The translations under genes were made by a program, and so were the position numbers. A DNA stretch of 64,000 bases from contig CAMATH010000034.1 of the NCBI GenBank assembly GCA_945860955.1, forward strand, positions 1-64,000. The letters are read 5' to 3'. Numbering within the stretch: the stretch's first letter is position 1; every line of letters starts with the position of its first letter. The DNA is from Planctomicrobium piriforme. GTDB lineage: Bacteria > Planctomycetota > Planctomycetia > Planctomycetales > Planctomycetaceae. This document shows, one piece after another, positions 1-64,000 of this stretch. Below the pieces are notes generated by a model that saw only the letters and a list, made by a program, of their open reading frames with translations, did not search any database and was not told the origin of the DNA.

Positions 1-1
1 C

Positions 2-730
2 ATCAACTTCTTCTACGGGTCGAAGCAGGCGCTGTTCGATGTGACGCTGGCGATCCCCGAGAGGCAGGTGACGGCGTTCATCGGCCCTTCGGGCTGCGGC
101 AAGAGTACGTTTCTACGGACGATCAACCGGATGAACGATCTGATTCCCAGTCGTGTCATCACAGGCAAAGTGTTGATCGATGGTGTGGATGTGTACGATC
201 CGCGGGTCGACGTGGTCGAATTGCGGAAACGGGTGGGAATGGTCTTCCAGAAGTCGAATCCGTTTCCCCGTTCGATCTACGACAACGTCGCCTATGGGCC
301 GCGACTGGCGGGAATGAAATCCCGCCAGGAACTCGACGCGGTGGTCGAACTGTCATTGCGGCGGTCGGCGCTCTGGGAGGAAGTCAAGGATCGGCTGCGA
401 GACAGCGCCCTGGCGCTCTCAGGGGGCCAGCAGCAGCGGATGTGCATCGCCAGAACATTGGCGACCAATCCGGAGGTCATCCTGATGGACGAGCCGGCTT
501 CGGCGCTCGATCCCGCGTCCACCTCGAGAATCGAAGACTTGATCTTCGAATTGAAGCGAAATTACACGATTGTCATCGTCACCCACAACATGCAGCAGGC
601 CGCCCGGGTGAGCGACCTGTCGGCGTTTTTCTTTCAGGGAAAACTGATCGAAATGGGACCAACCGCGGGAATGTTCACAAAACCGAAGCAGAAGCAGACC
701 GAAGACTACATCACGGGTCGCTTTGGTTGA
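2..730 (+). CDS. pstB: Phosphate ABC transporter ATP-binding protein PstB (5' end cut by window)
   Basis: ATPase of the PstSCAB high-affinity phosphate importer, acting at the cytoplasmic face of the inner membrane. The reading frame is open from base 2, so the start lies outside the window and the first in-frame GTG (41) is internal. Visible motifs in order are Walker [10 protein letters not shown], the Q-loop VFQKSNPFP, the ABC signature LSGGQQQR, Walker [14 protein letters not shown] and the H-loop VTHNM. The INRMNDLIP stretch after Walker A is characteristic of PstB rather than other ABC ATPases. It is followed by phoU and a PhoB-like regulator on the same strand, the usual Pho arrangement. 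pstSCA presumably lie upstream, outside the window. Confidence 0.95.
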
Positions 731-857
731 CGTTCGCTCTGGGGAGAATTCCACGCCAGGCGATTGCGGTGACGGCTGGTTCCCGTCTAGGCTGGAGGTT
801 TGCCCGACGCGGTGTCTAGTCAAGCGGCCAATACCCACCTCTTGAGTCCCAGCGAAC

Positions 858-1526
858 ATGTCGATCCATCTGAACCGCGAACTCGACACACTGCACCAGC
901 ACATCATGCAGATGTGCGCCGCCGTCGAGCAGCTTGTTCACAAAGCGGTCGAGGATTTGAGCCGACCCGACGTCGCCGTCTCCGAACAACTGGTCGCCGC
1001 CGACGACGAGATCGATCGCTGGGATGTGCGGATCGAGGAAGAGTGCCTGAAAATCTTGGCACTCCATCAGCCGGTCGCCGAAAACCTGCGACGGGTCACC
1101 GCCGTAATGAAGATCGCCTGGGAACTGGAACGCGTCGCTGACGTCGCGGTGAACATCGCCGAGCGGGCGGCGGGGCTCGCCGAAGGGCCGGAGATCGCCA
1201 TCCCCGAGAAGTTGACTCACATGTCCATGGTGGCAGTGGACATGTTGCGGTTGTCGTTGGACGCCTTCGTACAGAAGGACAGCCGGCTCGCCCGAGACGT
1301 CTGTCGTCAGGACGACCTGGTTGACTCGCTCAACCGCGAGATCATTGATGAATTGCTGGTGATGATGAAGCGATCCCCCGAACTGGTGGACCCGGCAGTG
1401 CAGTTGTTTTCGGCCTCCCGGCACATTGAACGGGTGGCCGACCACGCGACGAATATCGCGGAGGATGTTGTCTACCTCGTCGAAGGCGAGATCATCCGCC
1501 ATCGAGCGGAATTCTGGAAACGGTGA
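858..1526 (+). CDS. phoU: Phosphate signalling regulator PhoU
   Basis: PhoU links the Pst transporter to the PhoR/PhoB two-component system and restrains Pho signalling when phosphate is plentiful. The 222-residue product has normal family length and the tandem three-helix-bundle layout. The first repeat contains MKIAWELERVADVAVNIAE and the second ASRHIERVADHATNIAED, and both carry the conserved E-R-(V/I)-A-D metal-binding signature. It follows pstB by 127 bases. Its TGA stop overlaps a possible GTG start of the downstream response regulator, which suggests translational coupling. Only a weak ribosome-binding site precedes the ATG. Confidence 0.95.
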   Translation: MSIHLNRELDTLHQHIMQMCAAVEQLVHKAVEDLSRPDVAVSEQLVAADDEIDRWDVRIEEECLKILALHQPVAENLRRVTAVMKIAWELERVADVAVNIAERAAGLAEGPEIAIPEKLTHMSMVAVDMLRLSLDAFVQKDSRLARDVCRQDDLVDSLNREIIDELLVMMKRSPELVDPAVQLFSASRHIERVADHATNIAEDVVYLVEGEIIRHRAEFWKR

Positions 1527-1528
1527 CC

Positions 1529-2251
1529 ATGTCGAAGCAGACGATTCTCGTCATCGAAGACGAACGGGCGATTGGCGAGCTGTTGACCTACAACCTCAAG
1601 AAAGAGGGATTCGAGGTTCAACTGGCGACCGATGGGCAAGACGGCTTACGGCACGCCCAGACGGTTCTCCCGGACCTGATTGTCCTGGATTTGATGCTTC
1701 CGGTGATCGAGGGGCTGGAAGTCTGTAGACAATTGCGTGCGGGTGCCCGCACCCGGGGAATTCCCGTGCTGATCCTCACGGCCCGCAGCGAGGAAATCGA
1801 TGAAGTGGTCGGCTTTCAGATGGGGGCCGACGATTACGTGACCAAACCGTTCAAAATCAAGGCATTGATCCAGCGGATCAAGGCCCTGTTGCGACGGAAA
1901 ACCGCCGTTGACGCGTCCGACGAAAAAGTCGAATCGCACGGCATCGAGATCGACCGGACGCAACACCGTGTCCTGATCGACGGCGAAGAGGCGAAGCTGA
2001 CCCCGACCGAGTTCCGGCTGTTGTGGACGTTACTTCGCCAGCCAGGCCGCGCGTTCACCCGGCAGAATCTCATGGAGGCCGCCATGGGCGACGATGCGTA
2101 CGTTCTCGAGCGGACCGTTGACGTGCATATCAAATCATTGCGGCAGAAAATCGCTCGGCACGCGGTCCGAATTGAAACCGTGCGGGGTGTCGGCTATCGG
2201 TTTTACGACGGCCCGCCGAGCGACGCCACGCCGGCAAAAAGTGACGATTAG
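1529..2251 (+). CDS. phoB: PhoB/OmpR-family response regulator
   Basis: DNA-binding response regulator of about 240 residues, probably the transcription factor of the phosphate regulon. The receiver domain (about 1-120) shows the acidic pair VIEDE, the phospho-acceptor Asp in LIVLDLMLP, the switch residue in LILTAR and the conserved Lys in DYVTKPF. The C-terminal winged helix (about 140-232) has LTPTEFRLLWTLL, a recognition-helix region around VDVHIKSLRQKI, and the wing GVGYRF. ATG 1529 is preferred; an in-frame GTG at 1523 overlaps the phoU stop. No sensor kinase (phoR) follows, because the next gene is on the other strand. The symbol rests on its linkage to pstB and phoU. Confidence 0.85.
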   Translation: MSKQTILVIEDERAIGELLTYNLKKEGFEVQLATDGQDGLRHAQTVLPDLIVLDLMLPVIEGLEVCRQLRAGARTRGIPVLILTARSEEIDEVVGFQMGADDYVTKPFKIKALIQRIKALLRRKTAVDASDEKVESHGIEIDRTQHRVLIDGEEAKLTPTEFRLLWTLLRQPGRAFTRQNLMEAAMGDDAYVLERTVDVHIKSLRQKIARHAVRIETVRGVGYRFYDGPPSDATPAKSDD

Positions 2252-2576
2252 CCCTCCCAGCCCTGGATGGAACCAAAGGTCTTTCCTGACGTGCCAGCAG
2301 TGCCGCCGACGAAAACCCTTCCGTTTCCAACCGTCCCGAGACCGAGAGCAACGAATGGTACCCCTTCGCCAGTCGGCCTCCCTGCCCCGTATCGATCAGC
2401 AAAGTGCGATCTCCATTTGGGACCAGAATGTCGTGAGGGGACCAATCGCCGTCAATGAGGTTTGAATCGTGCAGGCAGTGCACACAAAGCGCGAGCCGCG
2501 CCGGCAAACACACTTTGTCGACGAACGGAAAATCTCAAACGTCGGCGAGTTGGATCTTGGAGAGATACCGCGCCGT
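2252..2576 (-). pseudogene. Kinase-like tail in frame with the methyltransferase but after two TGA codons
   Basis: No intact gene is seen here. Reading the minus strand onward in the frame of the methyltransferase at 2577-3434, the ORF stops at TGA 2577-2579, continues for 13 sense codons, meets a second TGA at 2535-2537, then reads protein-like sequence. That sequence includes LIDGDWSPHDILVPNG and RTLLIDTGQ, which resemble the catalytic loop (HGDxxxxN) and metal-binding segment (LIDFG) of kinase-fold phosphotransferases, with His and Asn replaced by Asp. The frame runs on into the antisense of phoB, so its true end is unclear. A decayed C-terminal domain of a methyltransferase-kinase fusion is the simplest reading. 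The match is short and made by eye. Confidence 0.4.
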
Positions 2577-3434
2577 TCATGCGGCCGCTCGCCCAGGAAT
2601 CGCCGCGCGATTCTCCAACACCAGCAACGGTCGCAGAGGATCACCCGTGGACGACTGGACGATGAAAAACTCGTCCGCCGCCTCCAGGATGCTCTTGGGT
2701 GAGTAGTCTTTCGCCTCGTGTGCCGGTGTTCGGACTTGGACGCTTTTTTGAAGATCGTCAAACGACAACCGGTTGTGGAAGACGAGTCGGCCAGAACAGA
2801 TTCGCCCCAACCATTCGAATAGTTCGCGATGACTCCCTCCCACCCCGGGAGCGAATTCGCTCCCCAGCCGCAGATACTGGTAGGTGTTGACCAGCAGCGC
2901 CGTCTGAAACGGTCCCCCGAAGTCGTCAATGCGATTCGCGAGCTCGGGCAATGTGATCTGCTGAAACGCGACCGATTCGGGAAGGACAAGGTTTTTTGCC
3001 AACTCCCGACAGGCCTGAACGCAACTCAGATCGATGTCGACACCGAGAGCCCGACGACAGCCCGGTCGGCTCGCCGCGTCAAACACGAAATAACCCTTCG
3101 AGCAACTGAGATCCACCAGACTCGTCAACGGCGTCGGGTATTGCGGAGCGAGTTGCGCGACGCGCTCAGCCAGTCGACGTGTCGGAACGAGTCGATCCTC
3201 CTTCAATGTGAAGGTGTGGTTTCGCGGATACGACTGCTGGAAAAATGATCGCAGTTCGGCGGGAACCCCGGCGAGATTGTGGAATCCCGAACACCCTTCG
3301 ACCGTCTCCCCGACACCTCCCCAATGCGATAAAATTCCCTGCCAGAGCCTCGGAAACAAGGGGGAAACGCTCACAATGGGAGGGGCTTTCAATCGGGATT
3401 CTGAACGGGGAGGAGTCCGAGAGAGGGAGGGCAC
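2577..3434 (-). CDS. SAM-dependent methyltransferase-like protein, possibly truncated
   Basis: Predicted class I methyltransferase of up to 285 residues; the substrate is unknown. A Rossmann motif I is visible as VDLSCSKGYFVFDAA, followed by an acidic strand GVDIDLS and a later LLVNTYQYLRLG that could be motif IV. The listed start is a GTG. A later GTG (3371) or TTG could be the true start, because the first 35 residues are Pro/Ser/Arg-rich and look like leader sequence. The ORF ends at a TGA beyond which the same frame continues with kinase-like sequence, so the protein may be a truncated form of a two-domain enzyme. It converges on phoB. Confidence 0.6.
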   Translation of the reverse strand: MPSLSRTPPRSESRLKAPPIVSVSPLFPRLWQGILSHWGGVGETVEGCSGFHNLAGVPAELRSFFQQSYPRNHTFTLKEDRLVPTRRLAERVAQLAPQYPTPLTSLVDLSCSKGYFVFDAASRPGCRRALGVDIDLSCVQACRELAKNLVLPESVAFQQITLPELANRIDDFGGPFQTALLVNTYQYLRLGSEFAPGVGGSHRELFEWLGRICSGRLVFHNRLSFDDLQKSVQVRTPAHEAKDYSPKSILEAADEFFIVQSSTGDPLRPLLVLENRAAIPGRAAA

Positions 3435-3852
3435 TCGGTCCGTTCGAATGGGCGATTCCGGGTGTCGCCGGGGCTTATACCGGTTGTCGTCATTTTCGAC
3501 AATTCCGGTTTTCGGAGTTCAAGAATGCCCCAGACGTGTCTCGGGATCACTCGGATCCAGACTCGACTGGGACATTGGGCACTTGAGAGGAATCAAGTAG
3601 GCATCGTTCTGTTCCACCCGGACTGGGGCTGGTATCTTCAAGAATTGGTTGGGAACGTGGTCCGCTCACGCATTCGCCGGGTGTCGCAACTGAACAAACG
3701 AGAATATCGAAGATCCGGTTACAACGGTCCTGCTGAAATTATCGACTGACGGGGTTGTAACGACGGAATCGACCACAACAGCGGATACCGGATTCGCAAA
3801 AATTTCATAATCCCAAAGCCCACCCTTCACACTTTCTGCGACCAGGAGAAAC
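3435..3852. other. Intergenic region with one hairpin
   Basis: These 418 bases separate the divergent methyltransferase and endonuclease IV genes. Small ORFs here show no recognisable motif. A hairpin with arms ACCGGTTGTCG (3479-3489) and CGACAA-TT-CCGGT (3497-3509) has a 7-base loop and a 2-base bulge, and is followed by TTTCGG. It may be a transcriptional signal, but no gene ends nearby on the plus strand. Confidence 0.35.
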
Positions 3853-4728
3853 ATGCCCCCACTCGGTGCCCACATGTCCATAGCGGGCGGTTACTACAAA
3901 GCAGTCGAGGCCGCCGCCGAACTCGGAATGGAATGTGTTCAAATGTTTACAAAAAACAACAACCAGTGGCGCGGTAAGCCGTTGTCAGATGCCGAAGTTG
4001 AGGCATTCCGAGCCGCACTCGAGCGGACCGGAATCCGCCTGCCCTGCGCTCATGACAGTTACCTCATCAACTTGGCCAGCCCGGTACCGGAATTGTGGCA
4101 AAAGTCACTCGATGCCTACGTCATCGAGTTGGAGCGAGCCGAGGCGCTGGGGTTGTTGGGTGTTGTGATGCACCCCGGGAGCTTTGTCGATTCGTCCGAG
4201 TCTGCGGGCCTGAAACAAGTCATCAGGGCGTTCAAACAGATCCATCGCCAAACCAAGGGGTTCCAAGTCCAGACCTGGGTCGAAACGACGGCGGGGCAGG
4301 GAACCAACCTCGGCCATCGCTTCGAACACATCGCAACTATTCTCAACGGGGTTGCCGCTCCCGAACGGATGGGCGTGTGTGTCGATACCTGTCACATCTT
4401 CGCCGCCGGTTATCCCATTGGTACACCCGAACAGTATGCGTCGACTTTTGACGAATTCGACTCCCGGGTCGGATTGAGCAAGATCCGCGCGTTTCACCTG
4501 AACGACAGCGTGAAGGACTTCGGCAGCCGGGTCGACCGTCACGCCCGGATCGGCGGGGGGAAACTCGGCCTGGAGCCATTTCGGCTGCTGCTCAACGACC
4601 CCCGTTTCGCGGAAATCCCGATGTATCTCGAAACGCCGAAGGGAGAGGAAGACGGGGAATTGCTCGACGCGATCAATCTGCGAACCTTGCGAGGACTGAT
4701 GAATGCGGGCCAGCCTTTTAAGCGGTGA
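3853..4728 (+). CDS. nfo: Deoxyribonuclease IV (endonuclease IV, AP endonuclease)
   Basis: Zinc-dependent AP endonuclease of base-excision repair, which cuts 5' to abasic sites. At 291 residues it matches family length. The TIM-barrel metal ligands are in recognisable motifs: LGAHMSIAGG at the N-terminus, GVVMHPGS, WVETTAGQGTNLG, CVDTCHIFAAGY, FHLNDSVKDFGSRVDRHA and YLETPKG. The start is well supported: AGGAGAAAC lies immediately before ATG 3853. It stands alone on the plus strand, with the FAD oxidoreductase about 50 bases downstream possibly co-transcribed. Confidence 0.96.
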   Translation: MPPLGAHMSIAGGYYKAVEAAAELGMECVQMFTKNNNQWRGKPLSDAEVEAFRAALERTGIRLPCAHDSYLINLASPVPELWQKSLDAYVIELERAEALGLLGVVMHPGSFVDSSESAGLKQVIRAFKQIHRQTKGFQVQTWVETTAGQGTNLGHRFEHIATILNGVAAPERMGVCVDTCHIFAAGYPIGTPEQYASTFDEFDSRVGLSKIRAFHLNDSVKDFGSRVDRHARIGGGKLGLEPFRLLLNDPRFAEIPMYLETPKGEEDGELLDAINLRTLRGLMNAGQPFKR

Positions 4729-4779
4729 CAGGCACCACTACACTGTCGCGTTCTTCCCGCACCCCGAAAGTTCGTGAGC

Positions 4780-6201
4780 ATGTCCAAGGATTTCCTGAAA
4801 GGCGTCAAAGACTCCTACGACGTCATTGTCATTGGCAGCGGCCTCGCCGGCCTGACGTCGGCCAATATACTGGCCCGCGCCGGCCACTCCGTCCTGCTAC
4901 TTGAGCATCACTACCAGCTCGGTGGCATGGCGACCTGGTTCAAACGCCAGAATGGCCACATTTTCGATATTTCGCTCCACGGCTTTCCGATCGGTATGAT
5001 CAAAAGCTGCCGGAAGTATTGGACAAAGGAAATCGCCGACTCGATCGTCCAGCTCAAAGGAATTCGCTTCGAAAACCCCCAGTTCTCGCTGCAAACCTCG
5101 TTCGACCGTGAAGATTTCACCCGCATTCTGATGGAGAAATTCCAGATCGAGCCGGCCGCCGTGCAACGGTTTTTCGATGTCGCCCGGGGCATGAATTTCT
5201 ACGACGATCAGTCGAAATCGACCCGCGAACTGTTCGCCGAGTTTTTCCCCGGCCGAAGCGACGTCGTCCGATTGCTGATGGAGCCGATCACCTACGCGAA
5301 CGGTTCGACACTCGAAGACCCGGCGATCACCTACGGCATCGTCTTTTCCAACTTCATGAGCAAAGGGGTCTTCACCTTCTCGGGGGGGACCGATCGGCTG
5401 GTCACCCTCATGAAGGCCGAAATGGAGAAGAACGGCGTTGACCTCCGCATTCGCAGCCTCGTGGAGAAAATCGAGGTCACGCCCGACCGCAAAGTGAGCG
5501 GCGTGGTTGTGAACGACAAGCGGATCGGCTGCCGAACGCTGATTTCGAATTCCAACCTGAAGTCAACCATCCTCAACCTTGTCGGACGCGAACATTTCGA
5601 CCCGGCGTTTGTGGAGGAGACCGAGGCGGTTCGACTCAACAATTCCAGTTGCCAGGTCTACATCGCTCTCAAGCCCGGCCTGGGTTTTGTGCCGCAGGGT
5701 GATCTGCTGTTCCATTCCGAACACAGCGGCTTCGATGTGCAGGCGATGTTGAGTCGCAACGTGAGCAGTCGGACCTTTTCGTTCTACTACCCCGACACGC
5801 GTCCCGGCTCGGACCGGCATTTGATCGTCTCATCGACCAATGCCAACTACGCCGACTGGGCGAGTCTCAGCGAACCGGAATACCAGGAGGCCAAGCGCGA
5901 GCTGTGCGATTCGACCCTCGCCTGTCTGGCACGGTATGTGCCAAACATTCACGAACTGGTCGACCATATCGAGGCGTCGACTCCGCGAACTTTCCAGCAC
6001 TACACCCGGCACCTGCAAGGGGCGTCGTTTGGAACCAAGTTCGAGGGCCTCAAGGTGAGCCGGGATCTGCCTCAGCAAATCAACGGCCTGTATCACGCCG
6101 GCTCGGTGGGAATCATAATGTCGGGCTGGCTGGGAGCGGTGAACTATGGCGTCATCGTGGCGAACGATGTCGACAAGCTGCTCTCGCTGTCCAAAGGGTA
6201 G
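4780..6201 (+). CDS. FAD-dependent phytoene desaturase/carotenoid isomerase-like oxidoreductase
   Basis: Flavoprotein of about 473 residues in the phytoene desaturase/CrtI/CrtISO-like superfamily. The N-terminus has the dinucleotide-binding motif [19 protein letters not shown] followed by [17 protein letters not shown]. The C-terminus has a typical FAD-contact segment, [22 protein letters not shown]. The central [12 protein letters not shown] is the usual substrate-domain signature. ATG 4780 is chosen over the in-frame GTG 4774. The substrate cannot be told from sequence; carotenoid, retinoid or another polyprenyl lipid is possible, which is of interest given the isoprenoid operon about 6 kb away. 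It ends 10 bases from the convergent glycosidase gene. Confidence 0.75.
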
Positions 6202-6211
6202 ACCGTAGGAA

Positions 6212-8155
6212 TCAGCCAGTTTCCGTGGAAGTCATCGCCGGAACGGATTCGATCACCCCGTCATCCCAGACCAGGACAAGCAGTGACGCGCCTGGACGAA
6301 ACGTAAGGTCGGCCGAAACCGCGCCGGCGGGCGTGCGAAACGAAACCCGGCGTTCTTCCGCCAGCGTTTTCTGCGATTGATCCCATGTCAGCGGGTACTG
6401 CACGTTGCGGCATTCGGGATGAGCGAAAAAGTACAGTCGGCTTCCCACCAGGCGACCATTTGGGCCAACCGAAGCGTCAAGTCGGCGCGACCAGAAGAGG
6501 GGCAGATCGTCTCCTTCCAACAACGGCAACACGGGGAGCCCTTCCAAGTTGGTCGTAACGTTGGGCCGCTGCATCACCTGTGTCAGGAGTTCCGAATACT
6601 CAGCCGACGGAATGTGTCCCGGTTGCCGTGGCGGCCTTTGGAGGCAGATTGGCAATCCCGCGTCGGCCAGCCTTGCGACTTGCAGCAGCCCTGCGTGGTC
6701 CATCCAGAAACAGTCGATCCACAGTCCGGCGAAAGATTGCGGTCCCACAACGAGCCGCCCATTCACGACGTTTCCATCCGCCAGAAACGTGCGTGTCACC
6801 CAGAGCGGTTGGTAACTCTCGAGTTCACGCGGAATGCGGACGTGTCGCAATTCCCAACGATGATTCGCCGCCGGCGTCCGTTCCTGTTCCGGCACGCGCC
6901 CTGCCATCCAGTTGTCTTCCAGCGGAAGCCAGGCCGCCAGGTCGGACTGCACCCGTCCCAGACGCAACAGGCCGCACGTGGTTTCGAGGTACTTATTGAA
7001 GTCCGCAAGTTCGGAAGCGAATGGCGAATCCGGACCGATGTGAACGGAAGCGTAAAACTCGTTGCCACCGTCGGGGGGATTGTAGGGAGTTCCATGCCAG
7101 ACGATCTGATTCACCCCGTTGGCGATCACGGCGTCGGCAAGCAGTCTGAGGTCCCCCAGGCGTTCGCGTTTCCACTGACGGCTAGGTTCTGGATTCCGCG
7201 AACTGGGAAATCCGTAAATGCAGGTGAAAGTTTCGCAACTGACGATCGGCCGACCAGCCAGCGCCGCCGCCGAAGCGGCGATGCGGGAAAAATGTGGCTC
7301 GAAGAGAATCGCTTCCGATTCTGGAACATCCACCGCGGCATAAGCGGCCAGCAGATCGACTGGGGCTCCGTGACACTGGACGCGCGCATCCGCGGCGTTC
7401 TCGTGGCAGATCTTCACGAACTCTTCGAAGAATTCCTTTAGGAAGACATCCGCGATCAGGGCCCGGTAGTCGTAACGGACTGCGACATGCTGATCCAGTT
7501 CCGCGTGGAATGGTTCCAGGCGATATCCGAATCGCGTGGCGAATTCATCCCACAGTCGCGGATGCCAGAGTTCCTGAGCGTGAACTTCGAGCGAGTCACA
7601 GAACAACGCCGACCGCGCTCCGCTCAGTGCCGGACGCAGCGCCTCCATTAGACGGTTGGAATAGACCCGCAACGCCTCGGCGGTCAAATGGTCGACAATT
7701 CGTTCGGTGACTCCCTGGCAACTCTCCCAAGAATGACTGAGCAACTGGTTTGACAGTCCCGTGAAAGTCTTCGAGGCATGTTCACGGCCGACGTGACTCC
7801 CACCGAATGGCCAGCAGCTTCCAAAAGTGAAATCGCACCGCAATCGCCGATGCTCACAGGCCCTCTTGGTACTTGCCACCAGTGCGGTCCATTCGGGACC
7901 AAGCCAGCGGGGGATCGAGTTGGACTCGAACCCCCGTGGATCCCAAAGCGGTAATAGCCAGGCGATTTCGACACCGCCGAACCCGTGCGCCGCGAGCCAA
8001 TCCAGTTGCGACTCAATATCTTGCGGGAGAAACGGTCCCTGTAACCACCACCACCGCGTCAACGGCCGCGAGCCAGCGGGATTGTCGGATGCCGCGATTT
8101 CAAGTCTTTGTTCGCTCAACAGGTCGCTGGCACATCGCACGGGGGTTACCGTCAT
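6212..8155 (-). CDS. GH106-like (alpha-L-rhamnosidase-type) glycoside hydrolase
   Basis: Predicted glycosidase of 647 residues. The N-terminal TRWWWLQGPFLPQDIESQL and GFGGVEIAWLLPLW resemble the opening of family GH106. The middle contains FCDSLEVHAQELW, SCETFTCIYGFPSS, ANGVNQIVWHGTPYNPP and ASVHIGPDSPFA, all in the order expected for the GH106 catalytic barrel. Typical GH106 enzymes exceed 1,000 residues with C-terminal beta-sandwich domains; this one has only a short C-terminal region. No signal peptide is obvious, which suggests a cytoplasmic enzyme or a misplaced start. The upstream gene on the same strand encodes a Gfo/Idh/MocA oxidoreductase, so a role in sugar use is plausible. Rhamnose specificity is inference. 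Confidence 0.65.
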   Translation of the reverse strand: MTVTPVRCASDLLSEQRLEIAASDNPAGSRPLTRWWWLQGPFLPQDIESQLDWLAAHGFGGVEIAWLLPLWDPRGFESNSIPRWLGPEWTALVASTKRACEHRRLRCDFTFGSCWPFGGSHVGREHASKTFTGLSNQLLSHSWESCQGVTERIVDHLTAEALRVYSNRLMEALRPALSGARSALFCDSLEVHAQELWHPRLWDEFATRFGYRLEPFHAELDQHVAVRYDYRALIADVFLKEFFEEFVKICHENAADARVQCHGAPVDLLAAYAAVDVPESEAILFEPHFSRIAASAAALAGRPIVSCETFTCIYGFPSSRNPEPSRQWKRERLGDLRLLADAVIANGVNQIVWHGTPYNPPDGGNEFYASVHIGPDSPFASELADFNKYLETTCGLLRLGRVQSDLAAWLPLEDNWMAGRVPEQERTPAANHRWELRHVRIPRELESYQPLWVTRTFLADGNVVNGRLVVGPQSFAGLWIDCFWMDHAGLLQVARLADAGLPICLQRPPRQPGHIPSAEYSELLTQVMQRPNVTTNLEGLPVLPLLEGDDLPLFWSRRLDASVGPNGRLVGSRLYFFAHPECRNVQYPLTWDQSQKTLAEERRVSFRTPAGAVSADLTFRPGASLLVLVWDDGVIESVPAMTSTETG

Positions 8156-8179
8156 TTCTGGGTACTCGTGTTAATACAG

Positions 8180-8207
8180 CCGGGGCCGGCGAATTCGCCG
8201 GCCCCGG
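8180..8207. terminator. 28-base perfect GC-rich palindrome
   Basis: The arms CCGGGGCCGGCG and CGCCGGCCCCGG flank AATT, giving a perfect dyad just beyond the stop of the Gfo/Idh/MocA gene (minus strand). It can form a 12-bp stem. No clean T-run follows on either strand (minus-strand continuation CTGTATTAA), so it is a probable but atypical terminator. Confidence 0.5.
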
Positions 8208-8236
8208 GATCGTTAAAACCAATCGCGATTAGTCGC

Positions 8237-9628
8237 TTACCTCGCCGACTCGACGACGTATTCGCGGTTTCCGTTCAAGCCGGGCATCGGGACAGGGTAC
8301 TTTCCGTCCTTGTCGGCGAGGACCGGCGCGGGGGACGCGAATGTCAGCTTGTCGACGTCCGGGGCGAGTTCGTGTTTGTATTCCAGAGCTTCGTCAAACG
8401 TGACCACTTTACCGGTGTGGCAGGCCATGCGACCCATCGCCGTCACCAGACTCGCCTTGGCACCCCGTTCGACTTCGTTGTGGGGCCGATCGAGGCGAAT
8501 TGACTCCAGCAGGTGGTCCCACTCAAGCTGGTACGGATTCGGTTCCGGCTGCTTGGCCGCCCAGATTTGCGACTTCTTGCTGCCGATCCGCTGGTCCGAA
8601 AACGTGGCAGCTCGCGAGGGGGCGTGGCCGGCGGTCGAGATGATCGCCGAACCTTTCGTTCCGTGGGCGTAGCTGGCGAACTCGTTGTGGCATCCTTCCA
8701 TGGTGCGTCCTTCGAGATACATCTTCGCGCCGTCGGCGAACGTGAACTCGGTCGAGTACGAGTCAAAGTTCTGGTCGACGTAGTCGCCACGGTAATTGCG
8801 GCCACCCGAGCCTTTGGCTTCCACCGGCCAGGCGTCCTTGAACCAGCAGCACTCATCGATGTTGTGGATCAGGAAGTCGCTGTAGCCACCCCCCGACGCC
8901 CACAGGAAGGCGTGGAAATTCTGGATCTGGTACAGCAGTTCCGACATTCCTTCGGGTTTCTTCTTGGCGAACGCGACACCGGTCGGACCGGCCATGCGGT
9001 AGGCACGCAGCAGTGTGATGTCGCCAATCTCGCCCCCCTTGATCCGCTGGAACATCTCGCCGCGCGCTTCGCAGTGCCTGCACATCAGGCCGACGCCCAC
9101 TTTCAAATTGCGGCGGACCGATTCCTCACCAAGAGCGAGCATCCGGCGGGTGCTGGGACCATCGACGGCGATCGGCTTCTCCATGAAGACGTTGAGGCCC
9201 TTTGCGATCGCGTAGGTGAAATGCACCCAACGGAACGCGGGGGGCGTCGTGAGAATCACGATGTCCCCCGGCTTCAGCACGTCCATCGCCTTCTGATAGC
9301 CATCAAATCCGATGAACTTGCGATCTTCGGGAACGTCGACCTTGCTGTCGAACTTGGGCTTGAGCTGGTCGTAGCTCGCCTTGATTCGCTGTTCGAAGAC
9401 GTCGGCCATCGCAACCAGTTTGGTCGGCCCGTTCTTGCTGTTCATCGCGTCGCTAGCGGCACCTGTACCACGGCCCCCCGCGCCAATCAGGGCGAGTTGA
9501 ATCGTATTGCTCTCGCCAGCGTACGCGCCGGGCAGAACCAGGCTGCTCAAAGTGCCTGCAACAGCGGCCAGACCGGTGCTTTTCAGCAGATCGCGGCGGG
9601 TCAAGCCGGTGGGGGACGTTTCGTTCAT
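8237..9628 (-). CDS. Tat-exported Gfo/Idh/MocA-family oxidoreductase
   Basis: NAD(P)-dependent dehydrogenase of about 463 residues, predicted to be exported folded through the Tat pathway. The signal peptide carries the twin arginines in LTRRDLLKS followed by a hydrophobic stretch ending AYA. The Rossmann motif is LALIGAGGRGTG, and the cofactor/catalytic EKP motif appears as NVFMEKPIAVDGPS. Later segments, such as FLIHNIDECCWFKDAWPV, are typical of the planctomycete-expanded group. ATG 9628 is preferred over an upstream ATG at 9652 because GGAGAG lies at ribosome-binding distance. The gene may be co-transcribed with the glycosidase downstream, but a strong palindrome separates them. Its sugar substrate is unknown. 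Confidence 0.88.
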   Translation of the reverse strand: MNETSPTGLTRRDLLKSTGLAAVAGTLSSLVLPGAYAGESNTIQLALIGAGGRGTGAASDAMNSKNGPTKLVAMADVFEQRIKASYDQLKPKFDSKVDVPEDRKFIGFDGYQKAMDVLKPGDIVILTTPPAFRWVHFTYAIAKGLNVFMEKPIAVDGPSTRRMLALGEESVRRNLKVGVGLMCRHCEARGEMFQRIKGGEIGDITLLRAYRMAGPTGVAFAKKKPEGMSELLYQIQNFHAFLWASGGGYSDFLIHNIDECCWFKDAWPVEAKGSGGRNYRGDYVDQNFDSYSTEFTFADGAKMYLEGRTMEGCHNEFASYAHGTKGSAIISTAGHAPSRAATFSDQRIGSKKSQIWAAKQPEPNPYQLEWDHLLESIRLDRPHNEVERGAKASLVTAMGRMACHTGKVVTFDEALEYKHELAPDVDKLTFASPAPVLADKDGKYPVPMPGLNGNREYVVESAR

Positions 9629-9817
9629 CAGCGCTCTCCGAAAACGGAACAAACAGGTAGGGGTGGACTGATCTGACTCAAGGGGCGATTCTAGGTCACT
9701 TCGACGGGTTTTGTAAAACGAACGCGCGACGGATGTGGAGACTGCGATTCCACCACCGTTACTCTATAGTGTGCCTGTCGCGAGGTTGTCGCCGTTTCCC
9801 CTGGAAGGGAGTTACGC

Positions 9818-10366
9818 ATGTGGTTCACAGAAAATCCCTGGCCCCCTGCCTTGATTTGCGGTGTGCTGGCGGCTGTCGCGTTGACAGTCTGGTTCCAGCG
9901 GCAACAGTCGAAGTGGCTGCTGATGGCGGCGGGGGCGATTCTCGCCGCGGTCGCCGTCTGGTACATCGAAAAACAAATCATCACGGAGCGGGAACAGGTC
10001 GAACTGCAGGTGATCGACCTGGTGAAATCGTTTGAGGCGGGCGACGAGGAGCGGGTCCTGAACCACTTTTCGCCACAGGCGGTTTTGTGGCGGGGTCAGG
10101 TTCTTGTGGCGCTCAAGCTGGTGAAGGTGAAAAACCTGGATGTCAAAGACATGAGCGTGCAATTGGTGTCGAAAGATACCGAAGCGATCTCGCATTTTCG
10201 CGCGAACGGAACGGTGATGATGGCGGGAATGGAGGGGGGCCATCAGCCGTCGCGATGGAAGCTGACGTGGCGCAAGGAAAAAGGCGATTGGAAGATCATC
10301 GACGTGATCCGGCTGAATCCACTCAAAGATGAGCCGATGGGAGTGCTTGACTCCCGAGCGCAATGA
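9818..10366 (+). CDS. Two-TM membrane-anchored protein with NTF2/SnoaL-like domain
   Basis: Protein of 182 residues with no assigned function. Two hydrophobic helices lie at the N-terminus (about 10-25 and 32-48, the latter WLLMAAGAILAAVAVWYI). A soluble domain of about 130 residues follows: EQVELQVIDLVKSFEAGDEERVLNHFSP, then alternating strands ending WRKEKGDWKIIDVIRL. That is the usual form of an NTF2-like (SnoaL/DUF4440) fold. The start is supported by GGAAGGGAG a few bases before ATG 9818. It converges on the desaturase gene across a hairpin-rich gap. Confidence 0.6.
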   Translation: MWFTENPWPPALICGVLAAVALTVWFQRQQSKWLLMAAGAILAAVAVWYIEKQIITEREQVELQVIDLVKSFEAGDEERVLNHFSPQAVLWRGQVLVALKLVKVKNLDVKDMSVQLVSKDTEAISHFRANGTVMMAGMEGGHQPSRWKLTWRKEKGDWKIIDVIRLNPLKDEPMGVLDSRAQ

Positions 10367-10422
10367 AGCCGCGCTTGGGGGGCCGTCGATTTGAGAGATC
10401 CGGTCGCATGTTTGCCACAGCC

Positions 10423-10476
10423 GGTTGTGGTTCCGCTTCGCGGGAACCATAACCCGAGCGACGCCGCAGAGCGTCG
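10423..10476. repeat. Two adjacent hairpins between convergent genes
   Basis: The first hairpin pairs GGTTGTGGTTCC (10423-10434) with GGAACCATAACC (10443-10454), with one mismatch. The second pairs CGACGC (10459-10464) with GCGTCG (10471-10476) around CGCAGA. They lie between the converging NTF2-like gene and desaturase gene and could terminate both. The sequences look like dispersed planctomycete intergenic repeats rather than classical U-tailed terminators. Confidence 0.45.
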
Positions 10477-10518
10477 TCCCTACGAAACCGGCAGCCCCCG
10501 CTATTTCACCGGCGTTCC

Positions 10519-11478
10519 TCAGCTTTGCGCGACCGGGGTCTGCATCGTCGGCTGGCCGGCTTCGGCTTTGGTGCCGAGAGGGATCCCGTGGGCTGGGTTC
10601 GTTCGCCCGAGTTCCAGCACCTTTTCCGGGACAGGTTTGACGTTCCACACCAAGCCCAGTTTCTCAAACGTCCAGATCATGTAGTAGGTGACGTCGACCT
10701 CCCACCAGTAAAAGCCATTGCGGGCCGAGGCGGGATAGTAATGGTGGTTGTTGTGCCACCCTTCACCAAAAGCGAACAGCGCCAGCAACCAGTTGTTTCG
10801 ACTGTGGTCAGTGGTGATAAATCGGCGGCTTCCCAGAACATGCGCCAGTGAGTTGATGCAATACGTGACGTGATACAGGAACACCGTCGAGATCAGGAAT
10901 CCCCAGACGAACATCTGCCAGGCGGTGACACCCAGTTGTGGTGCCCACGTCTGCAGCGCCCAACCCAGTCCGTACATCAGCAGGCCGTGGGTCAAGACGG
11001 CGATTCCGTCGTATTTATTGATGAAAACCAGTTCGGGAAATTTCATCAAGTCGGGAACCCGTTTCACCCGCAACTGGGTGTTCGCCTCGGTCATGAACCA
11101 GCCCATGTGGCTCCACAGAAACGTGTGCTGAATGGGCGAATGCTCGTCTTCCGGTTCGTCGGAATGGCTGTGATGGTCGCGATGATGCGCGGCCCACCAG
11201 ATCGGACCGCGTTGCGCCGCCGCGCAACCGATAAAAGCCCAAAGGAATTGAAACCAACGCGACGTCTGAAACGCCTTGTGGGCGAAGTAGCGATGGTAAA
11301 ACCCGGTGAGCGCCATGCCACGGACGGCATAAACGACAAACGCGACCGCGAACGCGGTCCAGCTCCAACCGACCCAGAAAACCGCGAGGCAGCCCAGGTG
11401 CATCGCGAAGAATGGCACCATTCCAAGCCAATCGATCTGGCGATTCCAGGGGAGGGGAGAGGCTGTCGTCGTGCTCAT
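10519..11478 (-). CDS. Membrane fatty-acid desaturase (acyl-CoA delta-9 type)
   Basis: Di-iron integral membrane desaturase of 319 residues, expected to introduce a cis double bond into fatty acyl chains. The three histidine boxes are present and correctly ordered: HRYFAH, HHRDHH and GEGWHNNHH. Several hydrophobic segments surround them (for example MVPFFAMHLGCLAVFWVGW and QMFVWGFLISTVFLYHVTY). The length matches bacterial stearoyl-CoA desaturase homologues. It is separated from CbiX upstream on the same strand by about 155 bases. Start ATG 11478 has only a weak ribosome-binding site. Confidence 0.93.
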   Translation of the reverse strand: MSTTTASPLPWNRQIDWLGMVPFFAMHLGCLAVFWVGWSWTAFAVAFVVYAVRGMALTGFYHRYFAHKAFQTSRWFQFLWAFIGCAAAQRGPIWWAAHHRDHHSHSDEPEDEHSPIQHTFLWSHMGWFMTEANTQLRVKRVPDLMKFPELVFINKYDGIAVLTHGLLMYGLGWALQTWAPQLGVTAWQMFVWGFLISTVFLYHVTYCINSLAHVLGSRRFITTDHSRNNWLLALFAFGEGWHNNHHYYPASARNGFYWWEVDVTYYMIWTFEKLGLVWNVKPVPEKVLELGRTNPAHGIPLGTKAEAGQPTMQTPVAQS

Positions 11479-11634
11479 CTGTCAGGGCGATTCGGAAAGT
11501 GTCTGGCGGTAGGGGTGGTCGCGTGACCGGGGGGCATCATCGCGATTTTGGTGATTTGGGCAAGGCCAATGCGAATTGGAGCGGGCGCGACGAACCGGGC
11601 GAGCAGTCGGTGCCAGCCCAATCCCGTTCCCGCG

Positions 11635-12066
11635 TCACCCCCCCGTTGATTCGAACTCACTCAATCGCTGCCGCACGATTTCAACCATCAGCGGATGCAG
11701 TCCCAACGGCGGGCAGACGACGAACTCGACCTCGGGAAACCGCTCGCCGAGCTGATCACGATGCGATTTCAGGTCGTCGACCACATGCGCCCCGGCAGAA
11801 AGAAAATAGGGGAGCATCCGCACGCGTGTGGCCCCGCGCTCAACACATTTCGCCCCCCCGGTGGGAATGTCGGGTGTCGCCAGCTCCAGGTAGGCGGTTT
11901 CGATGATTTCGAATTGCCCCTCCGGCGCGAGCAGGTTGGCGAGTCGCACGATGTCGGCGTTCGCTTCCGCGCGCCGGCTGCCATGCGCGATCAACAGCAC
12001 CGCGTCGTGAGAGTGGATACCCGCAGGCGGTGGCGACGGAGGCGAATTCGGTTCAGAGGGGGGCAT
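11635..12066 (-). CDS. cbiX: Short CbiX-type sirohydrochlorin chelatase
   Basis: Class II chelatase-fold protein of 143 residues. It has the N-terminal LLIAHGSR motif with the metal-binding His, and LPYFLSAGAHVVDDL carrying the second His. The length fits the small CbiX type, which works as a homodimer inserting Co or Fe into sirohydrochlorin. The first 20 residues are Pro/Ser-rich, so the true start may be further in. No other cobalamin or siroheme genes are in the window, so which metal and pathway it serves cannot be told. Confidence 0.8.
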   Translation of the reverse strand: MPPSEPNSPPSPPPAGIHSHDAVLLIAHGSRRAEANADIVRLANLLAPEGQFEIIETAYLELATPDIPTGGAKCVERGATRVRMLPYFLSAGAHVVDDLKSHRDQLGERFPEVEFVVCPPLGLHPLMVEIVRQRLSEFESTGG

Positions 12067-12398
12067 TTCGTGTTTGTTTTTGTCTTCGAGTTCAGAACCC
12101 GCGTCACGGGAGGGCGAGGCTCCTGCTGAGCCCCCGCTGTGCTTTCGAGAGCAAAACGACGTTCTCCGGGCGGCACCCGCCCCACATTCTTTCGCAAGCA
12201 GCCGCAGGATTCGTGGTGGACCACACGCGCCTATGGGATGTCCATGTCATCGATTTCAATTCGACAACACGGCTCGACTGGATCCCGAGCAACGGTGGCT
12301 CGGCAGGAGCCTCGCCCTCCCGTGACCCTGGCTTCCCCGGTGTCCGTTGCGAATGGTCGCAACCACAAATCCGAGGCGTGGGACCGGCAGCCGGTGGA
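12067..12398. other. Intergenic region holding the inverted-repeat element
   Basis: The 332 bases between CbiX and the DUF116-prenyl synthase gene contain the inverted-repeat element and no ORF with recognisable protein features. Both flanking genes are on the minus strand, so the element separates two transcription units or sits within a long one. Confidence 0.6.
12103..12326. repeat. Inverted-repeat element with 30-base arms
   Basis: The left arm starts GTCACGGGAGGGCGAGGCTC (12103-12132) and the right arm (12297-12326) is its reverse complement with one mismatch in 30. The arms are about 164 bases apart. Weaker similarity extends a few bases inward (GAGCC-CCG against GAGCC-ACCG). The arm sequence, when translated, gives REGEAPAEP, a peptide often seen as a spurious ORF product in planctomycete genomes, so this is probably a dispersed non-coding repeat or small non-autonomous element. 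No transposase is encoded inside. Confidence 0.75.
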
Positions 12399-14321
12399 TC
12401 AAACCGCGATGACGGGGAGCGACAGCAATTCGGGGGTCGCGATCGCCGGCTCGTTGTTCTCGGGTGCCAGCACCATGTCGACCAGGAAGTACAGCAACTG
12501 CCGCAAGGATTCGGGCTGAACCTCGTCGGCGAGCGCTTCCGCTCGGGCCCGAGATTTCTCGACCAGCGCCTCGGCCTTGTCGAACACGCCACACGCTTCG
12601 AACACCCGCCGCAACCGTCCCAGGCGCAAAGCGGGGGGACCGTCGCCGCGCACGACCTGATCAAGTTCCTGCCGTTGCGCGGGACTGGCGGCTTCAAACG
12701 CCAGAGCGAGCAGCAGTGTCGGTCGCAACGAAGCCGCGTCCTGGCCGGCGATCAGTTTGTTGTTGTTGTCCCCCTCCCAGTCTTTCAGATCATTCAAAAT
12801 CTGAAAGCCGACCCCCAGGTGCCGGCAGAAGGTGGGGACCATCTCGGCGTAGGCGTCAATCGGCCCCGCCATCCGCAGGCCGGCGAACAAGGCCGCCTCG
12901 AAAGCCGGGGAGGTCTTGAGGGCGTAAATCTGCAGCGCATCGATCGGCTTTAAGGCGCGGCCCGGGGCGCTGTTCCACGCCATCTCCGCCCCTTGTCCAT
13001 CGCACAGTCGAATGTGGGCGGCGGCCATGCGGTCAGTGATGTCGGCGGCGATCTCGGCACCGACTTCTCCCCGCGCCGAGGAAACCAGCCGATAACCCAG
13101 ACCGATCAGATGGTCACCAATGTTGATCGCCGACCCGATCCCGTGCTTTCTGTGCAGGGTTTCTCGGCCATATCGATACTGGTCGTCGTCTTGAATGTCG
13201 TCATGAACGAGCGAAGCTTTGTGAAACGCCTCAATCGCCATGGCGACTTTACAGACCGCGTCGGGAAACACCGGGACAGAGTCCCCCGCGCCCGCCGAGA
13301 TCGCCTTCCCTCCCGTGGCGGCATCGTAAGCGGCCAGGGTAATGAACGGCCGGAACCGTTTGCCACCGTGGGCCAGCCAGTCGTAAGCGGCGGACTCGGT
13401 GATCGCGAGCGGAGACTCCAGGTCGGCGGGTTTCCCCTTGCTGCGGACTCGCGGAAGCAATCGCTCGAAATGCTTCTCGAACAATTCGTTCGACGCCCGC
13501 ATCAGCGGAACGTAACTGACCGTCGGTTGAGACTGCGGTTCTTCATATTTCTCCAGCACGTCCCAGACCCACGATTCATCGAGCGAGGTGTTCTTGCAGT
13601 CTCCCGAGTGCAGAGGAATCGCGTACGACGGTACCCCCGCGATCAGAACCTTGTCGATCGCCTTTTCGAGCACGTTCAGACACGACACACCCAAAATCGC
13701 GTCGATGTGCCCAGACACGATGATCTTGAGTACGATCGGCGACCCTTCCGCCACCAGCACTTTGTACCCAAGCTGTTCGGCCCGCACTTTGTAGTCGGCG
13801 ATCGAACACGCGCCGCACTTTTCGCAGTCGAGACCGAATTCGTCGTAATCTGCCGGGCAGCCTTCGGCATGTTTCAGGCAGTGCGGCAATAACAACATCC
13901 GCCGATTGAACGGAATCGCCAGAAACTGCTGCTTCCAGAAAAAATTCCCGACCAGCACCATGGCGAACCCCAAGTACTTTTCGGGGAGCTCCATTTGCGC
14001 CAGCAACTCGCGACCGCACGTCTCGAGCTCGTTCTTCGTGAATGGCTTCGCCCGATTGAGCCCGCGTGCGTATTCCTCAGCCCGCTGCTTGATCAACTCG
14101 CGCAGTTCCAATGTGTCGGGAACCGCCTTCAAGTGACTGGTGCTTCGCCGCGCACCATCACGCCGTTTGGGCAGTTCCAAATCGACTTCCATTTCGCGTT
14201 CGGCCTCGGCGACAGCGGTTGTGTCGGAGGATTCGTCCCGGTCGTAGTCGCTCGTAGAGATCGTCAAGGCAGGCTCCGCGGGAAGACAGGAATTCGGCAA
14301 TCTGGATTTTGTAGTCCCCAA
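12399..14321 (-). CDS. DUF116 domain fused to a polyprenyl (isoprenyl) diphosphate synthase
   Basis: Two-domain protein of up to 640 residues. The N-terminal part (about 70-265) matches the pattern of DUF116, with a cysteine cluster (LLLPHCLK, then C155, C166, C169 and C172 in [11 protein letters not shown]), suggesting an Fe-S or zinc site. The C-terminal part (about 285-600) is an all-alpha trans-prenyl synthase: GGKRFRP, first Asp-rich motif VHDDIQDDD, and second motif [13 protein letters not shown], in which the usual first Asp is Asn. The prenyl synthase should build a linear isoprenoid diphosphate; the DUF116 role is unknown. It lies 40 bases downstream of the cyclase gene on the same strand, so probably in one operon. 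The listed start is TTG; an internal TTG (14267) or ATG (14192) is also possible. Confidence 0.85.
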
Positions 14322-14361
14322 CCGGGGGGCGGCAAGCCCAACACCGGTCGCGGTTGACGCT

Positions 14362-16224
14362 TCAGCCTGTCAGTGGGGGGCTGTTCCGCTGGCACCATTC
14401 CCGTGCCCTGCGCAAGGCACCGGTACAGAAAATCAGCGGGTACAGTTTCTCGAAGTACCACAACTTAGCAAAGTAGAACCCAATTGGCGACGGTGTCTGC
14501 CACGACTTCGCCGCGACCGCCCGCTCCAGCCACCGAATTCCGTTCACGATCGTTTCCTTCGGAATTTTCAGTTCCGACGGTAGCGAACACAGGGTTTCCA
14601 TCGCCAGTCCGGTTTCCTCCAGGGTCGAAACGGTTCCCGAGCCGGCTCCAAATCCGCCGTCGGCGTTTTGAGCCTGCATCAGCCAACGCATTCCTCGCTC
14701 AACGGCAGAACGGGTTTCGCCCAGGCACAGCCCCAGATCCCGATACGCCATCAGCACCTTGGCCGTCCCGTAGGTCGGGTTTTCGTCATCCGGGACGTCC
14801 TGATTTCCAAACCAGAGTGGCAACCACGCTCCGTCGGGCCGCTGACTCCTCGCGAGATACGCCAGCGCGGCCCGGCGCGCGGTCGCGATTCGCCGGGAGA
14901 GTTCGTTTATGGCTGCACAATCCCCCTGGCACTGCAGCCGACGATCGACGTAGTCGAGTCCCCGCAAAGAGTGTGCCGTCAAATCGGGGGCGCTTCGGTC
15001 GAAGGGCAACAGGCCCCAGCCTTTACAAAACGTCGGCCAGCCCCCGTCGTTGTTTTGCAGGTCGAGCAGCCAGCCCGCACCGGCGATGAGCGCCGCGTCA
15101 ATCTCGGTGTCGGGCTTCTCACCAGCCAGTTTGACGAGCGCCAAAAGCGCCCCCGGCGTGTCGTCCGCATCGGGGACACCGCCGGTCAGATCGGTCCAGG
15201 CCCAACCTCCCGCGGCGGCGTTGGTGTAAGGATGGATTTGCTTCCATTGTTGTCCCAGCAGCCAGGCCCGCAAGCCCGGACGCAGCTCGTCTGGCAGATC
15301 CCCTTCGAGCGCGTTGATTGCCAGGGTGGTGACCCAGGTCGCCAGATTCGTGTCGATGGGCCAACTGCCATCGGGACCGACCGAGTCTTCGAGAAATTTC
15401 GCTCCCAGACGGGCGACAGGATGATTGGCCCGCCCCATCGCCGCCAGGCTCATCGTGACGAAACTCGTGAGCGGCGTCGCTTCCAGGTACCCCCCGGAGG
15501 CGGGTTGAATTCGCTCCAGGACGCGCAGACTGCCGGGAATGCAGGCGTTTCGCAGCAGCCGAATCAGCGGGTTCCACGGTTTCCGTTTCGCATGTCGGAC
15601 CTGGCCGATCGCAATCAGCGCGGGCAATGCGTAGCTGACGACCGGCAATCGGACCCATTTGTAAAAATTGGCTGGGAGGCACGCGAGTTCAAACGGGAGC
15701 GCCGTCACGCGCTTCCAATCGACGAGACCCGCCAGAGCGCAATGCGTGAGAATCGGGATCGAAAACGTATGATCGCGCCCGTACCGCGCCAGTAGCGCGG
15801 GGACCCCGCCCGCCTGTTCGATATATGCCGACGCGCGACGGACAGCCTCCGTTCGATTCCAGTCCCGGCCGGCGAATGTCAGTGTCGCGTGCGCCAGCAT
15901 GGTGGTGGAGATGTTGCTGTGACTCTGCAGCGTGTCTCCCCAGCCCCCGTTCGGATTCTGGTGTCGGACAAGCCAGTCGAGTCCGCGGTTGGCGAGAACG
16001 CGGTGTGAGTTTTCGGAAGTTCCCGAAGGCGCGGAGGGAGTCGTCGCCGCGTCTGCCGGTCGCGCGACGGCCGGCGTACTGGCCTCAATTTGCAAGAGCG
16101 CCATGACCGCGGTCGCGGTCGACAGGGGCGATGTCGAGAGCTCCCCCTCCCAATGGCCGGCCGAATTCAACTCAGCCAATAGTGCCGAGCGCGCGTCGGA
16201 ACAAGCGGCATCGAGCGGCGACAT
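14362..16224 (-). CDS. Squalene-hopene cyclase-like terpene cyclase
   Basis: Class II terpene cyclase-like protein of 620 residues. It shows the protonating motif DADDT (about 352-356, the DXDDT motif) and several QW-type repeats: [27 protein letters not shown] and QNADGGF. The N-terminal [18 protein letters not shown] is typical of the prenyltransferase/squalene-oxidase repeat group. It would cyclise a polyprenyl substrate at the membrane. The synthase immediately downstream may supply that substrate, so the product may not be hopene. ATG 16224 is preferred over the upstream ATG 16341 because GGTGG precedes it and a long hairpin occupies the intervening bases. The sequence is divergent from standard hopanoid cyclases (about 640-720 residues). 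Confidence 0.82.
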
Positions 16225-16270
16225 TTCCACCGGCTGCGGGAGAGAGAAACGCGGGATGGGGGAAACACAG

Positions 16271-16325
16271 AAAGAGCGAAGCTCTCTGGATCGCGACAAT
16301 TCGCGGCCAGAACGCTTCGCTCTTT
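16271..16325 (-). terminator. Long extended hairpin downstream of the HU gene
   Basis: The outer arms AAAGAGCGAAGC (16271-16282) and GCTTCGCTCTTT (16314-16325) pair perfectly. Inside them TCTGG pairs with CCAGA and CGCGA with TCGCG around CAAT, giving about 22 pairs with small bulges. On the minus strand the stem ends CTCTTTCTGTGTTT, a U-rich tail. It lies 76 bases past the HU stop and just before the cyclase start, so it probably terminates HU transcription. Confidence 0.65.
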
Positions 16326-16400
16326 GATTGCCCAATGGCAATTGCCACGTGGCGACTGAAACACGGACGGCGGTTCCGAGGATCCCGGGCGGGACTCGAA

Positions 16401-16730
16401 CTACTTGACCATGTCCTTGAGCGCCTTGAGGGGCACCACACGAACTTTCTTGGTCGCGGGCTTGGCGGGACGATCTTGCAATTCCTTCGTGAAGGGATTG
16501 ATCACACCCTTCTTCGCCGGCTGCGCGGGCTTGACACGCACCATGATCTTGACGAGACCGGGGATGGCGATGACGCCAGGCCCCTTCTTGCCAATGTTTT
16601 TGCTGACGAGTTCGCTCACCGCGTCGAGTACGGCGGAAACGTCTTTCTTCGCGACACCGGTGGTTTCGGAAATCGACTTCAAGAACTCGGACTTCGTAAC
16701 CAACTTCGGCTTGGCTTTGTCTGCGGCCAT
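16401..16730 (-). CDS. HU/IHF-family DNA-binding protein, planctomycete type
   Basis: Nucleoid protein of 109 residues. The N-terminal helical dimerisation part is VTKSEFLKSISETTGVAKKDVSAVLDAVSEL. The beta-arm region is altered: instead of the usual RxGRNPxTGE tip it has KKGVINPFTKELQDRPAK, followed by a basic tail PATKKVRVVPLKALKDMVK. The start is firm: GGAGGTGAAG lies directly before ATG 16730, although the frame is open further upstream. A strong promoter and a hairpin terminator flank it, consistent with an abundant monocistronic transcript. It should bend and compact DNA. Confidence 0.92.
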   Translation of the reverse strand: MAADKAKPKLVTKSEFLKSISETTGVAKKDVSAVLDAVSELVSKNIGKKGPGVIAIPGLVKIMVRVKPAQPAKKGVINPFTKELQDRPAKPATKKVRVVPLKALKDMVK

Positions 16731-16796
16731 CTTCACCTCCTGAAACTTGACTCGGTTGTGCCGGTTTTTTCGCCCGTCATGGGCTTCCGTGAACAG

Positions 16797-16825
16797 AGTT
16801 AAGCTGTTGGAAACTTGGTTGTCAA
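16797..16825 (-). promoter_or_regulatory. Sigma-70-type promoter of the HU gene
   Basis: On the minus strand a perfect -35 TTGACA (16820-16825) is followed after 17 bases by TTAACT (16797-16802) as a weaker -10. It lies about 70 bases upstream of the HU start codon in an AT-rich stretch that differs from the surrounding GC-rich sequence. Confidence 0.6.
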
Positions 16826-16962
16826 TAACCGCGATGTGGTTTTTTCCGCAAAATTCCCGCATTTTTTTCTTGCAATTCTTCCCTTGATCGGCGAATGTCG
16901 ACGTTGGTGATGGGTGAAGTGCCGCGTTTCGACAGCTCCCCAATGTCAAACTGGAGGTTGCG

Positions 16963-18726
16963 ATGACTCTGTGCGCGCTCCCCGTGTTCCATTCACTTTC
17001 CATCGCGAAATCCCTGGGCCGATCCCGTTTGTGGATGATTTTCGCGTTGGGAATTGTGCTGGCGAGTTGGTGCGAAACCACAACAACTGCCGGTGAAAAC
17101 CGGATTTCCGATCAGATCGCCGCGGGCGAATTCGGTCCGGCGGTCGATGCGGCCACCGCGATTTCCGATCCTGCGGACCGCGCCGCCGCGCTGCGAAAAA
17201 TCGGCGACGCGCAGCAGGCCGCGGGTGATTTTGAAGGGGCTCGCGCGACAGCCCGCAAGCAGCCGAAGCGTGAAGAACGCGCGCGTGAGGGAGGACGGGC
17301 GGTTCGTGGCCGCTCGGCATCCGGCGGTGCCAGTGTCGCGGATTTCACCGAATTGACCGACCTGATTCAGTCGACGGTCGATCCATCGTCGTGGGAGGCG
17401 CTGGGAGGAGTCGGCTCGATGCGCCCGTATAACACCGGCGTGTTTGTGGATCCTCAGGGACAATTGCGGCAGATGACCCGGCAGGAATCGGGCGGGACTC
17501 TTTCGCAACTGGCGAGGCAGGCCCGGAGCGCGGATTTGACTGCCGACATGGCGGAACGCGCTCCGTTGCGGATGGTTTCATTGCGTCGACTCGAAGCAGC
17601 GGTCGCGGCCCGACTGAAGGCGGGTGAGAGCATCCCCGAGACGATGCGCCGTCTCGCCGGTCTGACACGGATCCAGTACGTATTCTACTACCCCGATGAA
17701 CGCGAGATCGTTCTTGCCGGTCCGGCCGAGGGTTGGAAATATGGATCCGACGGCCGCGCGGTGGGGGTCGAGAGCGGCGAACCGCTGATGCAGCTTGACG
17801 ATCTGGTCGTCATGCTGCGTTCCCTGGCGGTCGAGGGAGACGGGAATTTCGGCTGTTCGATCAACACCCGCGATGCGAATCTCAAACAACTGAAAGAGTT
17901 CGTAGAGGCGTCGAACCGGAATGGAGCGCTCCGGCCGGGACAGTTAAAAAAGTGGCTGAAGGAACTGCACGACCGTCTGGGTTTGCAGGACGTTGTGGTC
18001 CACGGCGTGCCGGCGGACACCAACGTCGCGCGGGTTCTGGTTGAGGCCGACTACCGGATGAAACTGATTGGTGTCGGTCAGGTGGATGGGGGCGCATCGA
18101 TTCCCAGCTACTTTCAACTGTTGAAACAGATGCGGGCCGCGCGCGGACTGCCGATGGAGGCGCTGCGTTGGTGGCTGACCATGAAGTACGACGCGATTGT
18201 TCGCGGTGCCGACCGGAATTCGTTTGAGTTCCAGGGAGGTTCGGTTCAGGTTCAATCGGAAAATCAGTTTGTGAACTCGCAGGGTCAGCACGTTCCCACT
18301 GGAGCCGCCGAGCCGATCAATCGCCTGTTCGCCGAGAATTTCACGAACCATTACGAAGACCTGGCGCGTCGTGATCCGGTGTTCGCCGACCTGCGAAATG
18401 TGTTCGACCTCGCGCTGGCCGCCGCGCTGACGCGCGAGGAGGGGTTGCTGGAACGGGCGAGTTGGAATTTGGGGAGCTTCGCTCCGGGCGGGGAGTATCA
18501 AGCGGCCGTTGTGATCGCGCCCCGGGTGGTTGACTCGGTGATCGCGCACAAGGTGTTTGATCAGACCGATATCGTCGTGCAGGTGGCTGGTGGGGTGCAG
18601 ATCGATTTTCGGGAAACACTCAAGTCCACAATCAAGTCGGCCTCCACGAAGCCAGGTGAGGAATCTCCGCCGCCCAAACTCCCCGTTGGCCGCTGGTGGT
18701 GGAACGCGTCGACTAGTGCGAAATAA
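16963..18726 (+). CDS. DUF1598 domain-containing secreted protein
   Basis: Protein of 587 residues resembling the DUF1598 family, known mainly from planctomycetes and without assigned function. An N-terminal signal or anchor (about 22-45, WMIFALGIVLASWCETTTTAG) suggests export. A helical repeat-like segment follows (ISDPADRAAALRKIGDAQQAAGDF), then an Arg-rich linker and the DUF1598 region from about 200 to 530, with GCSINTRDANLKQLKEF and DRLGLQDVVVHGVPADT. The start is supported by CTGGAGGTTGCG before ATG 16963. It is possibly co-transcribed with the hydrolase gene 16 bases downstream. Confidence 0.75.
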   Translation: MTLCALPVFHSLSIAKSLGRSRLWMIFALGIVLASWCETTTTAGENRISDQIAAGEFGPAVDAATAISDPADRAAALRKIGDAQQAAGDFEGARATARKQPKREERAREGGRAVRGRSASGGASVADFTELTDLIQSTVDPSSWEALGGVGSMRPYNTGVFVDPQGQLRQMTRQESGGTLSQLARQARSADLTADMAERAPLRMVSLRRLEAAVAARLKAGESIPETMRRLAGLTRIQYVFYYPDEREIVLAGPAEGWKYGSDGRAVGVESGEPLMQLDDLVVMLRSLAVEGDGNFGCSINTRDANLKQLKEFVEASNRNGALRPGQLKKWLKELHDRLGLQDVVVHGVPADTNVARVLVEADYRMKLIGVGQVDGGASIPSYFQLLKQMRAARGLPMEALRWWLTMKYDAIVRGADRNSFEFQGGSVQVQSENQFVNSQGQHVPTGAAEPINRLFAENFTNHYEDLARRDPVFADLRNVFDLALAAALTREEGLLERASWNLGSFAPGGEYQAAVVIAPRVVDSVIAHKVFDQTDIVVQVAGGVQIDFRETLKSTIKSASTKPGEESPPPKLPVGRWWWNASTSAK

Positions 18727-18742
18727 GGTTCTCATTCTCGCC

Positions 18743-19876
18743 ATGCTCCGAAACAAGACGTCCTTCCGTTGTTTCCTGATGTCCTGGTTGCTGTGGGGAG
18801 CCAGCCAACTGCTGGCTCAACCTCCGCAGGAAGAACTCGAGAAACGCTACCAGGAGGAACAACGCGCGGAACTTGACGCCTACTTTGACAAGCTGCTCGA
18901 CGCGTCGTATCCCCAGCGGGCGCAGGCCTGGAAACGGGATTTCAGCGGTGTGGATGCGTACGAGCGCTCGGTCGCACCGTGGCGGGCGCGGTTCGCCGAC
19001 TATCTGGGTGGCCTGCCCTATCAGGCACCGGAACGGGAAATCCGCGTGGAACAGGTGCTCGAAACGGCGTCACACACCGCCTACCGCGTCTGGATCCCGG
19101 CGTTTGACAAGGTCGACGTCTACGGTGTGCTGCTGGTTCCCGACCGGACGAAGTACCCGGGCCGGCGGCCGGCAATTCTGGCTATGCATGGCATGGAGGG
19201 AACCCCCGAACTCGTGTGTGGACTGGTCGAGAAGACCGACTATCACAACCGGTTCGGTCTACAGGCGGTCGAGAAAGGCTACGTTGTCTTCGCGCCGGTC
19301 ATGATGAACGGAGCCAAGAAACGAGACTGGCTTGATCGCAAGGCGATCATGGTCGGGCAGCGCATGCAGGGCCTGGAACAATTCAAAATGATCCGGGCGG
19401 TCGACTTTCTTTCCACCCACCCCGATGTCGCCAGTGATCGGATTGGCGTGTTTGGGATCAGTTGGGGCGGACGAACGGCGATGTACGCGGCGGCCCTCGA
19501 TCGCCGACTGGCGGCGTGCGTCGTCAGCGGGCACTTCATGGAGTCGACGCAGAAAATGACGAAACCCTCGCCGTTTTACACTGCGTACATCGAGGTCGAT
19601 TACAACTACCCGTTTTTCAGTCGACAGGCGACGGAATTCGCCGACGCCGACATCTGCTCGCTGATCTGTCCGCGCGTGCTGCACATCGAACAGGGCCGGC
19701 AGGACAAGGTGGCGTATTGGAAAATGGCCCAGGAGGAATTCCGCATCGTGCAGAGCTGGTACGAGAAGCTGGGATTCGCCGACCAGGCCACGTTCGAGAT
19801 CTTTGAGGGGGGGCACTATGTCGCCGGTCTTGAGGCGTTTGCCGTCCTCGACAAATGGCTGAAGCCCGTGCGCTGA
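18743..19876 (+). CDS. Secreted alpha/beta hydrolase (esterase/peptidase-like)
   Basis: Alpha/beta-hydrolase of about 377 residues with an N-terminal signal peptide (CFLMSWLLWGASQLLAQ). The fold is indicated by PAILAMHGMEG (oxyanion-hole strand), the nucleophile elbow GVFGISWGG with its Ser, a late Asp region in LHIEQGRQDKVAYW and the catalytic His in FEGGHYV. This arrangement resembles acetyl-xylan-esterase/dienelactone-hydrolase-like proteins often found in planctomycetes; the substrate is unknown. ATG 18743 is chosen because it opens the signal peptide and follows the DUF1598 stop by 16 bases. Confidence 0.8.
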   Translation: MLRNKTSFRCFLMSWLLWGASQLLAQPPQEELEKRYQEEQRAELDAYFDKLLDASYPQRAQAWKRDFSGVDAYERSVAPWRARFADYLGGLPYQAPEREIRVEQVLETASHTAYRVWIPAFDKVDVYGVLLVPDRTKYPGRRPAILAMHGMEGTPELVCGLVEKTDYHNRFGLQAVEKGYVVFAPVMMNGAKKRDWLDRKAIMVGQRMQGLEQFKMIRAVDFLSTHPDVASDRIGVFGISWGGRTAMYAAALDRRLAACVVSGHFMESTQKMTKPSPFYTAYIEVDYNYPFFSRQATEFADADICSLICPRVLHIEQGRQDKVAYWKMAQEEFRIVQSWYEKLGFADQATFEIFEGGHYVAGLEAFAVLDKWLKPVR

Positions 19877-19993
19877 ATTCCCCCGGTTGATCTTGCGGTT
19901 GTTGACAATCACCGACGACTTTCCCACGATTCCTGCATGTCGCCCCTGATGTTGGCTTCGTCCGCACGATTTCACTGTTGCGAGTTCGCGTTC

Positions 19994-20884
19994 ATGATTC
20001 GCCGAACACTTGCCTGGACCCTGAGCCTACTGCTTGTGGCCGGGTTCGCCACAACCGCGCACGCCGACCCCGCCGAGACGGGTCGCAAGCTGATGTTCTT
20101 CGAGTACGGCAAAGGCCCGAACCGCCTGTTGGAACTGGATGCCGCCGGCAAAATCGTCTGGGAACACAAGCCCCCCAGCATCGCGGTGATCTTCCAGGTG
20201 CTGCCGAACGGAAACGTTCTCTACGCCTACGGTGGAAAGCCGACCGGAGTCCGCGAAGTGACTCGCGAGGGTGAGGAAGTCTGGAATTATGTCAGCAAAT
20301 GCCCACAGGTGTTGGGATGCGAGCGTCTGTCGAACGGCAACACGCTGGTCGCTGAACAGGGTCCGTGCCAAGCCGTTGAGGTGAGCCCCAAGGGGGAAGT
20401 CGTTCACATCACCCCATTGACAACCAACGTCGAAAACTACCACTTGCAGGTGCGAAATATCCACAAACTCGAGAACGGCAACATTCTGGCCGCCCATGAG
20501 GGCGAAGGGGCCGCCCGGGAAGTCGATCCAAAGGGGAAGGTCGTTTGGGAATACACGGGAGTCGAAAACGCCGGCGACGCCCAGCGCCTGCCGAATGGAA
20601 ACACGCTCATCTCGTGCGGCACACAAAAGCGGGTAATCGAGGTGACACCGGACAAGAAGATCGTTTGGGAATTCCAGGCGAGCGACGCTCCCGAGTTGAA
20701 TCTCACCTGGGCATCGAGCATCCAGCGACTCAAGAACGGCAATGTGGTGATCGGGAATTTTCTCCGTGGTCAGGAAGGCAAAGGAGCCCACGCGTTTGAA
20801 GTGACTCGCGAGAAACGCATCGTCTGGAAGTGGGAAGACCACAGCCGGATTCAGTCGCTGACGACCGTGCGGGTGTTGGAATAG
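19994..20884 (+). CDS. Secreted beta-propeller protein (PQQ/arylsulfotransferase-like repeats)
   Basis: Protein of about 296 residues with a Sec signal peptide (LAWTLSLLLVAGFATTAHA). The mature part consists of repeated units of the type RLSNGNTLVAEQ, KLENGNILAAHEGEG, RLPNGNTLISCGT and RLKNGNVVIGNF, each followed by a strand such as GKVVWEY. This is the repeat layout of a six- or seven-bladed propeller seen in PQQ-like and arylsulfotransferase-like proteins. No sulfotransferase catalytic residues can be assigned, so a binding or scaffold role is equally likely. It may belong to the operon beginning with DUF1598. Confidence 0.7.
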   Translation: MIRRTLAWTLSLLLVAGFATTAHADPAETGRKLMFFEYGKGPNRLLELDAAGKIVWEHKPPSIAVIFQVLPNGNVLYAYGGKPTGVREVTREGEEVWNYVSKCPQVLGCERLSNGNTLVAEQGPCQAVEVSPKGEVVHITPLTTNVENYHLQVRNIHKLENGNILAAHEGEGAAREVDPKGKVVWEYTGVENAGDAQRLPNGNTLISCGTQKRVIEVTPDKKIVWEFQASDAPELNLTWASSIQRLKNGNVVIGNFLRGQEGKGAHAFEVTREKRIVWKWEDHSRIQSLTTVRVLE

Positions 20885-20927
20885 CGGTCACACCCATCAC
20901 GCGGCAAGTCGCAGGAAAAGGGATCCT

Positions 20928-21749
20928 ATGGCGATCGACTCTCACGTTCACGTCTGGCGGGCGCATCCCGACTTTCCACGGCTGACGTCGACAATTGTCA
21001 GCCCGCATACCGCGGTGCCGGCCGAATTGCTCGATCAATATCTCGACGATCACCAGATCGACCGGGCAGTGCTGGTGCAGCCTGTCTATCCGGGTGAAGA
21101 CAACGGCTATGTCGCGGACTGCGCGGCGGACCGTCCGGAACGATTCGCGGCAGTCTGCGTCGTCGACCCGCGTTCAGCCGACGCGGCGGACAAGCTGTCG
21201 TACTGGGTTCATGAGCGCGGTTGTCGCGGTTTACGACTACGTCCCAAGGTTTCCGCGGAACACGAGATTTTTGGCGCGGAAGCGACATTTCCCTTATGGA
21301 AGCGGGCGGGTGATCTGCGTGCCGTCGTCAGTGTCCTGTGCGGTTTTGAGCACCTGCCGACCGTCAGAAAAATGGCGCTGCGGTTTCCCGGAACGTCCAT
21401 TGTGGTAGACCATCTCGCCCACCCCGATTTCACCGCCAACACACCAGCCGATCGGTTCGAACCTCTGTTGAGTCTCGCCGACTGTGCCAACGTCACGTTA
21501 AAAGTGAGCGGTTATTACTACTACTCGGAAACGCCCTGGCCCTATCCCGATTGCCAGCCGCTGTTTCGAACACTGCTCGAACGGTTCGACGCGGGCCGTC
21601 TGATGTGGGGGAGTGACTTTCCCCATGTCGTCTTGAAAACGACCTACGCCCGGGTCTTCAGGGCGCTGGAAGACACCTGGCCCGGGCTTTCCAAGGAAGA
21701 CCGCGAGAAGATTTTCGACGGCAACGCGCGGCGATTGTACTGGTGGTAG
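20928..21749 (+). CDS. Amidohydrolase-2 family metal-dependent hydrolase
   Basis: TIM-barrel hydrolase of 273 residues. It begins with the metal-binding IDSHVHVWR, contains VVDHLAHPDF with a metal-ligand His, and ends with the catalytic Asp in LMWGSDFPHV, in the expected order for amidohydrolase-related (PF04909-type) enzymes. Such enzymes hydrolyse lactones or decarboxylate aromatic acids; the substrate here is unknown. AAGGGATCCT precedes ATG 20928 as ribosome-binding site. It converges on the lipoprotein gene with a 24-base gap. Confidence 0.85.
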   Translation: MAIDSHVHVWRAHPDFPRLTSTIVSPHTAVPAELLDQYLDDHQIDRAVLVQPVYPGEDNGYVADCAADRPERFAAVCVVDPRSADAADKLSYWVHERGCRGLRLRPKVSAEHEIFGAEATFPLWKRAGDLRAVVSVLCGFEHLPTVRKMALRFPGTSIVVDHLAHPDFTANTPADRFEPLLSLADCANVTLKVSGYYYYSETPWPYPDCQPLFRTLLERFDAGRLMWGSDFPHVVLKTTYARVFRALEDTWPGLSKEDREKIFDGNARRLYWW

Positions 21750-21773
21750 GCCGCGCGATTCCGTGCGAATTCG

Positions 21774-23639
21774 TCAATCGTCGTCGCGGTCGTCGGCCGC
21801 CAGTATCGATTCTGTCGAGTCGACCGTCGAATACCGTCCCTCGGCGAGTTGCGTGCGAATCGTTCGCTTGAGCGCGATCCGCTCGTCGGGCAATGCGCCA
21901 GCGATCAGCGTCATGTCTTCGACCTTATAGCGGCCCCCTTCACGTGTCAGCCGAACCTGGGCACCCTGGCGGTTGTTACCCAGTGCCACGGTGGCGTTGT
22001 TCCCCTGAATGCTGATCCCCGTGAGTCGACTTTTCAGGTAACTCTCGGGAGCCGGATCGAATTGAGGGACCGCGTCGAGATGCACCCAGACGGCCCGGGT
22101 GAAATCGCGGGCGGCGACACCCCGCACGCGGTTCATGTCGCCCGCTTCGAGGGCGAGCGCGAAATTCGCGACGGGAATCATCGCCTCCAGGGTCGCTTTG
22201 AGCGATTGGGGATAATCGGCCGCCGGCACCAGCACGTCATCGACGCGGATCTGGCCTTCTTCGTCCCGCAACTGGTAGGTCACCGGAGTGTCGCCATGCT
22301 CGACCAGGATTTCTGTGAGTGGCCCCTTGAACAGCGTCTGCAAAACGCGGAGCTTTCCATGCGAGAATTCATCCAGCGGCATCCAGGCGAAATGTTCGTT
22401 GGTGGTTGACTGCCAGACCTTGTCTTTGAAGTCGTGGGTGGAGTTCGCCAGCAGTGCCGACAGATCGCGTCGGGCCAGAGCCTGTGAGAATTCGTCCAAC
22501 GCGTGCCGGCTGTTGTACAGCGACGACAGCCGCTTGTCCTGCGTGCTGTTCAATTCGTAAATCGTGACTTCATCGACGACATACCTCGGCACGTCGTGAA
22601 TCGTCTGGTTCGCGGTCCGCTCGAGGTTGATCTTCACCACTTCTTCGCCATGCCGGACGACGATCGCGGCGGTCTTGTCTTTCAGATCCAGCTCAAAATC
22701 CTGCATGCTGGCCGGCCCTTCGGGAAGGGGCACCTGACTGAGATCGGCGGCGGCCAGACTTCCGCGGAAGAACTGCGGTTCGCAGATTTCTGCCAGCTTG
22801 TCTTTGTTCTGGTCACGGTAGCATTGCAAAAACCAGACCGCGGTTCCCAGGGCCGACGTCATATCGCGGACGGAAGCGATGTCGCCATTGCCTTTGCGGG
22901 TTTCCAGCGCGACATCGTCCAGCAGCCAGCGGTTGTCGACACGGCGGAATTTCAGGACGAGTTCGCCATCGCTGCGGGCGACGTGTGTGGTGGCGGTTTC
23001 TTCACCAATACGGTCATTGGGCAGCACCCGCGCCTGAGGGGCGATGCCGGTCGTCAGTTTGGTGGAGAGTTGACGGAAGTGATCGGGAGTCAGGCTGGCA
23101 ATCGCCTGGGTGAACTCCGGTGTGGCGACCGTGCCAATCTCGCCACGGTTACCGCCGCGCCAGGCGGCCAGAGACCGGTTGACACTGACCAGGAGTTCCA
23201 GCCGGGTTGAGAGTGATCTCCCTTTTTCGACATCTTCCTTGCGGAGATATTCGTCCACGACGACCCAGCGTTTGAGGTCGGGGTCCTTTTTCAAGAAGAC
23301 GACAACGCGTTTCTTTTCTTCGCCGATTTCAATCGTCACCTTCTTTTCGATCGGACGTTTCCGGTCGTCTTTTTCGGTGTCGACCGACTTCACAACCTTG
23401 ATCTTCCCTTCCGGAAAGTCAATCAGCTCCAGAGCGTCGAAGGTGTCGGCTCCTTTGACCGCCCGCGACTCGAACTCGTCAGACGCCTGCTCGCGCAGTT
23501 TGTCGAGGTCGTGCTTCGAGAGGCTCTCATGAAACGCCGTGATGACCTTCGTTTCGGTCATATGCGAACAGCCGATCGAGCTGGCGAGCAACCCCAAACC
23601 GGCGGCAAACGAAAGCGACGAGCGCGACATGGCGGCCAT
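21774..23639 (-). CDS. Putative lipoprotein with repeated NTF2-like segments
   Basis: Unrecognised protein of 621 residues. The N-terminal hydrophobic segment ends SSIGCS, a possible but not ideal lipobox, so it may be a lipoprotein. The body appears to contain about four related alpha+beta units, each starting with a helix that mentions a count-like domain (FHESLSKHDLDKLREQASDEF; FSQALARRDLSALLANSTHDF; FALALEAGDMNRVRGVAARDF) and followed by strands such as VTYQLRDEEGQIRVDDV. This suggests tandem NTF2/SnoaL-like domains. No catalytic residues are evident. It is monocistronic on present evidence. Confidence 0.6.
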   Translation of the reverse strand: MAAMSRSSLSFAAGLGLLASSIGCSHMTETKVITAFHESLSKHDLDKLREQASDEFESRAVKGADTFDALELIDFPEGKIKVVKSVDTEKDDRKRPIEKKVTIEIGEEKKRVVVFLKKDPDLKRWVVVDEYLRKEDVEKGRSLSTRLELLVSVNRSLAAWRGGNRGEIGTVATPEFTQAIASLTPDHFRQLSTKLTTGIAPQARVLPNDRIGEETATTHVARSDGELVLKFRRVDNRWLLDDVALETRKGNGDIASVRDMTSALGTAVWFLQCYRDQNKDKLAEICEPQFFRGSLAAADLSQVPLPEGPASMQDFELDLKDKTAAIVVRHGEEVVKINLERTANQTIHDVPRYVVDEVTIYELNSTQDKRLSSLYNSRHALDEFSQALARRDLSALLANSTHDFKDKVWQSTTNEHFAWMPLDEFSHGKLRVLQTLFKGPLTEILVEHGDTPVTYQLRDEEGQIRVDDVLVPAADYPQSLKATLEAMIPVANFALALEAGDMNRVRGVAARDFTRAVWVHLDAVPQFDPAPESYLKSRLTGISIQGNNATVALGNNRQGAQVRLTREGGRYKVEDMTLIAGALPDERIALKRTIRTQLAEGRYSTVDSTESILAADDRDDD

Positions 23640-23970
23640 CCCGGGCGGATTCGGTGGGAGTCAGCGGCACAAATTGAGCCGCGAACACGAAGGGGGGGGA
23701 ATGTGACGGAAGGGAACGAAAGGAAGGACGATCGAGGGGAGATCGAGAGAGGAGGGGCGTTTTCGCAGACTGGGGAAAACTCGTCAAGACCGGTTCGGGG
23801 GTGACGCGATAGCGTGTGCGCAAGTACCGATACAGACAGCGCGAATTCGCGGACCGTGCGGCCCCCTGGCCGCGAAACCAAATCTCCGCACGGTCGGCGA
23901 GAAGCCAGATTCGTCCAAGCAACTACCGCTTGTGGTCAACTGATCAAGAGTCGCGATACCGCAGCACGCG
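23640..23970. other. Intergenic region with nested inverted repeats
   Basis: The 331 bases hold no recognisable gene. GACCGTGCGG (23852-23861) and CCGCACGGTC (23886-23895) form a 10-bp inverted repeat. A second stem GCGGCC/GGCCGC (23858-23873, loop CCCT) competes with its left arm. A 12-base palindrome CGCGAATTCGCG (23840-23851) lies immediately before. The hydrolase gene (minus strand) ends about 75 bases away, so this may be a terminator without a T-run, or a structured 3' region. Confidence 0.4.
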
Positions 23971-24942
23971 TTATTTCCGATCATCCGCGGGCCGGCGGTC
24001 GGTCCACGGGATCTGCGGCTCTTTGAGGTGTTTGCTCAGAAATGTTGAAATGTTGTCTTCGAGCTTACGTTTCCCCAGGAGGTCGGTCCCCCGCGCGTTG
24101 CCAGGATATTCTTTGAAATACATCCGCTCGTCGCTCTTGGGATACGACGACACTTGATCAAACGTCTTCTTCGCCTGCCCCTTGTCGTGCGAGTCACGTT
24201 CCGCCACACAGACCAGGAACGCGATGTTGCGAATCGGGGCACCCAGAAACTTCATCGGAGCGGCCATCCCAAATCCCTGGATGTTCTGCTGCGGAGAAAT
24301 CAAGACCAGCGCCCGCACGTTTTCCCCCCGGGGGGTCTGCATGCCTGAATCAACCGGAGCGTCTTCATACCGGAGCTTGCTCCAGTCGCGGACGGCGGCA
24401 TACGCGACGACGGTCGCTCCCATGTCAGGACCGATGTACGCCGTTTTGTTCATATTCAAGTGCTCGGCTTGATGCTCATCGAACAGAAACTTGTTTACCG
24501 CCTCCATGTCGAAATCGATTATCGCGATGTAATCCTGCTTCCGCAGCGGACGCGACTTCTTGCCCCCCTGGCCCCCCCCGCCGGCACCATCTCCCTTCGA
24601 TTCGCCATGCCCCCGCAGGTCGATCGTGAGAACCGCGTACCCTTCATTCTGCAAACGGGGAGCGAACCCTTCCCCCCCCTGCCAGATCTGACGATTGCCG
24701 TCGGCCTGGTGCAACAGCACGACCACGGGAGCGTCCTTTCCGCGGTTCGACTGGTAATAGGTTGCCTTGAGATTCACCCCGTCTTTCGTAGCCAGCGTCT
24801 TGACGACCGGGTCGTAACGTTCTTCACCCTCTTTCGACTTTTGGGCGAAGGCCGCGTTCGACGCCATCGCCAACAGTCCGCAGGCGACCAGTGAAAAGAC
24901 ACTCAGACCCCGCACCACCGACCGGTTCAGCACCAACTGCAT
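23971..24942 (-). CDS. Secreted alpha/beta hydrolase
   Basis: Protein of about 323 residues with a Sec signal peptide (SVFSLVACGLLAMASNAAFAQ). Hydrolase features are VVVLLHQADGNRQIW near the oxyanion position and VLTIDLRGHGESKGDG, typical of the fold. The nucleophile elbow is unusual: AYIGPDMGATVVAY has Asp or Met where a Ser is normally found in GxSxG, so it may be catalytically dead or use another nucleophile. A Gly-rich insert (GDGAGGGGQGGKK) sits before it. ATG 24942 is preferred because it opens the signal peptide and follows GGCGGAG. Confidence 0.7.
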   Translation of the reverse strand: MQLVLNRSVVRGLSVFSLVACGLLAMASNAAFAQKSKEGEERYDPVVKTLATKDGVNLKATYYQSNRGKDAPVVVLLHQADGNRQIWQGGEGFAPRLQNEGYAVLTIDLRGHGESKGDGAGGGGQGGKKSRPLRKQDYIAIIDFDMEAVNKFLFDEHQAEHLNMNKTAYIGPDMGATVVAYAAVRDWSKLRYEDAPVDSGMQTPRGENVRALVLISPQQNIQGFGMAAPMKFLGAPIRNIAFLVCVAERDSHDKGQAKKTFDQVSSYPKSDERMYFKEYPGNARGTDLLGKRKLEDNISTFLSKHLKEPQIPWTDRRPADDRK

Positions 24943-25053
24943 CGCGCGCTCCGCCAGAAAACCGTCTATTGGTTGTTGCCAATGGATGACGAACCATCGA
25001 ACCGACATCTCACCTCTTCGAACACCCGATTCTAAGCCGGGTTTCCACAAGGG

Positions 25054-26496
25054 TCAACGCGTGAGCCGTTCGATCTCCCAAGCCACTTCGTCCAACAATC
25101 GCTCCAGGCAGCCAGCCGCCAACAGGGCAATCGACTCCTGATAGATTCCCTTGCCGTACGCGTTCGCCTCGGGCAGGTAGGAACAGCGCGATCCATTCGC
25201 CAGCGTCGTGATCACGAGCATCAGGTTCGGAAACCGGGTCCGCAATTCCCGCTGAAACACTTGATACAACTCCCCTTCAACACCAATCCAGACGGCGTCC
25301 CCCATGCGCCACAATGTCACCGGAAAGGGAAACTCCGGTCCCGCCGGCAAGACCGATAAGCGGGTCAACTGACGATCCATCCGTTCAATCATCGCGTGAC
25401 CATCTCGCGCAGCGAGGGTATCGCGGGCCGCTTCCGCCGCCTGCTTTTTCTCAATCCATCCCGCCCGTTCTGTTTTCACCTCGGCGACAGTGGAAAGTTC
25501 CGGACGATACGGCAGCGGAACAGTCAAATCACGGATTTCGAACGTCGACATTTCCGATCGCTCCGCATCCGAGACCGGTTTCCAATCCCAAATTCCCAGC
25601 GTCGCGCCGGAAACTACGGGTCCTGTGTATTCAAACCGGGTGCCGGGGGGCCCCAGAGCCGTCAATCCCGACAGGGCCGCGTAACCCAACTGCCGGCCAT
25701 TCCGGTCGGCCACCGCCAGATCGCCCACAAAGCCCTCGCGTGGCCCCAAGTCAGCGGACGCCCCTTGCAGAAACAAGCACGGAGCCCCCGTGGCAACCTC
25801 CACCACCTCGCGCATCGCCCCGGGGAAATCGGGGCTGATCTGCGTGTTCTTCCACGCCAGCGTGGTCGGATGACAGGCGTAGTTCACCAGTGTCGCCAGC
25901 GTCTCGCCCGTGACGGCCGTCATGCGCGCCACAACCACGGTATCGTCCCCCGATCCCGTCGGGTTGAATCCACACACGATCTGTTGAGTCGCCTCATCGA
26001 AAAAGTCTCGATGCGCTGCGAGGTCGCAGCGGGCGGTCCCGTAGACGATGAGTGCCAGCCGTGCTTGAGTGCGCGCCGCGACAATCAGCCGGGCCAGTTC
26101 CGCTTCGAGCGATTCCAGGTACGGCTCCAGCAGCTCTCCCCCGGCACGATCGCGGCGCGACAGGTCAATCAGCCCTCCCGAATGAGTGTGGGAATAGGCG
26201 ATCTGGATTGACTCCGCGGGAATCTGTGCCCGACCGACCAGCCCCGCCATCAGGCGACTCTGTTCACCGCCCCACAGCAGGCAATGGTCGACCGCGATCA
26301 GGATCCGTTCGCGGGATAGATCCCCCTCTGACGGCCGAAAGCAAACCGCCGTCGCCGTCAGCGGCCGATGGACGGCGGTCGCCCGTTCATGCGTAGCAGC
26401 CCCCCACAAACGGTGGTAAATGCCAACCGGAGGCGTGATATCACCCCGGGCGACACCAACCTGACAATGCGACTGGGGAGAGCGGACGCTGGGCAT
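25054..26496 (-). CDS. Neutral/alkaline ceramidase-like protein
   Basis: Protein of about 480 residues resembling the N-terminal catalytic region of neutral/alkaline non-lysosomal ceramidases. It shows VGVARGDITPPVG at the start, IQIAYSHTHSGGL (the conserved zinc/active-site HTHSG segment) and VNYACHPTTL, plus LFLQGASADLGPREGF, all in family order. The C-terminal immunoglobulin-like domain of true ceramidases is absent. No signal peptide is clear after the chosen start (ATG 26496; the frame is open to 26604 but overlaps the upstream gene). It starts 14 bases after the TolC-like gene and is probably co-transcribed. The real substrate is unknown. Confidence 0.7.
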   Translation of the reverse strand: MPSVRSPQSHCQVGVARGDITPPVGIYHRLWGAATHERATAVHRPLTATAVCFRPSEGDLSRERILIAVDHCLLWGGEQSRLMAGLVGRAQIPAESIQIAYSHTHSGGLIDLSRRDRAGGELLEPYLESLEAELARLIVAARTQARLALIVYGTARCDLAAHRDFFDEATQQIVCGFNPTGSGDDTVVVARMTAVTGETLATLVNYACHPTTLAWKNTQISPDFPGAMREVVEVATGAPCLFLQGASADLGPREGFVGDLAVADRNGRQLGYAALSGLTALGPPGTRFEYTGPVVSGATLGIWDWKPVSDAERSEMSTFEIRDLTVPLPYRPELSTVAEVKTERAGWIEKKQAAEAARDTLAARDGHAMIERMDRQLTRLSVLPAGPEFPFPVTLWRMGDAVWIGVEGELYQVFQRELRTRFPNLMLVITTLANGSRCSYLPEANAYGKGIYQESIALLAAGCLERLLDEVAWEIERLTR

Positions 26497-26509
26497 AGTG
26501 CGTGGCAAC

Positions 26510-28573
26510 TTACCGTCGTGAATCGGAGGCCGGGGCGGGGGGCACAGTGGGGGAAATCGCTTCCACCGGAGAAACGAACGCCGGGAGCGCGGGGCCGGGG
26601 CCAAACCGCTGCGGGGCCGGACCTTCGCTGACGATTTGGGCCGGTGCCAGCGCGTCGACCGCGTGGTCGGAAGCAGGTCGGCTCAGGCGGATTCGCACCA
26701 GGGCGTCGTTGTACGCTTTGTTGGGCCAGGCCGACTCCGCCAGTGCGACGCCGTTGTATTCCAGCAGCGACCCCTTTTCGAAGTGGACGTTCTTCACCGC
26801 CAATTCGTATTCAACCAGCGTCTTGAAGAACTGTGTTTCCGACTCGGCGAGACGGCGCTGCGCCTCCAGTTCGAGCATCAACGTCTGAAGTGCCTTCGAT
26901 TCTTCCTCATCCCGGCTGCTCCGCTCCTGCACTTCCGCCAGGTAAAGCTGAGCCGCCTTGCGACGGCTGTAATTGGTCTGCATCACCGCGTAGGCGCGAT
27001 CGACATCGGCGACCGCGTTGCTCAATTCCAAGACGACGTTTCGCTCTTGTTCCGCCAGCAGCGCCCGTTCCCGGGCGACCAGGAGTTCGGCGTTTCGCAC
27101 CGTCACGTGTCCTTTTCGCAGACCGAGCGGGACCGAGAATTCCATTCCGAGTTGCCATTCCTGAAATCCGCCACCCAAGAGGTTGCCCCAGGCGTTGTTG
27201 AAGATGCCGTTTTCGTTCTGGGTCGACTGATCCATCAGATCCTTGCCGAAGCCGCGCCAGCGGTACAGTCCGATTGCATCCAACCGGGGAAGCAACAAGT
27301 TCTTGCTGCCGAGAATCTCCAGTTCGTGCCGCTTGATGAGCCACTTCTGACGACGCAACTCGGGGCGTCGCGCCAAAGATTCCGCGAGCGACATGCTCCA
27401 TTCGAATGCGACCGGAGCCATCTGAGGCTCATCAGAAGGTCGAATCAGGCGACCATCGCTGATGGGAGCCCCGATCATCAATCGGAGCCGACGTTCGGCG
27501 ACATGCACGCCACCAGTCGCCCGGAAGGTTCCCCCTTGCGCGCCGCTGTTGCTGCGGGTCCCTTCGATCAGTCGCCCGGTCAGCGAGTTCTGAACTTCTT
27601 CCTGGAAGCGGAAGTACTGCTCACGAACCTGCGCCTCGGATTGGGCGTCTCCCCGTCCCGCCTTCACACGTTCGGCGACATTCCGCCACGTTTCGAGAGC
27701 CGCGTCGCGGGCCTGGACTTTCGCGTCCAGATCGCGGTAGGCGAAGTACAGATCCCAATATGCGTTCTCGACGTCACTGACGAAATTTCGAACACCGAGT
27801 TCGAAGTCGGCGACACTGACATCGGTGTTGATTCGTCCGAGTAAGACACCGCTGGGTAGTCCCGGGATTCCGTTGGGGCCATAAATGCGGTTGTAATCGA
27901 CGCCCCCGCCTTGCAGCAGCGGCTGTCGAACGACAGTTTCGATGTTGGTGTTCCAGGTTGAATAAAACAGGTTTCCAGGCGAGTTGTTCGCGTCATAGAT
28001 AGTATTATTGCGGACTGTGAATTCGGCCCCGGTCGCCGCCCGCTTGCTGATCTGCGTCTGAAAGATCTGCAGATCCTGTTGCAGAATGCGCGTTCCGCCA
28101 CCGAGGAACACGTTGTTGACCGCTTGGTCGTTCTTCTGGAAGACGGCGCTGCTCGACAGTGTGGCGTCGAACTGACTGAGGGCGGCGTCAACCCCGAAGC
28201 GGGGATCGGTCTCCGTAATCGCGGGATCACTCGTGGTGCGGGTTGTCAGGGGATTCCGGAGAATCTGGCCCCCCAAATCGCGCATCACTTTGGCGTTCGC
28301 CATCGACATCTGAATCGCTTGTTCGAGCGTCAGATCCCAGTAAACCGGTTCCTGGTCGTCGCCGATCTTCAGCGGCTCGGCGGTCGCCGCCAGAAGGAAC
28401 GGATCTTCGTTTTCAAAGTTTGGTTCATCGACGTCGATTCCCGAAGGGACAGAGACCGGATGCGATGAGTCGGCTGATTGGAACGGAAGTGTCGGCCCAC
28501 CGGATTTGCAGCCCGGCAGAGCCATCACAGCCGCCGTCAGCAGACAGATCCAGCGTTGTGCGGGTCGGACCAT
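26510..28573 (-). CDS. TolC-like outer membrane efflux lipoprotein
   Basis: Outer-membrane channel protein of about 687 residues. The N-terminus is a lipoprotein signal with lipobox ALPGC, starting at ATG 28573. Two long helical hairpin regions typical of TolC/OprM follow: VSDVENAYWDLYFAYRDL with later RVKAGRGDAQSEAQVREQ, and RNVVLELSNAVADVDRAYAVMQTNY with LAEVQERSSRDEEES. It is longer than standard TolC (about 430-500 residues), with an extra N-terminal segment and a Pro-rich tail. It is divergent from the GAF-HlyD and HlyD adaptor genes, which probably form the periplasmic part of the same export system. Confidence 0.85.
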   Translation of the reverse strand: MVRPAQRWICLLTAAVMALPGCKSGGPTLPFQSADSSHPVSVPSGIDVDEPNFENEDPFLLAATAEPLKIGDDQEPVYWDLTLEQAIQMSMANAKVMRDLGGQILRNPLTTRTTSDPAITETDPRFGVDAALSQFDATLSSSAVFQKNDQAVNNVFLGGGTRILQQDLQIFQTQISKRAATGAEFTVRNNTIYDANNSPGNLFYSTWNTNIETVVRQPLLQGGGVDYNRIYGPNGIPGLPSGVLLGRINTDVSVADFELGVRNFVSDVENAYWDLYFAYRDLDAKVQARDAALETWRNVAERVKAGRGDAQSEAQVREQYFRFQEEVQNSLTGRLIEGTRSNSGAQGGTFRATGGVHVAERRLRLMIGAPISDGRLIRPSDEPQMAPVAFEWSMSLAESLARRPELRRQKWLIKRHELEILGSKNLLLPRLDAIGLYRWRGFGKDLMDQSTQNENGIFNNAWGNLLGGGFQEWQLGMEFSVPLGLRKGHVTVRNAELLVARERALLAEQERNVVLELSNAVADVDRAYAVMQTNYSRRKAAQLYLAEVQERSSRDEEESKALQTLMLELEAQRRLAESETQFFKTLVEYELAVKNVHFEKGSLLEYNGVALAESAWPNKAYNDALVRIRLSRPASDHAVDALAPAQIVSEGPAPQRFGPGPALPAFVSPVEAISPTVPPAPASDSRR

Positions 28574-28777
28574 GGTGGAGACGGAACCGGGGACGGGGAC
28601 GGGAATCGAAATACACAGTCTCTCTATCGTCAGAACCGGAAAGCGCGGTACAGTCAGAATGACCCCGTCACCCGTCAAATCCCATCACCTTGGTGCGACT
28701 GCCTGCCCAAACTGCCTGAATTGCCAGTGGCAGTTCGCGGCCAATCCCCCCTCACGTTGGCGACTCGAGTTTACCGG

Positions 28778-30886
28778 ATGGAATCCTCGTTCCCCACCTC
28801 CGAATCTGCGGTTTCCCCGGCGAATCGTGGGACAATCGCGGAAATTGAGAGCCTGTTGGATCGAGTGGTTCAATTGGCCGACGGCGACTTGGCCCTGGCG
28901 AAATTCCAAACAGAACTGCTGGGGTCTGTGGTCTCGGGTTTGGGGGTTCGCCGGGGGGCGATCTGGCCAGCCGACCACCGACCAGGGGAACCGCCCGCCG
29001 CTTCGATCGATGCGGTCTCGACGGCGGAGTTTTTTCAATCTGAGCCAGTGTTTTTGGCGGGAGGTTTGAATTCGCACGCGGGGCACGAGCTGCTGCTGCG
29101 GCGTGTGATCTTGGGAAGAAAACCGATCGCCGCACTGGCGGGTCTGCGGGATTCCGAATCGGACCATGTGTTGAATCCGACCCGGTCGACGTTGTTACTC
29201 GCCCCGATTGTCAGTCCCGATTCTCCACCCGATGCGGTGATTGAAGTCCTGTTGGGCGACGCGGAATCACCCGCGACCCGAGCGGCACTGCTGGAACTGC
29301 TCACAGCATTTGCCGACGCCGCGCGGGTGTATTTCGACCGACAACGTTTGGCAGCGCTGAGACAACGGGATGCCCGACGCGAGGAATGGGATCGGTTCAT
29401 TGGAAAGCTGCACGCGACACTCGACCCCGAGAGTGTCGCGTTCACGGCGTCGAATGAGGGAAGAGAGATCGTCCGATGTGACAGAATCTCAGTGGTGTCC
29501 GAACGACGGGGGCGATCGCGACTCCTGGCGACGAGTGGTCAGTCGACGCTCGACCCTCGTTCGCCGGTCGTCGTCGCGATTGAGGAACTTGCGACCGCTG
29601 TTGCCGCCGGCGGAGAACCGGTCTGGTATCCGTCTCCGCCAGAGACACTTCCCCCGGAGATCGAATCCCTCAGCGGGGTGCTGTGCGAATTGACAAACGC
29701 CCGTCGCATTCTCATCTGGCCGTTACGCCATGAGTTGACCGCGACTGATCGACTCCAAGCGGAGGGAAACGATTCCGGTTCCGATCGCGCCGCAGCACAA
29801 CGTCAGGATTCGCGCTCGAGCGACGCTACAGGCGCGATACTTTTTGAACACTGGACTGCGTTTGAGGCGGAGCCACAGTCGGTCGAACCGTATGCCACGT
29901 TGGTCCGACACACCGCGCTGGCTCTTGCGAACTGTCGCCGACACGAGAGCCTCCCGTTTTTTTCGGTGGTTTCGTGGATCGGCTCGTGGCAACTGCGGCG
30001 TAATCTCTCGCGGATCCGCGTGGGGGCGATCGCGTTGCTATGCGCACTGGCGTTATTGTGGTTGATTCCCGCGGAATTGACCGTTTCCGGAAAAGGGACG
30101 TTGCAGCCGGAAGTCCGTCGCGACCTGTTTGCCCGTACCGACGGCGTCGTCGCATCGATCGAAGCGGAACATGAAACTCATTGCCGGACCGATGACGTGC
30201 TGTTGCGACTTTCCCGGTCGCAACTCGATTTGGAACAGACTCGTGTGGCGGGCGAATTGCGAACCGCCCGCCGTCGCCTGGCGGGGTTGGAGGCGGCGCG
30301 ACTTCAATCCGATCCACAGACCGCCGCCGACCGCGAAAAATCCAATCAAAACACTGCCGAGGAGGAAGAACTTCGTGAAACAGTCGCTGGCCTGGAACGC
30401 CAGTCCCGATTGCTTGAGGAACAGGCGGACGAATTGATTGTTCGCGCACCGATCGATGGTGACGTGTTGACCTGGGATGTACGCGAGACTTTGGCGTCAC
30501 GGCCCGTGCAGCGTGGCCAACTGTTACTGACGGTTGGCGATTTGACTGGTCCCTGGATTCTGGAAGTCGATATTCCAGACGAGGCGATTGGACATGTGCT
30601 GGCGGCACAGACGCAATCGAACACGCCCTTGCCCGTTGCGTTCATGCTCGCCACCGATCCGGGCACGACTTACACGGGAGAGCTGGAACGGCTCGCGATG
30701 TCGGCTGAACCGGATCGCGTCGCCGGTCAACGGGTGCGTGCGATTGTCCGCATACCGGAATTGCCCGCCCATCTGAGACGTCCGGGGGCGGTGGTGATCC
30801 CACGTGTCCACTGCGGGAAATTCCCCGTGGGATATGTCTGGTTTCACACCGCTTGGGAAAATGCGCAGAAATACCTGCTGTTCTAA
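28778..30886 (+). CDS. GAF-like domain fused to HlyD-family membrane fusion protein
   Basis: Hybrid protein of about 702 residues. The N-terminal 400 residues are cytoplasmic and GAF-like (LQTELLGS-type helix AKFQTELLGSVVSGLGVRRGAI, later FDRQRLAALRQRDARREEW linker and a second sensor-like region). One transmembrane helix follows (VGAIALLCALALLWLIP). Then comes an HlyD-type adaptor with a split lipoyl-like half-motif (LFARTDGVVASIEAE and LIVRAPIDGDVLTW), a coiled-coil between them and a beta-barrel. It should link an inner-membrane transporter to the TolC-like protein, with export possibly gated by a cytoplasmic signal. The transporter itself is not in the window. The start is uncertain because the ORF is open upstream. 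Confidence 0.8.
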   Translation: MESSFPTSESAVSPANRGTIAEIESLLDRVVQLADGDLALAKFQTELLGSVVSGLGVRRGAIWPADHRPGEPPAASIDAVSTAEFFQSEPVFLAGGLNSHAGHELLLRRVILGRKPIAALAGLRDSESDHVLNPTRSTLLLAPIVSPDSPPDAVIEVLLGDAESPATRAALLELLTAFADAARVYFDRQRLAALRQRDARREEWDRFIGKLHATLDPESVAFTASNEGREIVRCDRISVVSERRGRSRLLATSGQSTLDPRSPVVVAIEELATAVAAGGEPVWYPSPPETLPPEIESLSGVLCELTNARRILIWPLRHELTATDRLQAEGNDSGSDRAAAQRQDSRSSDATGAILFEHWTAFEAEPQSVEPYATLVRHTALALANCRRHESLPFFSVVSWIGSWQLRRNLSRIRVGAIALLCALALLWLIPAELTVSGKGTLQPEVRRDLFARTDGVVASIEAEHETHCRTDDVLLRLSRSQLDLEQTRVAGELRTARRRLAGLEAARLQSDPQTAADREKSNQNTAEEEELRETVAGLERQSRLLEEQADELIVRAPIDGDVLTWDVRETLASRPVQRGQLLLTVGDLTGPWILEVDIPDEAIGHVLAAQTQSNTPLPVAFMLATDPGTTYTGELERLAMSAEPDRVAGQRVRAIVRIPELPAHLRRPGAVVIPRVHCGKFPVGYVWFHTAWENAQKYLLF

Positions 30887-30904
30887 CATTTCGGGAGAAG
30901 CGGC

Positions 30905-31810
30905 ATGTGGTTTGTTCTGGCCTGTGGTGCGATTCTGGTCGGTCTCGATGATCCCGACTCAAAATCCCCCGCCGCGCCCCGCGCGACTCATTCGGTCGAG
31001 TCGGCATTGGTCACCCTGATCGAGGAAGCCTCGATTCCCGCACGCTCGAATGGCGTGCTGGATTCCATTCCCGTCAAAGCGGGGCAGCTTGTCGAACCGG
31101 AGGCCCCGCTCGCGCAGCTTGACGAAGCCGAGGCGACGCTTGCTGTCGAACGAGTCACACAGGAGGTCGAGGTCGCCCGGAAACAGGCCGCCAGCGATGT
31201 GAAATTGCGATCCGCTCGTCGCGCGTTTGATGTCGCGAAACGCAATTTAAAGCGTGCCGAAGAATCGAACGACCGCCGCAAAGACAGTGTCAGCGAGGCG
31301 GAACTCGACGCGCTGTCGTTCAAGGCGTTCAATGCCGAACTCGAAGTCGAGCAGGCGACCAATGATCGGGCGATCGCCGAAACAACTCTACAACTGCGGC
31401 AAGTTGAATTGCGCCAGGCGGAATTGGCCCTGTCGCTGCGGCGTATTGAGGCCCCGTTCGCAGGCATGGTTGTCCAGGTGCATCAGCAGGCGGGAGAGTG
31501 GGCCGAGGCGGGAAAACCTTTGGTTCGCATCGTGCGACTCGACCGCTTACGGGTGGAAGGATTCTTCAAGTCGCACGAGGTTGATGAATCGCTGGTGGGT
31601 CGTCGCGCCCTGCTGACGGTCGATCTTCCCGGCCGGCGTGGCGTCCGGTTCGACGGAGGCGTCACGTTTGTCAGCCCGGAAGTCAACCCGGTCAATGGCC
31701 AGGTCAGGCTGTGGGCGGAAGTCGACAATCCCGGACTCAAGCTGCGACCCGGGGTTCGCGGCCGACTGGAGATTCTTGAGGACGCGCCGCCGACTCAGCG
31801 GTCGGAATAA
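30905..31810 (+). CDS. HlyD-family periplasmic adaptor
   Basis: Membrane-fusion-type protein of 301 residues. A short N-terminal hydrophobic segment (MWFVLACGAILVGL) acts as signal or anchor. The lipoyl half-motifs are IPARSNGVLDSIPVKAGQLV and IEAPFAGMVVQVHQQAGEW, separated by a coiled-coil hairpin rich in Glu, Ala and Arg (about 75-165). A beta-barrel domain follows, with VSPEVNPVNGQVRLWAEV. GGGAGAAGCGGC precedes ATG 30905, 18 bases after the GAF-HlyD stop, so the two adaptors are co-transcribed. Its last 16 bases overlap the convergent DUF11 gene. Confidence 0.88.
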   Translation: MWFVLACGAILVGLDDPDSKSPAAPRATHSVESALVTLIEEASIPARSNGVLDSIPVKAGQLVEPEAPLAQLDEAEATLAVERVTQEVEVARKQAASDVKLRSARRAFDVAKRNLKRAEESNDRRKDSVSEAELDALSFKAFNAELEVEQATNDRAIAETTLQLRQVELRQAELALSLRRIEAPFAGMVVQVHQQAGEWAEAGKPLVRIVRLDRLRVEGFFKSHEVDESLVGRRALLTVDLPGRRGVRFDGGVTFVSPEVNPVNGQVRLWAEVDNPGLKLRPGVRGRLEILEDAPPTQRSE

Positions 31811-33828
31811 AACCGGGTCGTTTCCTCGATCGCGATCGGCTCCGCTTCCGCAGACGTCACCCGCACTTTGATGCGCTGGTTGCCCGGCTGTATCCCAATG
31901 ACTCGAATGGTATAGACGGCATGGGCACCCGGCTTCAATTCGGCGAGTGCCGCGTACGCGACCAGCTCTTTGTCGGTCGCCGACTTGGTTGGCCCCTGAG
32001 CATCGACCAGTCGCACACCGGCCGGCAACTCCGCGAAAACCCGGTTTTTTGTCGAGGGTCGTGAGCCGTCGTTTCGCAGACGAATCTCCCAGGCGGTTTC
32101 GGTTCCAACTTCAACGGGATCATCGAGTTCAACGACCTCGACTACCAGTTTCGGTGTGGAATCGACCACTGTTTCGGTCTGGGCATCGACCTGTCCCCCT
32201 TGATCGGTGACCAGTCGCGCGTCGAGTGAATACGCGCCGGGTTGCCGGGCGATGAGGTCGGCCGACACCTCGACGACCGCGCCTCCCCGAAGTTCCGCGA
32301 CGAACCACTCGACCACGCGTTGGTCGGGATCCCAGGTTCCGCCGTCGGTGGCCGAGGCGAAGTCGAAGCCGGCGGGCGGTTGCAGCCGCAATTTGAGATT
32401 CGAGGTTTCGGCAGTCCCCTCATTTCGAGCGGACAGGGCGTATCGCGCTTTCCGATCGACATACCGCATCGCCGGCCCACGCACCGACAGCGACAACTTT
32501 GGACCCGAGACTTCAATTGTCGCGATCGCGACCCGCTGCTCGGCCCCGGTTCCGGTGGCAGTCGCGGTCAATTGCTGTTCACCACTGAAGACGGCCGTCA
32601 GCGGGATCCGCAGTTTCCGCGATTCCCCCTGAGCCAGCGTCCCCGCGTCGATTTCGAACAATCGGCCACGGGCGTGCAACAACCCTTCGGAAAGGTCGAT
32701 CGCCGCTTTGACGTCCCGGATCGCGCCGCGCCCCGCGTTGGAGATTTCGACCACAGCGGCGACCGCGTCGCCGGCCGTGGCCGATTCGGGAATGGCGACG
32801 GAGACTTCGAGTTCCGGCCTCAGGATCTGCAGTGACCGGCTGACTGTTTGAGTTCCCACGACACTGGCGACGCAGGCCGCGTCGCCAGACTGTGTCGCGC
32901 GAACCAAAAGCTCAATTTTCTGGGTGGTGCCCGCGGGAATTCGCTCCATCTTCCAGATCGAGAATTGTTTGAGACGTTCTCGTTCGGGAATCGTGCGAAC
33001 GACCTCCAGCGCGTCGGAAAAGACGGCGCGCGCGACGACGTCCGTCACGTCGTGTCCACCGGAATTCTGAATGACCAGCAGCGCTTTCCGGGATTCACCG
33101 AGCGTCAGGTCACCGTCGATTTTCCAGGAGATGGAGAGTCCCGCCGAGACATCGGTTTGTGATCTGATGGTTGAAGTAGAGATCGATTCTTCGGGATCCG
33201 CCTCGATCGGCTTCCGCTGGACTTGAGCAGGCGACTGTTCCCGCCGAACAGCTTCTGTCGACGCTTCCGACCGGGGACGAACGCGAGACGGCTTGTATGT
33301 GGCGGGCCGTTCCGTTGTTTTTAATGGTGCCAGGGCTGTCTCGTCATCATCGGGAATCGGTGGGACAACCTCGTCCGCTTCGCTTGCGGTGTCGGCGTGG
33401 GAATTCACCCGCACCGTGGCCGATCGCGGGTCGTCGGGGGATTCGGGAAGTTCAACGACTTCGCCCGCAGGGACGGAGTTTCGTCTGGTGGAGGACTTGT
33501 CGAGCGACGGAACCCGCGTGTTCGTTTCTGGTTTTCCCGGGTTTTTTGAAGCGGTTGTGGCGGCCGCCTCGTCCGTCGCGGTGGAACGTTTCGCGACATC
33601 GATATTGGCGGATTTTCTTACGTCAGTTCGAATCGGGACTCGCCCGGATTCGGTCGGCGGTTTATTGGATGCTTCGCTCGACGATTTTCGGGTGAAAAAA
33701 TGCAGCCCCAGACCAGACGCCCCACCCGGCTTCGCGGGAGGAGCGGCAGCGACCCACGCCACACAGCAGGCCATCCCCATCCCAAGCGCAATGGCGACCA
33801 GGGCGCGGCGACGGTTTCGTGGGTGCAT
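31795..33828 (-). CDS. Secreted DUF11/CARDB repeat protein
   Basis: Surface or periplasmic protein of 677 residues. The signal peptide is ALVAIALGMGMACCVAWVAAA. A low-complexity Ser/Thr/Arg/Pro-rich region covers about 35-210. After it come at least four immunoglobulin-like repeats of the DUF11/CARDB type, with signatures such as VIQNSGGHDVTDVVARAVF, VEISNAGRGAIRDVKA, ARNEGTAETSNLKLRLQPPAG and IRLRNDGSRPSTKNRVFAELP. Such repeats mediate adhesion or assembly at the planctomycete cell surface. It is convergent with the HlyD gene and overlaps it by 16 bases. GAGAG precedes ATG 33828. Confidence 0.85.
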   Translation of the reverse strand: MHPRNRRRALVAIALGMGMACCVAWVAAAPPAKPGGASGLGLHFFTRKSSSEASNKPPTESGRVPIRTDVRKSANIDVAKRSTATDEAAATTASKNPGKPETNTRVPSLDKSSTRRNSVPAGEVVELPESPDDPRSATVRVNSHADTASEADEVVPPIPDDDETALAPLKTTERPATYKPSRVRPRSEASTEAVRREQSPAQVQRKPIEADPEESISTSTIRSQTDVSAGLSISWKIDGDLTLGESRKALLVIQNSGGHDVTDVVARAVFSDALEVVRTIPERERLKQFSIWKMERIPAGTTQKIELLVRATQSGDAACVASVVGTQTVSRSLQILRPELEVSVAIPESATAGDAVAAVVEISNAGRGAIRDVKAAIDLSEGLLHARGRLFEIDAGTLAQGESRKLRIPLTAVFSGEQQLTATATGTGAEQRVAIATIEVSGPKLSLSVRGPAMRYVDRKARYALSARNEGTAETSNLKLRLQPPAGFDFASATDGGTWDPDQRVVEWFVAELRGGAVVEVSADLIARQPGAYSLDARLVTDQGGQVDAQTETVVDSTPKLVVEVVELDDPVEVGTETAWEIRLRNDGSRPSTKNRVFAELPAGVRLVDAQGPTKSATDKELVAYAALAELKPGAHAVYTIRVIGIQPGNQRIKVRVTSAEAEPIAIEETTRFYSDR

Positions 33829-34055
33829 GGGAGTCTCTCGGAACGGAAAATCGGTTTTCTTTCTATTTATCGGAAATTCCGGTGGCGCAACTTGAAGCAG
33901 CTCAAGTGGTTTCGCGGGTTGTGACGATTAGGGAAAAACCGGTGTTGAATTCATCGCCCTCTTCAGAGAAACTGCCCCCCCACGGGGTCGGCCCGGGGGG
34001 ATTTGTCGTTTGTGGCGCGCCCGCCGCGCGCTCTGTTTTTCCCCGGAGGTCGAGC

Positions 34056-35822
34056 ATGCGATCACTGGCACAGTCTGTGTCACAGGCGATCCTGATTATC
34101 ATTCTCGCGGGAGTCGCGCTGATGGCCGCCAATTCGACGACTTCCACCACCGTGGACAAGCCGGCACAACCGGTTCCCGGATACGAACGCCCCTCCGAAA
34201 ACCCCCGGCAAAGCCGCAGTGTAGTCATCTCGAAGAATGGCATGGCAGCGACGAGCCAGCCTCTGGCTGTCCAGGCCGCCCTCAGGGTTTTGCAATCGGG
34301 GGGGAACGCCGCCGACGCCGCCATCGCGGCCAGTGCGGTGATCGGTGTGACCGAGCCGATGAGCTGCGGGATCGGCGGCGATTTGTTCGTCCTGTATTGG
34401 GATGCGGACAAAAGGAAACTGCACGGCCTCAATGCCTCGGGTCGAAGTCCCGCCAAGCTCTCGCGGACCGCGTTTCGGGAAATGGGACTGAATGAAATTC
34501 CCGCGACCGGTCCGCTCTCGTGGTCGGTTCCAGGATGTGTCGACGGGTGGGAGGAACTGCGAACAAAGTTTGGATCCAAGCCGCTGCACGAGTTGTTGCT
34601 GCCGGCGATCGAATACGCCGAGAACGGATTCCCGGTCTCGGACATTATCTCCCACAGTTGGCAAGATTCGGAGAAGAGCCTCGCCGAGTGGCCAGACTCC
34701 GCCGCGACCTACCTGATTGACGGACGGGCACCACAGGTGGGGGAAGTGTTCAAAAATCCCAATCTCGCGAAGAGCTATCGTCTGATCGCCGAGCAGGGAC
34801 GTGACGGTTTCTATAAGGGACGTATCGCCCGCAAAATCGTGGAATTCAGCGAGCAGAATGGCGGCCACTTTTCGTTGGCCGATTTTTCTGGTCACCGATC
34901 GGATTGGGTTGAGCCGGTCTCCACAAACTACCGCGGGTACGATGTGTGGGAATTGCCCCCCAATGGGCAGGGAATCGCCGCCCTGCAGATGTTGAATATC
35001 CTCGAGGCGTACGATCTGAAACGGATGGGGCCACAAAGCGCCGACTACCTGCACCTGTTTGTCGAGGCGAAAAAGCTGGCGTTTGCCGACCGGGCCCGGT
35101 TTTATGCCGACCCCGAATTCGGTGAACTCCCGGTGGCCGAGTTGATTTCGAAAGAGTACGCGGCCCGGCAGCGCAAACGGATTGACCCCGATCAGGCGGC
35201 GGTCAATGTTCCCGCCGGCGATCCGAAACTGACGCGGGGAGACACCATCTACCTGACTGTCGTCGACTCAGAACGGAACTGCTGCTCGTTTATCCAGAGT
35301 ATCTACCACGGATTCGGATCGCAGATCGTCCCGGGTGAAGTGGGGTTCGCGCTTCAAAACCGTGGCTCCCTGTTTTCGCTTGACGATGACCATCTGAACC
35401 GGTTTGAACCGCAAAAGCGGCCGTTTCATACGATCATTCCAGCGTTCGTCACCAAAGAAGACGAGCCGTGGCTCTGTTTTGGTGTCATGGGGGGCGACAT
35501 GCAGCCCCAGGGACATGTGCAGATTCTGGTGAACCTGATTGACTTTGGAATGAATGTTCAGGAAGCGGGGGATGTGGCGCGGGTCCAGCATATAGGATCT
35601 GCGACGCCAACCGGCCGGGAGATGGAAGCGGGCGGAGGAACCGTGGTTGTTGAGGGGGGAATTCCCGAAGCGACCCGGGAGGCGCTCCGCGCGAAGGGAC
35701 ATCGGGTCATGAAAGGGAGTGGATCGTTTGGGGGCTATCAGGCGATTTTCATTGATGCGAAGAATGGGGTTCTGCACGGCGGGACCGATCCGCGGAAGGA
35801 TGGCTGTGCAGCCGGGTATTAA
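34056..35822 (+). CDS. ggt: Gamma-glutamyltransferase (Ntn-hydrolase)
   Basis: Secreted gamma-glutamyltranspeptidase of about 588 residues, which cleaves the gamma-glutamyl bond of glutathione and related peptides. The N-terminal hydrophobic segment (AILIIILAGVALMAA) is a signal or anchor. Family motifs are GGNAADAAIAASAVIGVTEP and SCGIGGDLFVLYWD in the large subunit, and GGDMQPQGHVQILVN near the end. The autocatalytic site is GDTIYLTVVD, where the Thr aligns with the nucleophile of the TTHxSVVD motif of E. coli Ggt; the next two residues differ. ATG 34056 is firm, with GGAGGTCGAGC before it, although the ORF is open from 33819. Confidence 0.9.
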   Translation: MRSLAQSVSQAILIIILAGVALMAANSTTSTTVDKPAQPVPGYERPSENPRQSRSVVISKNGMAATSQPLAVQAALRVLQSGGNAADAAIAASAVIGVTEPMSCGIGGDLFVLYWDADKRKLHGLNASGRSPAKLSRTAFREMGLNEIPATGPLSWSVPGCVDGWEELRTKFGSKPLHELLLPAIEYAENGFPVSDIISHSWQDSEKSLAEWPDSAATYLIDGRAPQVGEVFKNPNLAKSYRLIAEQGRDGFYKGRIARKIVEFSEQNGGHFSLADFSGHRSDWVEPVSTNYRGYDVWELPPNGQGIAALQMLNILEAYDLKRMGPQSADYLHLFVEAKKLAFADRARFYADPEFGELPVAELISKEYAARQRKRIDPDQAAVNVPAGDPKLTRGDTIYLTVVDSERNCCSFIQSIYHGFGSQIVPGEVGFALQNRGSLFSLDDDHLNRFEPQKRPFHTIIPAFVTKEDEPWLCFGVMGGDMQPQGHVQILVNLIDFGMNVQEAGDVARVQHIGSATPTGREMEAGGGTVVVEGGIPEATREALRAKGHRVMKGSGSFGGYQAIFIDAKNGVLHGGTDPRKDGCAAGY

Positions 35823-35868
35823 ATTCGGAAGGCTGCCCTCTGGTCGCATTGAATTTTTCCCGGAGTCC

Positions 35869-35897
35869 TTGCTGTACGCAGCAACACGAACTAAAAT
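35869..35897 (+). promoter_or_regulatory. Candidate promoter with overlapping dyad upstream of the zinc-ribbon gene
   Basis: TTGCTG (35869-35874) and TAAAAT (35892-35897) are spaced by 17 bases, fitting a sigma-70-type promoter with a good -10 and a weak -35. The -35 overlaps a perfect 16-base dyad TTGCTG-TACG-CAGCAA (35869-35884) that could bind a regulator. A further stem-loop (CCCATCCGG at 35907-35915 with CCGGGTGGG at 35922-35930) lies in the predicted leader. Confidence 0.35.
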
Positions 35898-35971
35898 GCC
35901 CGGCTTCCCATCCGGTCAGGTCCGGGTGGGGCCAGTAGTCACAACGAATTGTTCGCGTCAGGTTGCAAGTC

Positions 35972-36094
35972 ATGGTCTACCGTCCCCGTACGAAACTGAA
36001 GATCGCCAAAAGGACAAAACGCTGCCCGAAGTGTGGCGTTCTGGTCCGTCAGCGCGTGCGTTGCAAGGTCTGCCACAAGCAGTTGAAGAAGTAA
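35972..36094 (+). CDS. Small basic zinc-ribbon protein, 40 residues
   Basis: A 40-codon ORF, ATG 35972 to TAA 36094. The product starts MVYRPRTKLKIAKRTKRC and carries two CxxC pairs: CPKCG and, ten residues on, CKVCH, followed by KQLKK. Ten of the first 18 residues are basic or aromatic. The composition is that of a zinc-ribbon RNA-binding protein of ribosomal type (compare L32, L37Ae), but it matches no specific r-protein that I can name. Four correctly spaced cysteines in a 40-residue basic ORF are unlikely by chance. A weak AGG lies 10 bases before the ATG, and a candidate promoter lies 75 bases upstream. Confidence 0.7.
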   Translation: MVYRPRTKLKIAKRTKRCPKCGVLVRQRVRCKVCHKQLKK

Positions 36095-36665
36095 GACTGA
36101 CAAACGGCAGTAGATCGTCCGCAGGAGTTGCAGAGCGGACGGAGTTTGGGCTGCGCCACCTGAAGGATCGGGAGTTTTCCGGTTTTTTGGCTTTTACGTG
36201 TGCGCTCCGATGGGCAGGTGCGCTTGTTATTGCGGGATTTGATCTCCGCGTTTGGGGCAGAGCCGGGCCCATCAGGAAGCGGTCGTCGAAGTCCGTTTTC
36301 CGAGGGACGAGCCTCCCCACAAGTCCGGATGTTGTGACGCCGCAGCGTTTTCGATAGCGGTGTCGCGTGAATTTCAAACCACGCGTTCAACTGGGGAGTC
36401 GAGGCAATTTCATGCGACACGTTCCGTAGCTTCAATTAAAACTCGCGCTGCGAAACGTTTCGCGGAGTGGTGTGGATCGGGGCGAAGAGGCGAAGCCACA
36501 ACGGGGGCCAACTTGGCTGGGAGTTCCGGGTTTCGCAAACTCATTTTTCCCCACGACCAATCCCGGGTTTTCACCGCCAGCCGACTGGGTTCTGCCAAAA
36601 CACCCATAAAAAAAGCCGCCTCCAATTCTGGAGGCGGCTGGAACTCTTCGTCACCGAGATCTGCG
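36095..36665. other. Intergenic region of 571 bases
   Basis: The gap lies between the zinc-ribbon gene and the convergent DUF1501 gene. The only clear element is the DUF1501 terminator at its right end. Short ORFs in both strands have no protein-like pattern. T-rich stretches near 36175-36195 (GTTTTCCGGTTTTTTGG) could end the zinc-ribbon transcript, but no stable stem precedes them. Confidence 0.4.
36608..36639 (-). terminator. Rho-independent terminator of the DUF1501 gene
   Basis: On the minus strand a perfect 10-bp stem AGCCGCCTCC / GGAGGCGGCT (36614-36623 and 36630-36639) with a 6-base loop is followed by seven T residues (36608-36614 in plus-strand A). It lies 27 bases past the DUF1501 stop. 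This is the clearest intrinsic terminator in the window. Confidence 0.92.
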
Positions 36666-38126
36666 TTAGGCGAGGATGCCGTCGACCGCTTCGGCCTGGA
36701 CCAGTTCACGGGGCTGATTCAGGTGGTTGTACTGAATGGTGTTGGGTGCGATTCCCATGCAGTGATACACCGACGCCACGAGTTGGATCGGATGAACCGG
36801 GTTTTCGATCGGGGCGGAACCAGTCTTGTCCGACTTGCCATAAACGAAGCCACGCTTGACGCCGGCACCCGCCACCACCGAGGTGTAGCAGTAGGGCCAG
36901 TGGTCGCGGCCGTCATCGGAATTCGAGTTGCCCGACGTGCTGACCCCACGAATCGGACTGCGGCCGAATTCACCCAGGGCGACGACCAGCGTCTCTTCCA
37001 GCATGCCGCGCTGGTCGAGGTCGGCGATCAGCGCCGACAGACCCGCATCAAGCATGGGAGAGTTCTGATTCTTCATACGCCCCGACAGGCCGACGTGGAC
37101 GTCCCATGAATGGTTGTCGGAATTCGCGACTTTGGGCCAAATCACCTCGACGAACCGCGTTCCCGCCTCAATCAGCCGTCGCGCGAGGAGGCAGCTTTGA
37201 CCGAAGGTGTTGCGACCGTAGGTCTCCCGCATTTCGCTCGATTCTTTGGTGAGATCGAACGCGTCGCGGGCCTTGCCCGAGAGGACCAAGCCAAGGGCCT
37301 TTCCGTAGTACTCGTTGATCGCCGTCTTGCTGACCGCCTTGTCAAGCGCGGGCATGCCAGCATTGATCGTGTCCCGCAAACGGGCGCGACGTTCCAGCCG
37401 GGATGAGGAAATCTCCTCACGCAGTTTGAGGTCGTCGACGTTGATACGGTCGAGTTTGTTCATGTCCATGTCGTCCCCGGTGGGGAACAGCATATACGGA
37501 TCGTACGCACGTCCCAAAAAGCCCGCCGAGCCCCCTTTGCCGATCACGTTGCTCTCCTGCAACGGTCGGGGGAGCATGACGAACGGGAGCATCTGCGCTT
37601 CGGGAGGCTTCTGCCGAATGATGTTCGAACCCAGCGTCGGAAAATCAGCGGGGCTGGGGGGTTCGAGCTGACCCGAGGGGCTGACCTTGTCGGCGGTGTA
37701 ACCAGTGTGCAACTGGTAAATCGCCGCCGTGTGGTTGAACAGGCCGACCGGGGTGTAGCTCATCGACCGGATCATCGTGAATTTGTCATTCACGGCGGCC
37801 AGTTTCGGAAGGACTTCCGTGAACTGAACCCCGGGGAGCTTTGTGTCGATCGGCTTGAAAACGCTCCGGACGTTGTCGGGGACGTCGGCTTTGGGATCCC
37901 ACAGGTCGAGATGGCTGGGGCCACCTTGCAGGTAAACCAGGATGACGTTTTTGGCTTTTCCGAATCCGGGGCCGCCAACGCCACCTTCTTTCGCCTGAGC
38001 CTGCCGTTGCAGCATTCCACCGAGTGTTAGCCCCATCATGGTGGAGCCTCCGACACTCAACAGCGCGCGGCGGGAAATCGTCCCGTCGCAGTTGTCTCTG
38101 CCACTCTGACCGGGAATCACGAGCAT
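36666..38126 (-). CDS. DUF1501 (sulfatase-fold) Tat-exported protein
   Basis: Planctomycete-expanded DUF1501 protein of 486 residues. The Tat-type leader has [20 protein letters not shown]. Family motifs are [20 protein letters not shown] near the N-terminus, [23 protein letters not shown] in the middle and [13 protein letters not shown], then [18 protein letters not shown] in the metal-binding C-terminal half. The fold is alkaline-phosphatase/sulfatase-like and the enzyme activity is not established. These genes usually pair with a DUF1549/DUF1553 cytochrome-like gene upstream; none is present here, so this is a lone copy. A strong terminator follows. Confidence 0.9.
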
Positions 38127-38410
38127 GGGCGATGGCCTCGTTTGTCGACAGACGGATGAATTCGCATCAATGCTTCATCATACCGGCAATCCGGGCCGGG
38201 TGTCAATCAGCTTCAGGTGCCACTGGGAATACGTTCCTTCAATGTGACGCCCCAAGTCGACTCGACTTTCCCGATGTCGATCCCTACCTTGACGTTCGCA
38301 TGGCCGATTCGCTGCGCTCGATGGCCGTGGAGCCCAGTTTCGACTGAATGCGGGTCGTCGCCTGTTTTCCCGACTCATTCCACTTCCCCCGTTCCCTGCC
38401 AAAGCTCACC

Positions 38411-39352
38411 ATGAATCTCTCGCATCTTGTCTCGGCTCTGCACACCGCTCTCCCGCCGGCTGTCCGGTGGTCGGGGAGCGTCGCTCGGCGGATGCGGCAA
38501 TTCAACATCGCGCTCGAAGACAAAAAGACGGGAAGTTCCAATACCGATGCTCTCACCCTGGCCGACCTCTCGGTTCAGGAACTGCTGGTTGGCGCGCTGC
38601 GCGACGGTGACCCGGCGCTGCGTCTATGCAGAATCCAGGCAGAGGAAACAACCGGCGATCTCACCCGGTTCGCACCGCAGAGTCCGTACACCATCGCTCT
38701 CGATCCCATCGACGGCACGAAACAGTATCGCGACAAGACGGGGAACGGGTACTCGATCATTCTGACCCTGCGGTCTAATGAAACGTTGCATTACACGCTG
38801 GTGTTCGTCCCCGAGTCGGGTTCGAACGGAGCCTGGGTGGAAGTCTTCGGGGATCGGGTGGTGTGCGGAGCAGACGATCCCGCGCGGACGGCGGGAGCCG
38901 TGTTGGCATCGCTCCCCGCGATCAATCGTGCCACTTGGGACAAAACTCCCGCAGGGACCGGAAAATCGAAAAAGATCTACATGATCGGGTTCCAGAAACA
39001 CGATCGCGCGAGAGCGGAACTGGTGTCACAAACCGGACTGGAAGGGGTCGCCGCCGACGATTGTCCGGGCTGCCCCTACGAATTGATCGCCAGCGGGCAA
39101 TACGCCGGCTCGCTGATTCACAGCCCGAATATCTACGACTTCCCCGCCAGCCTGCACATTGCGCGAGTTCTGGGGGGAGAGTCGCTGTGGGTGCACAACC
39201 GCCAACCGGTCCACTTCGGAGAACTGTGGATGGACGAACGGGCCAAGATGCTGCGACTGCCGGGAATCGTCGCCACCAGTCCCGACCGCAAAGTGCTCGA
39301 AACACTCTGCTCGGTCGCCCACGACTGGAATCCGGTTCGGTACGCGGATTAA
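38411..39352 (+). CDS. Inositol monophosphatase-family (CysQ/BPNT-like) phosphatase
   Basis: Metal-dependent phosphatase of about 313 residues. The metal-binding signature is TIALDPIDGTKQYRDKTG, with the upstream acidic residues RIQAEETTGDL and the late YDFPASLHIARVLGG corresponding to the WDxAA region. DPIDGTKQY is closer to 3'(2'),5'-bisphosphate nucleotidases than to true inositol phosphatases, so removal of the 3'-phosphate from PAP is the best guess. ATG 38411 is chosen because the preceding 21 residues of the ORF do not look conserved; the ribosome-binding site is weak. Confidence 0.78.
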   Translation: MNLSHLVSALHTALPPAVRWSGSVARRMRQFNIALEDKKTGSSNTDALTLADLSVQELLVGALRDGDPALRLCRIQAEETTGDLTRFAPQSPYTIALDPIDGTKQYRDKTGNGYSIILTLRSNETLHYTLVFVPESGSNGAWVEVFGDRVVCGADDPARTAGAVLASLPAINRATWDKTPAGTGKSKKIYMIGFQKHDRARAELVSQTGLEGVAADDCPGCPYELIASGQYAGSLIHSPNIYDFPASLHIARVLGGESLWVHNRQPVHFGELWMDERAKMLRLPGIVATSPDRKVLETLCSVAHDWNPVRYAD

Positions 39353-39535
39353 GTACCGGTGCAAAATCAAAACCGTTTTTGTTACTTGTTTCGCGGACAG
39401 TCGGCACGACGAGCGTCGAAGTGCGTATGGATCGCTTTGGCAATCCCCTGAAAACCTATCTTGACCTGCCACCGGCATCCACTTCGCATGTCGACTGTGT
39501 TTTCTCAAACCACGAAATTGATTTTGGACGAGTTC

Positions 39536-40699
39536 TTAGCCCTCTGGTGATTCCACTTCCGCTTCGCTGTCGGCAGACGGTTCGTCCGCGCCGGCCGCGG
39601 CATCGGGCGGAAGGCTCATCGAAGGTTCCGTCGCGGTCGCGGAAATCTCCTGCATCATCTCGCGCAAGAGAACCGTGGCATAACTTCCAGAAGGCAGTCC
39701 GAATGCGACTTCGACTCCGCCGCCGGGAACCGAATTCACCGTCAGATCGTCTGGCCAGACGAGAAACGCCCTCCGGGTTCCCGAGGTGAGCAGCGGATAC
39801 TTGGTGAAGTCATCGCGCGACAATTCCGCTTCCTTGAGCAGCAACTCTTCCTGTTCTTTCACCAAGCCCGCCGACGGCTTCATTTTGGGGCCAAACATCG
39901 GCCCGGCGATGACGATCTCTTGCGCGCTGAACCGAGGTTGCTCGCGCGCTATATCCTCCACGACAAACGGTCCCCCGGATGCGACGACCTGCATCACATC
40001 ACCGAGTTCAACCTGGAACAACTGCCCCGACGTGATCCGATTCGACAGCGAGCGGTTGAACAGCGCCGACTGAACCGCCGACAGCGCCAGCCGCAAAAGA
40101 AACTTCCGCCGAACGCGCGGAATATCGGCCGGCGTTTTGGTGCCACGCAGCAGATCCAGCCCCAATACCAGCGTCTCGTTGTCGCGACCGAAACGCTGTT
40201 CGCCGAAATAATTGGGCATGCCGCTGGTTCGCAACCGCCCGGCAATCGCGACGGCGCGGCCCAGCGCGTCGTCGACGACGTCGCGGACAACGATCGTGAA
40301 TCGATTGCCGCGCAAGTGACCCGGGCGCAGCTTGTTCTTATGTCGCCCGACCTCCAGTACGGTGAACTGCGGATGTTCGAGGTCTTTCAACCGGGGTTCG
40401 CATTTGAAGGGGACTGAAATGTATTGCCGCGTGACGGCGTGCCGATCTTTCAATCCCGCCATGCCGACATCCTGTAGCGAGATGCGCAACAGGCGGGCGA
40501 CATGACTCATCAGTTGTTCGGCCGACAAGCCCCGTTTTTCGATCCAGAGATAGAGGAATTCGCCCACTCCCTCCGGTCGGTACGCGGGGATCTCTTCGAC
40601 CACGAAGTCCTCGGGACTCTGCCGAATGCGGCCACCAATCCCAGGCAAATCCGCTGCAAGATACGGCAGATCCTCCAATGCCCACTTGAGATCAGTCAT
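39536..40699 (-). CDS. truD: tRNA pseudouridine synthase D
   Basis: Modifies uridine 13 in tRNAs to pseudouridine. The 387-residue product has the family-defining motif GMAGLKDRHAVTRQ containing the catalytic Asp, preceded by EDFVVEEIPAY and followed by LRGNRFTIVVRDV and NYFGEQRFGRDN, all in TruD order. An acidic C-terminal tail (ADEPSADSEAEVESPEG) is extra. Its start overlaps the stop of the RicT gene by 8 bases, so the two are co-transcribed and probably coupled. Confidence 0.95.
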   Translation of the reverse strand: MTDLKWALEDLPYLAADLPGIGGRIRQSPEDFVVEEIPAYRPEGVGEFLYLWIEKRGLSAEQLMSHVARLLRISLQDVGMAGLKDRHAVTRQYISVPFKCEPRLKDLEHPQFTVLEVGRHKNKLRPGHLRGNRFTIVVRDVVDDALGRAVAIAGRLRTSGMPNYFGEQRFGRDNETLVLGLDLLRGTKTPADIPRVRRKFLLRLALSAVQSALFNRSLSNRITSGQLFQVELGDVMQVVASGGPFVVEDIAREQPRFSAQEIVIAGPMFGPKMKPSAGLVKEQEELLLKEAELSRDDFTKYPLLTSGTRRAFLVWPDDLTVNSVPGGGVEVAFGLPSGSYATVLLREMMQEISATATEPSMSLPPDAAAGADEPSADSEAEVESPEG

Positions 40700-41528
40700 C
40701 CGCCGACTTCTTTCCCTTGCTGACGACTGTCACCACCTCGGCGAGTTCAGTCAGAACGTAGCGATTGTCTTCGTACTGCACCATGACCTTTTTCGCCAGC
40801 AATTCCTGGGCGACCACCTTTCCCTGGCCCCGTTTTGTGACGACGAACGCCCCCACCCCGGGCAACTCGCGACGATGTTCCTCGTAGGTGTCGTACTCGT
40901 ACCGAAGGCAACACTTCAGACGGCCGCAACGGCCCGAGATTTTTGTCGGGTCGAGCGACGCCTTTTGCAGTTTCGCCATCTTCATCGAGACGGGCGGCAT
41001 CTCCTTCAGGTGCGTATTGCAGCAAACCGGCTTGCCGCAGTCGCCGTAGTCGGCGAGCAGTTTGGCCTCGTCGCGAACGCCGACCTGCCGCATTTCGATT
41101 CGGATTTTGAAGCGATTGGCAAGCGACTTCACCAGATCGCGAAAGTCGATGCGAGCTTCAGAGACATAGTAGAACACCAGCCGCTCGTCTCCGAGCAGGT
41201 GCTCAACATCGATCAACTGCATCGCAAGGTGGTGTTCGGCGATGAGTTCACGACCGCCCCGAAATTCCTCGGGTTCTTGCAGCCGGAGTTCGTCCAGCTT
41301 TTTTCGATCTTGATCGTTCAGCTCGTGAAGAATGTTCCCCTTCGACTCCGTACTCCCCAGATACTCGCGAGTGCGGTCACTCGCGACACACAGAACTTCG
41401 CCTAGTTCGTGCCCGCGGTCGGATTTGACGACCACACTCGCACCCCGGGCATATTCACCACGACCCCGCACGCCGAACTCGGCGACCTGGCGGGTGAGGC
41501 CATAGCGAACGATGTAACGTTGATCCAT
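40692..41528 (-). CDS. ricT: RicT/YaaT-like PSP1 domain protein
   Basis: PSP1 C-terminal domain protein of about 278 residues. Cysteine clusters are characteristic of RicT (YaaT), which in Bacillus joins RicA and RicF in an Fe-S-containing complex that stimulates RNase Y-dependent RNA maturation: DCGKPVCCNTHLKEMP and KISGRCGRLKCCLRYEYD. LGEVLCVASD and LVFYYVSEARIDFRDLVKSLA are other conserved parts. ATG 41528 is favoured; the frame is open to a GTG at 41573. It overlaps the downstream truD by 8 bases. No ricA or ricF is seen nearby, so the symbol rests on family alone. Confidence 0.85.
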   Translation of the reverse strand: MDQRYIVRYGLTRQVAEFGVRGRGEYARGASVVVKSDRGHELGEVLCVASDRTREYLGSTESKGNILHELNDQDRKKLDELRLQEPEEFRGGRELIAEHHLAMQLIDVEHLLGDERLVFYYVSEARIDFRDLVKSLANRFKIRIEMRQVGVRDEAKLLADYGDCGKPVCCNTHLKEMPPVSMKMAKLQKASLDPTKISGRCGRLKCCLRYEYDTYEEHRRELPGVGAFVVTKRGQGKVVAQELLAKKVMVQYEDNRYVLTELAEVVTVVSKGKKSADD

Positions 41529-41747
41529 CAGTGTGGTTCCGAGCAAATCCGGGGGGCTGTCGAAGGAGGCCACCCGCAGTATAACCAGGAACCCGCCGAT
41601 CGCGAGTGGGCGAATCCAAGGAATTCATCCAGCCCCCGCCCCTCCCCAACCCAGTGGACCACCATAAGCCGGCCCACCTGACCTCATACTCATTTGGCAT
41701 CGCCGATTTTCCAGGGGCGACATCCCCGGAAAGTCTAGCCCCAACCC

Positions 41748-42137
41748 CTACCGCCCTGGATCACTCTCGCCCAAAACCTGCTCAAGCAGCTCCCGCTCGG
41801 CGGCTGTGGGCTTGCGCTGCTCAAGCAGTCGCGCAAGCAATTGCTCACGTGAACCGCCGAACACCTTTTCAACGAGGTCGGTCACCAGATTGCCCGACAC
41901 GTCTTCAAAAGTACGGACAGGCTTAAAGCGAAGGGGCCGCTCTTTGTTTGTCTGCAACAAAAACTCCTTGTCCGAGAGAATTCGGACGAGGGTCGCCACC
42001 GTCGTGTAGGCCAAATCCCGACCCGTTTCCGCCAGTCGATCCCGGGCTACCGCCACAGTCTGCTCACCATGCTTCCAAAAGGTGTGCATCACTTCAAGTT
42101 CTCGTTCTGTCAATTCCGCCGCCCTGGGTCGCGCCAT
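41748..42137 (-). CDS. BlaI/MecI/CopY-family transcriptional repressor
   Basis: Winged-helix repressor of 129 residues. ELTERELEVMHTFWKHGEQTV and DLAYTTVATLVRILSDKEFL form the DNA-binding domain, and KVFGGSREQLLARLLEQRKPT the helical dimerisation tail. AGGAGAAGGCTC lies directly before ATG 42137. Such repressors are normally released by cleavage through a neighbouring BlaR1/M56 sensor protease; none is adjacent, so this is an orphan or is controlled from elsewhere. The divergent S9 peptidase gene may be its target. Confidence 0.88.
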   Translation of the reverse strand: MARPRAAELTERELEVMHTFWKHGEQTVAVARDRLAETGRDLAYTTVATLVRILSDKEFLLQTNKERPLRFKPVRTFEDVSGNLVTDLVEKVFGGSREQLLARLLEQRKPTAAERELLEQVLGESDPGR

Positions 42138-42511
42138 GAGCCTTCTCCTGCATGAAGGAAACCCGCTTCTCAGCGGGAAAAAAGTAACCCCAACCGGCCA
42201 AATCGCCTCCAGTTTGGGTTTTCTAGACCTTGCAATAATGTCCATCAACCCGAGATACGTCAAGGACGAAATTGGGAGAAAATTCTCATTTTCTTTGGAT
42301 TCTCAAAGTGAGACATTTACCCGAAAAACGTACGGTTTTCGAAACATTTCTGCTGTCGCCGCAGGCAGTCGCGTCGACGTCCGAGTGCTGTGATATTTGG
42401 CTTTTTAGATCTATTTTTCGGGTAGTCGCCGCCGGTCAGTCAAGGTTATGATCCTCCCACTCTGGATTCGTCGGCATCCCTCCCCGTTTTGAAATCTCGC
42501 GAGTGCTGATC
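42138..42511. promoter_or_regulatory. Divergent intergenic region with candidate operators
   Basis: The 374 bases between the BlaI-type repressor and the S9 peptidase contain two dyads in an AT-rich stretch: TCTCA-AAG-TGAGA (42301-42313, perfect) and CGAAAAACGT/ACGGTTTTCG (42322-42341, one mismatch). They could be operators for the repressor or for another regulator. They do not match the classical TACA/TGTA BlaI box. No ORF is evident. Confidence 0.35.
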
Positions 42512-44491
42512 ATGACCCGATTTGGCCTGCCGAAGATTTGTGCTGGTTACATTCTCGCCTCGACGATTGTTCTGCTGCTGCCCTGGGACGCAGTCGGGCA
42601 AACCGCGGCCCCGGTCGCTGACCCGCTTCGCCCCCCCGCAGTCGCCGTCGAACAAGTCCCCGTCGTCCCCGCTCGCATCGCGGAACGCCTTCGGCAATAT
42701 CAAGCGGTCCGTAGCGCGAGCTTCCTGGGCTGGGCTCCCGATGGCAACGGAATCCTGATTGGCACGCGCTTCGGCGACACCAGTCAGTTGCACCGTGTCT
42801 ACAAACCCGATGGTCGTCGCGAACAGATCACATTCTTCAACGAACCGGTCACTGGGGGATTCATCCCCGAGGCCCGCGACGGCAGCCTGCTACTGTCGAT
42901 GAGTGCCGGTGGCAGCGAAAACGATCAGGTCTATCTCTTCGACCGGGCGACCGGACAAGCGGTCCCGCATACCGATGGCAAATCGCGCAACCTGCTCGGT
43001 CCGGTTCGCACAGACGGTAGCCAGTTGATCGTGCATAGCAACCGTCGCAATGGTCGTGATACCGACTTGTACATTGCCGACACCCGTCGGCCGGGCAGCA
43101 TGTCTCTGCTCCTGGAAGTCGAAAACGAACACTGGACCGCGGTCGACTGGTCGCGCGACGGTGAGTCTCTGCTGATGATGCGCTACGTCTCGATCAACGA
43201 GTCGTACCCCGCGCTGTTCGATGTCGCCGCTCGAAAACTCCACCCGATCGCACTGCCGGGAGATTCCCCCTCGGCCTGTGGACCGATGAAGTTTGCCCCC
43301 GATGGCAAGTCGGTCTACATTGCCACCGACGCGCGGGGCGAATTTCGGGAGCTGGCGCGAATCGATCTCGCGACCATGAAGCCGGCTTGGTTGACAGCCG
43401 ACATTTCGTGGGACGTCGCGTCGATTGATGTGGATCCGCATTCGGGACGCGTCGCCTGCACCACCAACGAAGATGGGGCCAGTGCCCTCTACCTGTGGGA
43501 AAACGACCACCGTCGACGTGTGGAACTTCCGCTGGGAACCATTGCCGGCGTCGAATTCTCCCCCGATGGCAAACACCTCGGCTTCACGCTGGGTCAGCCA
43601 AACGCACCTGCCGACGCGTATTCACTCCACCTTGGCGACAAAACGCTGACCCGCTGGACATTCAGCGAAGTGGGAGGCTTGAATGCCGAGTCCTTCGTCA
43701 CCGCCCGACGAATTCAGTTCCCTAGCTTCGACAAACGGCAGATCCCGGCGTATTACTTCCGCCCCAGGTCGGCCTCCGCCGATCACAAGGTGCCTGTCCT
43801 GATCAACATCCACGGCGGCCCCGAATCGCAGTACCGTCCGGCATTTAGCGGTTCCGACCAGTTCTACTGCAACGAACTGGGGATCGCGGTGATTCATCCC
43901 AACGTGCGCGGCTCCGCAGGGTACGGAAAGACCTATCTCAAACTTGATAACGCCGACCTGCGCGAAGACAGCGTGCGCGATATCGGGGCTCTGCTCGACT
44001 GGATCGCCCAGCAGCCGGAACTTGACGCCTCGCGCGTGGCGGTCTCCGGCGGATCGTATGGCGGGTACATGGTCCTCGCGTCGTTGACAAACTTTGGCGA
44101 TCGAATTCGAGCCGGGATCGATATCGTCGGGATCGCCAGTTTCCGATCGTTTCTTAAGAACACCAGCCCCTATCGGCAGGACCTGAGGCGGGCCGAATAT
44201 GGAGATGAACGCGATCCCAAGATGCAGGAGTACTTCGCCCGCATCGACCCGCTGGCGAACACCGCGAAGATTCGGTCGGCCCTGCTCGTGGCACATGGCA
44301 AGAATGATCCCCGCGTGCCGTTTTCGGAGGCGGAACAGATTGCGACCAAAGTCCGGGAGCAAGGGCGTGCCGTCTGGACGGTGTATGCCGACAACGAAGG
44401 GCACGGTTTCGCGAAGAAACCGAATCGCGACTACCTGAATGCCGTCATCGCAGTGTTCCTTAAGTCGGCGTTGTCGCTTGAGGGGGAGTGA
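42512..44491 (+). CDS. S9-family prolyl oligopeptidase-like peptidase
   Basis: Secreted serine peptidase of about 659 residues. A Sec signal (about 10-30, GYILASTIVLLLPWDAVGQ) is followed by a seven-bladed beta-propeller (about 60-400, repeats such as FAPDGKSVYIATDA and FSPDGKHLGFTL). The C-terminal alpha/beta-hydrolase domain has the nucleophile elbow VSGGSYGGYMV, the Asp region VAHGKNDPRVPFSEAEQ and the His in NEGHGF. All three catalytic residues are present. Its stop overlaps the next start as ATGA, so it is translationally coupled to the carboxylase gene. ATG 42512 is preferred to the GTG at 42503. Confidence 0.92.
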   Translation: MTRFGLPKICAGYILASTIVLLLPWDAVGQTAAPVADPLRPPAVAVEQVPVVPARIAERLRQYQAVRSASFLGWAPDGNGILIGTRFGDTSQLHRVYKPDGRREQITFFNEPVTGGFIPEARDGSLLLSMSAGGSENDQVYLFDRATGQAVPHTDGKSRNLLGPVRTDGSQLIVHSNRRNGRDTDLYIADTRRPGSMSLLLEVENEHWTAVDWSRDGESLLMMRYVSINESYPALFDVAARKLHPIALPGDSPSACGPMKFAPDGKSVYIATDARGEFRELARIDLATMKPAWLTADISWDVASIDVDPHSGRVACTTNEDGASALYLWENDHRRRVELPLGTIAGVEFSPDGKHLGFTLGQPNAPADAYSLHLGDKTLTRWTFSEVGGLNAESFVTARRIQFPSFDKRQIPAYYFRPRSASADHKVPVLINIHGGPESQYRPAFSGSDQFYCNELGIAVIHPNVRGSAGYGKTYLKLDNADLREDSVRDIGALLDWIAQQPELDASRVAVSGGSYGGYMVLASLTNFGDRIRAGIDIVGIASFRSFLKNTSPYRQDLRRAEYGDERDPKMQEYFARIDPLANTAKIRSALLVAHGKNDPRVPFSEAEQIATKVREQGRAVWTVYADNEGHGFAKKPNRDYLNAVIAVFLKSALSLEGE

Positions 44492-46125
44492 TGTCGGTAC
44501 CGCAGTCCGCGACACACGCAGCACCCAATTGGGACGAACTCTGCGCGGCTTTGTGCCGCGATCGCAAGCGGATTGCCCTAGGAGGGGGGGCTGCGGCGAT
44601 CGCGCGACAGCACGAAAAAGGTCGGCTGACGGCGCGGGAACGGATTGCGGAACTCATCGATCCGGGAAGCCGGTTTCAGGAGCTGGGGCAATTCGCCGGT
44701 TATGGGATGTACGGCGAATTCGGCGGTGCCCCGGCGGCCAGCGTGATCTGCGGAGTGGCGAAGATCTCGGAGCGTTCCTGCATGCTGATCGCCAACGACG
44801 CGACCGTCAAAGCGGGAGCGTTTTTCCCGATGACGGTGAAGAAAGTTCTGCGAGCGCAGCGGATCGCGATGATCAATCGGCTGCCGCTGGTCTACCTGGT
44901 CGATTCCGCCGGTGTGTTCCTGCCACTCCAGGACGAGATCTTTCCGGACGAAGACGATTTCGGACGAATCTTTCGCAACAACGCGGTCTTGTCGGCGCTG
45001 GGTGTTCCGCAGATCGCGGCGATCATGGGAAACTGTGTCGCCGGTGGGGGATATCTCCCGGTCCTGTGCGACAAACTACTAATGACGGAAGGCTCGGGGC
45101 TGTATCTGGCGGGGCCGGCGCTGGTCAAGAGTTCCATCGGCCAGGCCGTCTCCCACGAGGAACTGGGGGGAGCCGGCATGCACTCGGCGATCAGTGGCAC
45201 GATCGACTTTCGCGAACCCGATGACGCAGCCTGCCTCAATCGGCTGCGTTCGTTGGTCGCTCTGCTGCCGGAAGATCAATTGGCTGCCGTTTTTCGCCGG
45301 GATCCGCCGCGAGAGGCGAAGCGTGACGGAGCCGACTTGTGTGATTTATTCCCTGTTATGCCGCAGCAGAGGTACGAAGTTCGGCAATTGCTGGAATGTC
45401 TGATCGACGCCGATTCCTTTCTGGAATACAAGGCGGAATACGGGCAGACGGTGGTCTGTGGGTACGCGCACATTGGCGGATTTCCCGTGGGAATCGTCGC
45501 GAACCAGCACCATCCGGAAAAAAACGCACGGGGGGAACTGCAGTTTGGCAGCGTGGTCTATCACGATGGGGCCGACAAAGCCGCGCGGTTTGTCATGGAC
45601 TGCAATCAGACCTGGTTACCGTTGGTATTTCTGCACGACGTTTACGGTTTCATGGTGGGAAGAGATTCCGAACAGGCGGGGATCATTCGCGCGGGCGCGA
45701 AACTGGTGAACGCAATTTCCAACAGTCGGGTTCCCAAGTTGACGGTGATTCTTGGGGGGAGTTACGGCGCGGGCCATTACGCGATGTGCGGCAAAGCGTT
45801 CGACCCGCGATTCCTATTCGCTTGGCCAACGGCCCAGTACGCGGTGATGGGAGCGCACCAGGCCGCGGGGACGTTGCTGGAAATCGAGATCGCGGCTCTC
45901 AAACGGTCGGGAGCAGAACCGGATGCCGGAGAACTCGACAAGCTACGGCAGGCAATTGTGGCGAGTTATACGACCCAGACCGACATCCGCCACGCCGCGG
46001 CGCGTGGCTGGGTCGACGAGATCATTGAACCGTCGGAAACCCGCGACGTGTTGATCCGCAGTCTGGAAATCGCGACCAGGCACGCCGAGGATGAACCGTT
46101 CCGGACCGGGGTACTGCAGGTTTAG
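44491..46125 (+). CDS. Acyl-CoA carboxylase carboxyltransferase (beta) subunit
   Basis: Biotin-dependent carboxyltransferase of 544 residues, of the propionyl/methylcrotonyl/geranyl-CoA carboxylase type. The crotonase-like halves are visible in KGRLTARERIAELIDPGSRF, MGNCVAGGGYLPVLCDK, GPALVKSSIGQAVSHEELGG, and in the second half TVVCGYAHIGGFPVGIVANQ, ILGGSYGAGHYAMCGKAFDPR and FAWPTAQYAVMGAHQAAGTL. HDVYGFMVGRDSEQAG sits between. The last motif order matches methylcrotonyl-CoA carboxylase beta. The alpha (biotin carboxylase) chain is not in the window. It begins in the ATGA overlap with the S9 peptidase, an unusual pairing. Confidence 0.9.
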   Translation: MSVPQSATHAAPNWDELCAALCRDRKRIALGGGAAAIARQHEKGRLTARERIAELIDPGSRFQELGQFAGYGMYGEFGGAPAASVICGVAKISERSCMLIANDATVKAGAFFPMTVKKVLRAQRIAMINRLPLVYLVDSAGVFLPLQDEIFPDEDDFGRIFRNNAVLSALGVPQIAAIMGNCVAGGGYLPVLCDKLLMTEGSGLYLAGPALVKSSIGQAVSHEELGGAGMHSAISGTIDFREPDDAACLNRLRSLVALLPEDQLAAVFRRDPPREAKRDGADLCDLFPVMPQQRYEVRQLLECLIDADSFLEYKAEYGQTVVCGYAHIGGFPVGIVANQHHPEKNARGELQFGSVVYHDGADKAARFVMDCNQTWLPLVFLHDVYGFMVGRDSEQAGIIRAGAKLVNAISNSRVPKLTVILGGSYGAGHYAMCGKAFDPRFLFAWPTAQYAVMGAHQAAGTLLEIEIAALKRSGAEPDAGELDKLRQAIVASYTTQTDIRHAAARGWVDEIIEPSETRDVLIRSLEIATRHAEDEPFRTGVLQV

Positions 46126-46138
46126 CGATTAGTTCATC

Positions 46139-46846
46139 TTAGTCGTTTACGAGCCGCTGTTGTGCCAGCCGTTCGACAAAGTCCTGATGTTCGCTTGATG
46201 CCAGACCTCTTTGCAGAGTCTGCAGCAGTCTGGTCGAATCGTGGGAAATGAAAGCCGGTCCGTCGATCCAGAGCCCTGGCATCGCGGTCGATCGATAGAT
46301 TCCTTCCCGATCTGGAGAGACGCTGAGTCCCTCGGCGGTTTGAAAATAGTGGATCAACTGCGATTTGACGTCGAAGACAAAATACTCACGAACGCCGTTG
46401 CGGAGGTACGCCACCTTTTTGTCGTGCAGGTCGGTTGAGATCGAGCTGTAGGCGATTTCGCCGACCCATTCCGGCCCACCTGCAATGTACTCTCCCGCAT
46501 ACGGCCGGGTCTGGCCGCCGCACTCGGGAAGTACGCGAAGAAATGCGTCGGGTTGTGGTTCGTTGAATTCATCCAATACCAAAGTCGCGTCGATGCCCCC
46601 CTCGACGCCAACGGTTTGAGTTGCATATTGCCCCAGCAATGTCATGAGCAAGAAGTGTCGCGAACTGTGGGGCTGACGCACCGGAGACGACATGACCACA
46701 CGCCCTTCCACTAATTCAATTTTCTGATCGGTATGAATCTGCAAATAGCGCTCGTGGAACTCCGGCTGACACAGGCAATCGCCGCTTTGAAGCTCAACTG
46801 CGGCGACCGGCAGACGGTCCAGGGCTTGTGGGGTCAGAATTGGCAT
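46139..46846 (-). CDS. Uma2-family (DUF820) putative endonuclease-fold protein
   Basis: Protein of 235 residues in the PD-(D/E)XK fold family Uma2, widespread in planctomycetes and cyanobacteria. Motifs are KIELVEGRVVMSSPVR, NEPQPDAFLRVLPECGG with the first catalytic Asp, WVGEIAYSSISTDLHDKKVAYLRNGVREYFVFD with the Glu and Lys positions, and VEGGIDATLVLDEF. No activity has been firmly shown for the family. ATG 46846 is used; a TTG six bases upstream is also in frame. It ends 13 bases from the carboxylase stop, convergently. Confidence 0.85.
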   Translation of the reverse strand: MPILTPQALDRLPVAAVELQSGDCLCQPEFHERYLQIHTDQKIELVEGRVVMSSPVRQPHSSRHFLLMTLLGQYATQTVGVEGGIDATLVLDEFNEPQPDAFLRVLPECGGQTRPYAGEYIAGGPEWVGEIAYSSISTDLHDKKVAYLRNGVREYFVFDVKSQLIHYFQTAEGLSVSPDREGIYRSTAMPGLWIDGPAFISHDSTRLLQTLQRGLASSEHQDFVERLAQQRLVND

Positions 46847-47072
46847 TGGCAATCGCTCGCGGAGGTAAGAAAAATCGTACCCCCTTTCTGTCGGTCAGGC
46901 AAGATGGTGATCGCATTTGCGAAACGCATCAACTCGGCGTCCCCAGACCGCCGCCCCCTCCAACAGGTAGAGTTGACATTCACGTCAGTCGACCGGGAGA
47001 ATCGGGCGCGTTGACTCCCGTCGATCGCTCCCCACTTTGCCCTTCATTCCTTCGCGCGGATTCCGTTCTCTC

Positions 47073-48350
47073 ATGGCGATTCAAATCGTTGTTCCCCGTC
47101 TGGGCTGGTCGATGGAGGAGGGAACATTCGGCGAGTGGCTGAAAAAGGATGGAGAGACGGTCGAACTTGGGGAGCCTTTGTTCGTTCTGGAAGGGGAAAA
47201 GTCGGCTCAGGACATTGAATCGGTCGACCGGGGAATTCTCAGAATTCCGCCCAAGGGGCCGCGTCCGGGAGACCTTGTCAAAGTTGGGCAGGTGATCGCC
47301 TGGTTTGTTGAGCCGGGGGAAGCGATTCCGACGGGGTCGGACGGTGGGAGTTCGCAGGTCACGCCGAGTACGCCCGCATCGACATCTGCGCCGGTCGCAG
47401 GAGATCCCATCCTGAATTCAGCGATCAGGGAGCATTCAACCGTCAGTAGCGGATCCGCTGCCAGTCAGGCCGGTGTCGCAGGAGGTGGGGCCTGTGGGGC
47501 ACCCATCGCCAGTCCCCGAGCTCGCCGAGCCGCCCGCGACATGGCGGTCGATCTGTCGGCGGTTTCCGGAACGGGACGGACGGGGCGCATTCGGGAAAAG
47601 GACGTCATGGCGGCGGCGCACGCCACGGGAGGGATGAAGGCTGCGGTGGCGAGCGTGTCAACTCCGGTGAACGTTCCGCAATTGACTACGGTTCGCCGCA
47701 CGATCGCCGCTCGGATGCGCGACGCGGTCGAGACGACCGCGAGCGTCACGTTGCAGCGACGCTGCGACGCGACCAATCTGGTGAATCTGCGCAGTCAATT
47801 CCAAGCGGGACAGGCGTCGCGCGGAGTGCCGACGTTTACCGATCTGGTGGTGAAACTCGTAGGTTGTGTGCTGGTCGAATACCCCACAGTCCGAACGCAA
47901 TGGCTCGAGAACGGCTTTTTTGTCCCACCGGCAATCGACATCGCCGTCGCGGTTGATACGGAGCAGGGACTGCTGGCACCGGTTGTTCGCGGGGTCGATC
48001 AACTCCCGCTGCGGCTTGTCTCGGCTGAAATTCGCACGTTGGCCGAGTCGGCGCGAGCGGGGAAGCTGACTGCGGAACAATTGCGAGGCGGGGCGTTCAC
48101 CGTGACGAATCTGGGGGCGTACGGAGTCGAATCGTTCACTCCCATCATCAATCTGCCGCAGTCGGCCATTCTGGGACTGGGCCGAATCGCCCGCGAGCCA
48201 GTCGTTCGGGACGAACAAATCGTGATCCGCGACCAGCTCCCCTTGAGCCTGACCTTCGACCATCGCATTCTGGACGGTGCCCCGGCGGCGAAATTTCTGC
48301 AGGCGGTGGCGCAGGCGATTGAGAATCCGGGACCGTGGTTGATGGGGTGA
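47073..48350 (+). CDS. Dihydrolipoamide acyltransferase (E2) of a 2-oxoacid dehydrogenase
   Basis: E2 component of about 425 residues. The lipoyl domain (about 1-80) has the target Lys in EGEKSAQDIES, a less common form of ETDKA. A Ser/Pro/Ala-rich linker follows, then a peripheral-subunit-binding domain (IASPRARRAARDMAVDLSAV and GRTGRIREKDVMAA), and a catalytic domain ending LPLSLTFDHRILDGAPAAKF, with the DHRxxDG motif. E1 and E3 genes are not in the window, so which complex it serves (pyruvate, branched-chain or acetoin) is unclear. The SRA-like gene starts 3 bases downstream. Confidence 0.88.
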   Translation: MAIQIVVPRLGWSMEEGTFGEWLKKDGETVELGEPLFVLEGEKSAQDIESVDRGILRIPPKGPRPGDLVKVGQVIAWFVEPGEAIPTGSDGGSSQVTPSTPASTSAPVAGDPILNSAIREHSTVSSGSAASQAGVAGGGACGAPIASPRARRAARDMAVDLSAVSGTGRTGRIREKDVMAAAHATGGMKAAVASVSTPVNVPQLTTVRRTIAARMRDAVETTASVTLQRRCDATNLVNLRSQFQAGQASRGVPTFTDLVVKLVGCVLVEYPTVRTQWLENGFFVPPAIDIAVAVDTEQGLLAPVVRGVDQLPLRLVSAEIRTLAESARAGKLTAEQLRGGAFTVTNLGAYGVESFTPIINLPQSAILGLGRIAREPVVRDEQIVIRDQLPLSLTFDHRILDGAPAAKFLQAVAQAIENPGPWLMG

Positions 48351-48353
48351 TGG

Positions 48354-48932
48354 ATGACCGATATGCGTGATTTCAATTCAAGAGAACTTCGATTTGCCGT
48401 AGGGGAATACTATTCCAACGAAGAGATCTACTCGGCACTGCGGGTCGGAAACGCGGGGGGAGTTCGCCCCTGCCTGGATGCCGCTCGCAATGTGCAGCAT
48501 CTGGCCATACTCACGTCGACGGGGACGCCGCGGCAACTCGATGAGAATCCGTATCATGATCGCCTCGAAGGTGACGTGCTGATTTACACCGGGGCAGGAA
48601 AGGATGGGGATCAGCATGTTACGGGAAACAACGCGCGAATCATTCAACAGTTGGATTCCCGATTTCCGATGTTTGGCTTTTTGCAGACTCAGAGCCGCCG
48701 CGTAAAATCTGGGGACAACAAGAGATGGAAATTCATCGGCCTCCTGGAGTTCTTGCGAGGATACCGGGAACAGCAACTCGATTCTGCCGGAAAACCGCGA
48801 TTCGTTTGGATTTTTGAATTGCGAACTCACATCCCGGAGTCCCCGGTCGATGTCGTTTCTGCTCGCGATTTCATGTCCAGCTCGTCGCCAGTTCCGTTGA
48901 AGCAGAACTCCACGAAGATCGAGAAGTTGTAA
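48354..48932 (+). CDS. SRA-like (ScoMcrA-type) DNA-binding domain, N-terminal half of a broken restriction gene
   Basis: Product of 192 residues. The segment ENPYHDRLEGDVLIYTGAG with DGDQHVTGNNARIIQQ is the signature of SRA-like domains found at the N-terminus of modification-dependent (type IV) restriction enzymes such as ScoMcrA. These read modified cytosine or phosphorothioate in DNA. GGVRPCLDAARNVQHLAILTS precedes it in family order. No nuclease follows in this frame: the reading frame ends in TAA after PLKQNSTKIEKL. The -1 frame over the same end carries the continuation of a nuclease, so the gene is probably split by a frameshift. GGGGTG and ATG 48354 lie 3 bases after the E2 stop. Confidence 0.7.
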   Translation: MTDMRDFNSRELRFAVGEYYSNEEIYSALRVGNAGGVRPCLDAARNVQHLAILTSTGTPRQLDENPYHDRLEGDVLIYTGAGKDGDQHVTGNNARIIQQLDSRFPMFGFLQTQSRRVKSGDNKRWKFIGLLEFLRGYREQQLDSAGKPRFVWIFELRTHIPESPVDVVSARDFMSSSSPVPLKQNSTKIEKL

Positions 48933-49417
48933 CGATCCTGAGCGAAGGGGAGTATCAGAGAGTCGACATTGCAGCGCTTGAGCCGATTCGCCGAAGACTT
49001 CTGAGTTATGAACCACGACAATTCGAAATTGTGCTGCAAGATTTGCTGAAACATACGGGTTTTGTCGATGTCCTCGTGACACGCTTCAGTCAGGATGGCG
49101 GAATTGACATCAACGCGAGGCCGAGTTCCCGCGCATGGCCGATTCAACGGCTGCCGATCCAGATTCAGGCGAAACGCTGGCTGCACACGGTCGGACGTCG
49201 GGAGGTCGCAGAGTTACGGGGCAGTTTGCAGCCACATGCAGCCGGCTGTATTGTCACGACAAGCCACTTTTCCCGCGCAGCGATTGCCGAGGCTGAGGAA
49301 TCAGGAAAGGTTCCGATCACCCTCATCGACGGTTACCAGTTGGCGGGAATCGTCAATCATTCGAAGATGTTGTTGCATCCAGCTCACGTGGCAACGGGAT
49401 TTGTGGACGAGGATTGA
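48818..49417 (+). pseudogene. Mrr-like restriction endonuclease domain, C-terminal half of a broken gene
   Basis: PD-(D/E)XK nuclease domain of the Mrr_cat type: SYEPRQFEIVLQDLLKHTGF, then catalytic DGGIDINA and QIQAKRW, then GRREVAELRGSL and AAGCIVTTSHFSRAAIAEAEE. Protein-like sequence begins well before the first usable start (GTG 49031), as VEAELHEDREVVTILSEGEY around 48897-48956, with no ATG available. The frame is -1 relative to the SRA-like ORF that ends at 48932, and the two overlap. Together they would make one SRA-Mrr enzyme of about 340 residues. No slippery heptamer is visible in the overlap, so a one-base deletion (or an assembly error) is more likely than programmed shifting. Confidence 0.6.
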
Positions 49418-49573
49418 ATTCCTAGTCGTTCCGGCGACTCGCACAATCCATCCATTCTTCACACAAACCCAACCTGTTCACCACAAACCGCAGAATCAAT
49501 CCGCTACAATCACTGATCGTGTGAATCGCCCCAATGTGGCCCGGCTCGGGTTGAGTTCAAGGATCGACGCGTC

Positions 49574-51310
49574 TTGTTCAGCATTCAACATTGGACATCG
49601 CGGTTCTGGCTCGCGCTGCTGTGGTTGGCACTGTTGGCAGGCTGCCAACCGGCGGCGACCAGCGACGTCTCGAAGTCGCCGGGCGATTCAAAGGGGGCCG
49701 ACTCGAAGTCGACAAGCCCCACGCCGTTTGTCACCCCGCGTGACGCGAGTGACGAGTTTTTCGAACGCGACACGGTTCACCATCTGGTTCTCAAGCTCGC
49801 GCCGTCACAGGAGCAGAAGCTGCGAGAAGACGCCCGGCGATACGTCCATGGCACGCTGGTGGAGCTTCATGGTGAGACCCTCGCGGAGGTCGCCATCAAG
49901 CTGAAAGGGGCGGCGGGGAGTTTTCAGGAACTCGACGGCAAACCCGCGTTCACCTTGAACGTCGGAAAGTTCATGAAGAAGCAGACGTTCCACCGGCTCA
50001 CTAAGTTCTATCTCAACAACTCCGTCCAGGACGAGACCTACACGTCGGAGTGGCTGTGCGCTTCGATCTGCAAAGAAGCGGGGATTCCGGCCCCGCGAAT
50101 CACGCATGCCCGGGTCTGGCTGAACGATCGTGACCTGGGGCTGTACGTCCTCAAAGAGGGGTTTGACGCGCAATTCCTGCGGCGGAATTTTCGCAATTCC
50201 AAGGGAAATCTCTACGATGGGGGATTCTGCCAGGAAATTGACGTCGATCTCGAAAAGGACGAGGGGTTTGGTCCGAATGACCACAGTGATCTACGGGCGC
50301 TGGTCGCCGCGTGTCAATTGCCCGACACTGGTGAACGAAAAACGCAGGTCGCGAAACTCCTGGATGTCGCCCAGTTTCACCGGTTCATGGCATTCGAACT
50401 GATGGCCTGTCATTGGGACGGTTACGTCGCCAACAGAAACAACTACCGAGTGTATTTCGACCCCTCGCAGGGGCAGGCCCGATTCCTGCCCCACGGGATG
50501 GATCAGATGTTTCAAGATCCCAATTTCCCGGTGTTTGAACAGTTTCCCGCCCTGGTGGCTCAAGCCGCTCGCTGTGACGACGAATGGAACCTGGCCTATC
50601 GGGAACGCGTTCGTGAGATGCTACCATTTTTCGACGGCGAGAAACTGGGAGCCCGGGTCGAAAAGCTGCACCGACGGCTACGGCCTGAAATCGCGAAAAT
50701 GAATCCCGACGGGGTCGCGGGCTTCGACGAACAATTGGGACAATGGAAAGAGCGTCTGGTCCAGCGTACCGAGAGTATCGCCCGTCAACTGACCGAACCC
50801 GACCCACCGCCGCGTCCCCCGGACGGCGAACCCGTGGAACTCAACGGAATCGAGCCGGTCGCGTTGGCTGACTGGTACCCGGCACAGGAAACGGCCGACG
50901 CGCACCATGAAACCGCAGAGGAACCCGGGGAGCGACCGGCTGAAATTCCGGAAGGTGAAGAGATCCCGGCGGTCGTGGTCTATTCGATCGCGGCGGGCGA
51001 GTCGGGAGATTGTGTCGCCTCGTGGCGAAAGCGCGTTCGACTTCATCCGGGACGGTACCACCTGACGGCGCGAATGCGGGTGGAAGGAGTGGCCCCCCGT
51101 GGTGGTGAGAACCCGGGCGTGGGGGCCGGACTGAGAATTTCTGGGGGCCAGCGCGACAACGGACTCGAAGGGACAAGCGACTGGAACAACCTGGTCTACG
51201 AGTTCGCGGTTGTCGAAGATCCGCAAGAGGTCGAATTGGTCGCCGAGCTGCGCGGGCGATCCGGGCGGATGTGGTTCGCCGCGCCAGTGCTGAAGAGGGT
51301 TGTGGACTGA
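49574..51310 (+). CDS. CotH-like kinase-fold lipoprotein
   Basis: Protein of 578 residues starting with TTG 49574. The lipoprotein signal ends LALLAGC. The CotH (spore-coat-type protein kinase-like) region spans about 60-400: VAIKLKGAAGSFQELDGKPAFTL, FYLNNSVQDETYTSEWLC, DLGLYVLKEGFDAQFLRRNF, GNLYDGG and ANRNNYRVYFD followed by FLPHGMDQMF, in the usual order. An extra C-terminal beta-sandwich-like region follows a Pro-rich linker (DPPPRPPDGEPV). In planctomycetes CotH lipoproteins are common and of unknown substrate; atypical protein phosphorylation in the periplasm is possible. It ends 4 bases from the next, convergent gene. Confidence 0.82.
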   Translation: MFSIQHWTSRFWLALLWLALLAGCQPAATSDVSKSPGDSKGADSKSTSPTPFVTPRDASDEFFERDTVHHLVLKLAPSQEQKLREDARRYVHGTLVELHGETLAEVAIKLKGAAGSFQELDGKPAFTLNVGKFMKKQTFHRLTKFYLNNSVQDETYTSEWLCASICKEAGIPAPRITHARVWLNDRDLGLYVLKEGFDAQFLRRNFRNSKGNLYDGGFCQEIDVDLEKDEGFGPNDHSDLRALVAACQLPDTGERKTQVAKLLDVAQFHRFMAFELMACHWDGYVANRNNYRVYFDPSQGQARFLPHGMDQMFQDPNFPVFEQFPALVAQAARCDDEWNLAYRERVREMLPFFDGEKLGARVEKLHRRLRPEIAKMNPDGVAGFDEQLGQWKERLVQRTESIARQLTEPDPPPRPPDGEPVELNGIEPVALADWYPAQETADAHHETAEEPGERPAEIPEGEEIPAVVVYSIAAGESGDCVASWRKRVRLHPGRYHLTARMRVEGVAPRGGENPGVGAGLRISGGQRDNGLEGTSDWNNLVYEFAVVEDPQEVELVAELRGRSGRMWFAAPVLKRVVD

Positions 51311-51314
51311 ACCG

Positions 51315-51758
51315 CTACTTGACGTCGCTGTGCAATTCTCTGCGAATTTCAATCCGTTCGGGGGTCTTCTCGGGTTGCGGCCGCACGAGGAACAGCAGCA
51401 GCGTGTCGAATTGCGGGGGCTCGTCCAGTTCCCGGACGATGTGATGGACCTGGTTCGCGGTTTCCAGTACGCGTTCGTCTTCGGCCGTCGGGGAAAAAGC
51501 GACTTTCAAAACCACGCGTAACAGTCGCGGTTCGCCGGGCAGGTTGCCCCCTTCGACGATCGGTGTCCCATCCGGGAACGCTGTCTTCAATGCCCGACGG
51601 TAGGGAGCGTATGGTCCCAGTCGAACGCTCCAGTACAGGGAGATACTCGCAGTCGCCAGGGATCCAAACAGCAGCAAACCGACGACCAGCCACCGCCCGC
51701 GCGGCGATCGCCGGGTGTTGGAGAGTTCGGGACTGGTTTCGAGCGGAGAATTGGTCAT
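51315..51758 (-). CDS. Single-TM protein of unknown function
   Basis: Protein of 147 residues, not recognised. One hydrophobic helix at about 23-45 (WLVVGLLLFGSLATASISLYW) is preceded by a basic stretch, so the N-terminus is inside. The following domain has alternating strands (LLRVVLKVAFSPTAEDE, FDTLLLFLVRPQPE) and helix VLETANQVHHIVRELD. The next gene upstream on the same strand encodes a redoxin-like membrane protein and may share its transcript. Confidence 0.55.
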   Translation of the reverse strand: MTNSPLETSPELSNTRRSPRGRWLVVGLLLFGSLATASISLYWSVRLGPYAPYRRALKTAFPDGTPIVEGGNLPGEPRLLRVVLKVAFSPTAEDERVLETANQVHHIVRELDEPPQFDTLLLFLVRPQPEKTPERIEIRRELHSDVK

Positions 51759-51783
51759 GCTGTATTCCTGCGACGCGCTGCGT

Positions 51784-52410
51784 TCAACGAACCTGTGCGA
51801 ATTCCTTGGCCCACTGCGCGGGTGTCCCCAGGGTGTCGGGGGCGAAGTGAATGAAACGAATCCATCCCGCCCGATCGACGATCACGACTCCCTCACGGGG
51901 CAAATCGGTCTTCTCGTCGCAGGCCCCCCATTGGCGGTGGACTTCCAACTGATTCAGGTCAGACAGCAAAACGAACGGAAACGCTCCGCCACGTCCAATC
52001 GCCGCGCGATTTTCCGCTGGCCGAACGGCGGTGATTCCAATGACAACCCCACCCGTCCGTTCGAAATCGGCCCAATTCTCTTTGATTCCCTGCGCGACGA
52101 GCGAATGATCGACCCCTTCGCGAGCGTCCAGGAAGGCGACCAGGATCTTCTGCCGACCGATGTACCGCTGCAATCGCAGTAACTTCATCGATTCATCGTG
52201 AAGCTGAAAAACAGGGGCTTGTCGGATGTACGCCCGTTCGGGGGCGGCCGGGGGGTCATACTGTCGCGACAGCTTCCAACCTACGGCGGCCAGAATCACC
52301 AAGGCGGCCAGCGGGATCGTCCAAAACAGGGGACGCCAGGATCGCGCCACAGTGGTCATGAGTTCAAAGACAAATGAGTGAACGGGGAATTCCGGCAGAA
52401 CCGTTGTCAT
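51784..52410 (-). CDS. Membrane-anchored redoxin-like protein lacking catalytic cysteines
   Basis: Protein of 208 residues with one TM helix (FWTIPLAALVILAAVGW) and a C-terminal AhpC/TSA- or thioredoxin-like domain. Recognisable parts are APVFQLHDES, then KILVAFLDAREGVDHSLVAQGI, VVIGITAV and a strand REGVVIVDRAGWIRFIHFAPD. At the position of the peroxidatic Cys (TxxC/CxxC after the FLxF strand) there is DAREGV, with no cysteine. The only Cys is in QWGACDEKT. It therefore probably lacks redox activity of the usual kind. ATG 52410 is listed; an internal ATG at 52359 is equally likely. Confidence 0.55.
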   Translation of the reverse strand: MTTVLPEFPVHSFVFELMTTVARSWRPLFWTIPLAALVILAAVGWKLSRQYDPPAAPERAYIRQAPVFQLHDESMKLLRLQRYIGRQKILVAFLDAREGVDHSLVAQGIKENWADFERTGGVVIGITAVRPAENRAAIGRGGAFPFVLLSDLNQLEVHRQWGACDEKTDLPREGVVIVDRAGWIRFIHFAPDTLGTPAQWAKEFAQVR

Positions 52411-52776
52411 CTCGGGCCAGTTCGATCCGGTCCCTTCCGGAGCGGAATCGAAGAAAATGTCTTCGGTTCGATGAAGTCGATACGCCCAGCGGACTGGCGA
52501 TTGTAGGTGAACTCCCCGCGATCGCCGATACCGCAGATCGCCACATTTCCGAGAATGGGAATCGTTGTACCTCCGACTTCATGCCCAAATGATTCCGCCC
52601 AAGCACTACTAGTTAACCGAAAGTTTCAAAAAGTACGGGTGTCCATCCTATTCCCGCTTCCGTATACTAGCGGAACGTGTGTGACCAATGCACGAATCCC
52701 TCTTCCCAACGTCCCTGCTGTCCGCCAGTTTGGTGGGCCGTGTCGTACCTGACGACACTCCACCTGGCGAGCCTTT
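52411..52776. other. Divergent intergenic region upstream of the kinase-STAND gene
   Basis: The 366 bases contain no recognisable ORF. TATACT (52663-52668) in a locally AT-rich stretch is a plausible -10 for the downstream kinase gene, about 110 bases before its ATG, but the matching -35 (TGTCCA-like) is weak. No other signal is seen. Confidence 0.35.
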
Positions 52777-55700
52777 ATGTCACCCATTCCATCGGAAGAA
52801 TCACCTCCGTCGATCCCGCCTGGTCCGCAATCGCCAGAATCGAAGTCAGCCACTTCGTTTTCCGTCGAAATGGTTGAACAGACCATTATTAGCGATGCCT
52901 TCAGCGCTTCGGTTGAGATTTCCCCCAAGGCGGAGACCCGACCGACTAGCCAGTTTTCGGCCCCGCTGTCCGACGCGGAACCTGGGCGATTCTTTCCTGG
53001 AACACTTTTTGCCAATCGCTACCGTATTGTTTCCCTGCTGGGGCGCGGGGGAATGGGCGAGGTGTACCGGGCCGACGATTTGACGCTCGATCAGCCGGTG
53101 GCGCTCAAGTTTCTTCCTCAAGCGACGACAGTAGACGCGGCCGCCATCCAGCGGATTCGGCACGAGGCCCGGCTGGCTCGGCGAGTCACCCATCCCAACG
53201 TCTGCCGGGTTCACGACATTGGTGAGTGGGCAGGGGACCACTTCCTGTCGATGGAGATCATTGAAGGTGAGGATCTCGCGGTGTTGTTGCGCCGCATCGG
53301 CTGTCTGCCCCGCGAAATGGCTTTTGAAGTCTGCCGACAGGTCACGGCGGGGGTCGCCGCCGCCCATGCGCGCGGCGTGCTGCATCGGGACCTGAAGCCG
53401 GGCAATATCCTGATCGATTCACAGGGGCGGGTGGTCATCACTGACTTCGGACTTGCGCTTCCCAGTGAACAGGCACTGAAACAGCGTTCCTCCGTTGGCA
53501 CATTGCCCTACATGTCTCCTGAACAGATACTGGGGCAGGGCATCAACGAGCGGAGCGATTTGTATTCCCTCGGCCTGGTGATTCACGACGCGTTCACTGG
53601 CAAACGCGTGTTTCGGGCGAACACCGGGGAAGAACTCCTGAAGTTGCGGCGGACCACATTTTCCGTCGAAGGGCGGTTGTCTCCCGATCTTGAGCCGGCG
53701 GTTCGCGAGCTGATCGAACGGTGTCTGGCGTTCGAACCAGCCAATCGTCCGAAGTCGGCAATCGAAATTCACGACGCGCTGTGCCGGGCGGAATCCCCCC
53801 AGAGAGTTTCTGTCGCGACACCGGTCGCCACTCCGCTGAACAACATTCCGCCCCAGTTGACGAGTTTCATCGGGCGTGAGCGGGAACGGAGTGAGGTCCG
53901 CCGACTCCTCGGTCAGAACCGGCTCGTGACGCTGGTTGGACCAGGCGGCGCGGGCAAGACCCGTTTGTCGCTCCATGTGGCGACCGAGGAACTCGACCAG
54001 TATGGCGACGGCGTCTGGATGGTGGAACTCGCCCCGCTGGTCGATCCCGCACTCGTCCCGCAGACCATCGCGTCCGTGCTGGGTATCCGAGAGGCGGGGG
54101 GACGTCCCATTCAGGAAACCCTCGCTGATCAACTGGGTGGTAAGCGACTGTTGATCGTTCTCGACAATTGTGAGCACGTCGTCGCGGCGTGCTCGATGGT
54201 GGCTGACCTGCTGCTCAAGCGGTGTCCGGGCGTCAAGATACTGGCGAGCAGTCGTGAACGGCTCGGAGTTCCGGGGGAAGCGACGTTTCAGATTCCGTCA
54301 CTTTCCTTACCGACCGGTCCGCCCCCCGCGACTGCGGCCAGCGCCCTGGGGTACGAGGCGGTCGCGCTGTTTGTCGACCGGGCGAAGTCCGCGGGGAGCC
54401 GATTTGAACTCACCGACGCGAACGCCGCGGTCGCGGCGCGAATCTGCCGACGGCTCGATGGAATTCCCCTGGCGCTCGAATTGGCGGCGGCCCGTACCCG
54501 ATCGCTGACGCTGGAAGACCTCGAACGGCGACTCGATGACTGCTTTCGGATATTGACCGGGGGGAGCAAAACCCTTCTTCCCCGGCAGCAGACACTGAGG
54601 GCGCTCATCGACTGGAGTTACGATCTGCTACACGAAAACGAGCGGTTGCTGTTCAGTCGACTGAGCGTTTTCGCGGGGGGATTTTCGTTGGCCGCTGTCG
54701 AGCAGGTGTGTGCCGGCGGAGGAATTGAAGATTTCGAGATCCTTGACCTGATAACAAGTCTGGTCGACAAGTCGCTGGCGACGATCGATTCTTCGCGGGA
54801 GGAGACACGTTATGGGCTGCTGGAAACTGTTCGGCAGTATGCTCGAGAACGGTTGAACCACTCGGGAGAGGCGGCCGATTATCAGCGTAGCCACGCGGAC
54901 TTCTACCTCAAATTCGCGGAAACCGGGGCTCCCCAGTTGGAAGGGGTGGAGGGGGCCACCTGGGCCGACCGATTCGAACTCGAACACGACAACCTGCGTG
55001 GGGCGTTTGATTTCGCACTCACGGCGCCAGAGATGGCGGGTTCTGCGTTGAAGTTGGTGAATTCGCTGTGGGTCTTCTGGTACAAGCGGGGGTTCTATCG
55101 CGAGATGGCGGCCCGCATGCCGGCCGCGCTCGCCGCCACCAGCTCGGCGGGCGCTACGGAAGACCGCGCTCAGGGGTTGCTGGCCGCCGCCAATGCGCAT
55201 CTGATTCAGGGGGATTACGACTTGGCGTGCCGGCAGTTTGAAGAGGCATTGCAGATCCGGCGGGAAATTGGCACACCGCTGCCGATCTGGAATGCGCTGT
55301 TCAACTATGGCAACGCCTTGAATCTGGTGGGGAATTTGGACGCCGCCCGGACCTGCCTGGAAGAGGCGCTCAAGATATCTGAAGGGATCCCCAAGACGGT
55401 CGCTGGCTCGCGGTGCAATCTGGGGGAAACGCTGGCGCTGGCGGGTGAGATCGCCGAGGCTCGGGTCCATTTGTCCGCTGCCCGTGAGGCGTTTCGTGCC
55501 GCGAAGAACCCGGCGGCCGTGGCGGAAATCTCGGATTTTCTTGGTCGGCTGTGCCAGCGTGAAGGGAATCTCAACGAGGCCGAGTCGCTGTACCGCCACG
55601 CGCTGGTGACGTTGAGAGAGAACCGGTTTGTGGGGTTCGGGTATTTTGTCGGACCGTATTCCTTCGCGGGTTTGTCACTCGCGCGCGGCGAATTGGAACG

Positions 55701-55950
55701 GGCGGCAAGGCTGTACGGTGCCCACGACGCGCTTCGCGAACGCCTGGGGACTCCCCTGCCCCCCGTATTCCGGCCGGAGTACGACCAGGCGCTGGCCGCG
55801 CTGCGTTCCTCCCTGGGGGAGCGAAAGTTCAACGAACTTCTCGCGGCGGGAAGGGCGATCTCGGAAGAACAGGCGATCGCGCTGGCGCTTGGTGAAACGG
55901 AGGGAGATACACTAGGCTCATCGCGTTGCAACGTCACCGAGAGCCACTGA
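52777..55950 (+). CDS. Ser/Thr protein kinase - STAND/NB-ARC ATPase - TPR protein
   Basis: Three-part signalling protein of 1,057 residues. A Pkn-type kinase domain (about 82-345) has the P-loop GRGGMGEVYRA, Lys in VALKF (K111), HRDLKPGN (203-210) and DFG (223-225), so all catalytic residues are intact. It is followed by a STAND/NB-ARC-like ATPase: Walker A GPGGAGKT (388-395), Walker B LLIVLDNCEHV (Asp463), LASSRERLGV and GIPLALELAAARTRSL. The last 350 residues are TPR-like helical repeats (DYDLACRQFEEALQIRREI, DAARTCLEEALKISEG, NLNEAESLYRHALVTL). STAND modules are usually switched on by ligand-driven oligomerisation. It is one base from the FHA-cyclase gene and surely in its operon. Confidence 0.93.
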   Translation: MSPIPSEESPPSIPPGPQSPESKSATSFSVEMVEQTIISDAFSASVEISPKAETRPTSQFSAPLSDAEPGRFFPGTLFANRYRIVSLLGRGGMGEVYRADDLTLDQPVALKFLPQATTVDAAAIQRIRHEARLARRVTHPNVCRVHDIGEWAGDHFLSMEIIEGEDLAVLLRRIGCLPREMAFEVCRQVTAGVAAAHARGVLHRDLKPGNILIDSQGRVVITDFGLALPSEQALKQRSSVGTLPYMSPEQILGQGINERSDLYSLGLVIHDAFTGKRVFRANTGEELLKLRRTTFSVEGRLSPDLEPAVRELIERCLAFEPANRPKSAIEIHDALCRAESPQRVSVATPVATPLNNIPPQLTSFIGRERERSEVRRLLGQNRLVTLVGPGGAGKTRLSLHVATEELDQYGDGVWMVELAPLVDPALVPQTIASVLGIREAGGRPIQETLADQLGGKRLLIVLDNCEHVVAACSMVADLLLKRCPGVKILASSRERLGVPGEATFQIPSLSLPTGPPPATAASALGYEAVALFVDRAKSAGSRFELTDANAAVAARICRRLDGIPLALELAAARTRSLTLEDLERRLDDCFRILTGGSKTLLPRQQTLRALIDWSYDLLHENERLLFSRLSVFAGGFSLAAVEQVCAGGGIEDFEILDLITSLVDKSLATIDSSREETRYGLLETVRQYARERLNHSGEAADYQRSHADFYLKFAETGAPQLEGVEGATWADRFELEHDNLRGAFDFALTAPEMAGSALKLVNSLWVFWYKRGFYREMAARMPAALAATSSAGATEDRAQGLLAAANAHLIQGDYDLACRQFEEALQIRREIGTPLPIWNALFNYGNALNLVGNLDAARTCLEEALKISEGIPKTVAGSRCNLGETLALAGEIAEARVHLSAAREAFRAAKNPAAVAEISDFLGRLCQREGNLNEAESLYRHALVTLRENRFVGFGYFVGPYSFAGLSLARGELERAARLYGAHDALRERLGTPLPPVFRPEYDQALAALRSSLGERKFNELLAAGRAISEEQAIALALGETEGDTLGSSRCNVTESH

Positions 55951-55951
55951 A

Positions 55952-57721
55952 ATGCCCGAACTGAACGCGATAGGCCCCGAGCCCCACCAGCGCTGGCAAA
56001 AAGACCTTCCAGAAAACGAGGGGGTCTGCCTGGGGCGTGCGCCGCGCCAGGGCTGGCGTGTGCCCTGGGATATCATGATCTCGCGCGAGCATGCGCAACT
56101 CGAATGGCGCGACGGCAAGCTGTTCGTCAAATGCCTCGAGACGGCTCGCAATCCCATCGTCTTCCGGGACATTCCCAACCGCGAATTTCAGTGTCTTCCG
56201 GGAGACACCTTCCGTATCGGGTCGACCCGGTTTGTCGTTTCCGTGACGGTCGCCTCTCCCAGCACCATCGCTTTGGAAGAGCGGACATTCGATCGGGAGG
56301 AGGTCCGAAACGCTTCATTTGGCGATCCCACCCGTCAGATGGAGCTGATCTCCCGAGTGCCCGAATTGATCCGATCGTCGCGAACCGACGAGGATCTGGC
56401 GGTTGAACTGGTCTCGTTGCTTCTCGAAGCGCTGCCACGAACCGACGTCGCGGCCGTCGTGCAGTTCAACGATCCCAGCCAGATTTCCTCCGGGAAACCA
56501 ACCATGATGCGTTGGGACGGGCGGAACTCGACAATGGAGCGGTTCGTTCCCAGCTTGCGGCTGATGGAAAAGGCGGCGTTGACCGGGAATAGTGTCGTCC
56601 ATCAATGGAATCAAGCCGCTCCCGACGACTCGGTGAACGCCAACTATACGGTGTACGGCAATCTCGACTGGGCGATCTGCACGCCGCTGACCCATGAATC
56701 GTGCCGGGGCTGGTACCTGTATGTCTCGGGAAAAACCTCGATTGGCTCACCGGTCGACAAGCTGAAAAGTGATTTGCGATTCATCGAACTGATGGCGGAG
56801 TTTATCGGATCGGTTCGCCAGATCCGGCAGCTTGAGCGGTTGCAAGCCGGGATGAGCCAGTTCTTTTCACCCACCGTGCTGGAAACACTGAACGCGGAAA
56901 AGGCGAATATCCTGCTGCAACCTCGCGAGGGGGACATCACGGTGATCTTCTGCGACGTGCGCGGCTTTTCCAAGATGGTGGAAGGCCGGCCGCAAAACAT
57001 GCTTCAGATGCTGGAACGGGTGAGCCAGGCGCTGGAGGTGATGACGCGCGGAATCGTCAAACAGGATGGCATCATCGCCGACTTTCAGGGGGACGCCGCT
57101 TTGGGTTTCTGGGGCTGGCCCGTGGCGATCGTCGATGGACCGATTCCCGCCTGCCTGGCCGCGTTGGAAATCCAGGCCGATTTTCGGCGTGCCTCGGCGG
57201 AACCCGGACATCCCCTCGCGGATTTTCGAATTGGTGTCGGAATCGCCCATGGTCGCGCAGTCGCAGGGCGCATCGGGTCAGAATTGCAGGCGAAAGTCGG
57301 GGTTTTTGGCCATGTGGTCAATTTGGGATCGAGACTGGAGGGCTTGACGCGTTTACTTGGCGTGTCGATTTTGATTGATGATGCGACGGCGGCACACGTT
57401 CGGGACGCGGGGCCGAATCTCGCCGCGAGGGTTCGCCGATTGGGATGGATGCGTCCTTATGGATTTGATAAGGAACTCGTCATTCACGAGTTGTTACCAC
57501 CCGCAGGCGATTCGAATTCCGTTCCGGACAGTGAAATCCTGGTTTTTGAATCGGCTGTCGACCTGCTCCACGCCGGGGACTGGGGTCGCGCCGCCTCGCG
57601 ATTGGAGTCACTGCCCGAGAACGATGGCGTCCGCAATTTCCTGTTGCGCTGGATCCACAAAAACGGCGGTACTCCTCCCGCCGTTTGGGACGGTGTGATC
57701 GGCTTGGAGGCCAAATCATGA
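55952..57721 (+). CDS. FHA - GAF - class III nucleotidyl cyclase
   Basis: Signalling cyclase of 589 residues. The N-terminal FHA domain (about 20-100, phosphothreonine-binding) has LGRAPRQGWRV and SREHAQLEW. A GAF-like region lies at about 130-290 and the class III cyclase homology domain at about 325-500. Both metal Asp residues are present: FCDVRGFS (D335) and QGDAALGFWG (D381). The transition-state Asn and Arg are kept in VVNLGSRL (N457, R461). The two purine-selecting positions differ from adenylate cyclases: Asp377 replaces the usual Lys, and His454 replaces the usual Asp. The product may be cAMP, cGMP or something else. The FHA probably reads phosphorylation by the co-encoded kinase. 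A one-base gap follows the kinase stop. Confidence 0.9.
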   Translation: MPELNAIGPEPHQRWQKDLPENEGVCLGRAPRQGWRVPWDIMISREHAQLEWRDGKLFVKCLETARNPIVFRDIPNREFQCLPGDTFRIGSTRFVVSVTVASPSTIALEERTFDREEVRNASFGDPTRQMELISRVPELIRSSRTDEDLAVELVSLLLEALPRTDVAAVVQFNDPSQISSGKPTMMRWDGRNSTMERFVPSLRLMEKAALTGNSVVHQWNQAAPDDSVNANYTVYGNLDWAICTPLTHESCRGWYLYVSGKTSIGSPVDKLKSDLRFIELMAEFIGSVRQIRQLERLQAGMSQFFSPTVLETLNAEKANILLQPREGDITVIFCDVRGFSKMVEGRPQNMLQMLERVSQALEVMTRGIVKQDGIIADFQGDAALGFWGWPVAIVDGPIPACLAALEIQADFRRASAEPGHPLADFRIGVGIAHGRAVAGRIGSELQAKVGVFGHVVNLGSRLEGLTRLLGVSILIDDATAAHVRDAGPNLAARVRRLGWMRPYGFDKELVIHELLPPAGDSNSVPDSEILVFESAVDLLHAGDWGRAASRLESLPENDGVRNFLLRWIHKNGGTPPAVWDGVIGLEAKS

Positions 57722-57788
57722 CCCCGTCACGGCACACCGCACCCCATACGCTGCCATTTCGAGCCGCTCCTACCACGGGAATCCTGAA

Positions 57789-58550
57789 ATGAAGGTCGAG
57801 ATTCTTGGATCCGCATCCCCCGATGATGGAGGCCAGTTCCTCATCTCTTATTTGTGCAATGATCAGGTCGCGATTGATGCCGGTTGTCTCGGACTGTTGA
57901 CCCCCGTGAGCCGACAGCTCGCCGTCAATCATGTCTTCCTTTCGCATTCGCACATCGATCATACCGGCAGCCTGCCGATCTTTCTCGATAACATCTTCGC
58001 GCCGGGGCCGGATTGCGTGCAGATTCACGGCATCCCCGACACGCTCGATTCCGTCCGGGGCGATCTTTTCAATGACCGCCTCTGGCCCGACTTTGTCCGG
58101 CTCTCGCAACCCACGAATCGATTCCTGGAACTGCTTCCGTTAGAGGTCGAACGGCCCGTCGTGGCCGACGGCCTGACCGTCCTGCCGGTCGAACTGCGAC
58201 ACGTTGTCCCGACCGTGGGGTTCATCGTCTCAGACGCGAACGCGACTGTTGCGTTCGTGTCCGACACGCTGCCGTCCGACCGGATTTGGGAACTGCTGCG
58301 CGCCGTCAAGAATCTGAAAGCGGTGTTTCTCGAAGCGAGTTTTCCCAACTCCATGGACTGGCTCGCGGAAGCGTCGGCCCACCTGACGCCGCGGACATTC
58401 GCCTCGGAATTGAAGAAACTCAATCGCGAGGTCGACGTGATCGCGGTCCACCTCAAGCCGCGCTATCGGCAGACGTTGATCCAGGAATTGACCGAACTCA
58501 AGCTTCCCCGGGTCTCCGTGGGGGAAATCGGGCGGGTTTATCATTTTTAG
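57789..58550 (+). CDS. MBL-fold hydrolase resembling class II cyclic-nucleotide phosphodiesterase
   Basis: Metallo-beta-lactamase-fold protein of 253 residues. The zinc motif HSHIDH (H53, H55, D57, H58) is followed by TGSLPIFLDNIF. The N-terminal LGSASPDDGGQFLISYLCND and the absence of lactamase features recall class II (PDE1-type) cyclic-nucleotide phosphodiesterases, whose motif is H-x-H-x-D-H-x-x-G. The third and fourth ligands are plausible in PVELRHVVPTVGF and VAFVSDTLPSD, with the late His in VIAVHLKPRY. Its position directly after a cyclase gene on the same strand (67-base gap) supports a role in degrading the cyclase product. This is inference; it could also be another MBL hydrolase. 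Confidence 0.68.
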   Translation: MKVEILGSASPDDGGQFLISYLCNDQVAIDAGCLGLLTPVSRQLAVNHVFLSHSHIDHTGSLPIFLDNIFAPGPDCVQIHGIPDTLDSVRGDLFNDRLWPDFVRLSQPTNRFLELLPLEVERPVVADGLTVLPVELRHVVPTVGFIVSDANATVAFVSDTLPSDRIWELLRAVKNLKAVFLEASFPNSMDWLAEASAHLTPRTFASELKKLNREVDVIAVHLKPRYRQTLIQELTELKLPRVSVGEIGRVYHF

Positions 58551-58722
58551 AAGCCTTCCAATCTGAAGAGTGCCCGTCGAGTTGCGCGGCTGCCAGCGGG
58601 ACTCGGCAAACGGAGTCCTGCGGCGCAGACTTGGCGATCAGTGATTGCAACGCGATCTTCGATGACTGATAGTTCACGCCAAAGGCGCCATGATGACCTG
58701 TCGGATTCCACAGCGCTCCCCC

Positions 58723-60081
58723 TCACCGCGCCGCCACGGCCTCGTCAATCGCCTCCACCGCCACGTCGCAAATTCGCTCCAGCAGGTCGGGAGGCATCGC
58801 AGGGGCGGGCATTAGAACCACCACATCTCCCAACGGCCTAAGGATCACACCCCGCTTCCTCGCCGCCAACGTGACCAGATGACCCGTCCGGCGAGGCGAA
58901 GGAAAGGACCGCTTCTGATCTCGATCCTCAACCAGCTCAATCCCCACCATGATTCCCTTGCGGCGAATCTCCCCCACGTGCGGGTGCGTCGCCAGTCGTC
59001 CCAGACGATTTTCCAGAACCCGCTCCAGTCTGTCGACATTGGCGAGAACATCGTTCCGCTCAAACAGGTCGAGTGACGCCAATGCCGCGGCGCAGGCGAG
59101 TGGATTGCCGGTATACGTGTGACCGTGAAAGAACGTCCTTCCTTCCTGCGGCTCACCCAGAAACGCGTCGTAAATCTCGGTCGTCGTCAAAGTCGCCGCC
59201 AGCGGGAGATAGCCGCCCGTGATTCCCTTTGACAAGCAGAGCAGATCGGGAACGACTCCCTCCTGTTCGCACGCGAATAATGTTCCGGTGCGACCAAATC
59301 CGGTCGCCACTTCATCGACGATCAACGGGATCTCCAACTCGGCGGTCAGGTCTCGAACCCGGCGCAGATATCCCGGGGGATGTACCAGGATCCCCGCAGC
59401 CCCCTGCACGAGTGGCTCGATCACAAACGCCGCGATTTGTGACTGATGTTCGCGCAACGTCGCTTCCAACTGACGGTCGCAATCGGCCAGGTATTCCGCC
59501 GGGGTCACCCCCACCGGCGTGCGCCAGGCGACCGGTGCCGGTACCCGCACGGAATGAAACAGCAATTGGCCGTACAGACCATGAAACAGATCGATCCCTC
59601 CGACGCTGACGGAGCCAATCGTGTCGCCATGGTAGGCCCCCGCGAGCGAAACATAGAGGTTGCGATTCTCGGCCCGATCCCCCTTTTGCCGGTGATATTG
59701 CAGAGCGATCTTGAGGGCCGCCTCGACGGCGGTGGAACCGTTGTCGGAGTAGAAGACATGCTCCAGGCCCTCGGGAACCCGCCGCACCAGACGGTCGGCG
59801 AGTTCGATCGAGGGGACATTTCCCAATCCCAGCAATGTGCTATGGGCGACGCGGTCGAGTTGTTGGCGAATCGCAGCGTCGATCTCCGGCACACGATGCC
59901 CGTGGACGTTGCACCAGAGCGACGAGACGCCGTCCAGATACCGGCGCCCCTGGACATCGATCAGTTCAAAACCGACCGCATCTGCGATGATGGGGGATTC
60001 TTCACGGGCATGAGCCCGCATGGGGGTGAAGGGATGCCAGACATGGTGATTGTCGACGCAACGGAGTTTTTCGGGGGTCAT
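58723..60081 (-). CDS. bioA: Adenosylmethionine-8-amino-7-oxononanoate aminotransferase
   Basis: PLP-dependent enzyme of biotin synthesis that transfers an amino group from SAM to KAPA, giving DAPA. The 452-residue product has the class III aminotransferase motifs: [11 protein letters not shown] at the start, [49 protein letters not shown] and the PLP Lys in [14 protein letters not shown]. The N-terminal HPFTP and the YHGD motif favour BioA over other class III members. Its start overlaps the stop of the SGNH gene (ATGA type), so the two are co-transcribed. No other bio genes are in the window. Confidence 0.93.
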
Positions 60082-61196
60082 TTCCAGGCGGGAGACGCGC
60101 GGAGGGCGCGTTCGATTTCGGGCCAGATGTTGTCAACGAACCGCTGGCAGCCAGCGGTCGTCAGGTGGCAGGGATCACAAAAAGTGTCGCGATTTTTCGG
60201 CAACAGTTCCGATTGATCAACGAATCGCACTTCCGGATGCGAACGGACAATTTCGCGAATCGCCTCGTTTTGCAGGCGCATGGCGTTTGGGACGTGTTCC
60301 GGTCGCCCCCACATCTCGGCACCACAGGTGTAGGGGGCCTCGTGAGAATAATCGAGCGTCCCGTCCCGAAACCGCTCGGGGGTGTAGTCGTCCGGGATGT
60401 ACCAGGCGTAGGTCAAGAGCAGCAGCGGGTCGCCCCGCGCGATGGCGGCCTGAGCGATCGTCTCGAGGTTCTCTTTGAGGGTGCGGGGGGACTGGGGACT
60501 GGCGGCGAAGTCCACGAGTTGCGGGTCGGCGGTTCCGAGGGGGAGCGTGCTGGCGACCGACCGGAAGCGGTCGACAACCGCCGCCGGTAGCGACAACGTC
60601 CCCGCGTCGAGCCGCTGCATCATCAGTCCATACCGGGGGAAGTGTGAGTAATCGTCGTGGAATTCCTCGGGAGGGCAACAATTCATTCGAACGTCGTTGA
60701 TTCCCTCGTAAACCAGCACCAGATCGAAGCGGTTGCCGGTAAAGTGGTCGTATTGAACTCGGCTGTCGCGCGAGGTGAAACCCGCCTCAGCCAGATTGTA
60801 AATGCGAAAGCGACCGGGAGCGACCGTTTCGAGGCGCTGCCGCAGTTCGGCTTCGATTGTTCCCCAGTTCGGCTCCAGAACCGATCCCCCCAACAGCAAC
60901 AGATCAAACTGCCGGTCGTCACGGCGGATTTTGCGATCCGACAGTCCCGAACGGCGGATTTTAGGGAAATAGTGATCCCATATGGAGGGGGACTGCGACA
61001 GCGGGACGTCAGCCGTCAGCAGCCAGTAGGCTTTGGTCGCTCCCCATAACAGAGAGAGGCAAAACCCCAGATAGACGGCGAGAAACAGAGCGCGACGACT
61101 GGGGCGTGTGGGGAGGTGCGGCCCCAGTCGACGGTTCGGCGCGACCGGGACCGGGTAGATGGCCTTGGGGGGGGAGGGTTGTGTGTTCGAGCGCAT
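60078..61196 (-). CDS. Membrane-anchored SGNH/GDSL-like hydrolase
   Basis: Protein of about 372 residues. One TM helix near the N-terminus ([22 protein letters not shown]) anchors it, with the rest outside. The SGNH blocks are [13 protein letters not shown] (block I, Ser), [13 protein letters not shown] (block III, GxND) and [14 protein letters not shown] (block V, DxxH), so an esterase or acyltransferase-like active site seems complete. The frame is open to 61595, but that extension is antisense to the H1-like gene, so ATG 61196 is chosen. It overlaps bioA by 4 bases. A role in biotin-precursor (pimeloyl) ester chemistry, analogous to BioH, is a guess from the linkage. Confidence 0.75.
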
Positions 61197-61296
61197 GGCG
61201 GACGATTGTACTGTAGAATCACCCGCCACGTCCGGTCGGCCATGAAGGAAGAACCGCGACGCATGCTGTTCACACGACCCGCCCAGATCGTCGCAA

Positions 61297-61797
61297 ATGC
61301 CAGCCAAATCGAAGTCAGTCCGGAAATCCGCAGCCAAGAAGGCCCCGGATTCCCCACCGAAAACCCGTTCCGCGAACGGGACCAAGTCGTCGCCGAAAAC
61401 TCCCAAGACGCCGAGAGCGACACCAGCCACGCGAAAAGCCGCGGCCAAACCGGCCTCGGCAGCCGCCTCCGCCGCCGCGCCCCGTCCGCACACCCCACCT
61501 GTCTCCGTCGCCAATAAGGCGGAGAAGCCCAAGGGGCCAGTCACACTGGGGCCGCCCAAGGTGGTGGGAGAGGAATTGCTGGATCTGGTCTTCAAGGACG
61601 ACTTCTACGCACGACAGATCTTTGTGTTTTTGGGAGTCCGGACTGTGAATGAGCTGGAACAATTTCAGCCAGGCCAGATCTATGAGAAGGCGACCGGCCC
61701 GATCCGAGAGTCGATTGAACGGATTCGCGAGCGATTGGCGCTGCTGAATCGCGCGCTGGCGGGAGACCAGGAATTCGCCGTCAAGTATCTTGGCTGA
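61297..61797 (+). CDS. Histone H1-like basic tail fused to a small helical domain
   Basis: Protein of 166 residues. Residues 1-75 are almost wholly Lys, Ala, Pro, Ser and Thr (AKSKSVRKSAAKKAPDSPPK, RKAAAKPASAAASAAAP), like the H1-type tails of bacterial nucleoid proteins. From about 85 on a compact region reads VVGEELLDLVFKDDFYARQI, FLGVRTVNELEQF and IRERLALLNRALAG. Its fold and function are unknown; DNA or RNA binding through the tail is likely. It is divergent from the SGNH gene with about 100 bases between. The composition differs strongly from its neighbours. Confidence 0.65.
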   Translation: MPAKSKSVRKSAAKKAPDSPPKTRSANGTKSSPKTPKTPRATPATRKAAAKPASAAASAAAPRPHTPPVSVANKAEKPKGPVTLGPPKVVGEELLDLVFKDDFYARQIFVFLGVRTVNELEQFQPGQIYEKATGPIRESIERIRERLALLNRALAGDQEFAVKYLG

Positions 61798-61925
61798 TTC
61801 TTCACAGTCGAGCTGCATGTTTTCTCCGTCGCGGTTGCGACCGCTCGGGTGGGTCGACTACAACCACTCCCGCACTCGCCGTCCAATTCCCAGCGATTCC
61901 CGTTTCTTTCACCTCGAGGTTTAGT

Positions 61926-62867
61926 GTGAGCGCCCAGTCCCGAGCGTTGATTTCGGCCCTGGAACAAAACATCGGCCAGGTGCTGCTGGGCAAACAGGAA
62001 CCTGTCCGCCTCGCGATCATCGCACTGTTGGCCGAGGGGCATGTTCTGATCGAAGACGCCCCCGGCGTGGGGAAGACCGTGCTGGCGAAAGCGCTGGCCC
62101 GGAGTCTCGACTGCCCGTTCCGTCGCATGCAGTTCACTCCCGACCTGCTCCCCAGCGACATCCTGGGTTCGAGTGTCTATTTGCCCAACAAAGGGGAATT
62201 CGAATTCCGCCCCGGTCCGATTTTCACCAGTGTGCTGCTGGCCGACGAGATCAACCGCACCACCCCGCGCACACAAAGCGCCCTGCTGGAAGCGATGAGT
62301 GAGGGGCAGGTCTCGATTGATGGGCAAACGTATAAATTGCCTCCGCCGTTCTTCGTCATGGCGACGCAGAACCCGTATGAATACGAAGGGACGTATCCGC
62401 TCCCCGAGAACCAGCTCGACCGCTTCACGATTTGCATGGAAGTGGGCTACCCCGGTCGTGAGGCCGAGAAGCGCGCGCTCACACTGCACCGCTCGGGCGA
62501 GCCGGTCGACACGCTGCCAACGGTTGTCAGTGTGCAGCAGTTGCGGGAGATTCAATTGGAAACCCGGCAGGTCAAAGTCGAAGAGTCGATCAATGACTAC
62601 CTGCTCGATCTGATTGAGGCGACCCGCAAGCACGAGCAGCTCAGCCTGGGACTGAGCACGCGGGGCGCTTTGACGTTGTACCGGGCGGTTCAGGCGCAGG
62701 CGGTGGTGGAAGGACGCGACTTCGTGATTCCCGACGACGTCAAGCGGATGGTCCCGTATGTCGTCGCGCACCGGGTTCTCTGTCGCGGCGCGGTCCGACT
62801 GGGCCAGCGGGCCCGCGCCAAGGCGATTCTCGACGACATCCTTCAGAAAACGCCCGTGCCGCGCTGA
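61926..62867 (+). CDS. MoxR-family AAA+ ATPase
   Basis: AAA+ chaperone-like ATPase of 313 residues starting at GTG 61926. Walker A is EDAPGVGKTVLAKALA, Walker B SVLLADEINRTTPRTQSALLEAMSE, and sensor 1 FFVMATQNPYEYEGTYPLPENQLDRF. MoxR proteins assemble with von Willebrand-factor (VWA) or DUF58 partners and usually sit next to them. Here neither DUF58 nor VWA genes follow, only the PIG-L deacetylase, so its client is unknown. Confidence 0.93.
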   Translation: MSAQSRALISALEQNIGQVLLGKQEPVRLAIIALLAEGHVLIEDAPGVGKTVLAKALARSLDCPFRRMQFTPDLLPSDILGSSVYLPNKGEFEFRPGPIFTSVLLADEINRTTPRTQSALLEAMSEGQVSIDGQTYKLPPPFFVMATQNPYEYEGTYPLPENQLDRFTICMEVGYPGREAEKRALTLHRSGEPVDTLPTVVSVQQLREIQLETRQVKVEESINDYLLDLIEATRKHEQLSLGLSTRGALTLYRAVQAQAVVEGRDFVIPDDVKRMVPYVVAHRVLCRGAVRLGQRARAKAILDDILQKTPVPR

Positions 62868-62982
62868 AATTCGGTCGTTTCAACAACCGTTCGAACGCGA
62901 CAGCGAACGAGACCGGCGATAGAATTCCGCCAAGCCCGGGGGATCTCGGGCGAATGACCTCTGTCAACACCTGGTTCCACAC

Positions 62983-63714
62983 ATGTCGTCTGATTTGCCC
63001 GAACCGCTGCACGTTCTGGCCGTTGGCGCTCACCCCGACGACGTCGAGATCGCGGTCGGTGGCACGCTGGCCCGGCTGGTCCGGCAAGGGTATCGGGTCG
63101 GAATCGTCGACCTGACCGATGGAGAGCCAACCCCGGGAAGTCCCGGTCCCGAAGTCCGCCTTCAAGAAGCGGCCGAGGCGGCCCGAATTCTGGGAGTTCA
63201 CGTCCGCGAGACACTCGATCTGCCCAACCGCAGGTTGTTCGACTCGCACGAAGGGCGACTGGCGCTGGGGAAGGTGATCCGCAAATACCGACCGCAGATT
63301 GTGGTCGGACTGGCGGCGAAGACTCCGCTGGCTTCACCCGACCATCAACAGGGGGCGCAGTTGATCGACGCGGCGATTTTTTACGCCCGACTGAGTAAGT
63401 GGGACGAGCAGTTCGACCACTTGCCGGTGCATACGGTACGTCGGCAACTGTGGTACCCGCTTGGGTTTGCGTCGCTGGAACTCCCCCCGTCGGCGGGGCA
63501 TTTCGTGTGCGACATCAGCGATACGATCGACATCAAAATGCAGGCGATTCGGGCGTATCAGACTCAGTTTCCCCCGACAAAAGACCGATTGTTCAGAACA
63601 CTTGAAGCGCAAAACCGCTATTTTGGCGGGAGCGCCGGATTCGAAGCCGGGGAAGTGTTTTTGTCGTCGCACACCCTGGGAACGAAAGATCTGGTCCTGC
63701 AGGTGTGCCCATGA
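62983..63714 (+). CDS. PIG-L family (BshB1-like) zinc deacetylase
   Basis: LmbE/PIG-L-type deacetylase of 243 residues. [20 protein letters not shown] holds the zinc ligands (HPDD), [19 protein letters not shown] is the segment typical of BshB1 (deacetylation of GlcNAc-malate in bacillithiol synthesis), and [21 protein letters not shown] and [14 protein letters not shown] (third ligand His) follow. The resemblance to BshB1 is close in motif spacing. No bshA or bshC is in the window, so bacillithiol synthesis is an inference. It follows moxR by 115 bases on the same strand. Confidence 0.82.
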
Positions 63715-63792
63715 ACCGCGTCCACTGGCTGCGAAACGGCTGGCCAAGGCCGGCCCTCTCGATTTGTGCATTCTCGATAAGGAATTGAAATC

Positions 63793-64000
63793 GTGGCGAT
63801 CGAACTGCGCTGGGGCTCGGTCAGCATTGTGGGAAATGTCCGGGAAAACAACGAAGACCGGTTTTTCGTCGACCCTCAGGGCCGGTTTTTCCTGGTCGCT
63901 GACGGGATGGGAGGGCAATGCGCCGGCGAAAAAGCGAGCGCGATGGCGGCCGAACTTGTGCCCCGCAAGCTCGAGTCGATACTCCCAGCCGGCGACGACG
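63793..64000 (+). CDS. PP2C-family Ser/Thr phosphatase (3' end cut by window)
   Basis: First 69 codons of a PP2C-type phosphatase, continuing past the window edge. The metal-binding motifs are present: [13 protein letters not shown] and [21 protein letters not shown]. It begins at GTG 63793 with AAGGAA about 10 bases before. The type (SpoIIE/Stp1-like single domain) fits the reversal of Pkn-type kinase signalling; the window encodes such a kinase about 8 kb upstream, but a link is not shown. Confidence 0.9.

Follow-up and report, generated by a model that had tools for sequence, protein, structure and literature searches.

A planctomycete kinase, FHA-cyclase and phosphodiesterase gene trio as a possible second-messenger switch with an altered cyclase pocket

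Three adjacent planctomycete genes, encoding a Ser/Thr kinase (P0001), an FHA-cyclase (P0002) and a class II-type phosphodiesterase (P0003), may form a self-contained second-messenger switch, in which P0001 would act on P0002, P0002 would produce cGMP and P0003 would remove the product. We give this reading about an even chance. The genes were identified as three same-strand (+) open reading frames at positions 52777-58550 of the window, the 64,000-nucleotide stretch of Planctomicrobium piriforme DNA that was analyzed (contig C34 of the 8.4-Mb genome G000). Open reading frames and Pfam matches agreed with the initial annotation of three same-strand genes with the claimed domains, the cyclase beginning one base after the kinase. 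The features of the locus are:

52777-55950, + strand: P0001, Hanks kinase-STAND-TPR protein (Pfam; motifs read directly).
55952-57721, + strand: P0002, FHA-cyclase (Pfam, homologue count, residue survey, tree).
57080-57094, + strand: cyclase motif D377-F-Q-G-D381, with D377 at the ATP-specifying Lys position (alignment to solved cyclases and 89-row survey).
57299-57334, + strand: cyclase motif with G450, the second base-contact residue, and the transition-state pair N457 and R461 (residue survey).
57718-57792, + strand: 24-codon ORF that bridges the cyclase-MBL gap, its ends overlapping the stop of P0002 and the start of P0003 (sequence).
57789-58550, + strand: P0003, metallo-beta-lactamase (MBL) phosphodiesterase of class II type (PF02112, PDE1 matches, conserved ligands).

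The start codon of P0002 lies one base past the stop codon of P0001 (TGA A ATG), and P0002 and P0003 are separated by 67 nt. The trio is flanked by a divergent upstream neighbour (51784-52410, - strand) and a convergent downstream neighbour (58723-60081, - strand), and is therefore an isolated operon. No stop codon interrupts the frame of the 24-codon ORF in the sister species either, and the ORF is possibly a translational-coupling relay from P0002 to P0003. dN/dS values against the sister species were 0.10 for P0001, 0.06 for P0002 and 0.15 for P0003, and purifying selection acts on all three genes.

P0001 consists of a Ser/Thr-rich N-terminal tail, a Hanks-type Ser/Thr kinase (residues 82-326), a STAND/NB-ARC-like ATPase (about 360-700) and a TPR region (about 798-978). 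The kinase was matched by Pkinase at 8.6e-49 and contains the catalytic Lys (VALKF), HRDLKPGN and DFG; TPR matches were also obtained. Matches to NB-ARC/AAA/nSTAND-type P-loop profiles were weak (about 1e-4, below the Pfam cut-offs), but the motifs of a STAND NTPase were present, namely Walker A GPGGAGKT, Walker B LLIVLDN and a GxP-type GIPLALELAA. About 90 eukaryote-like kinases are encoded in the host genome. Of 150 family genomes, just one other, that of the sister species G079, has a relative that matches P0001 over its full length (E below 1e-100); the last 74 residues of that relative lead into the cyclase with the one-nucleotide spacing unchanged. The kinase and MBL frames of this metagenome-assembled genome (L039, L076, L077) are interrupted, possibly by assembly or else by decay.

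P0002 has an FHA domain (residues about 24-98), a signalling helix and a class III nucleotidyl cyclase domain (325-480); its middle part appears GAF-like and its short C-terminus TPR-like. Guanylate_cyc matched at 2.1e-9, and FHA scored exactly at the 20.7-bit cut-off. The phosphothreonine-binding residues of the FHA domain (G28, R29, S44, R45, H47 and N67) are kept and are nearly invariant among relatives. Homologues of P0002 were present in 146 of the 150 family genomes. Of the metal-binding Asp residues, D335 is the first and D381 the second; both were found in 89/89 survey rows, as was R461, and N457 was found in 88/89. Because the metal Asps and the Asn/Arg pair are kept, the family is predicted to be active, and its members are probably live enzymes.

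The base-contacting residues of P0002 are altered, a point missed by the initial annotation, which did not remark on the loss of the ATP-specifying Lys. In place of the adenylate cyclase pair, Lys plus Asp/Thr, P0002 has D377 and G450. The Lys position was occupied by Asp in 86 of the 88 family rows, by Glu in two and by Lys in none. Glu, the classic guanylate cyclase residue, occurs at this position in a single genus (L174, L175; G028, G070). At the second base-contact position, all PDE-linked rows counted had Gly, and all rows linked to a kinase with a dCache sensor had Thr apart from one with Ser; position 379 was variable (Q 70, L 14, H 3, I 2). Lys and Thr are retained in the control cyclases from this genome and from the phylum, among them the canonical FHA-cyclase of the same genome (C48, L079; DKFIGD). 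The Asp/Gly pair was also observed in a cyclase elsewhere in the phylum (L180:817-2574, G152), and in light of this cyclase the altered pocket may be wider than the bacterial family. An AlphaFold model of P0002 (pLDDT 55) was too poor for testing the pocket.

On these residues P0002 probably does not use ATP. A FHA-containing adenylate cyclase is known in Synechocystis (Cya1, Slr1991), and P0002 resembles this type in having an N-terminal FHA domain followed by a class III cyclase, but differs in the Asp that replaces the base-specifying Lys and in being linked to a PDE and kinases. The same circuit could still run on cAMP as the messenger, P0002 then being an adenylate cyclase whose pocket is unusual. 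The nearest solved sequence relatives of P0002, photoactivated adenylyl cyclases, are consistent with this, and the mycobacterial adenylate cyclases Rv1900c and Rv0386 work with unusual base-contact pairs. Nevertheless, all 88 family rows have an acid where adenylate cyclases have the Lys that touches N1 of adenine; an acid would repel adenine N1 and suits a ring N-H donor, and the canonical FHA-cyclase of the same genome retains the K/T pair. We therefore regard cAMP as an unlikely product.

The non-ATP-derived messenger predicted for P0002 is most likely cGMP. Guanylate cyclases carry Glu at the Lys position and a variable second residue, the pair being Glu-Gly in Synechocystis Cya2 (Sll0646) (PMC4215837), and GTP specificity is said to rest on the Glu contact (PMC7384201). 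GTP use is predicted from the loss of Lys to an acid, which brings the pattern nearer to guanylate than to adenylate cyclases; it is uncertain since known guanylate cyclases have Glu, whose side chain is longer by one carbon than that of Asp. P0002 resembles the guanylate cyclase Cya2, whose structure (2w01) was among the significant PDB sequence matches, in having an acid in place of Lys and Gly as the second base-contact residue (PMC4215837). It differs from Cya2 in having Asp instead of Glu and an FHA sensor.

P0003 was matched by PDEase_II (PF02112) at 8.3e-13, with 48.6 bits against a cut-off of 23.7. Yeast PDE1 was its only PDB sequence match and also the top match in a fold search, which was performed on a model of moderate confidence (pLDDT 64). 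Residues SHSHIDH, H138, D159 and H221 as well as FNDxxWPD were identified in P0003; like PDE1, it combines an MBL fold with the metal ligands and FNDxxWPD. Across 57 rows, there is almost no variation in the metal ligands or in the N95/W99/P100/D101 block that P0003 has in common with PDE1. The typical class II motif HxHLDH is not reproduced exactly, as P0003 has HSHIDH with Ile for Leu, and it differs from class II phosphodiesterases also in being physically paired with a cyclase. The SHxHxDH of P0003 does fit the signature [S/T]HxHxDH of the atypical class II group Rv1339/YhfI/CpdA (PMC9293780). P0003 is thus a class II-type phosphodiesterase with a putative cyclic-nucleotide substrate, and the resemblance to such enzymes proposed initially was confirmed by profile, sequence and fold.

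Among the 150 family genomes the exact trio was found in the window species and its sister G079 only. The three-gene arrangement is young, and a conserved three-gene system was rejected as it is absent beyond the sister species. The cyclase and the MBL gene were, on the other hand, adjacent in 28 of the 56 genomes having an MBL orthologue; these pairs come from nine genera. Chance could hardly produce so many, given that each genome has thousands of genes. The cyclase usually comes first, but the MBL comes first in two genera (g35, g43), and this swapped order argues against inheritance of a single arrangement. In 28 genomes, L136 (G099) and 27 others, including that of one same-genus species, the PDE orthologue was found without an adjacent cyclase, so the PDE may serve other enzymes too. 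The conserved synteny invoked in the initial annotation consequently fails for the trio and holds for the cyclase-PDE pair. A bacterial class III guanylate cyclase next to a partner gene is known from the XC_0250/XC_0249 cGMP pathway of Xanthomonas; there, however, the partner is a cGMP receptor and not a kinase and PDE, and the cyclase has lost the transition-state residues that P0002 keeps (PMC3770947). In genus g56, the cyclase-MBL pair has as its neighbour a gene of a family without Pfam matches (L047:11377-12717).

In the tree, two cyclase clades separated cleanly (SH-aLRT 99 and 100). The DG clade holds all PDE-linked copies including that of the window, and the DT clade holds the copy present in most genomes sampled. 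In 17 of the 31 DT loci inspected, a kinase with a dCache sensor lay directly upstream on the same strand, against an expected kinase share of about 1.4% of genes in the host genome (taking the roughly 90 kinases and a gene number estimated from genome size). The pairing of a kinase with a neighbouring FHA-cyclase therefore recurs, and its sensor differs: dCache in the sister clade, STAND/TPR in the window. An MBL gene lacking a cyclase adjoins a kinase-nSTAND1-FGE gene in genus g53, and the Pfam-less family of g56 is found beside these two genes (L107:6160-7914).

The kinase gene could alternatively be an unrelated neighbour, leaving only the cyclase and the phosphodiesterase as a unit. A kinase-STAND gene accompanies a DG-clade cyclase only in the window species and G079, and no kinase was located immediately upstream of the remaining PDE-linked cyclases. 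The one-nucleotide spacing kept in G079, the isolated operon and the low dN/dS speak against a chance neighbour, as does the parallel kinase-cyclase pairing of the sister clade, and we consider this explanation rather unlikely. The kinase link thus fails with cyclases of the own clade beyond G079 and is supported by the upstream kinase-dCache genes of the sister clade.

STAND ATPases, Hanks kinases and cyclases are all known in defence systems, and a role in phage defence had been raised for consideration in the initial annotation. PADLOC gave only kinase- and cyclase-domain matches on the trio and no match on eight neighbouring genes. PycC models scored 47 bits on P0002, compared to 114 bits on the ordinary FHA-cyclase of the same genome. 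P0002 shares the class III fold of Pycsar PycC, but a Pycsar system combines PycC with a PycTM or PycTIR effector; no effector gene was found with the trio and no defence match among the eight neighbours. Membership of Pycsar or another defence system was rejected, as the canonical cyclase scores higher on PycC and the neighbours are clean. The occurrence of all three protein types in defence and the PADLOC kinase matches are what an anti-phage signalling system would have in its favour. These matches are at the domain level, however, and nonspecific by the canonical-cyclase control. Defence genes are patchily distributed, whereas almost every genome of the bacterial family carries a member of the cyclase family, and a dedicated phosphodiesterase is in keeping with signalling that can be reversed. 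A defence function is very improbable, and the suggestion found no support.

A related question is whether the product of P0002 might be a cyclic pyrimidine nucleotide (cUMP or cCMP), as with Pycsar cyclases, or something else uncommon. An acid could also accept the N3-H of uracil. BcPycC recognizes UTP with residues that include an Asp, in uncertain register with D377, and the CTP-specific EaPycC has F and Q near the metal Asps, comparable to F333 and Q379 (PMC11224242). Equating BcPycC D94 with D377 was dropped, because the metal-Asp spacing in related PycCs leaves the register uncertain. Against such a product stand the lower PycC score of P0002, the lack of defence genes among the eight neighbours and the poor conservation of Q379, which make it quite unlikely.

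In the preferred reading, with cGMP as messenger, binding of a signal by the STAND/TPR half of P0001 would change the kinase. The kinase would then form phosphothreonine on itself or on a partner, and the FHA domain of P0002 would read the mark and turn on the class III cyclase, whose residues point to cGMP as product. P0003, a member of a phosphodiesterase family, would destroy this product. The receiver of the messenger would be encoded elsewhere in the genome, where several cNMP-binding genes are found. The cyclase-PDE pair would be the older unit; the kinase-STAND gene presumably joined it not long ago in the window lineage, paralleling the kinase-dCache gene that partners the cyclases of the sister clade.

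To our knowledge, hardly any outputs of planctomycete kinases have been identified, and guanylate cyclases are uncommon in bacteria; our literature search found no paper on planctomycete FHA-cyclases. As a bold and distinctly doubtful extension, the acid-for-Lys cyclases, near-universal in the family, might make a non-cAMP messenger, possibly not cGMP either, and have diverged into one clade driven by kinase-dCache proteins and another served by a PDE of its own, with Ser/Thr phosphorylation wired in through FHA docking. The recurrent kinase-FHA-cyclase link and the paired PDE offer a directly testable output for planctomycete kinases, and, judging by the altered pocket, a gene that nearly all members of a bacterial family possess would yield a messenger other than cAMP.
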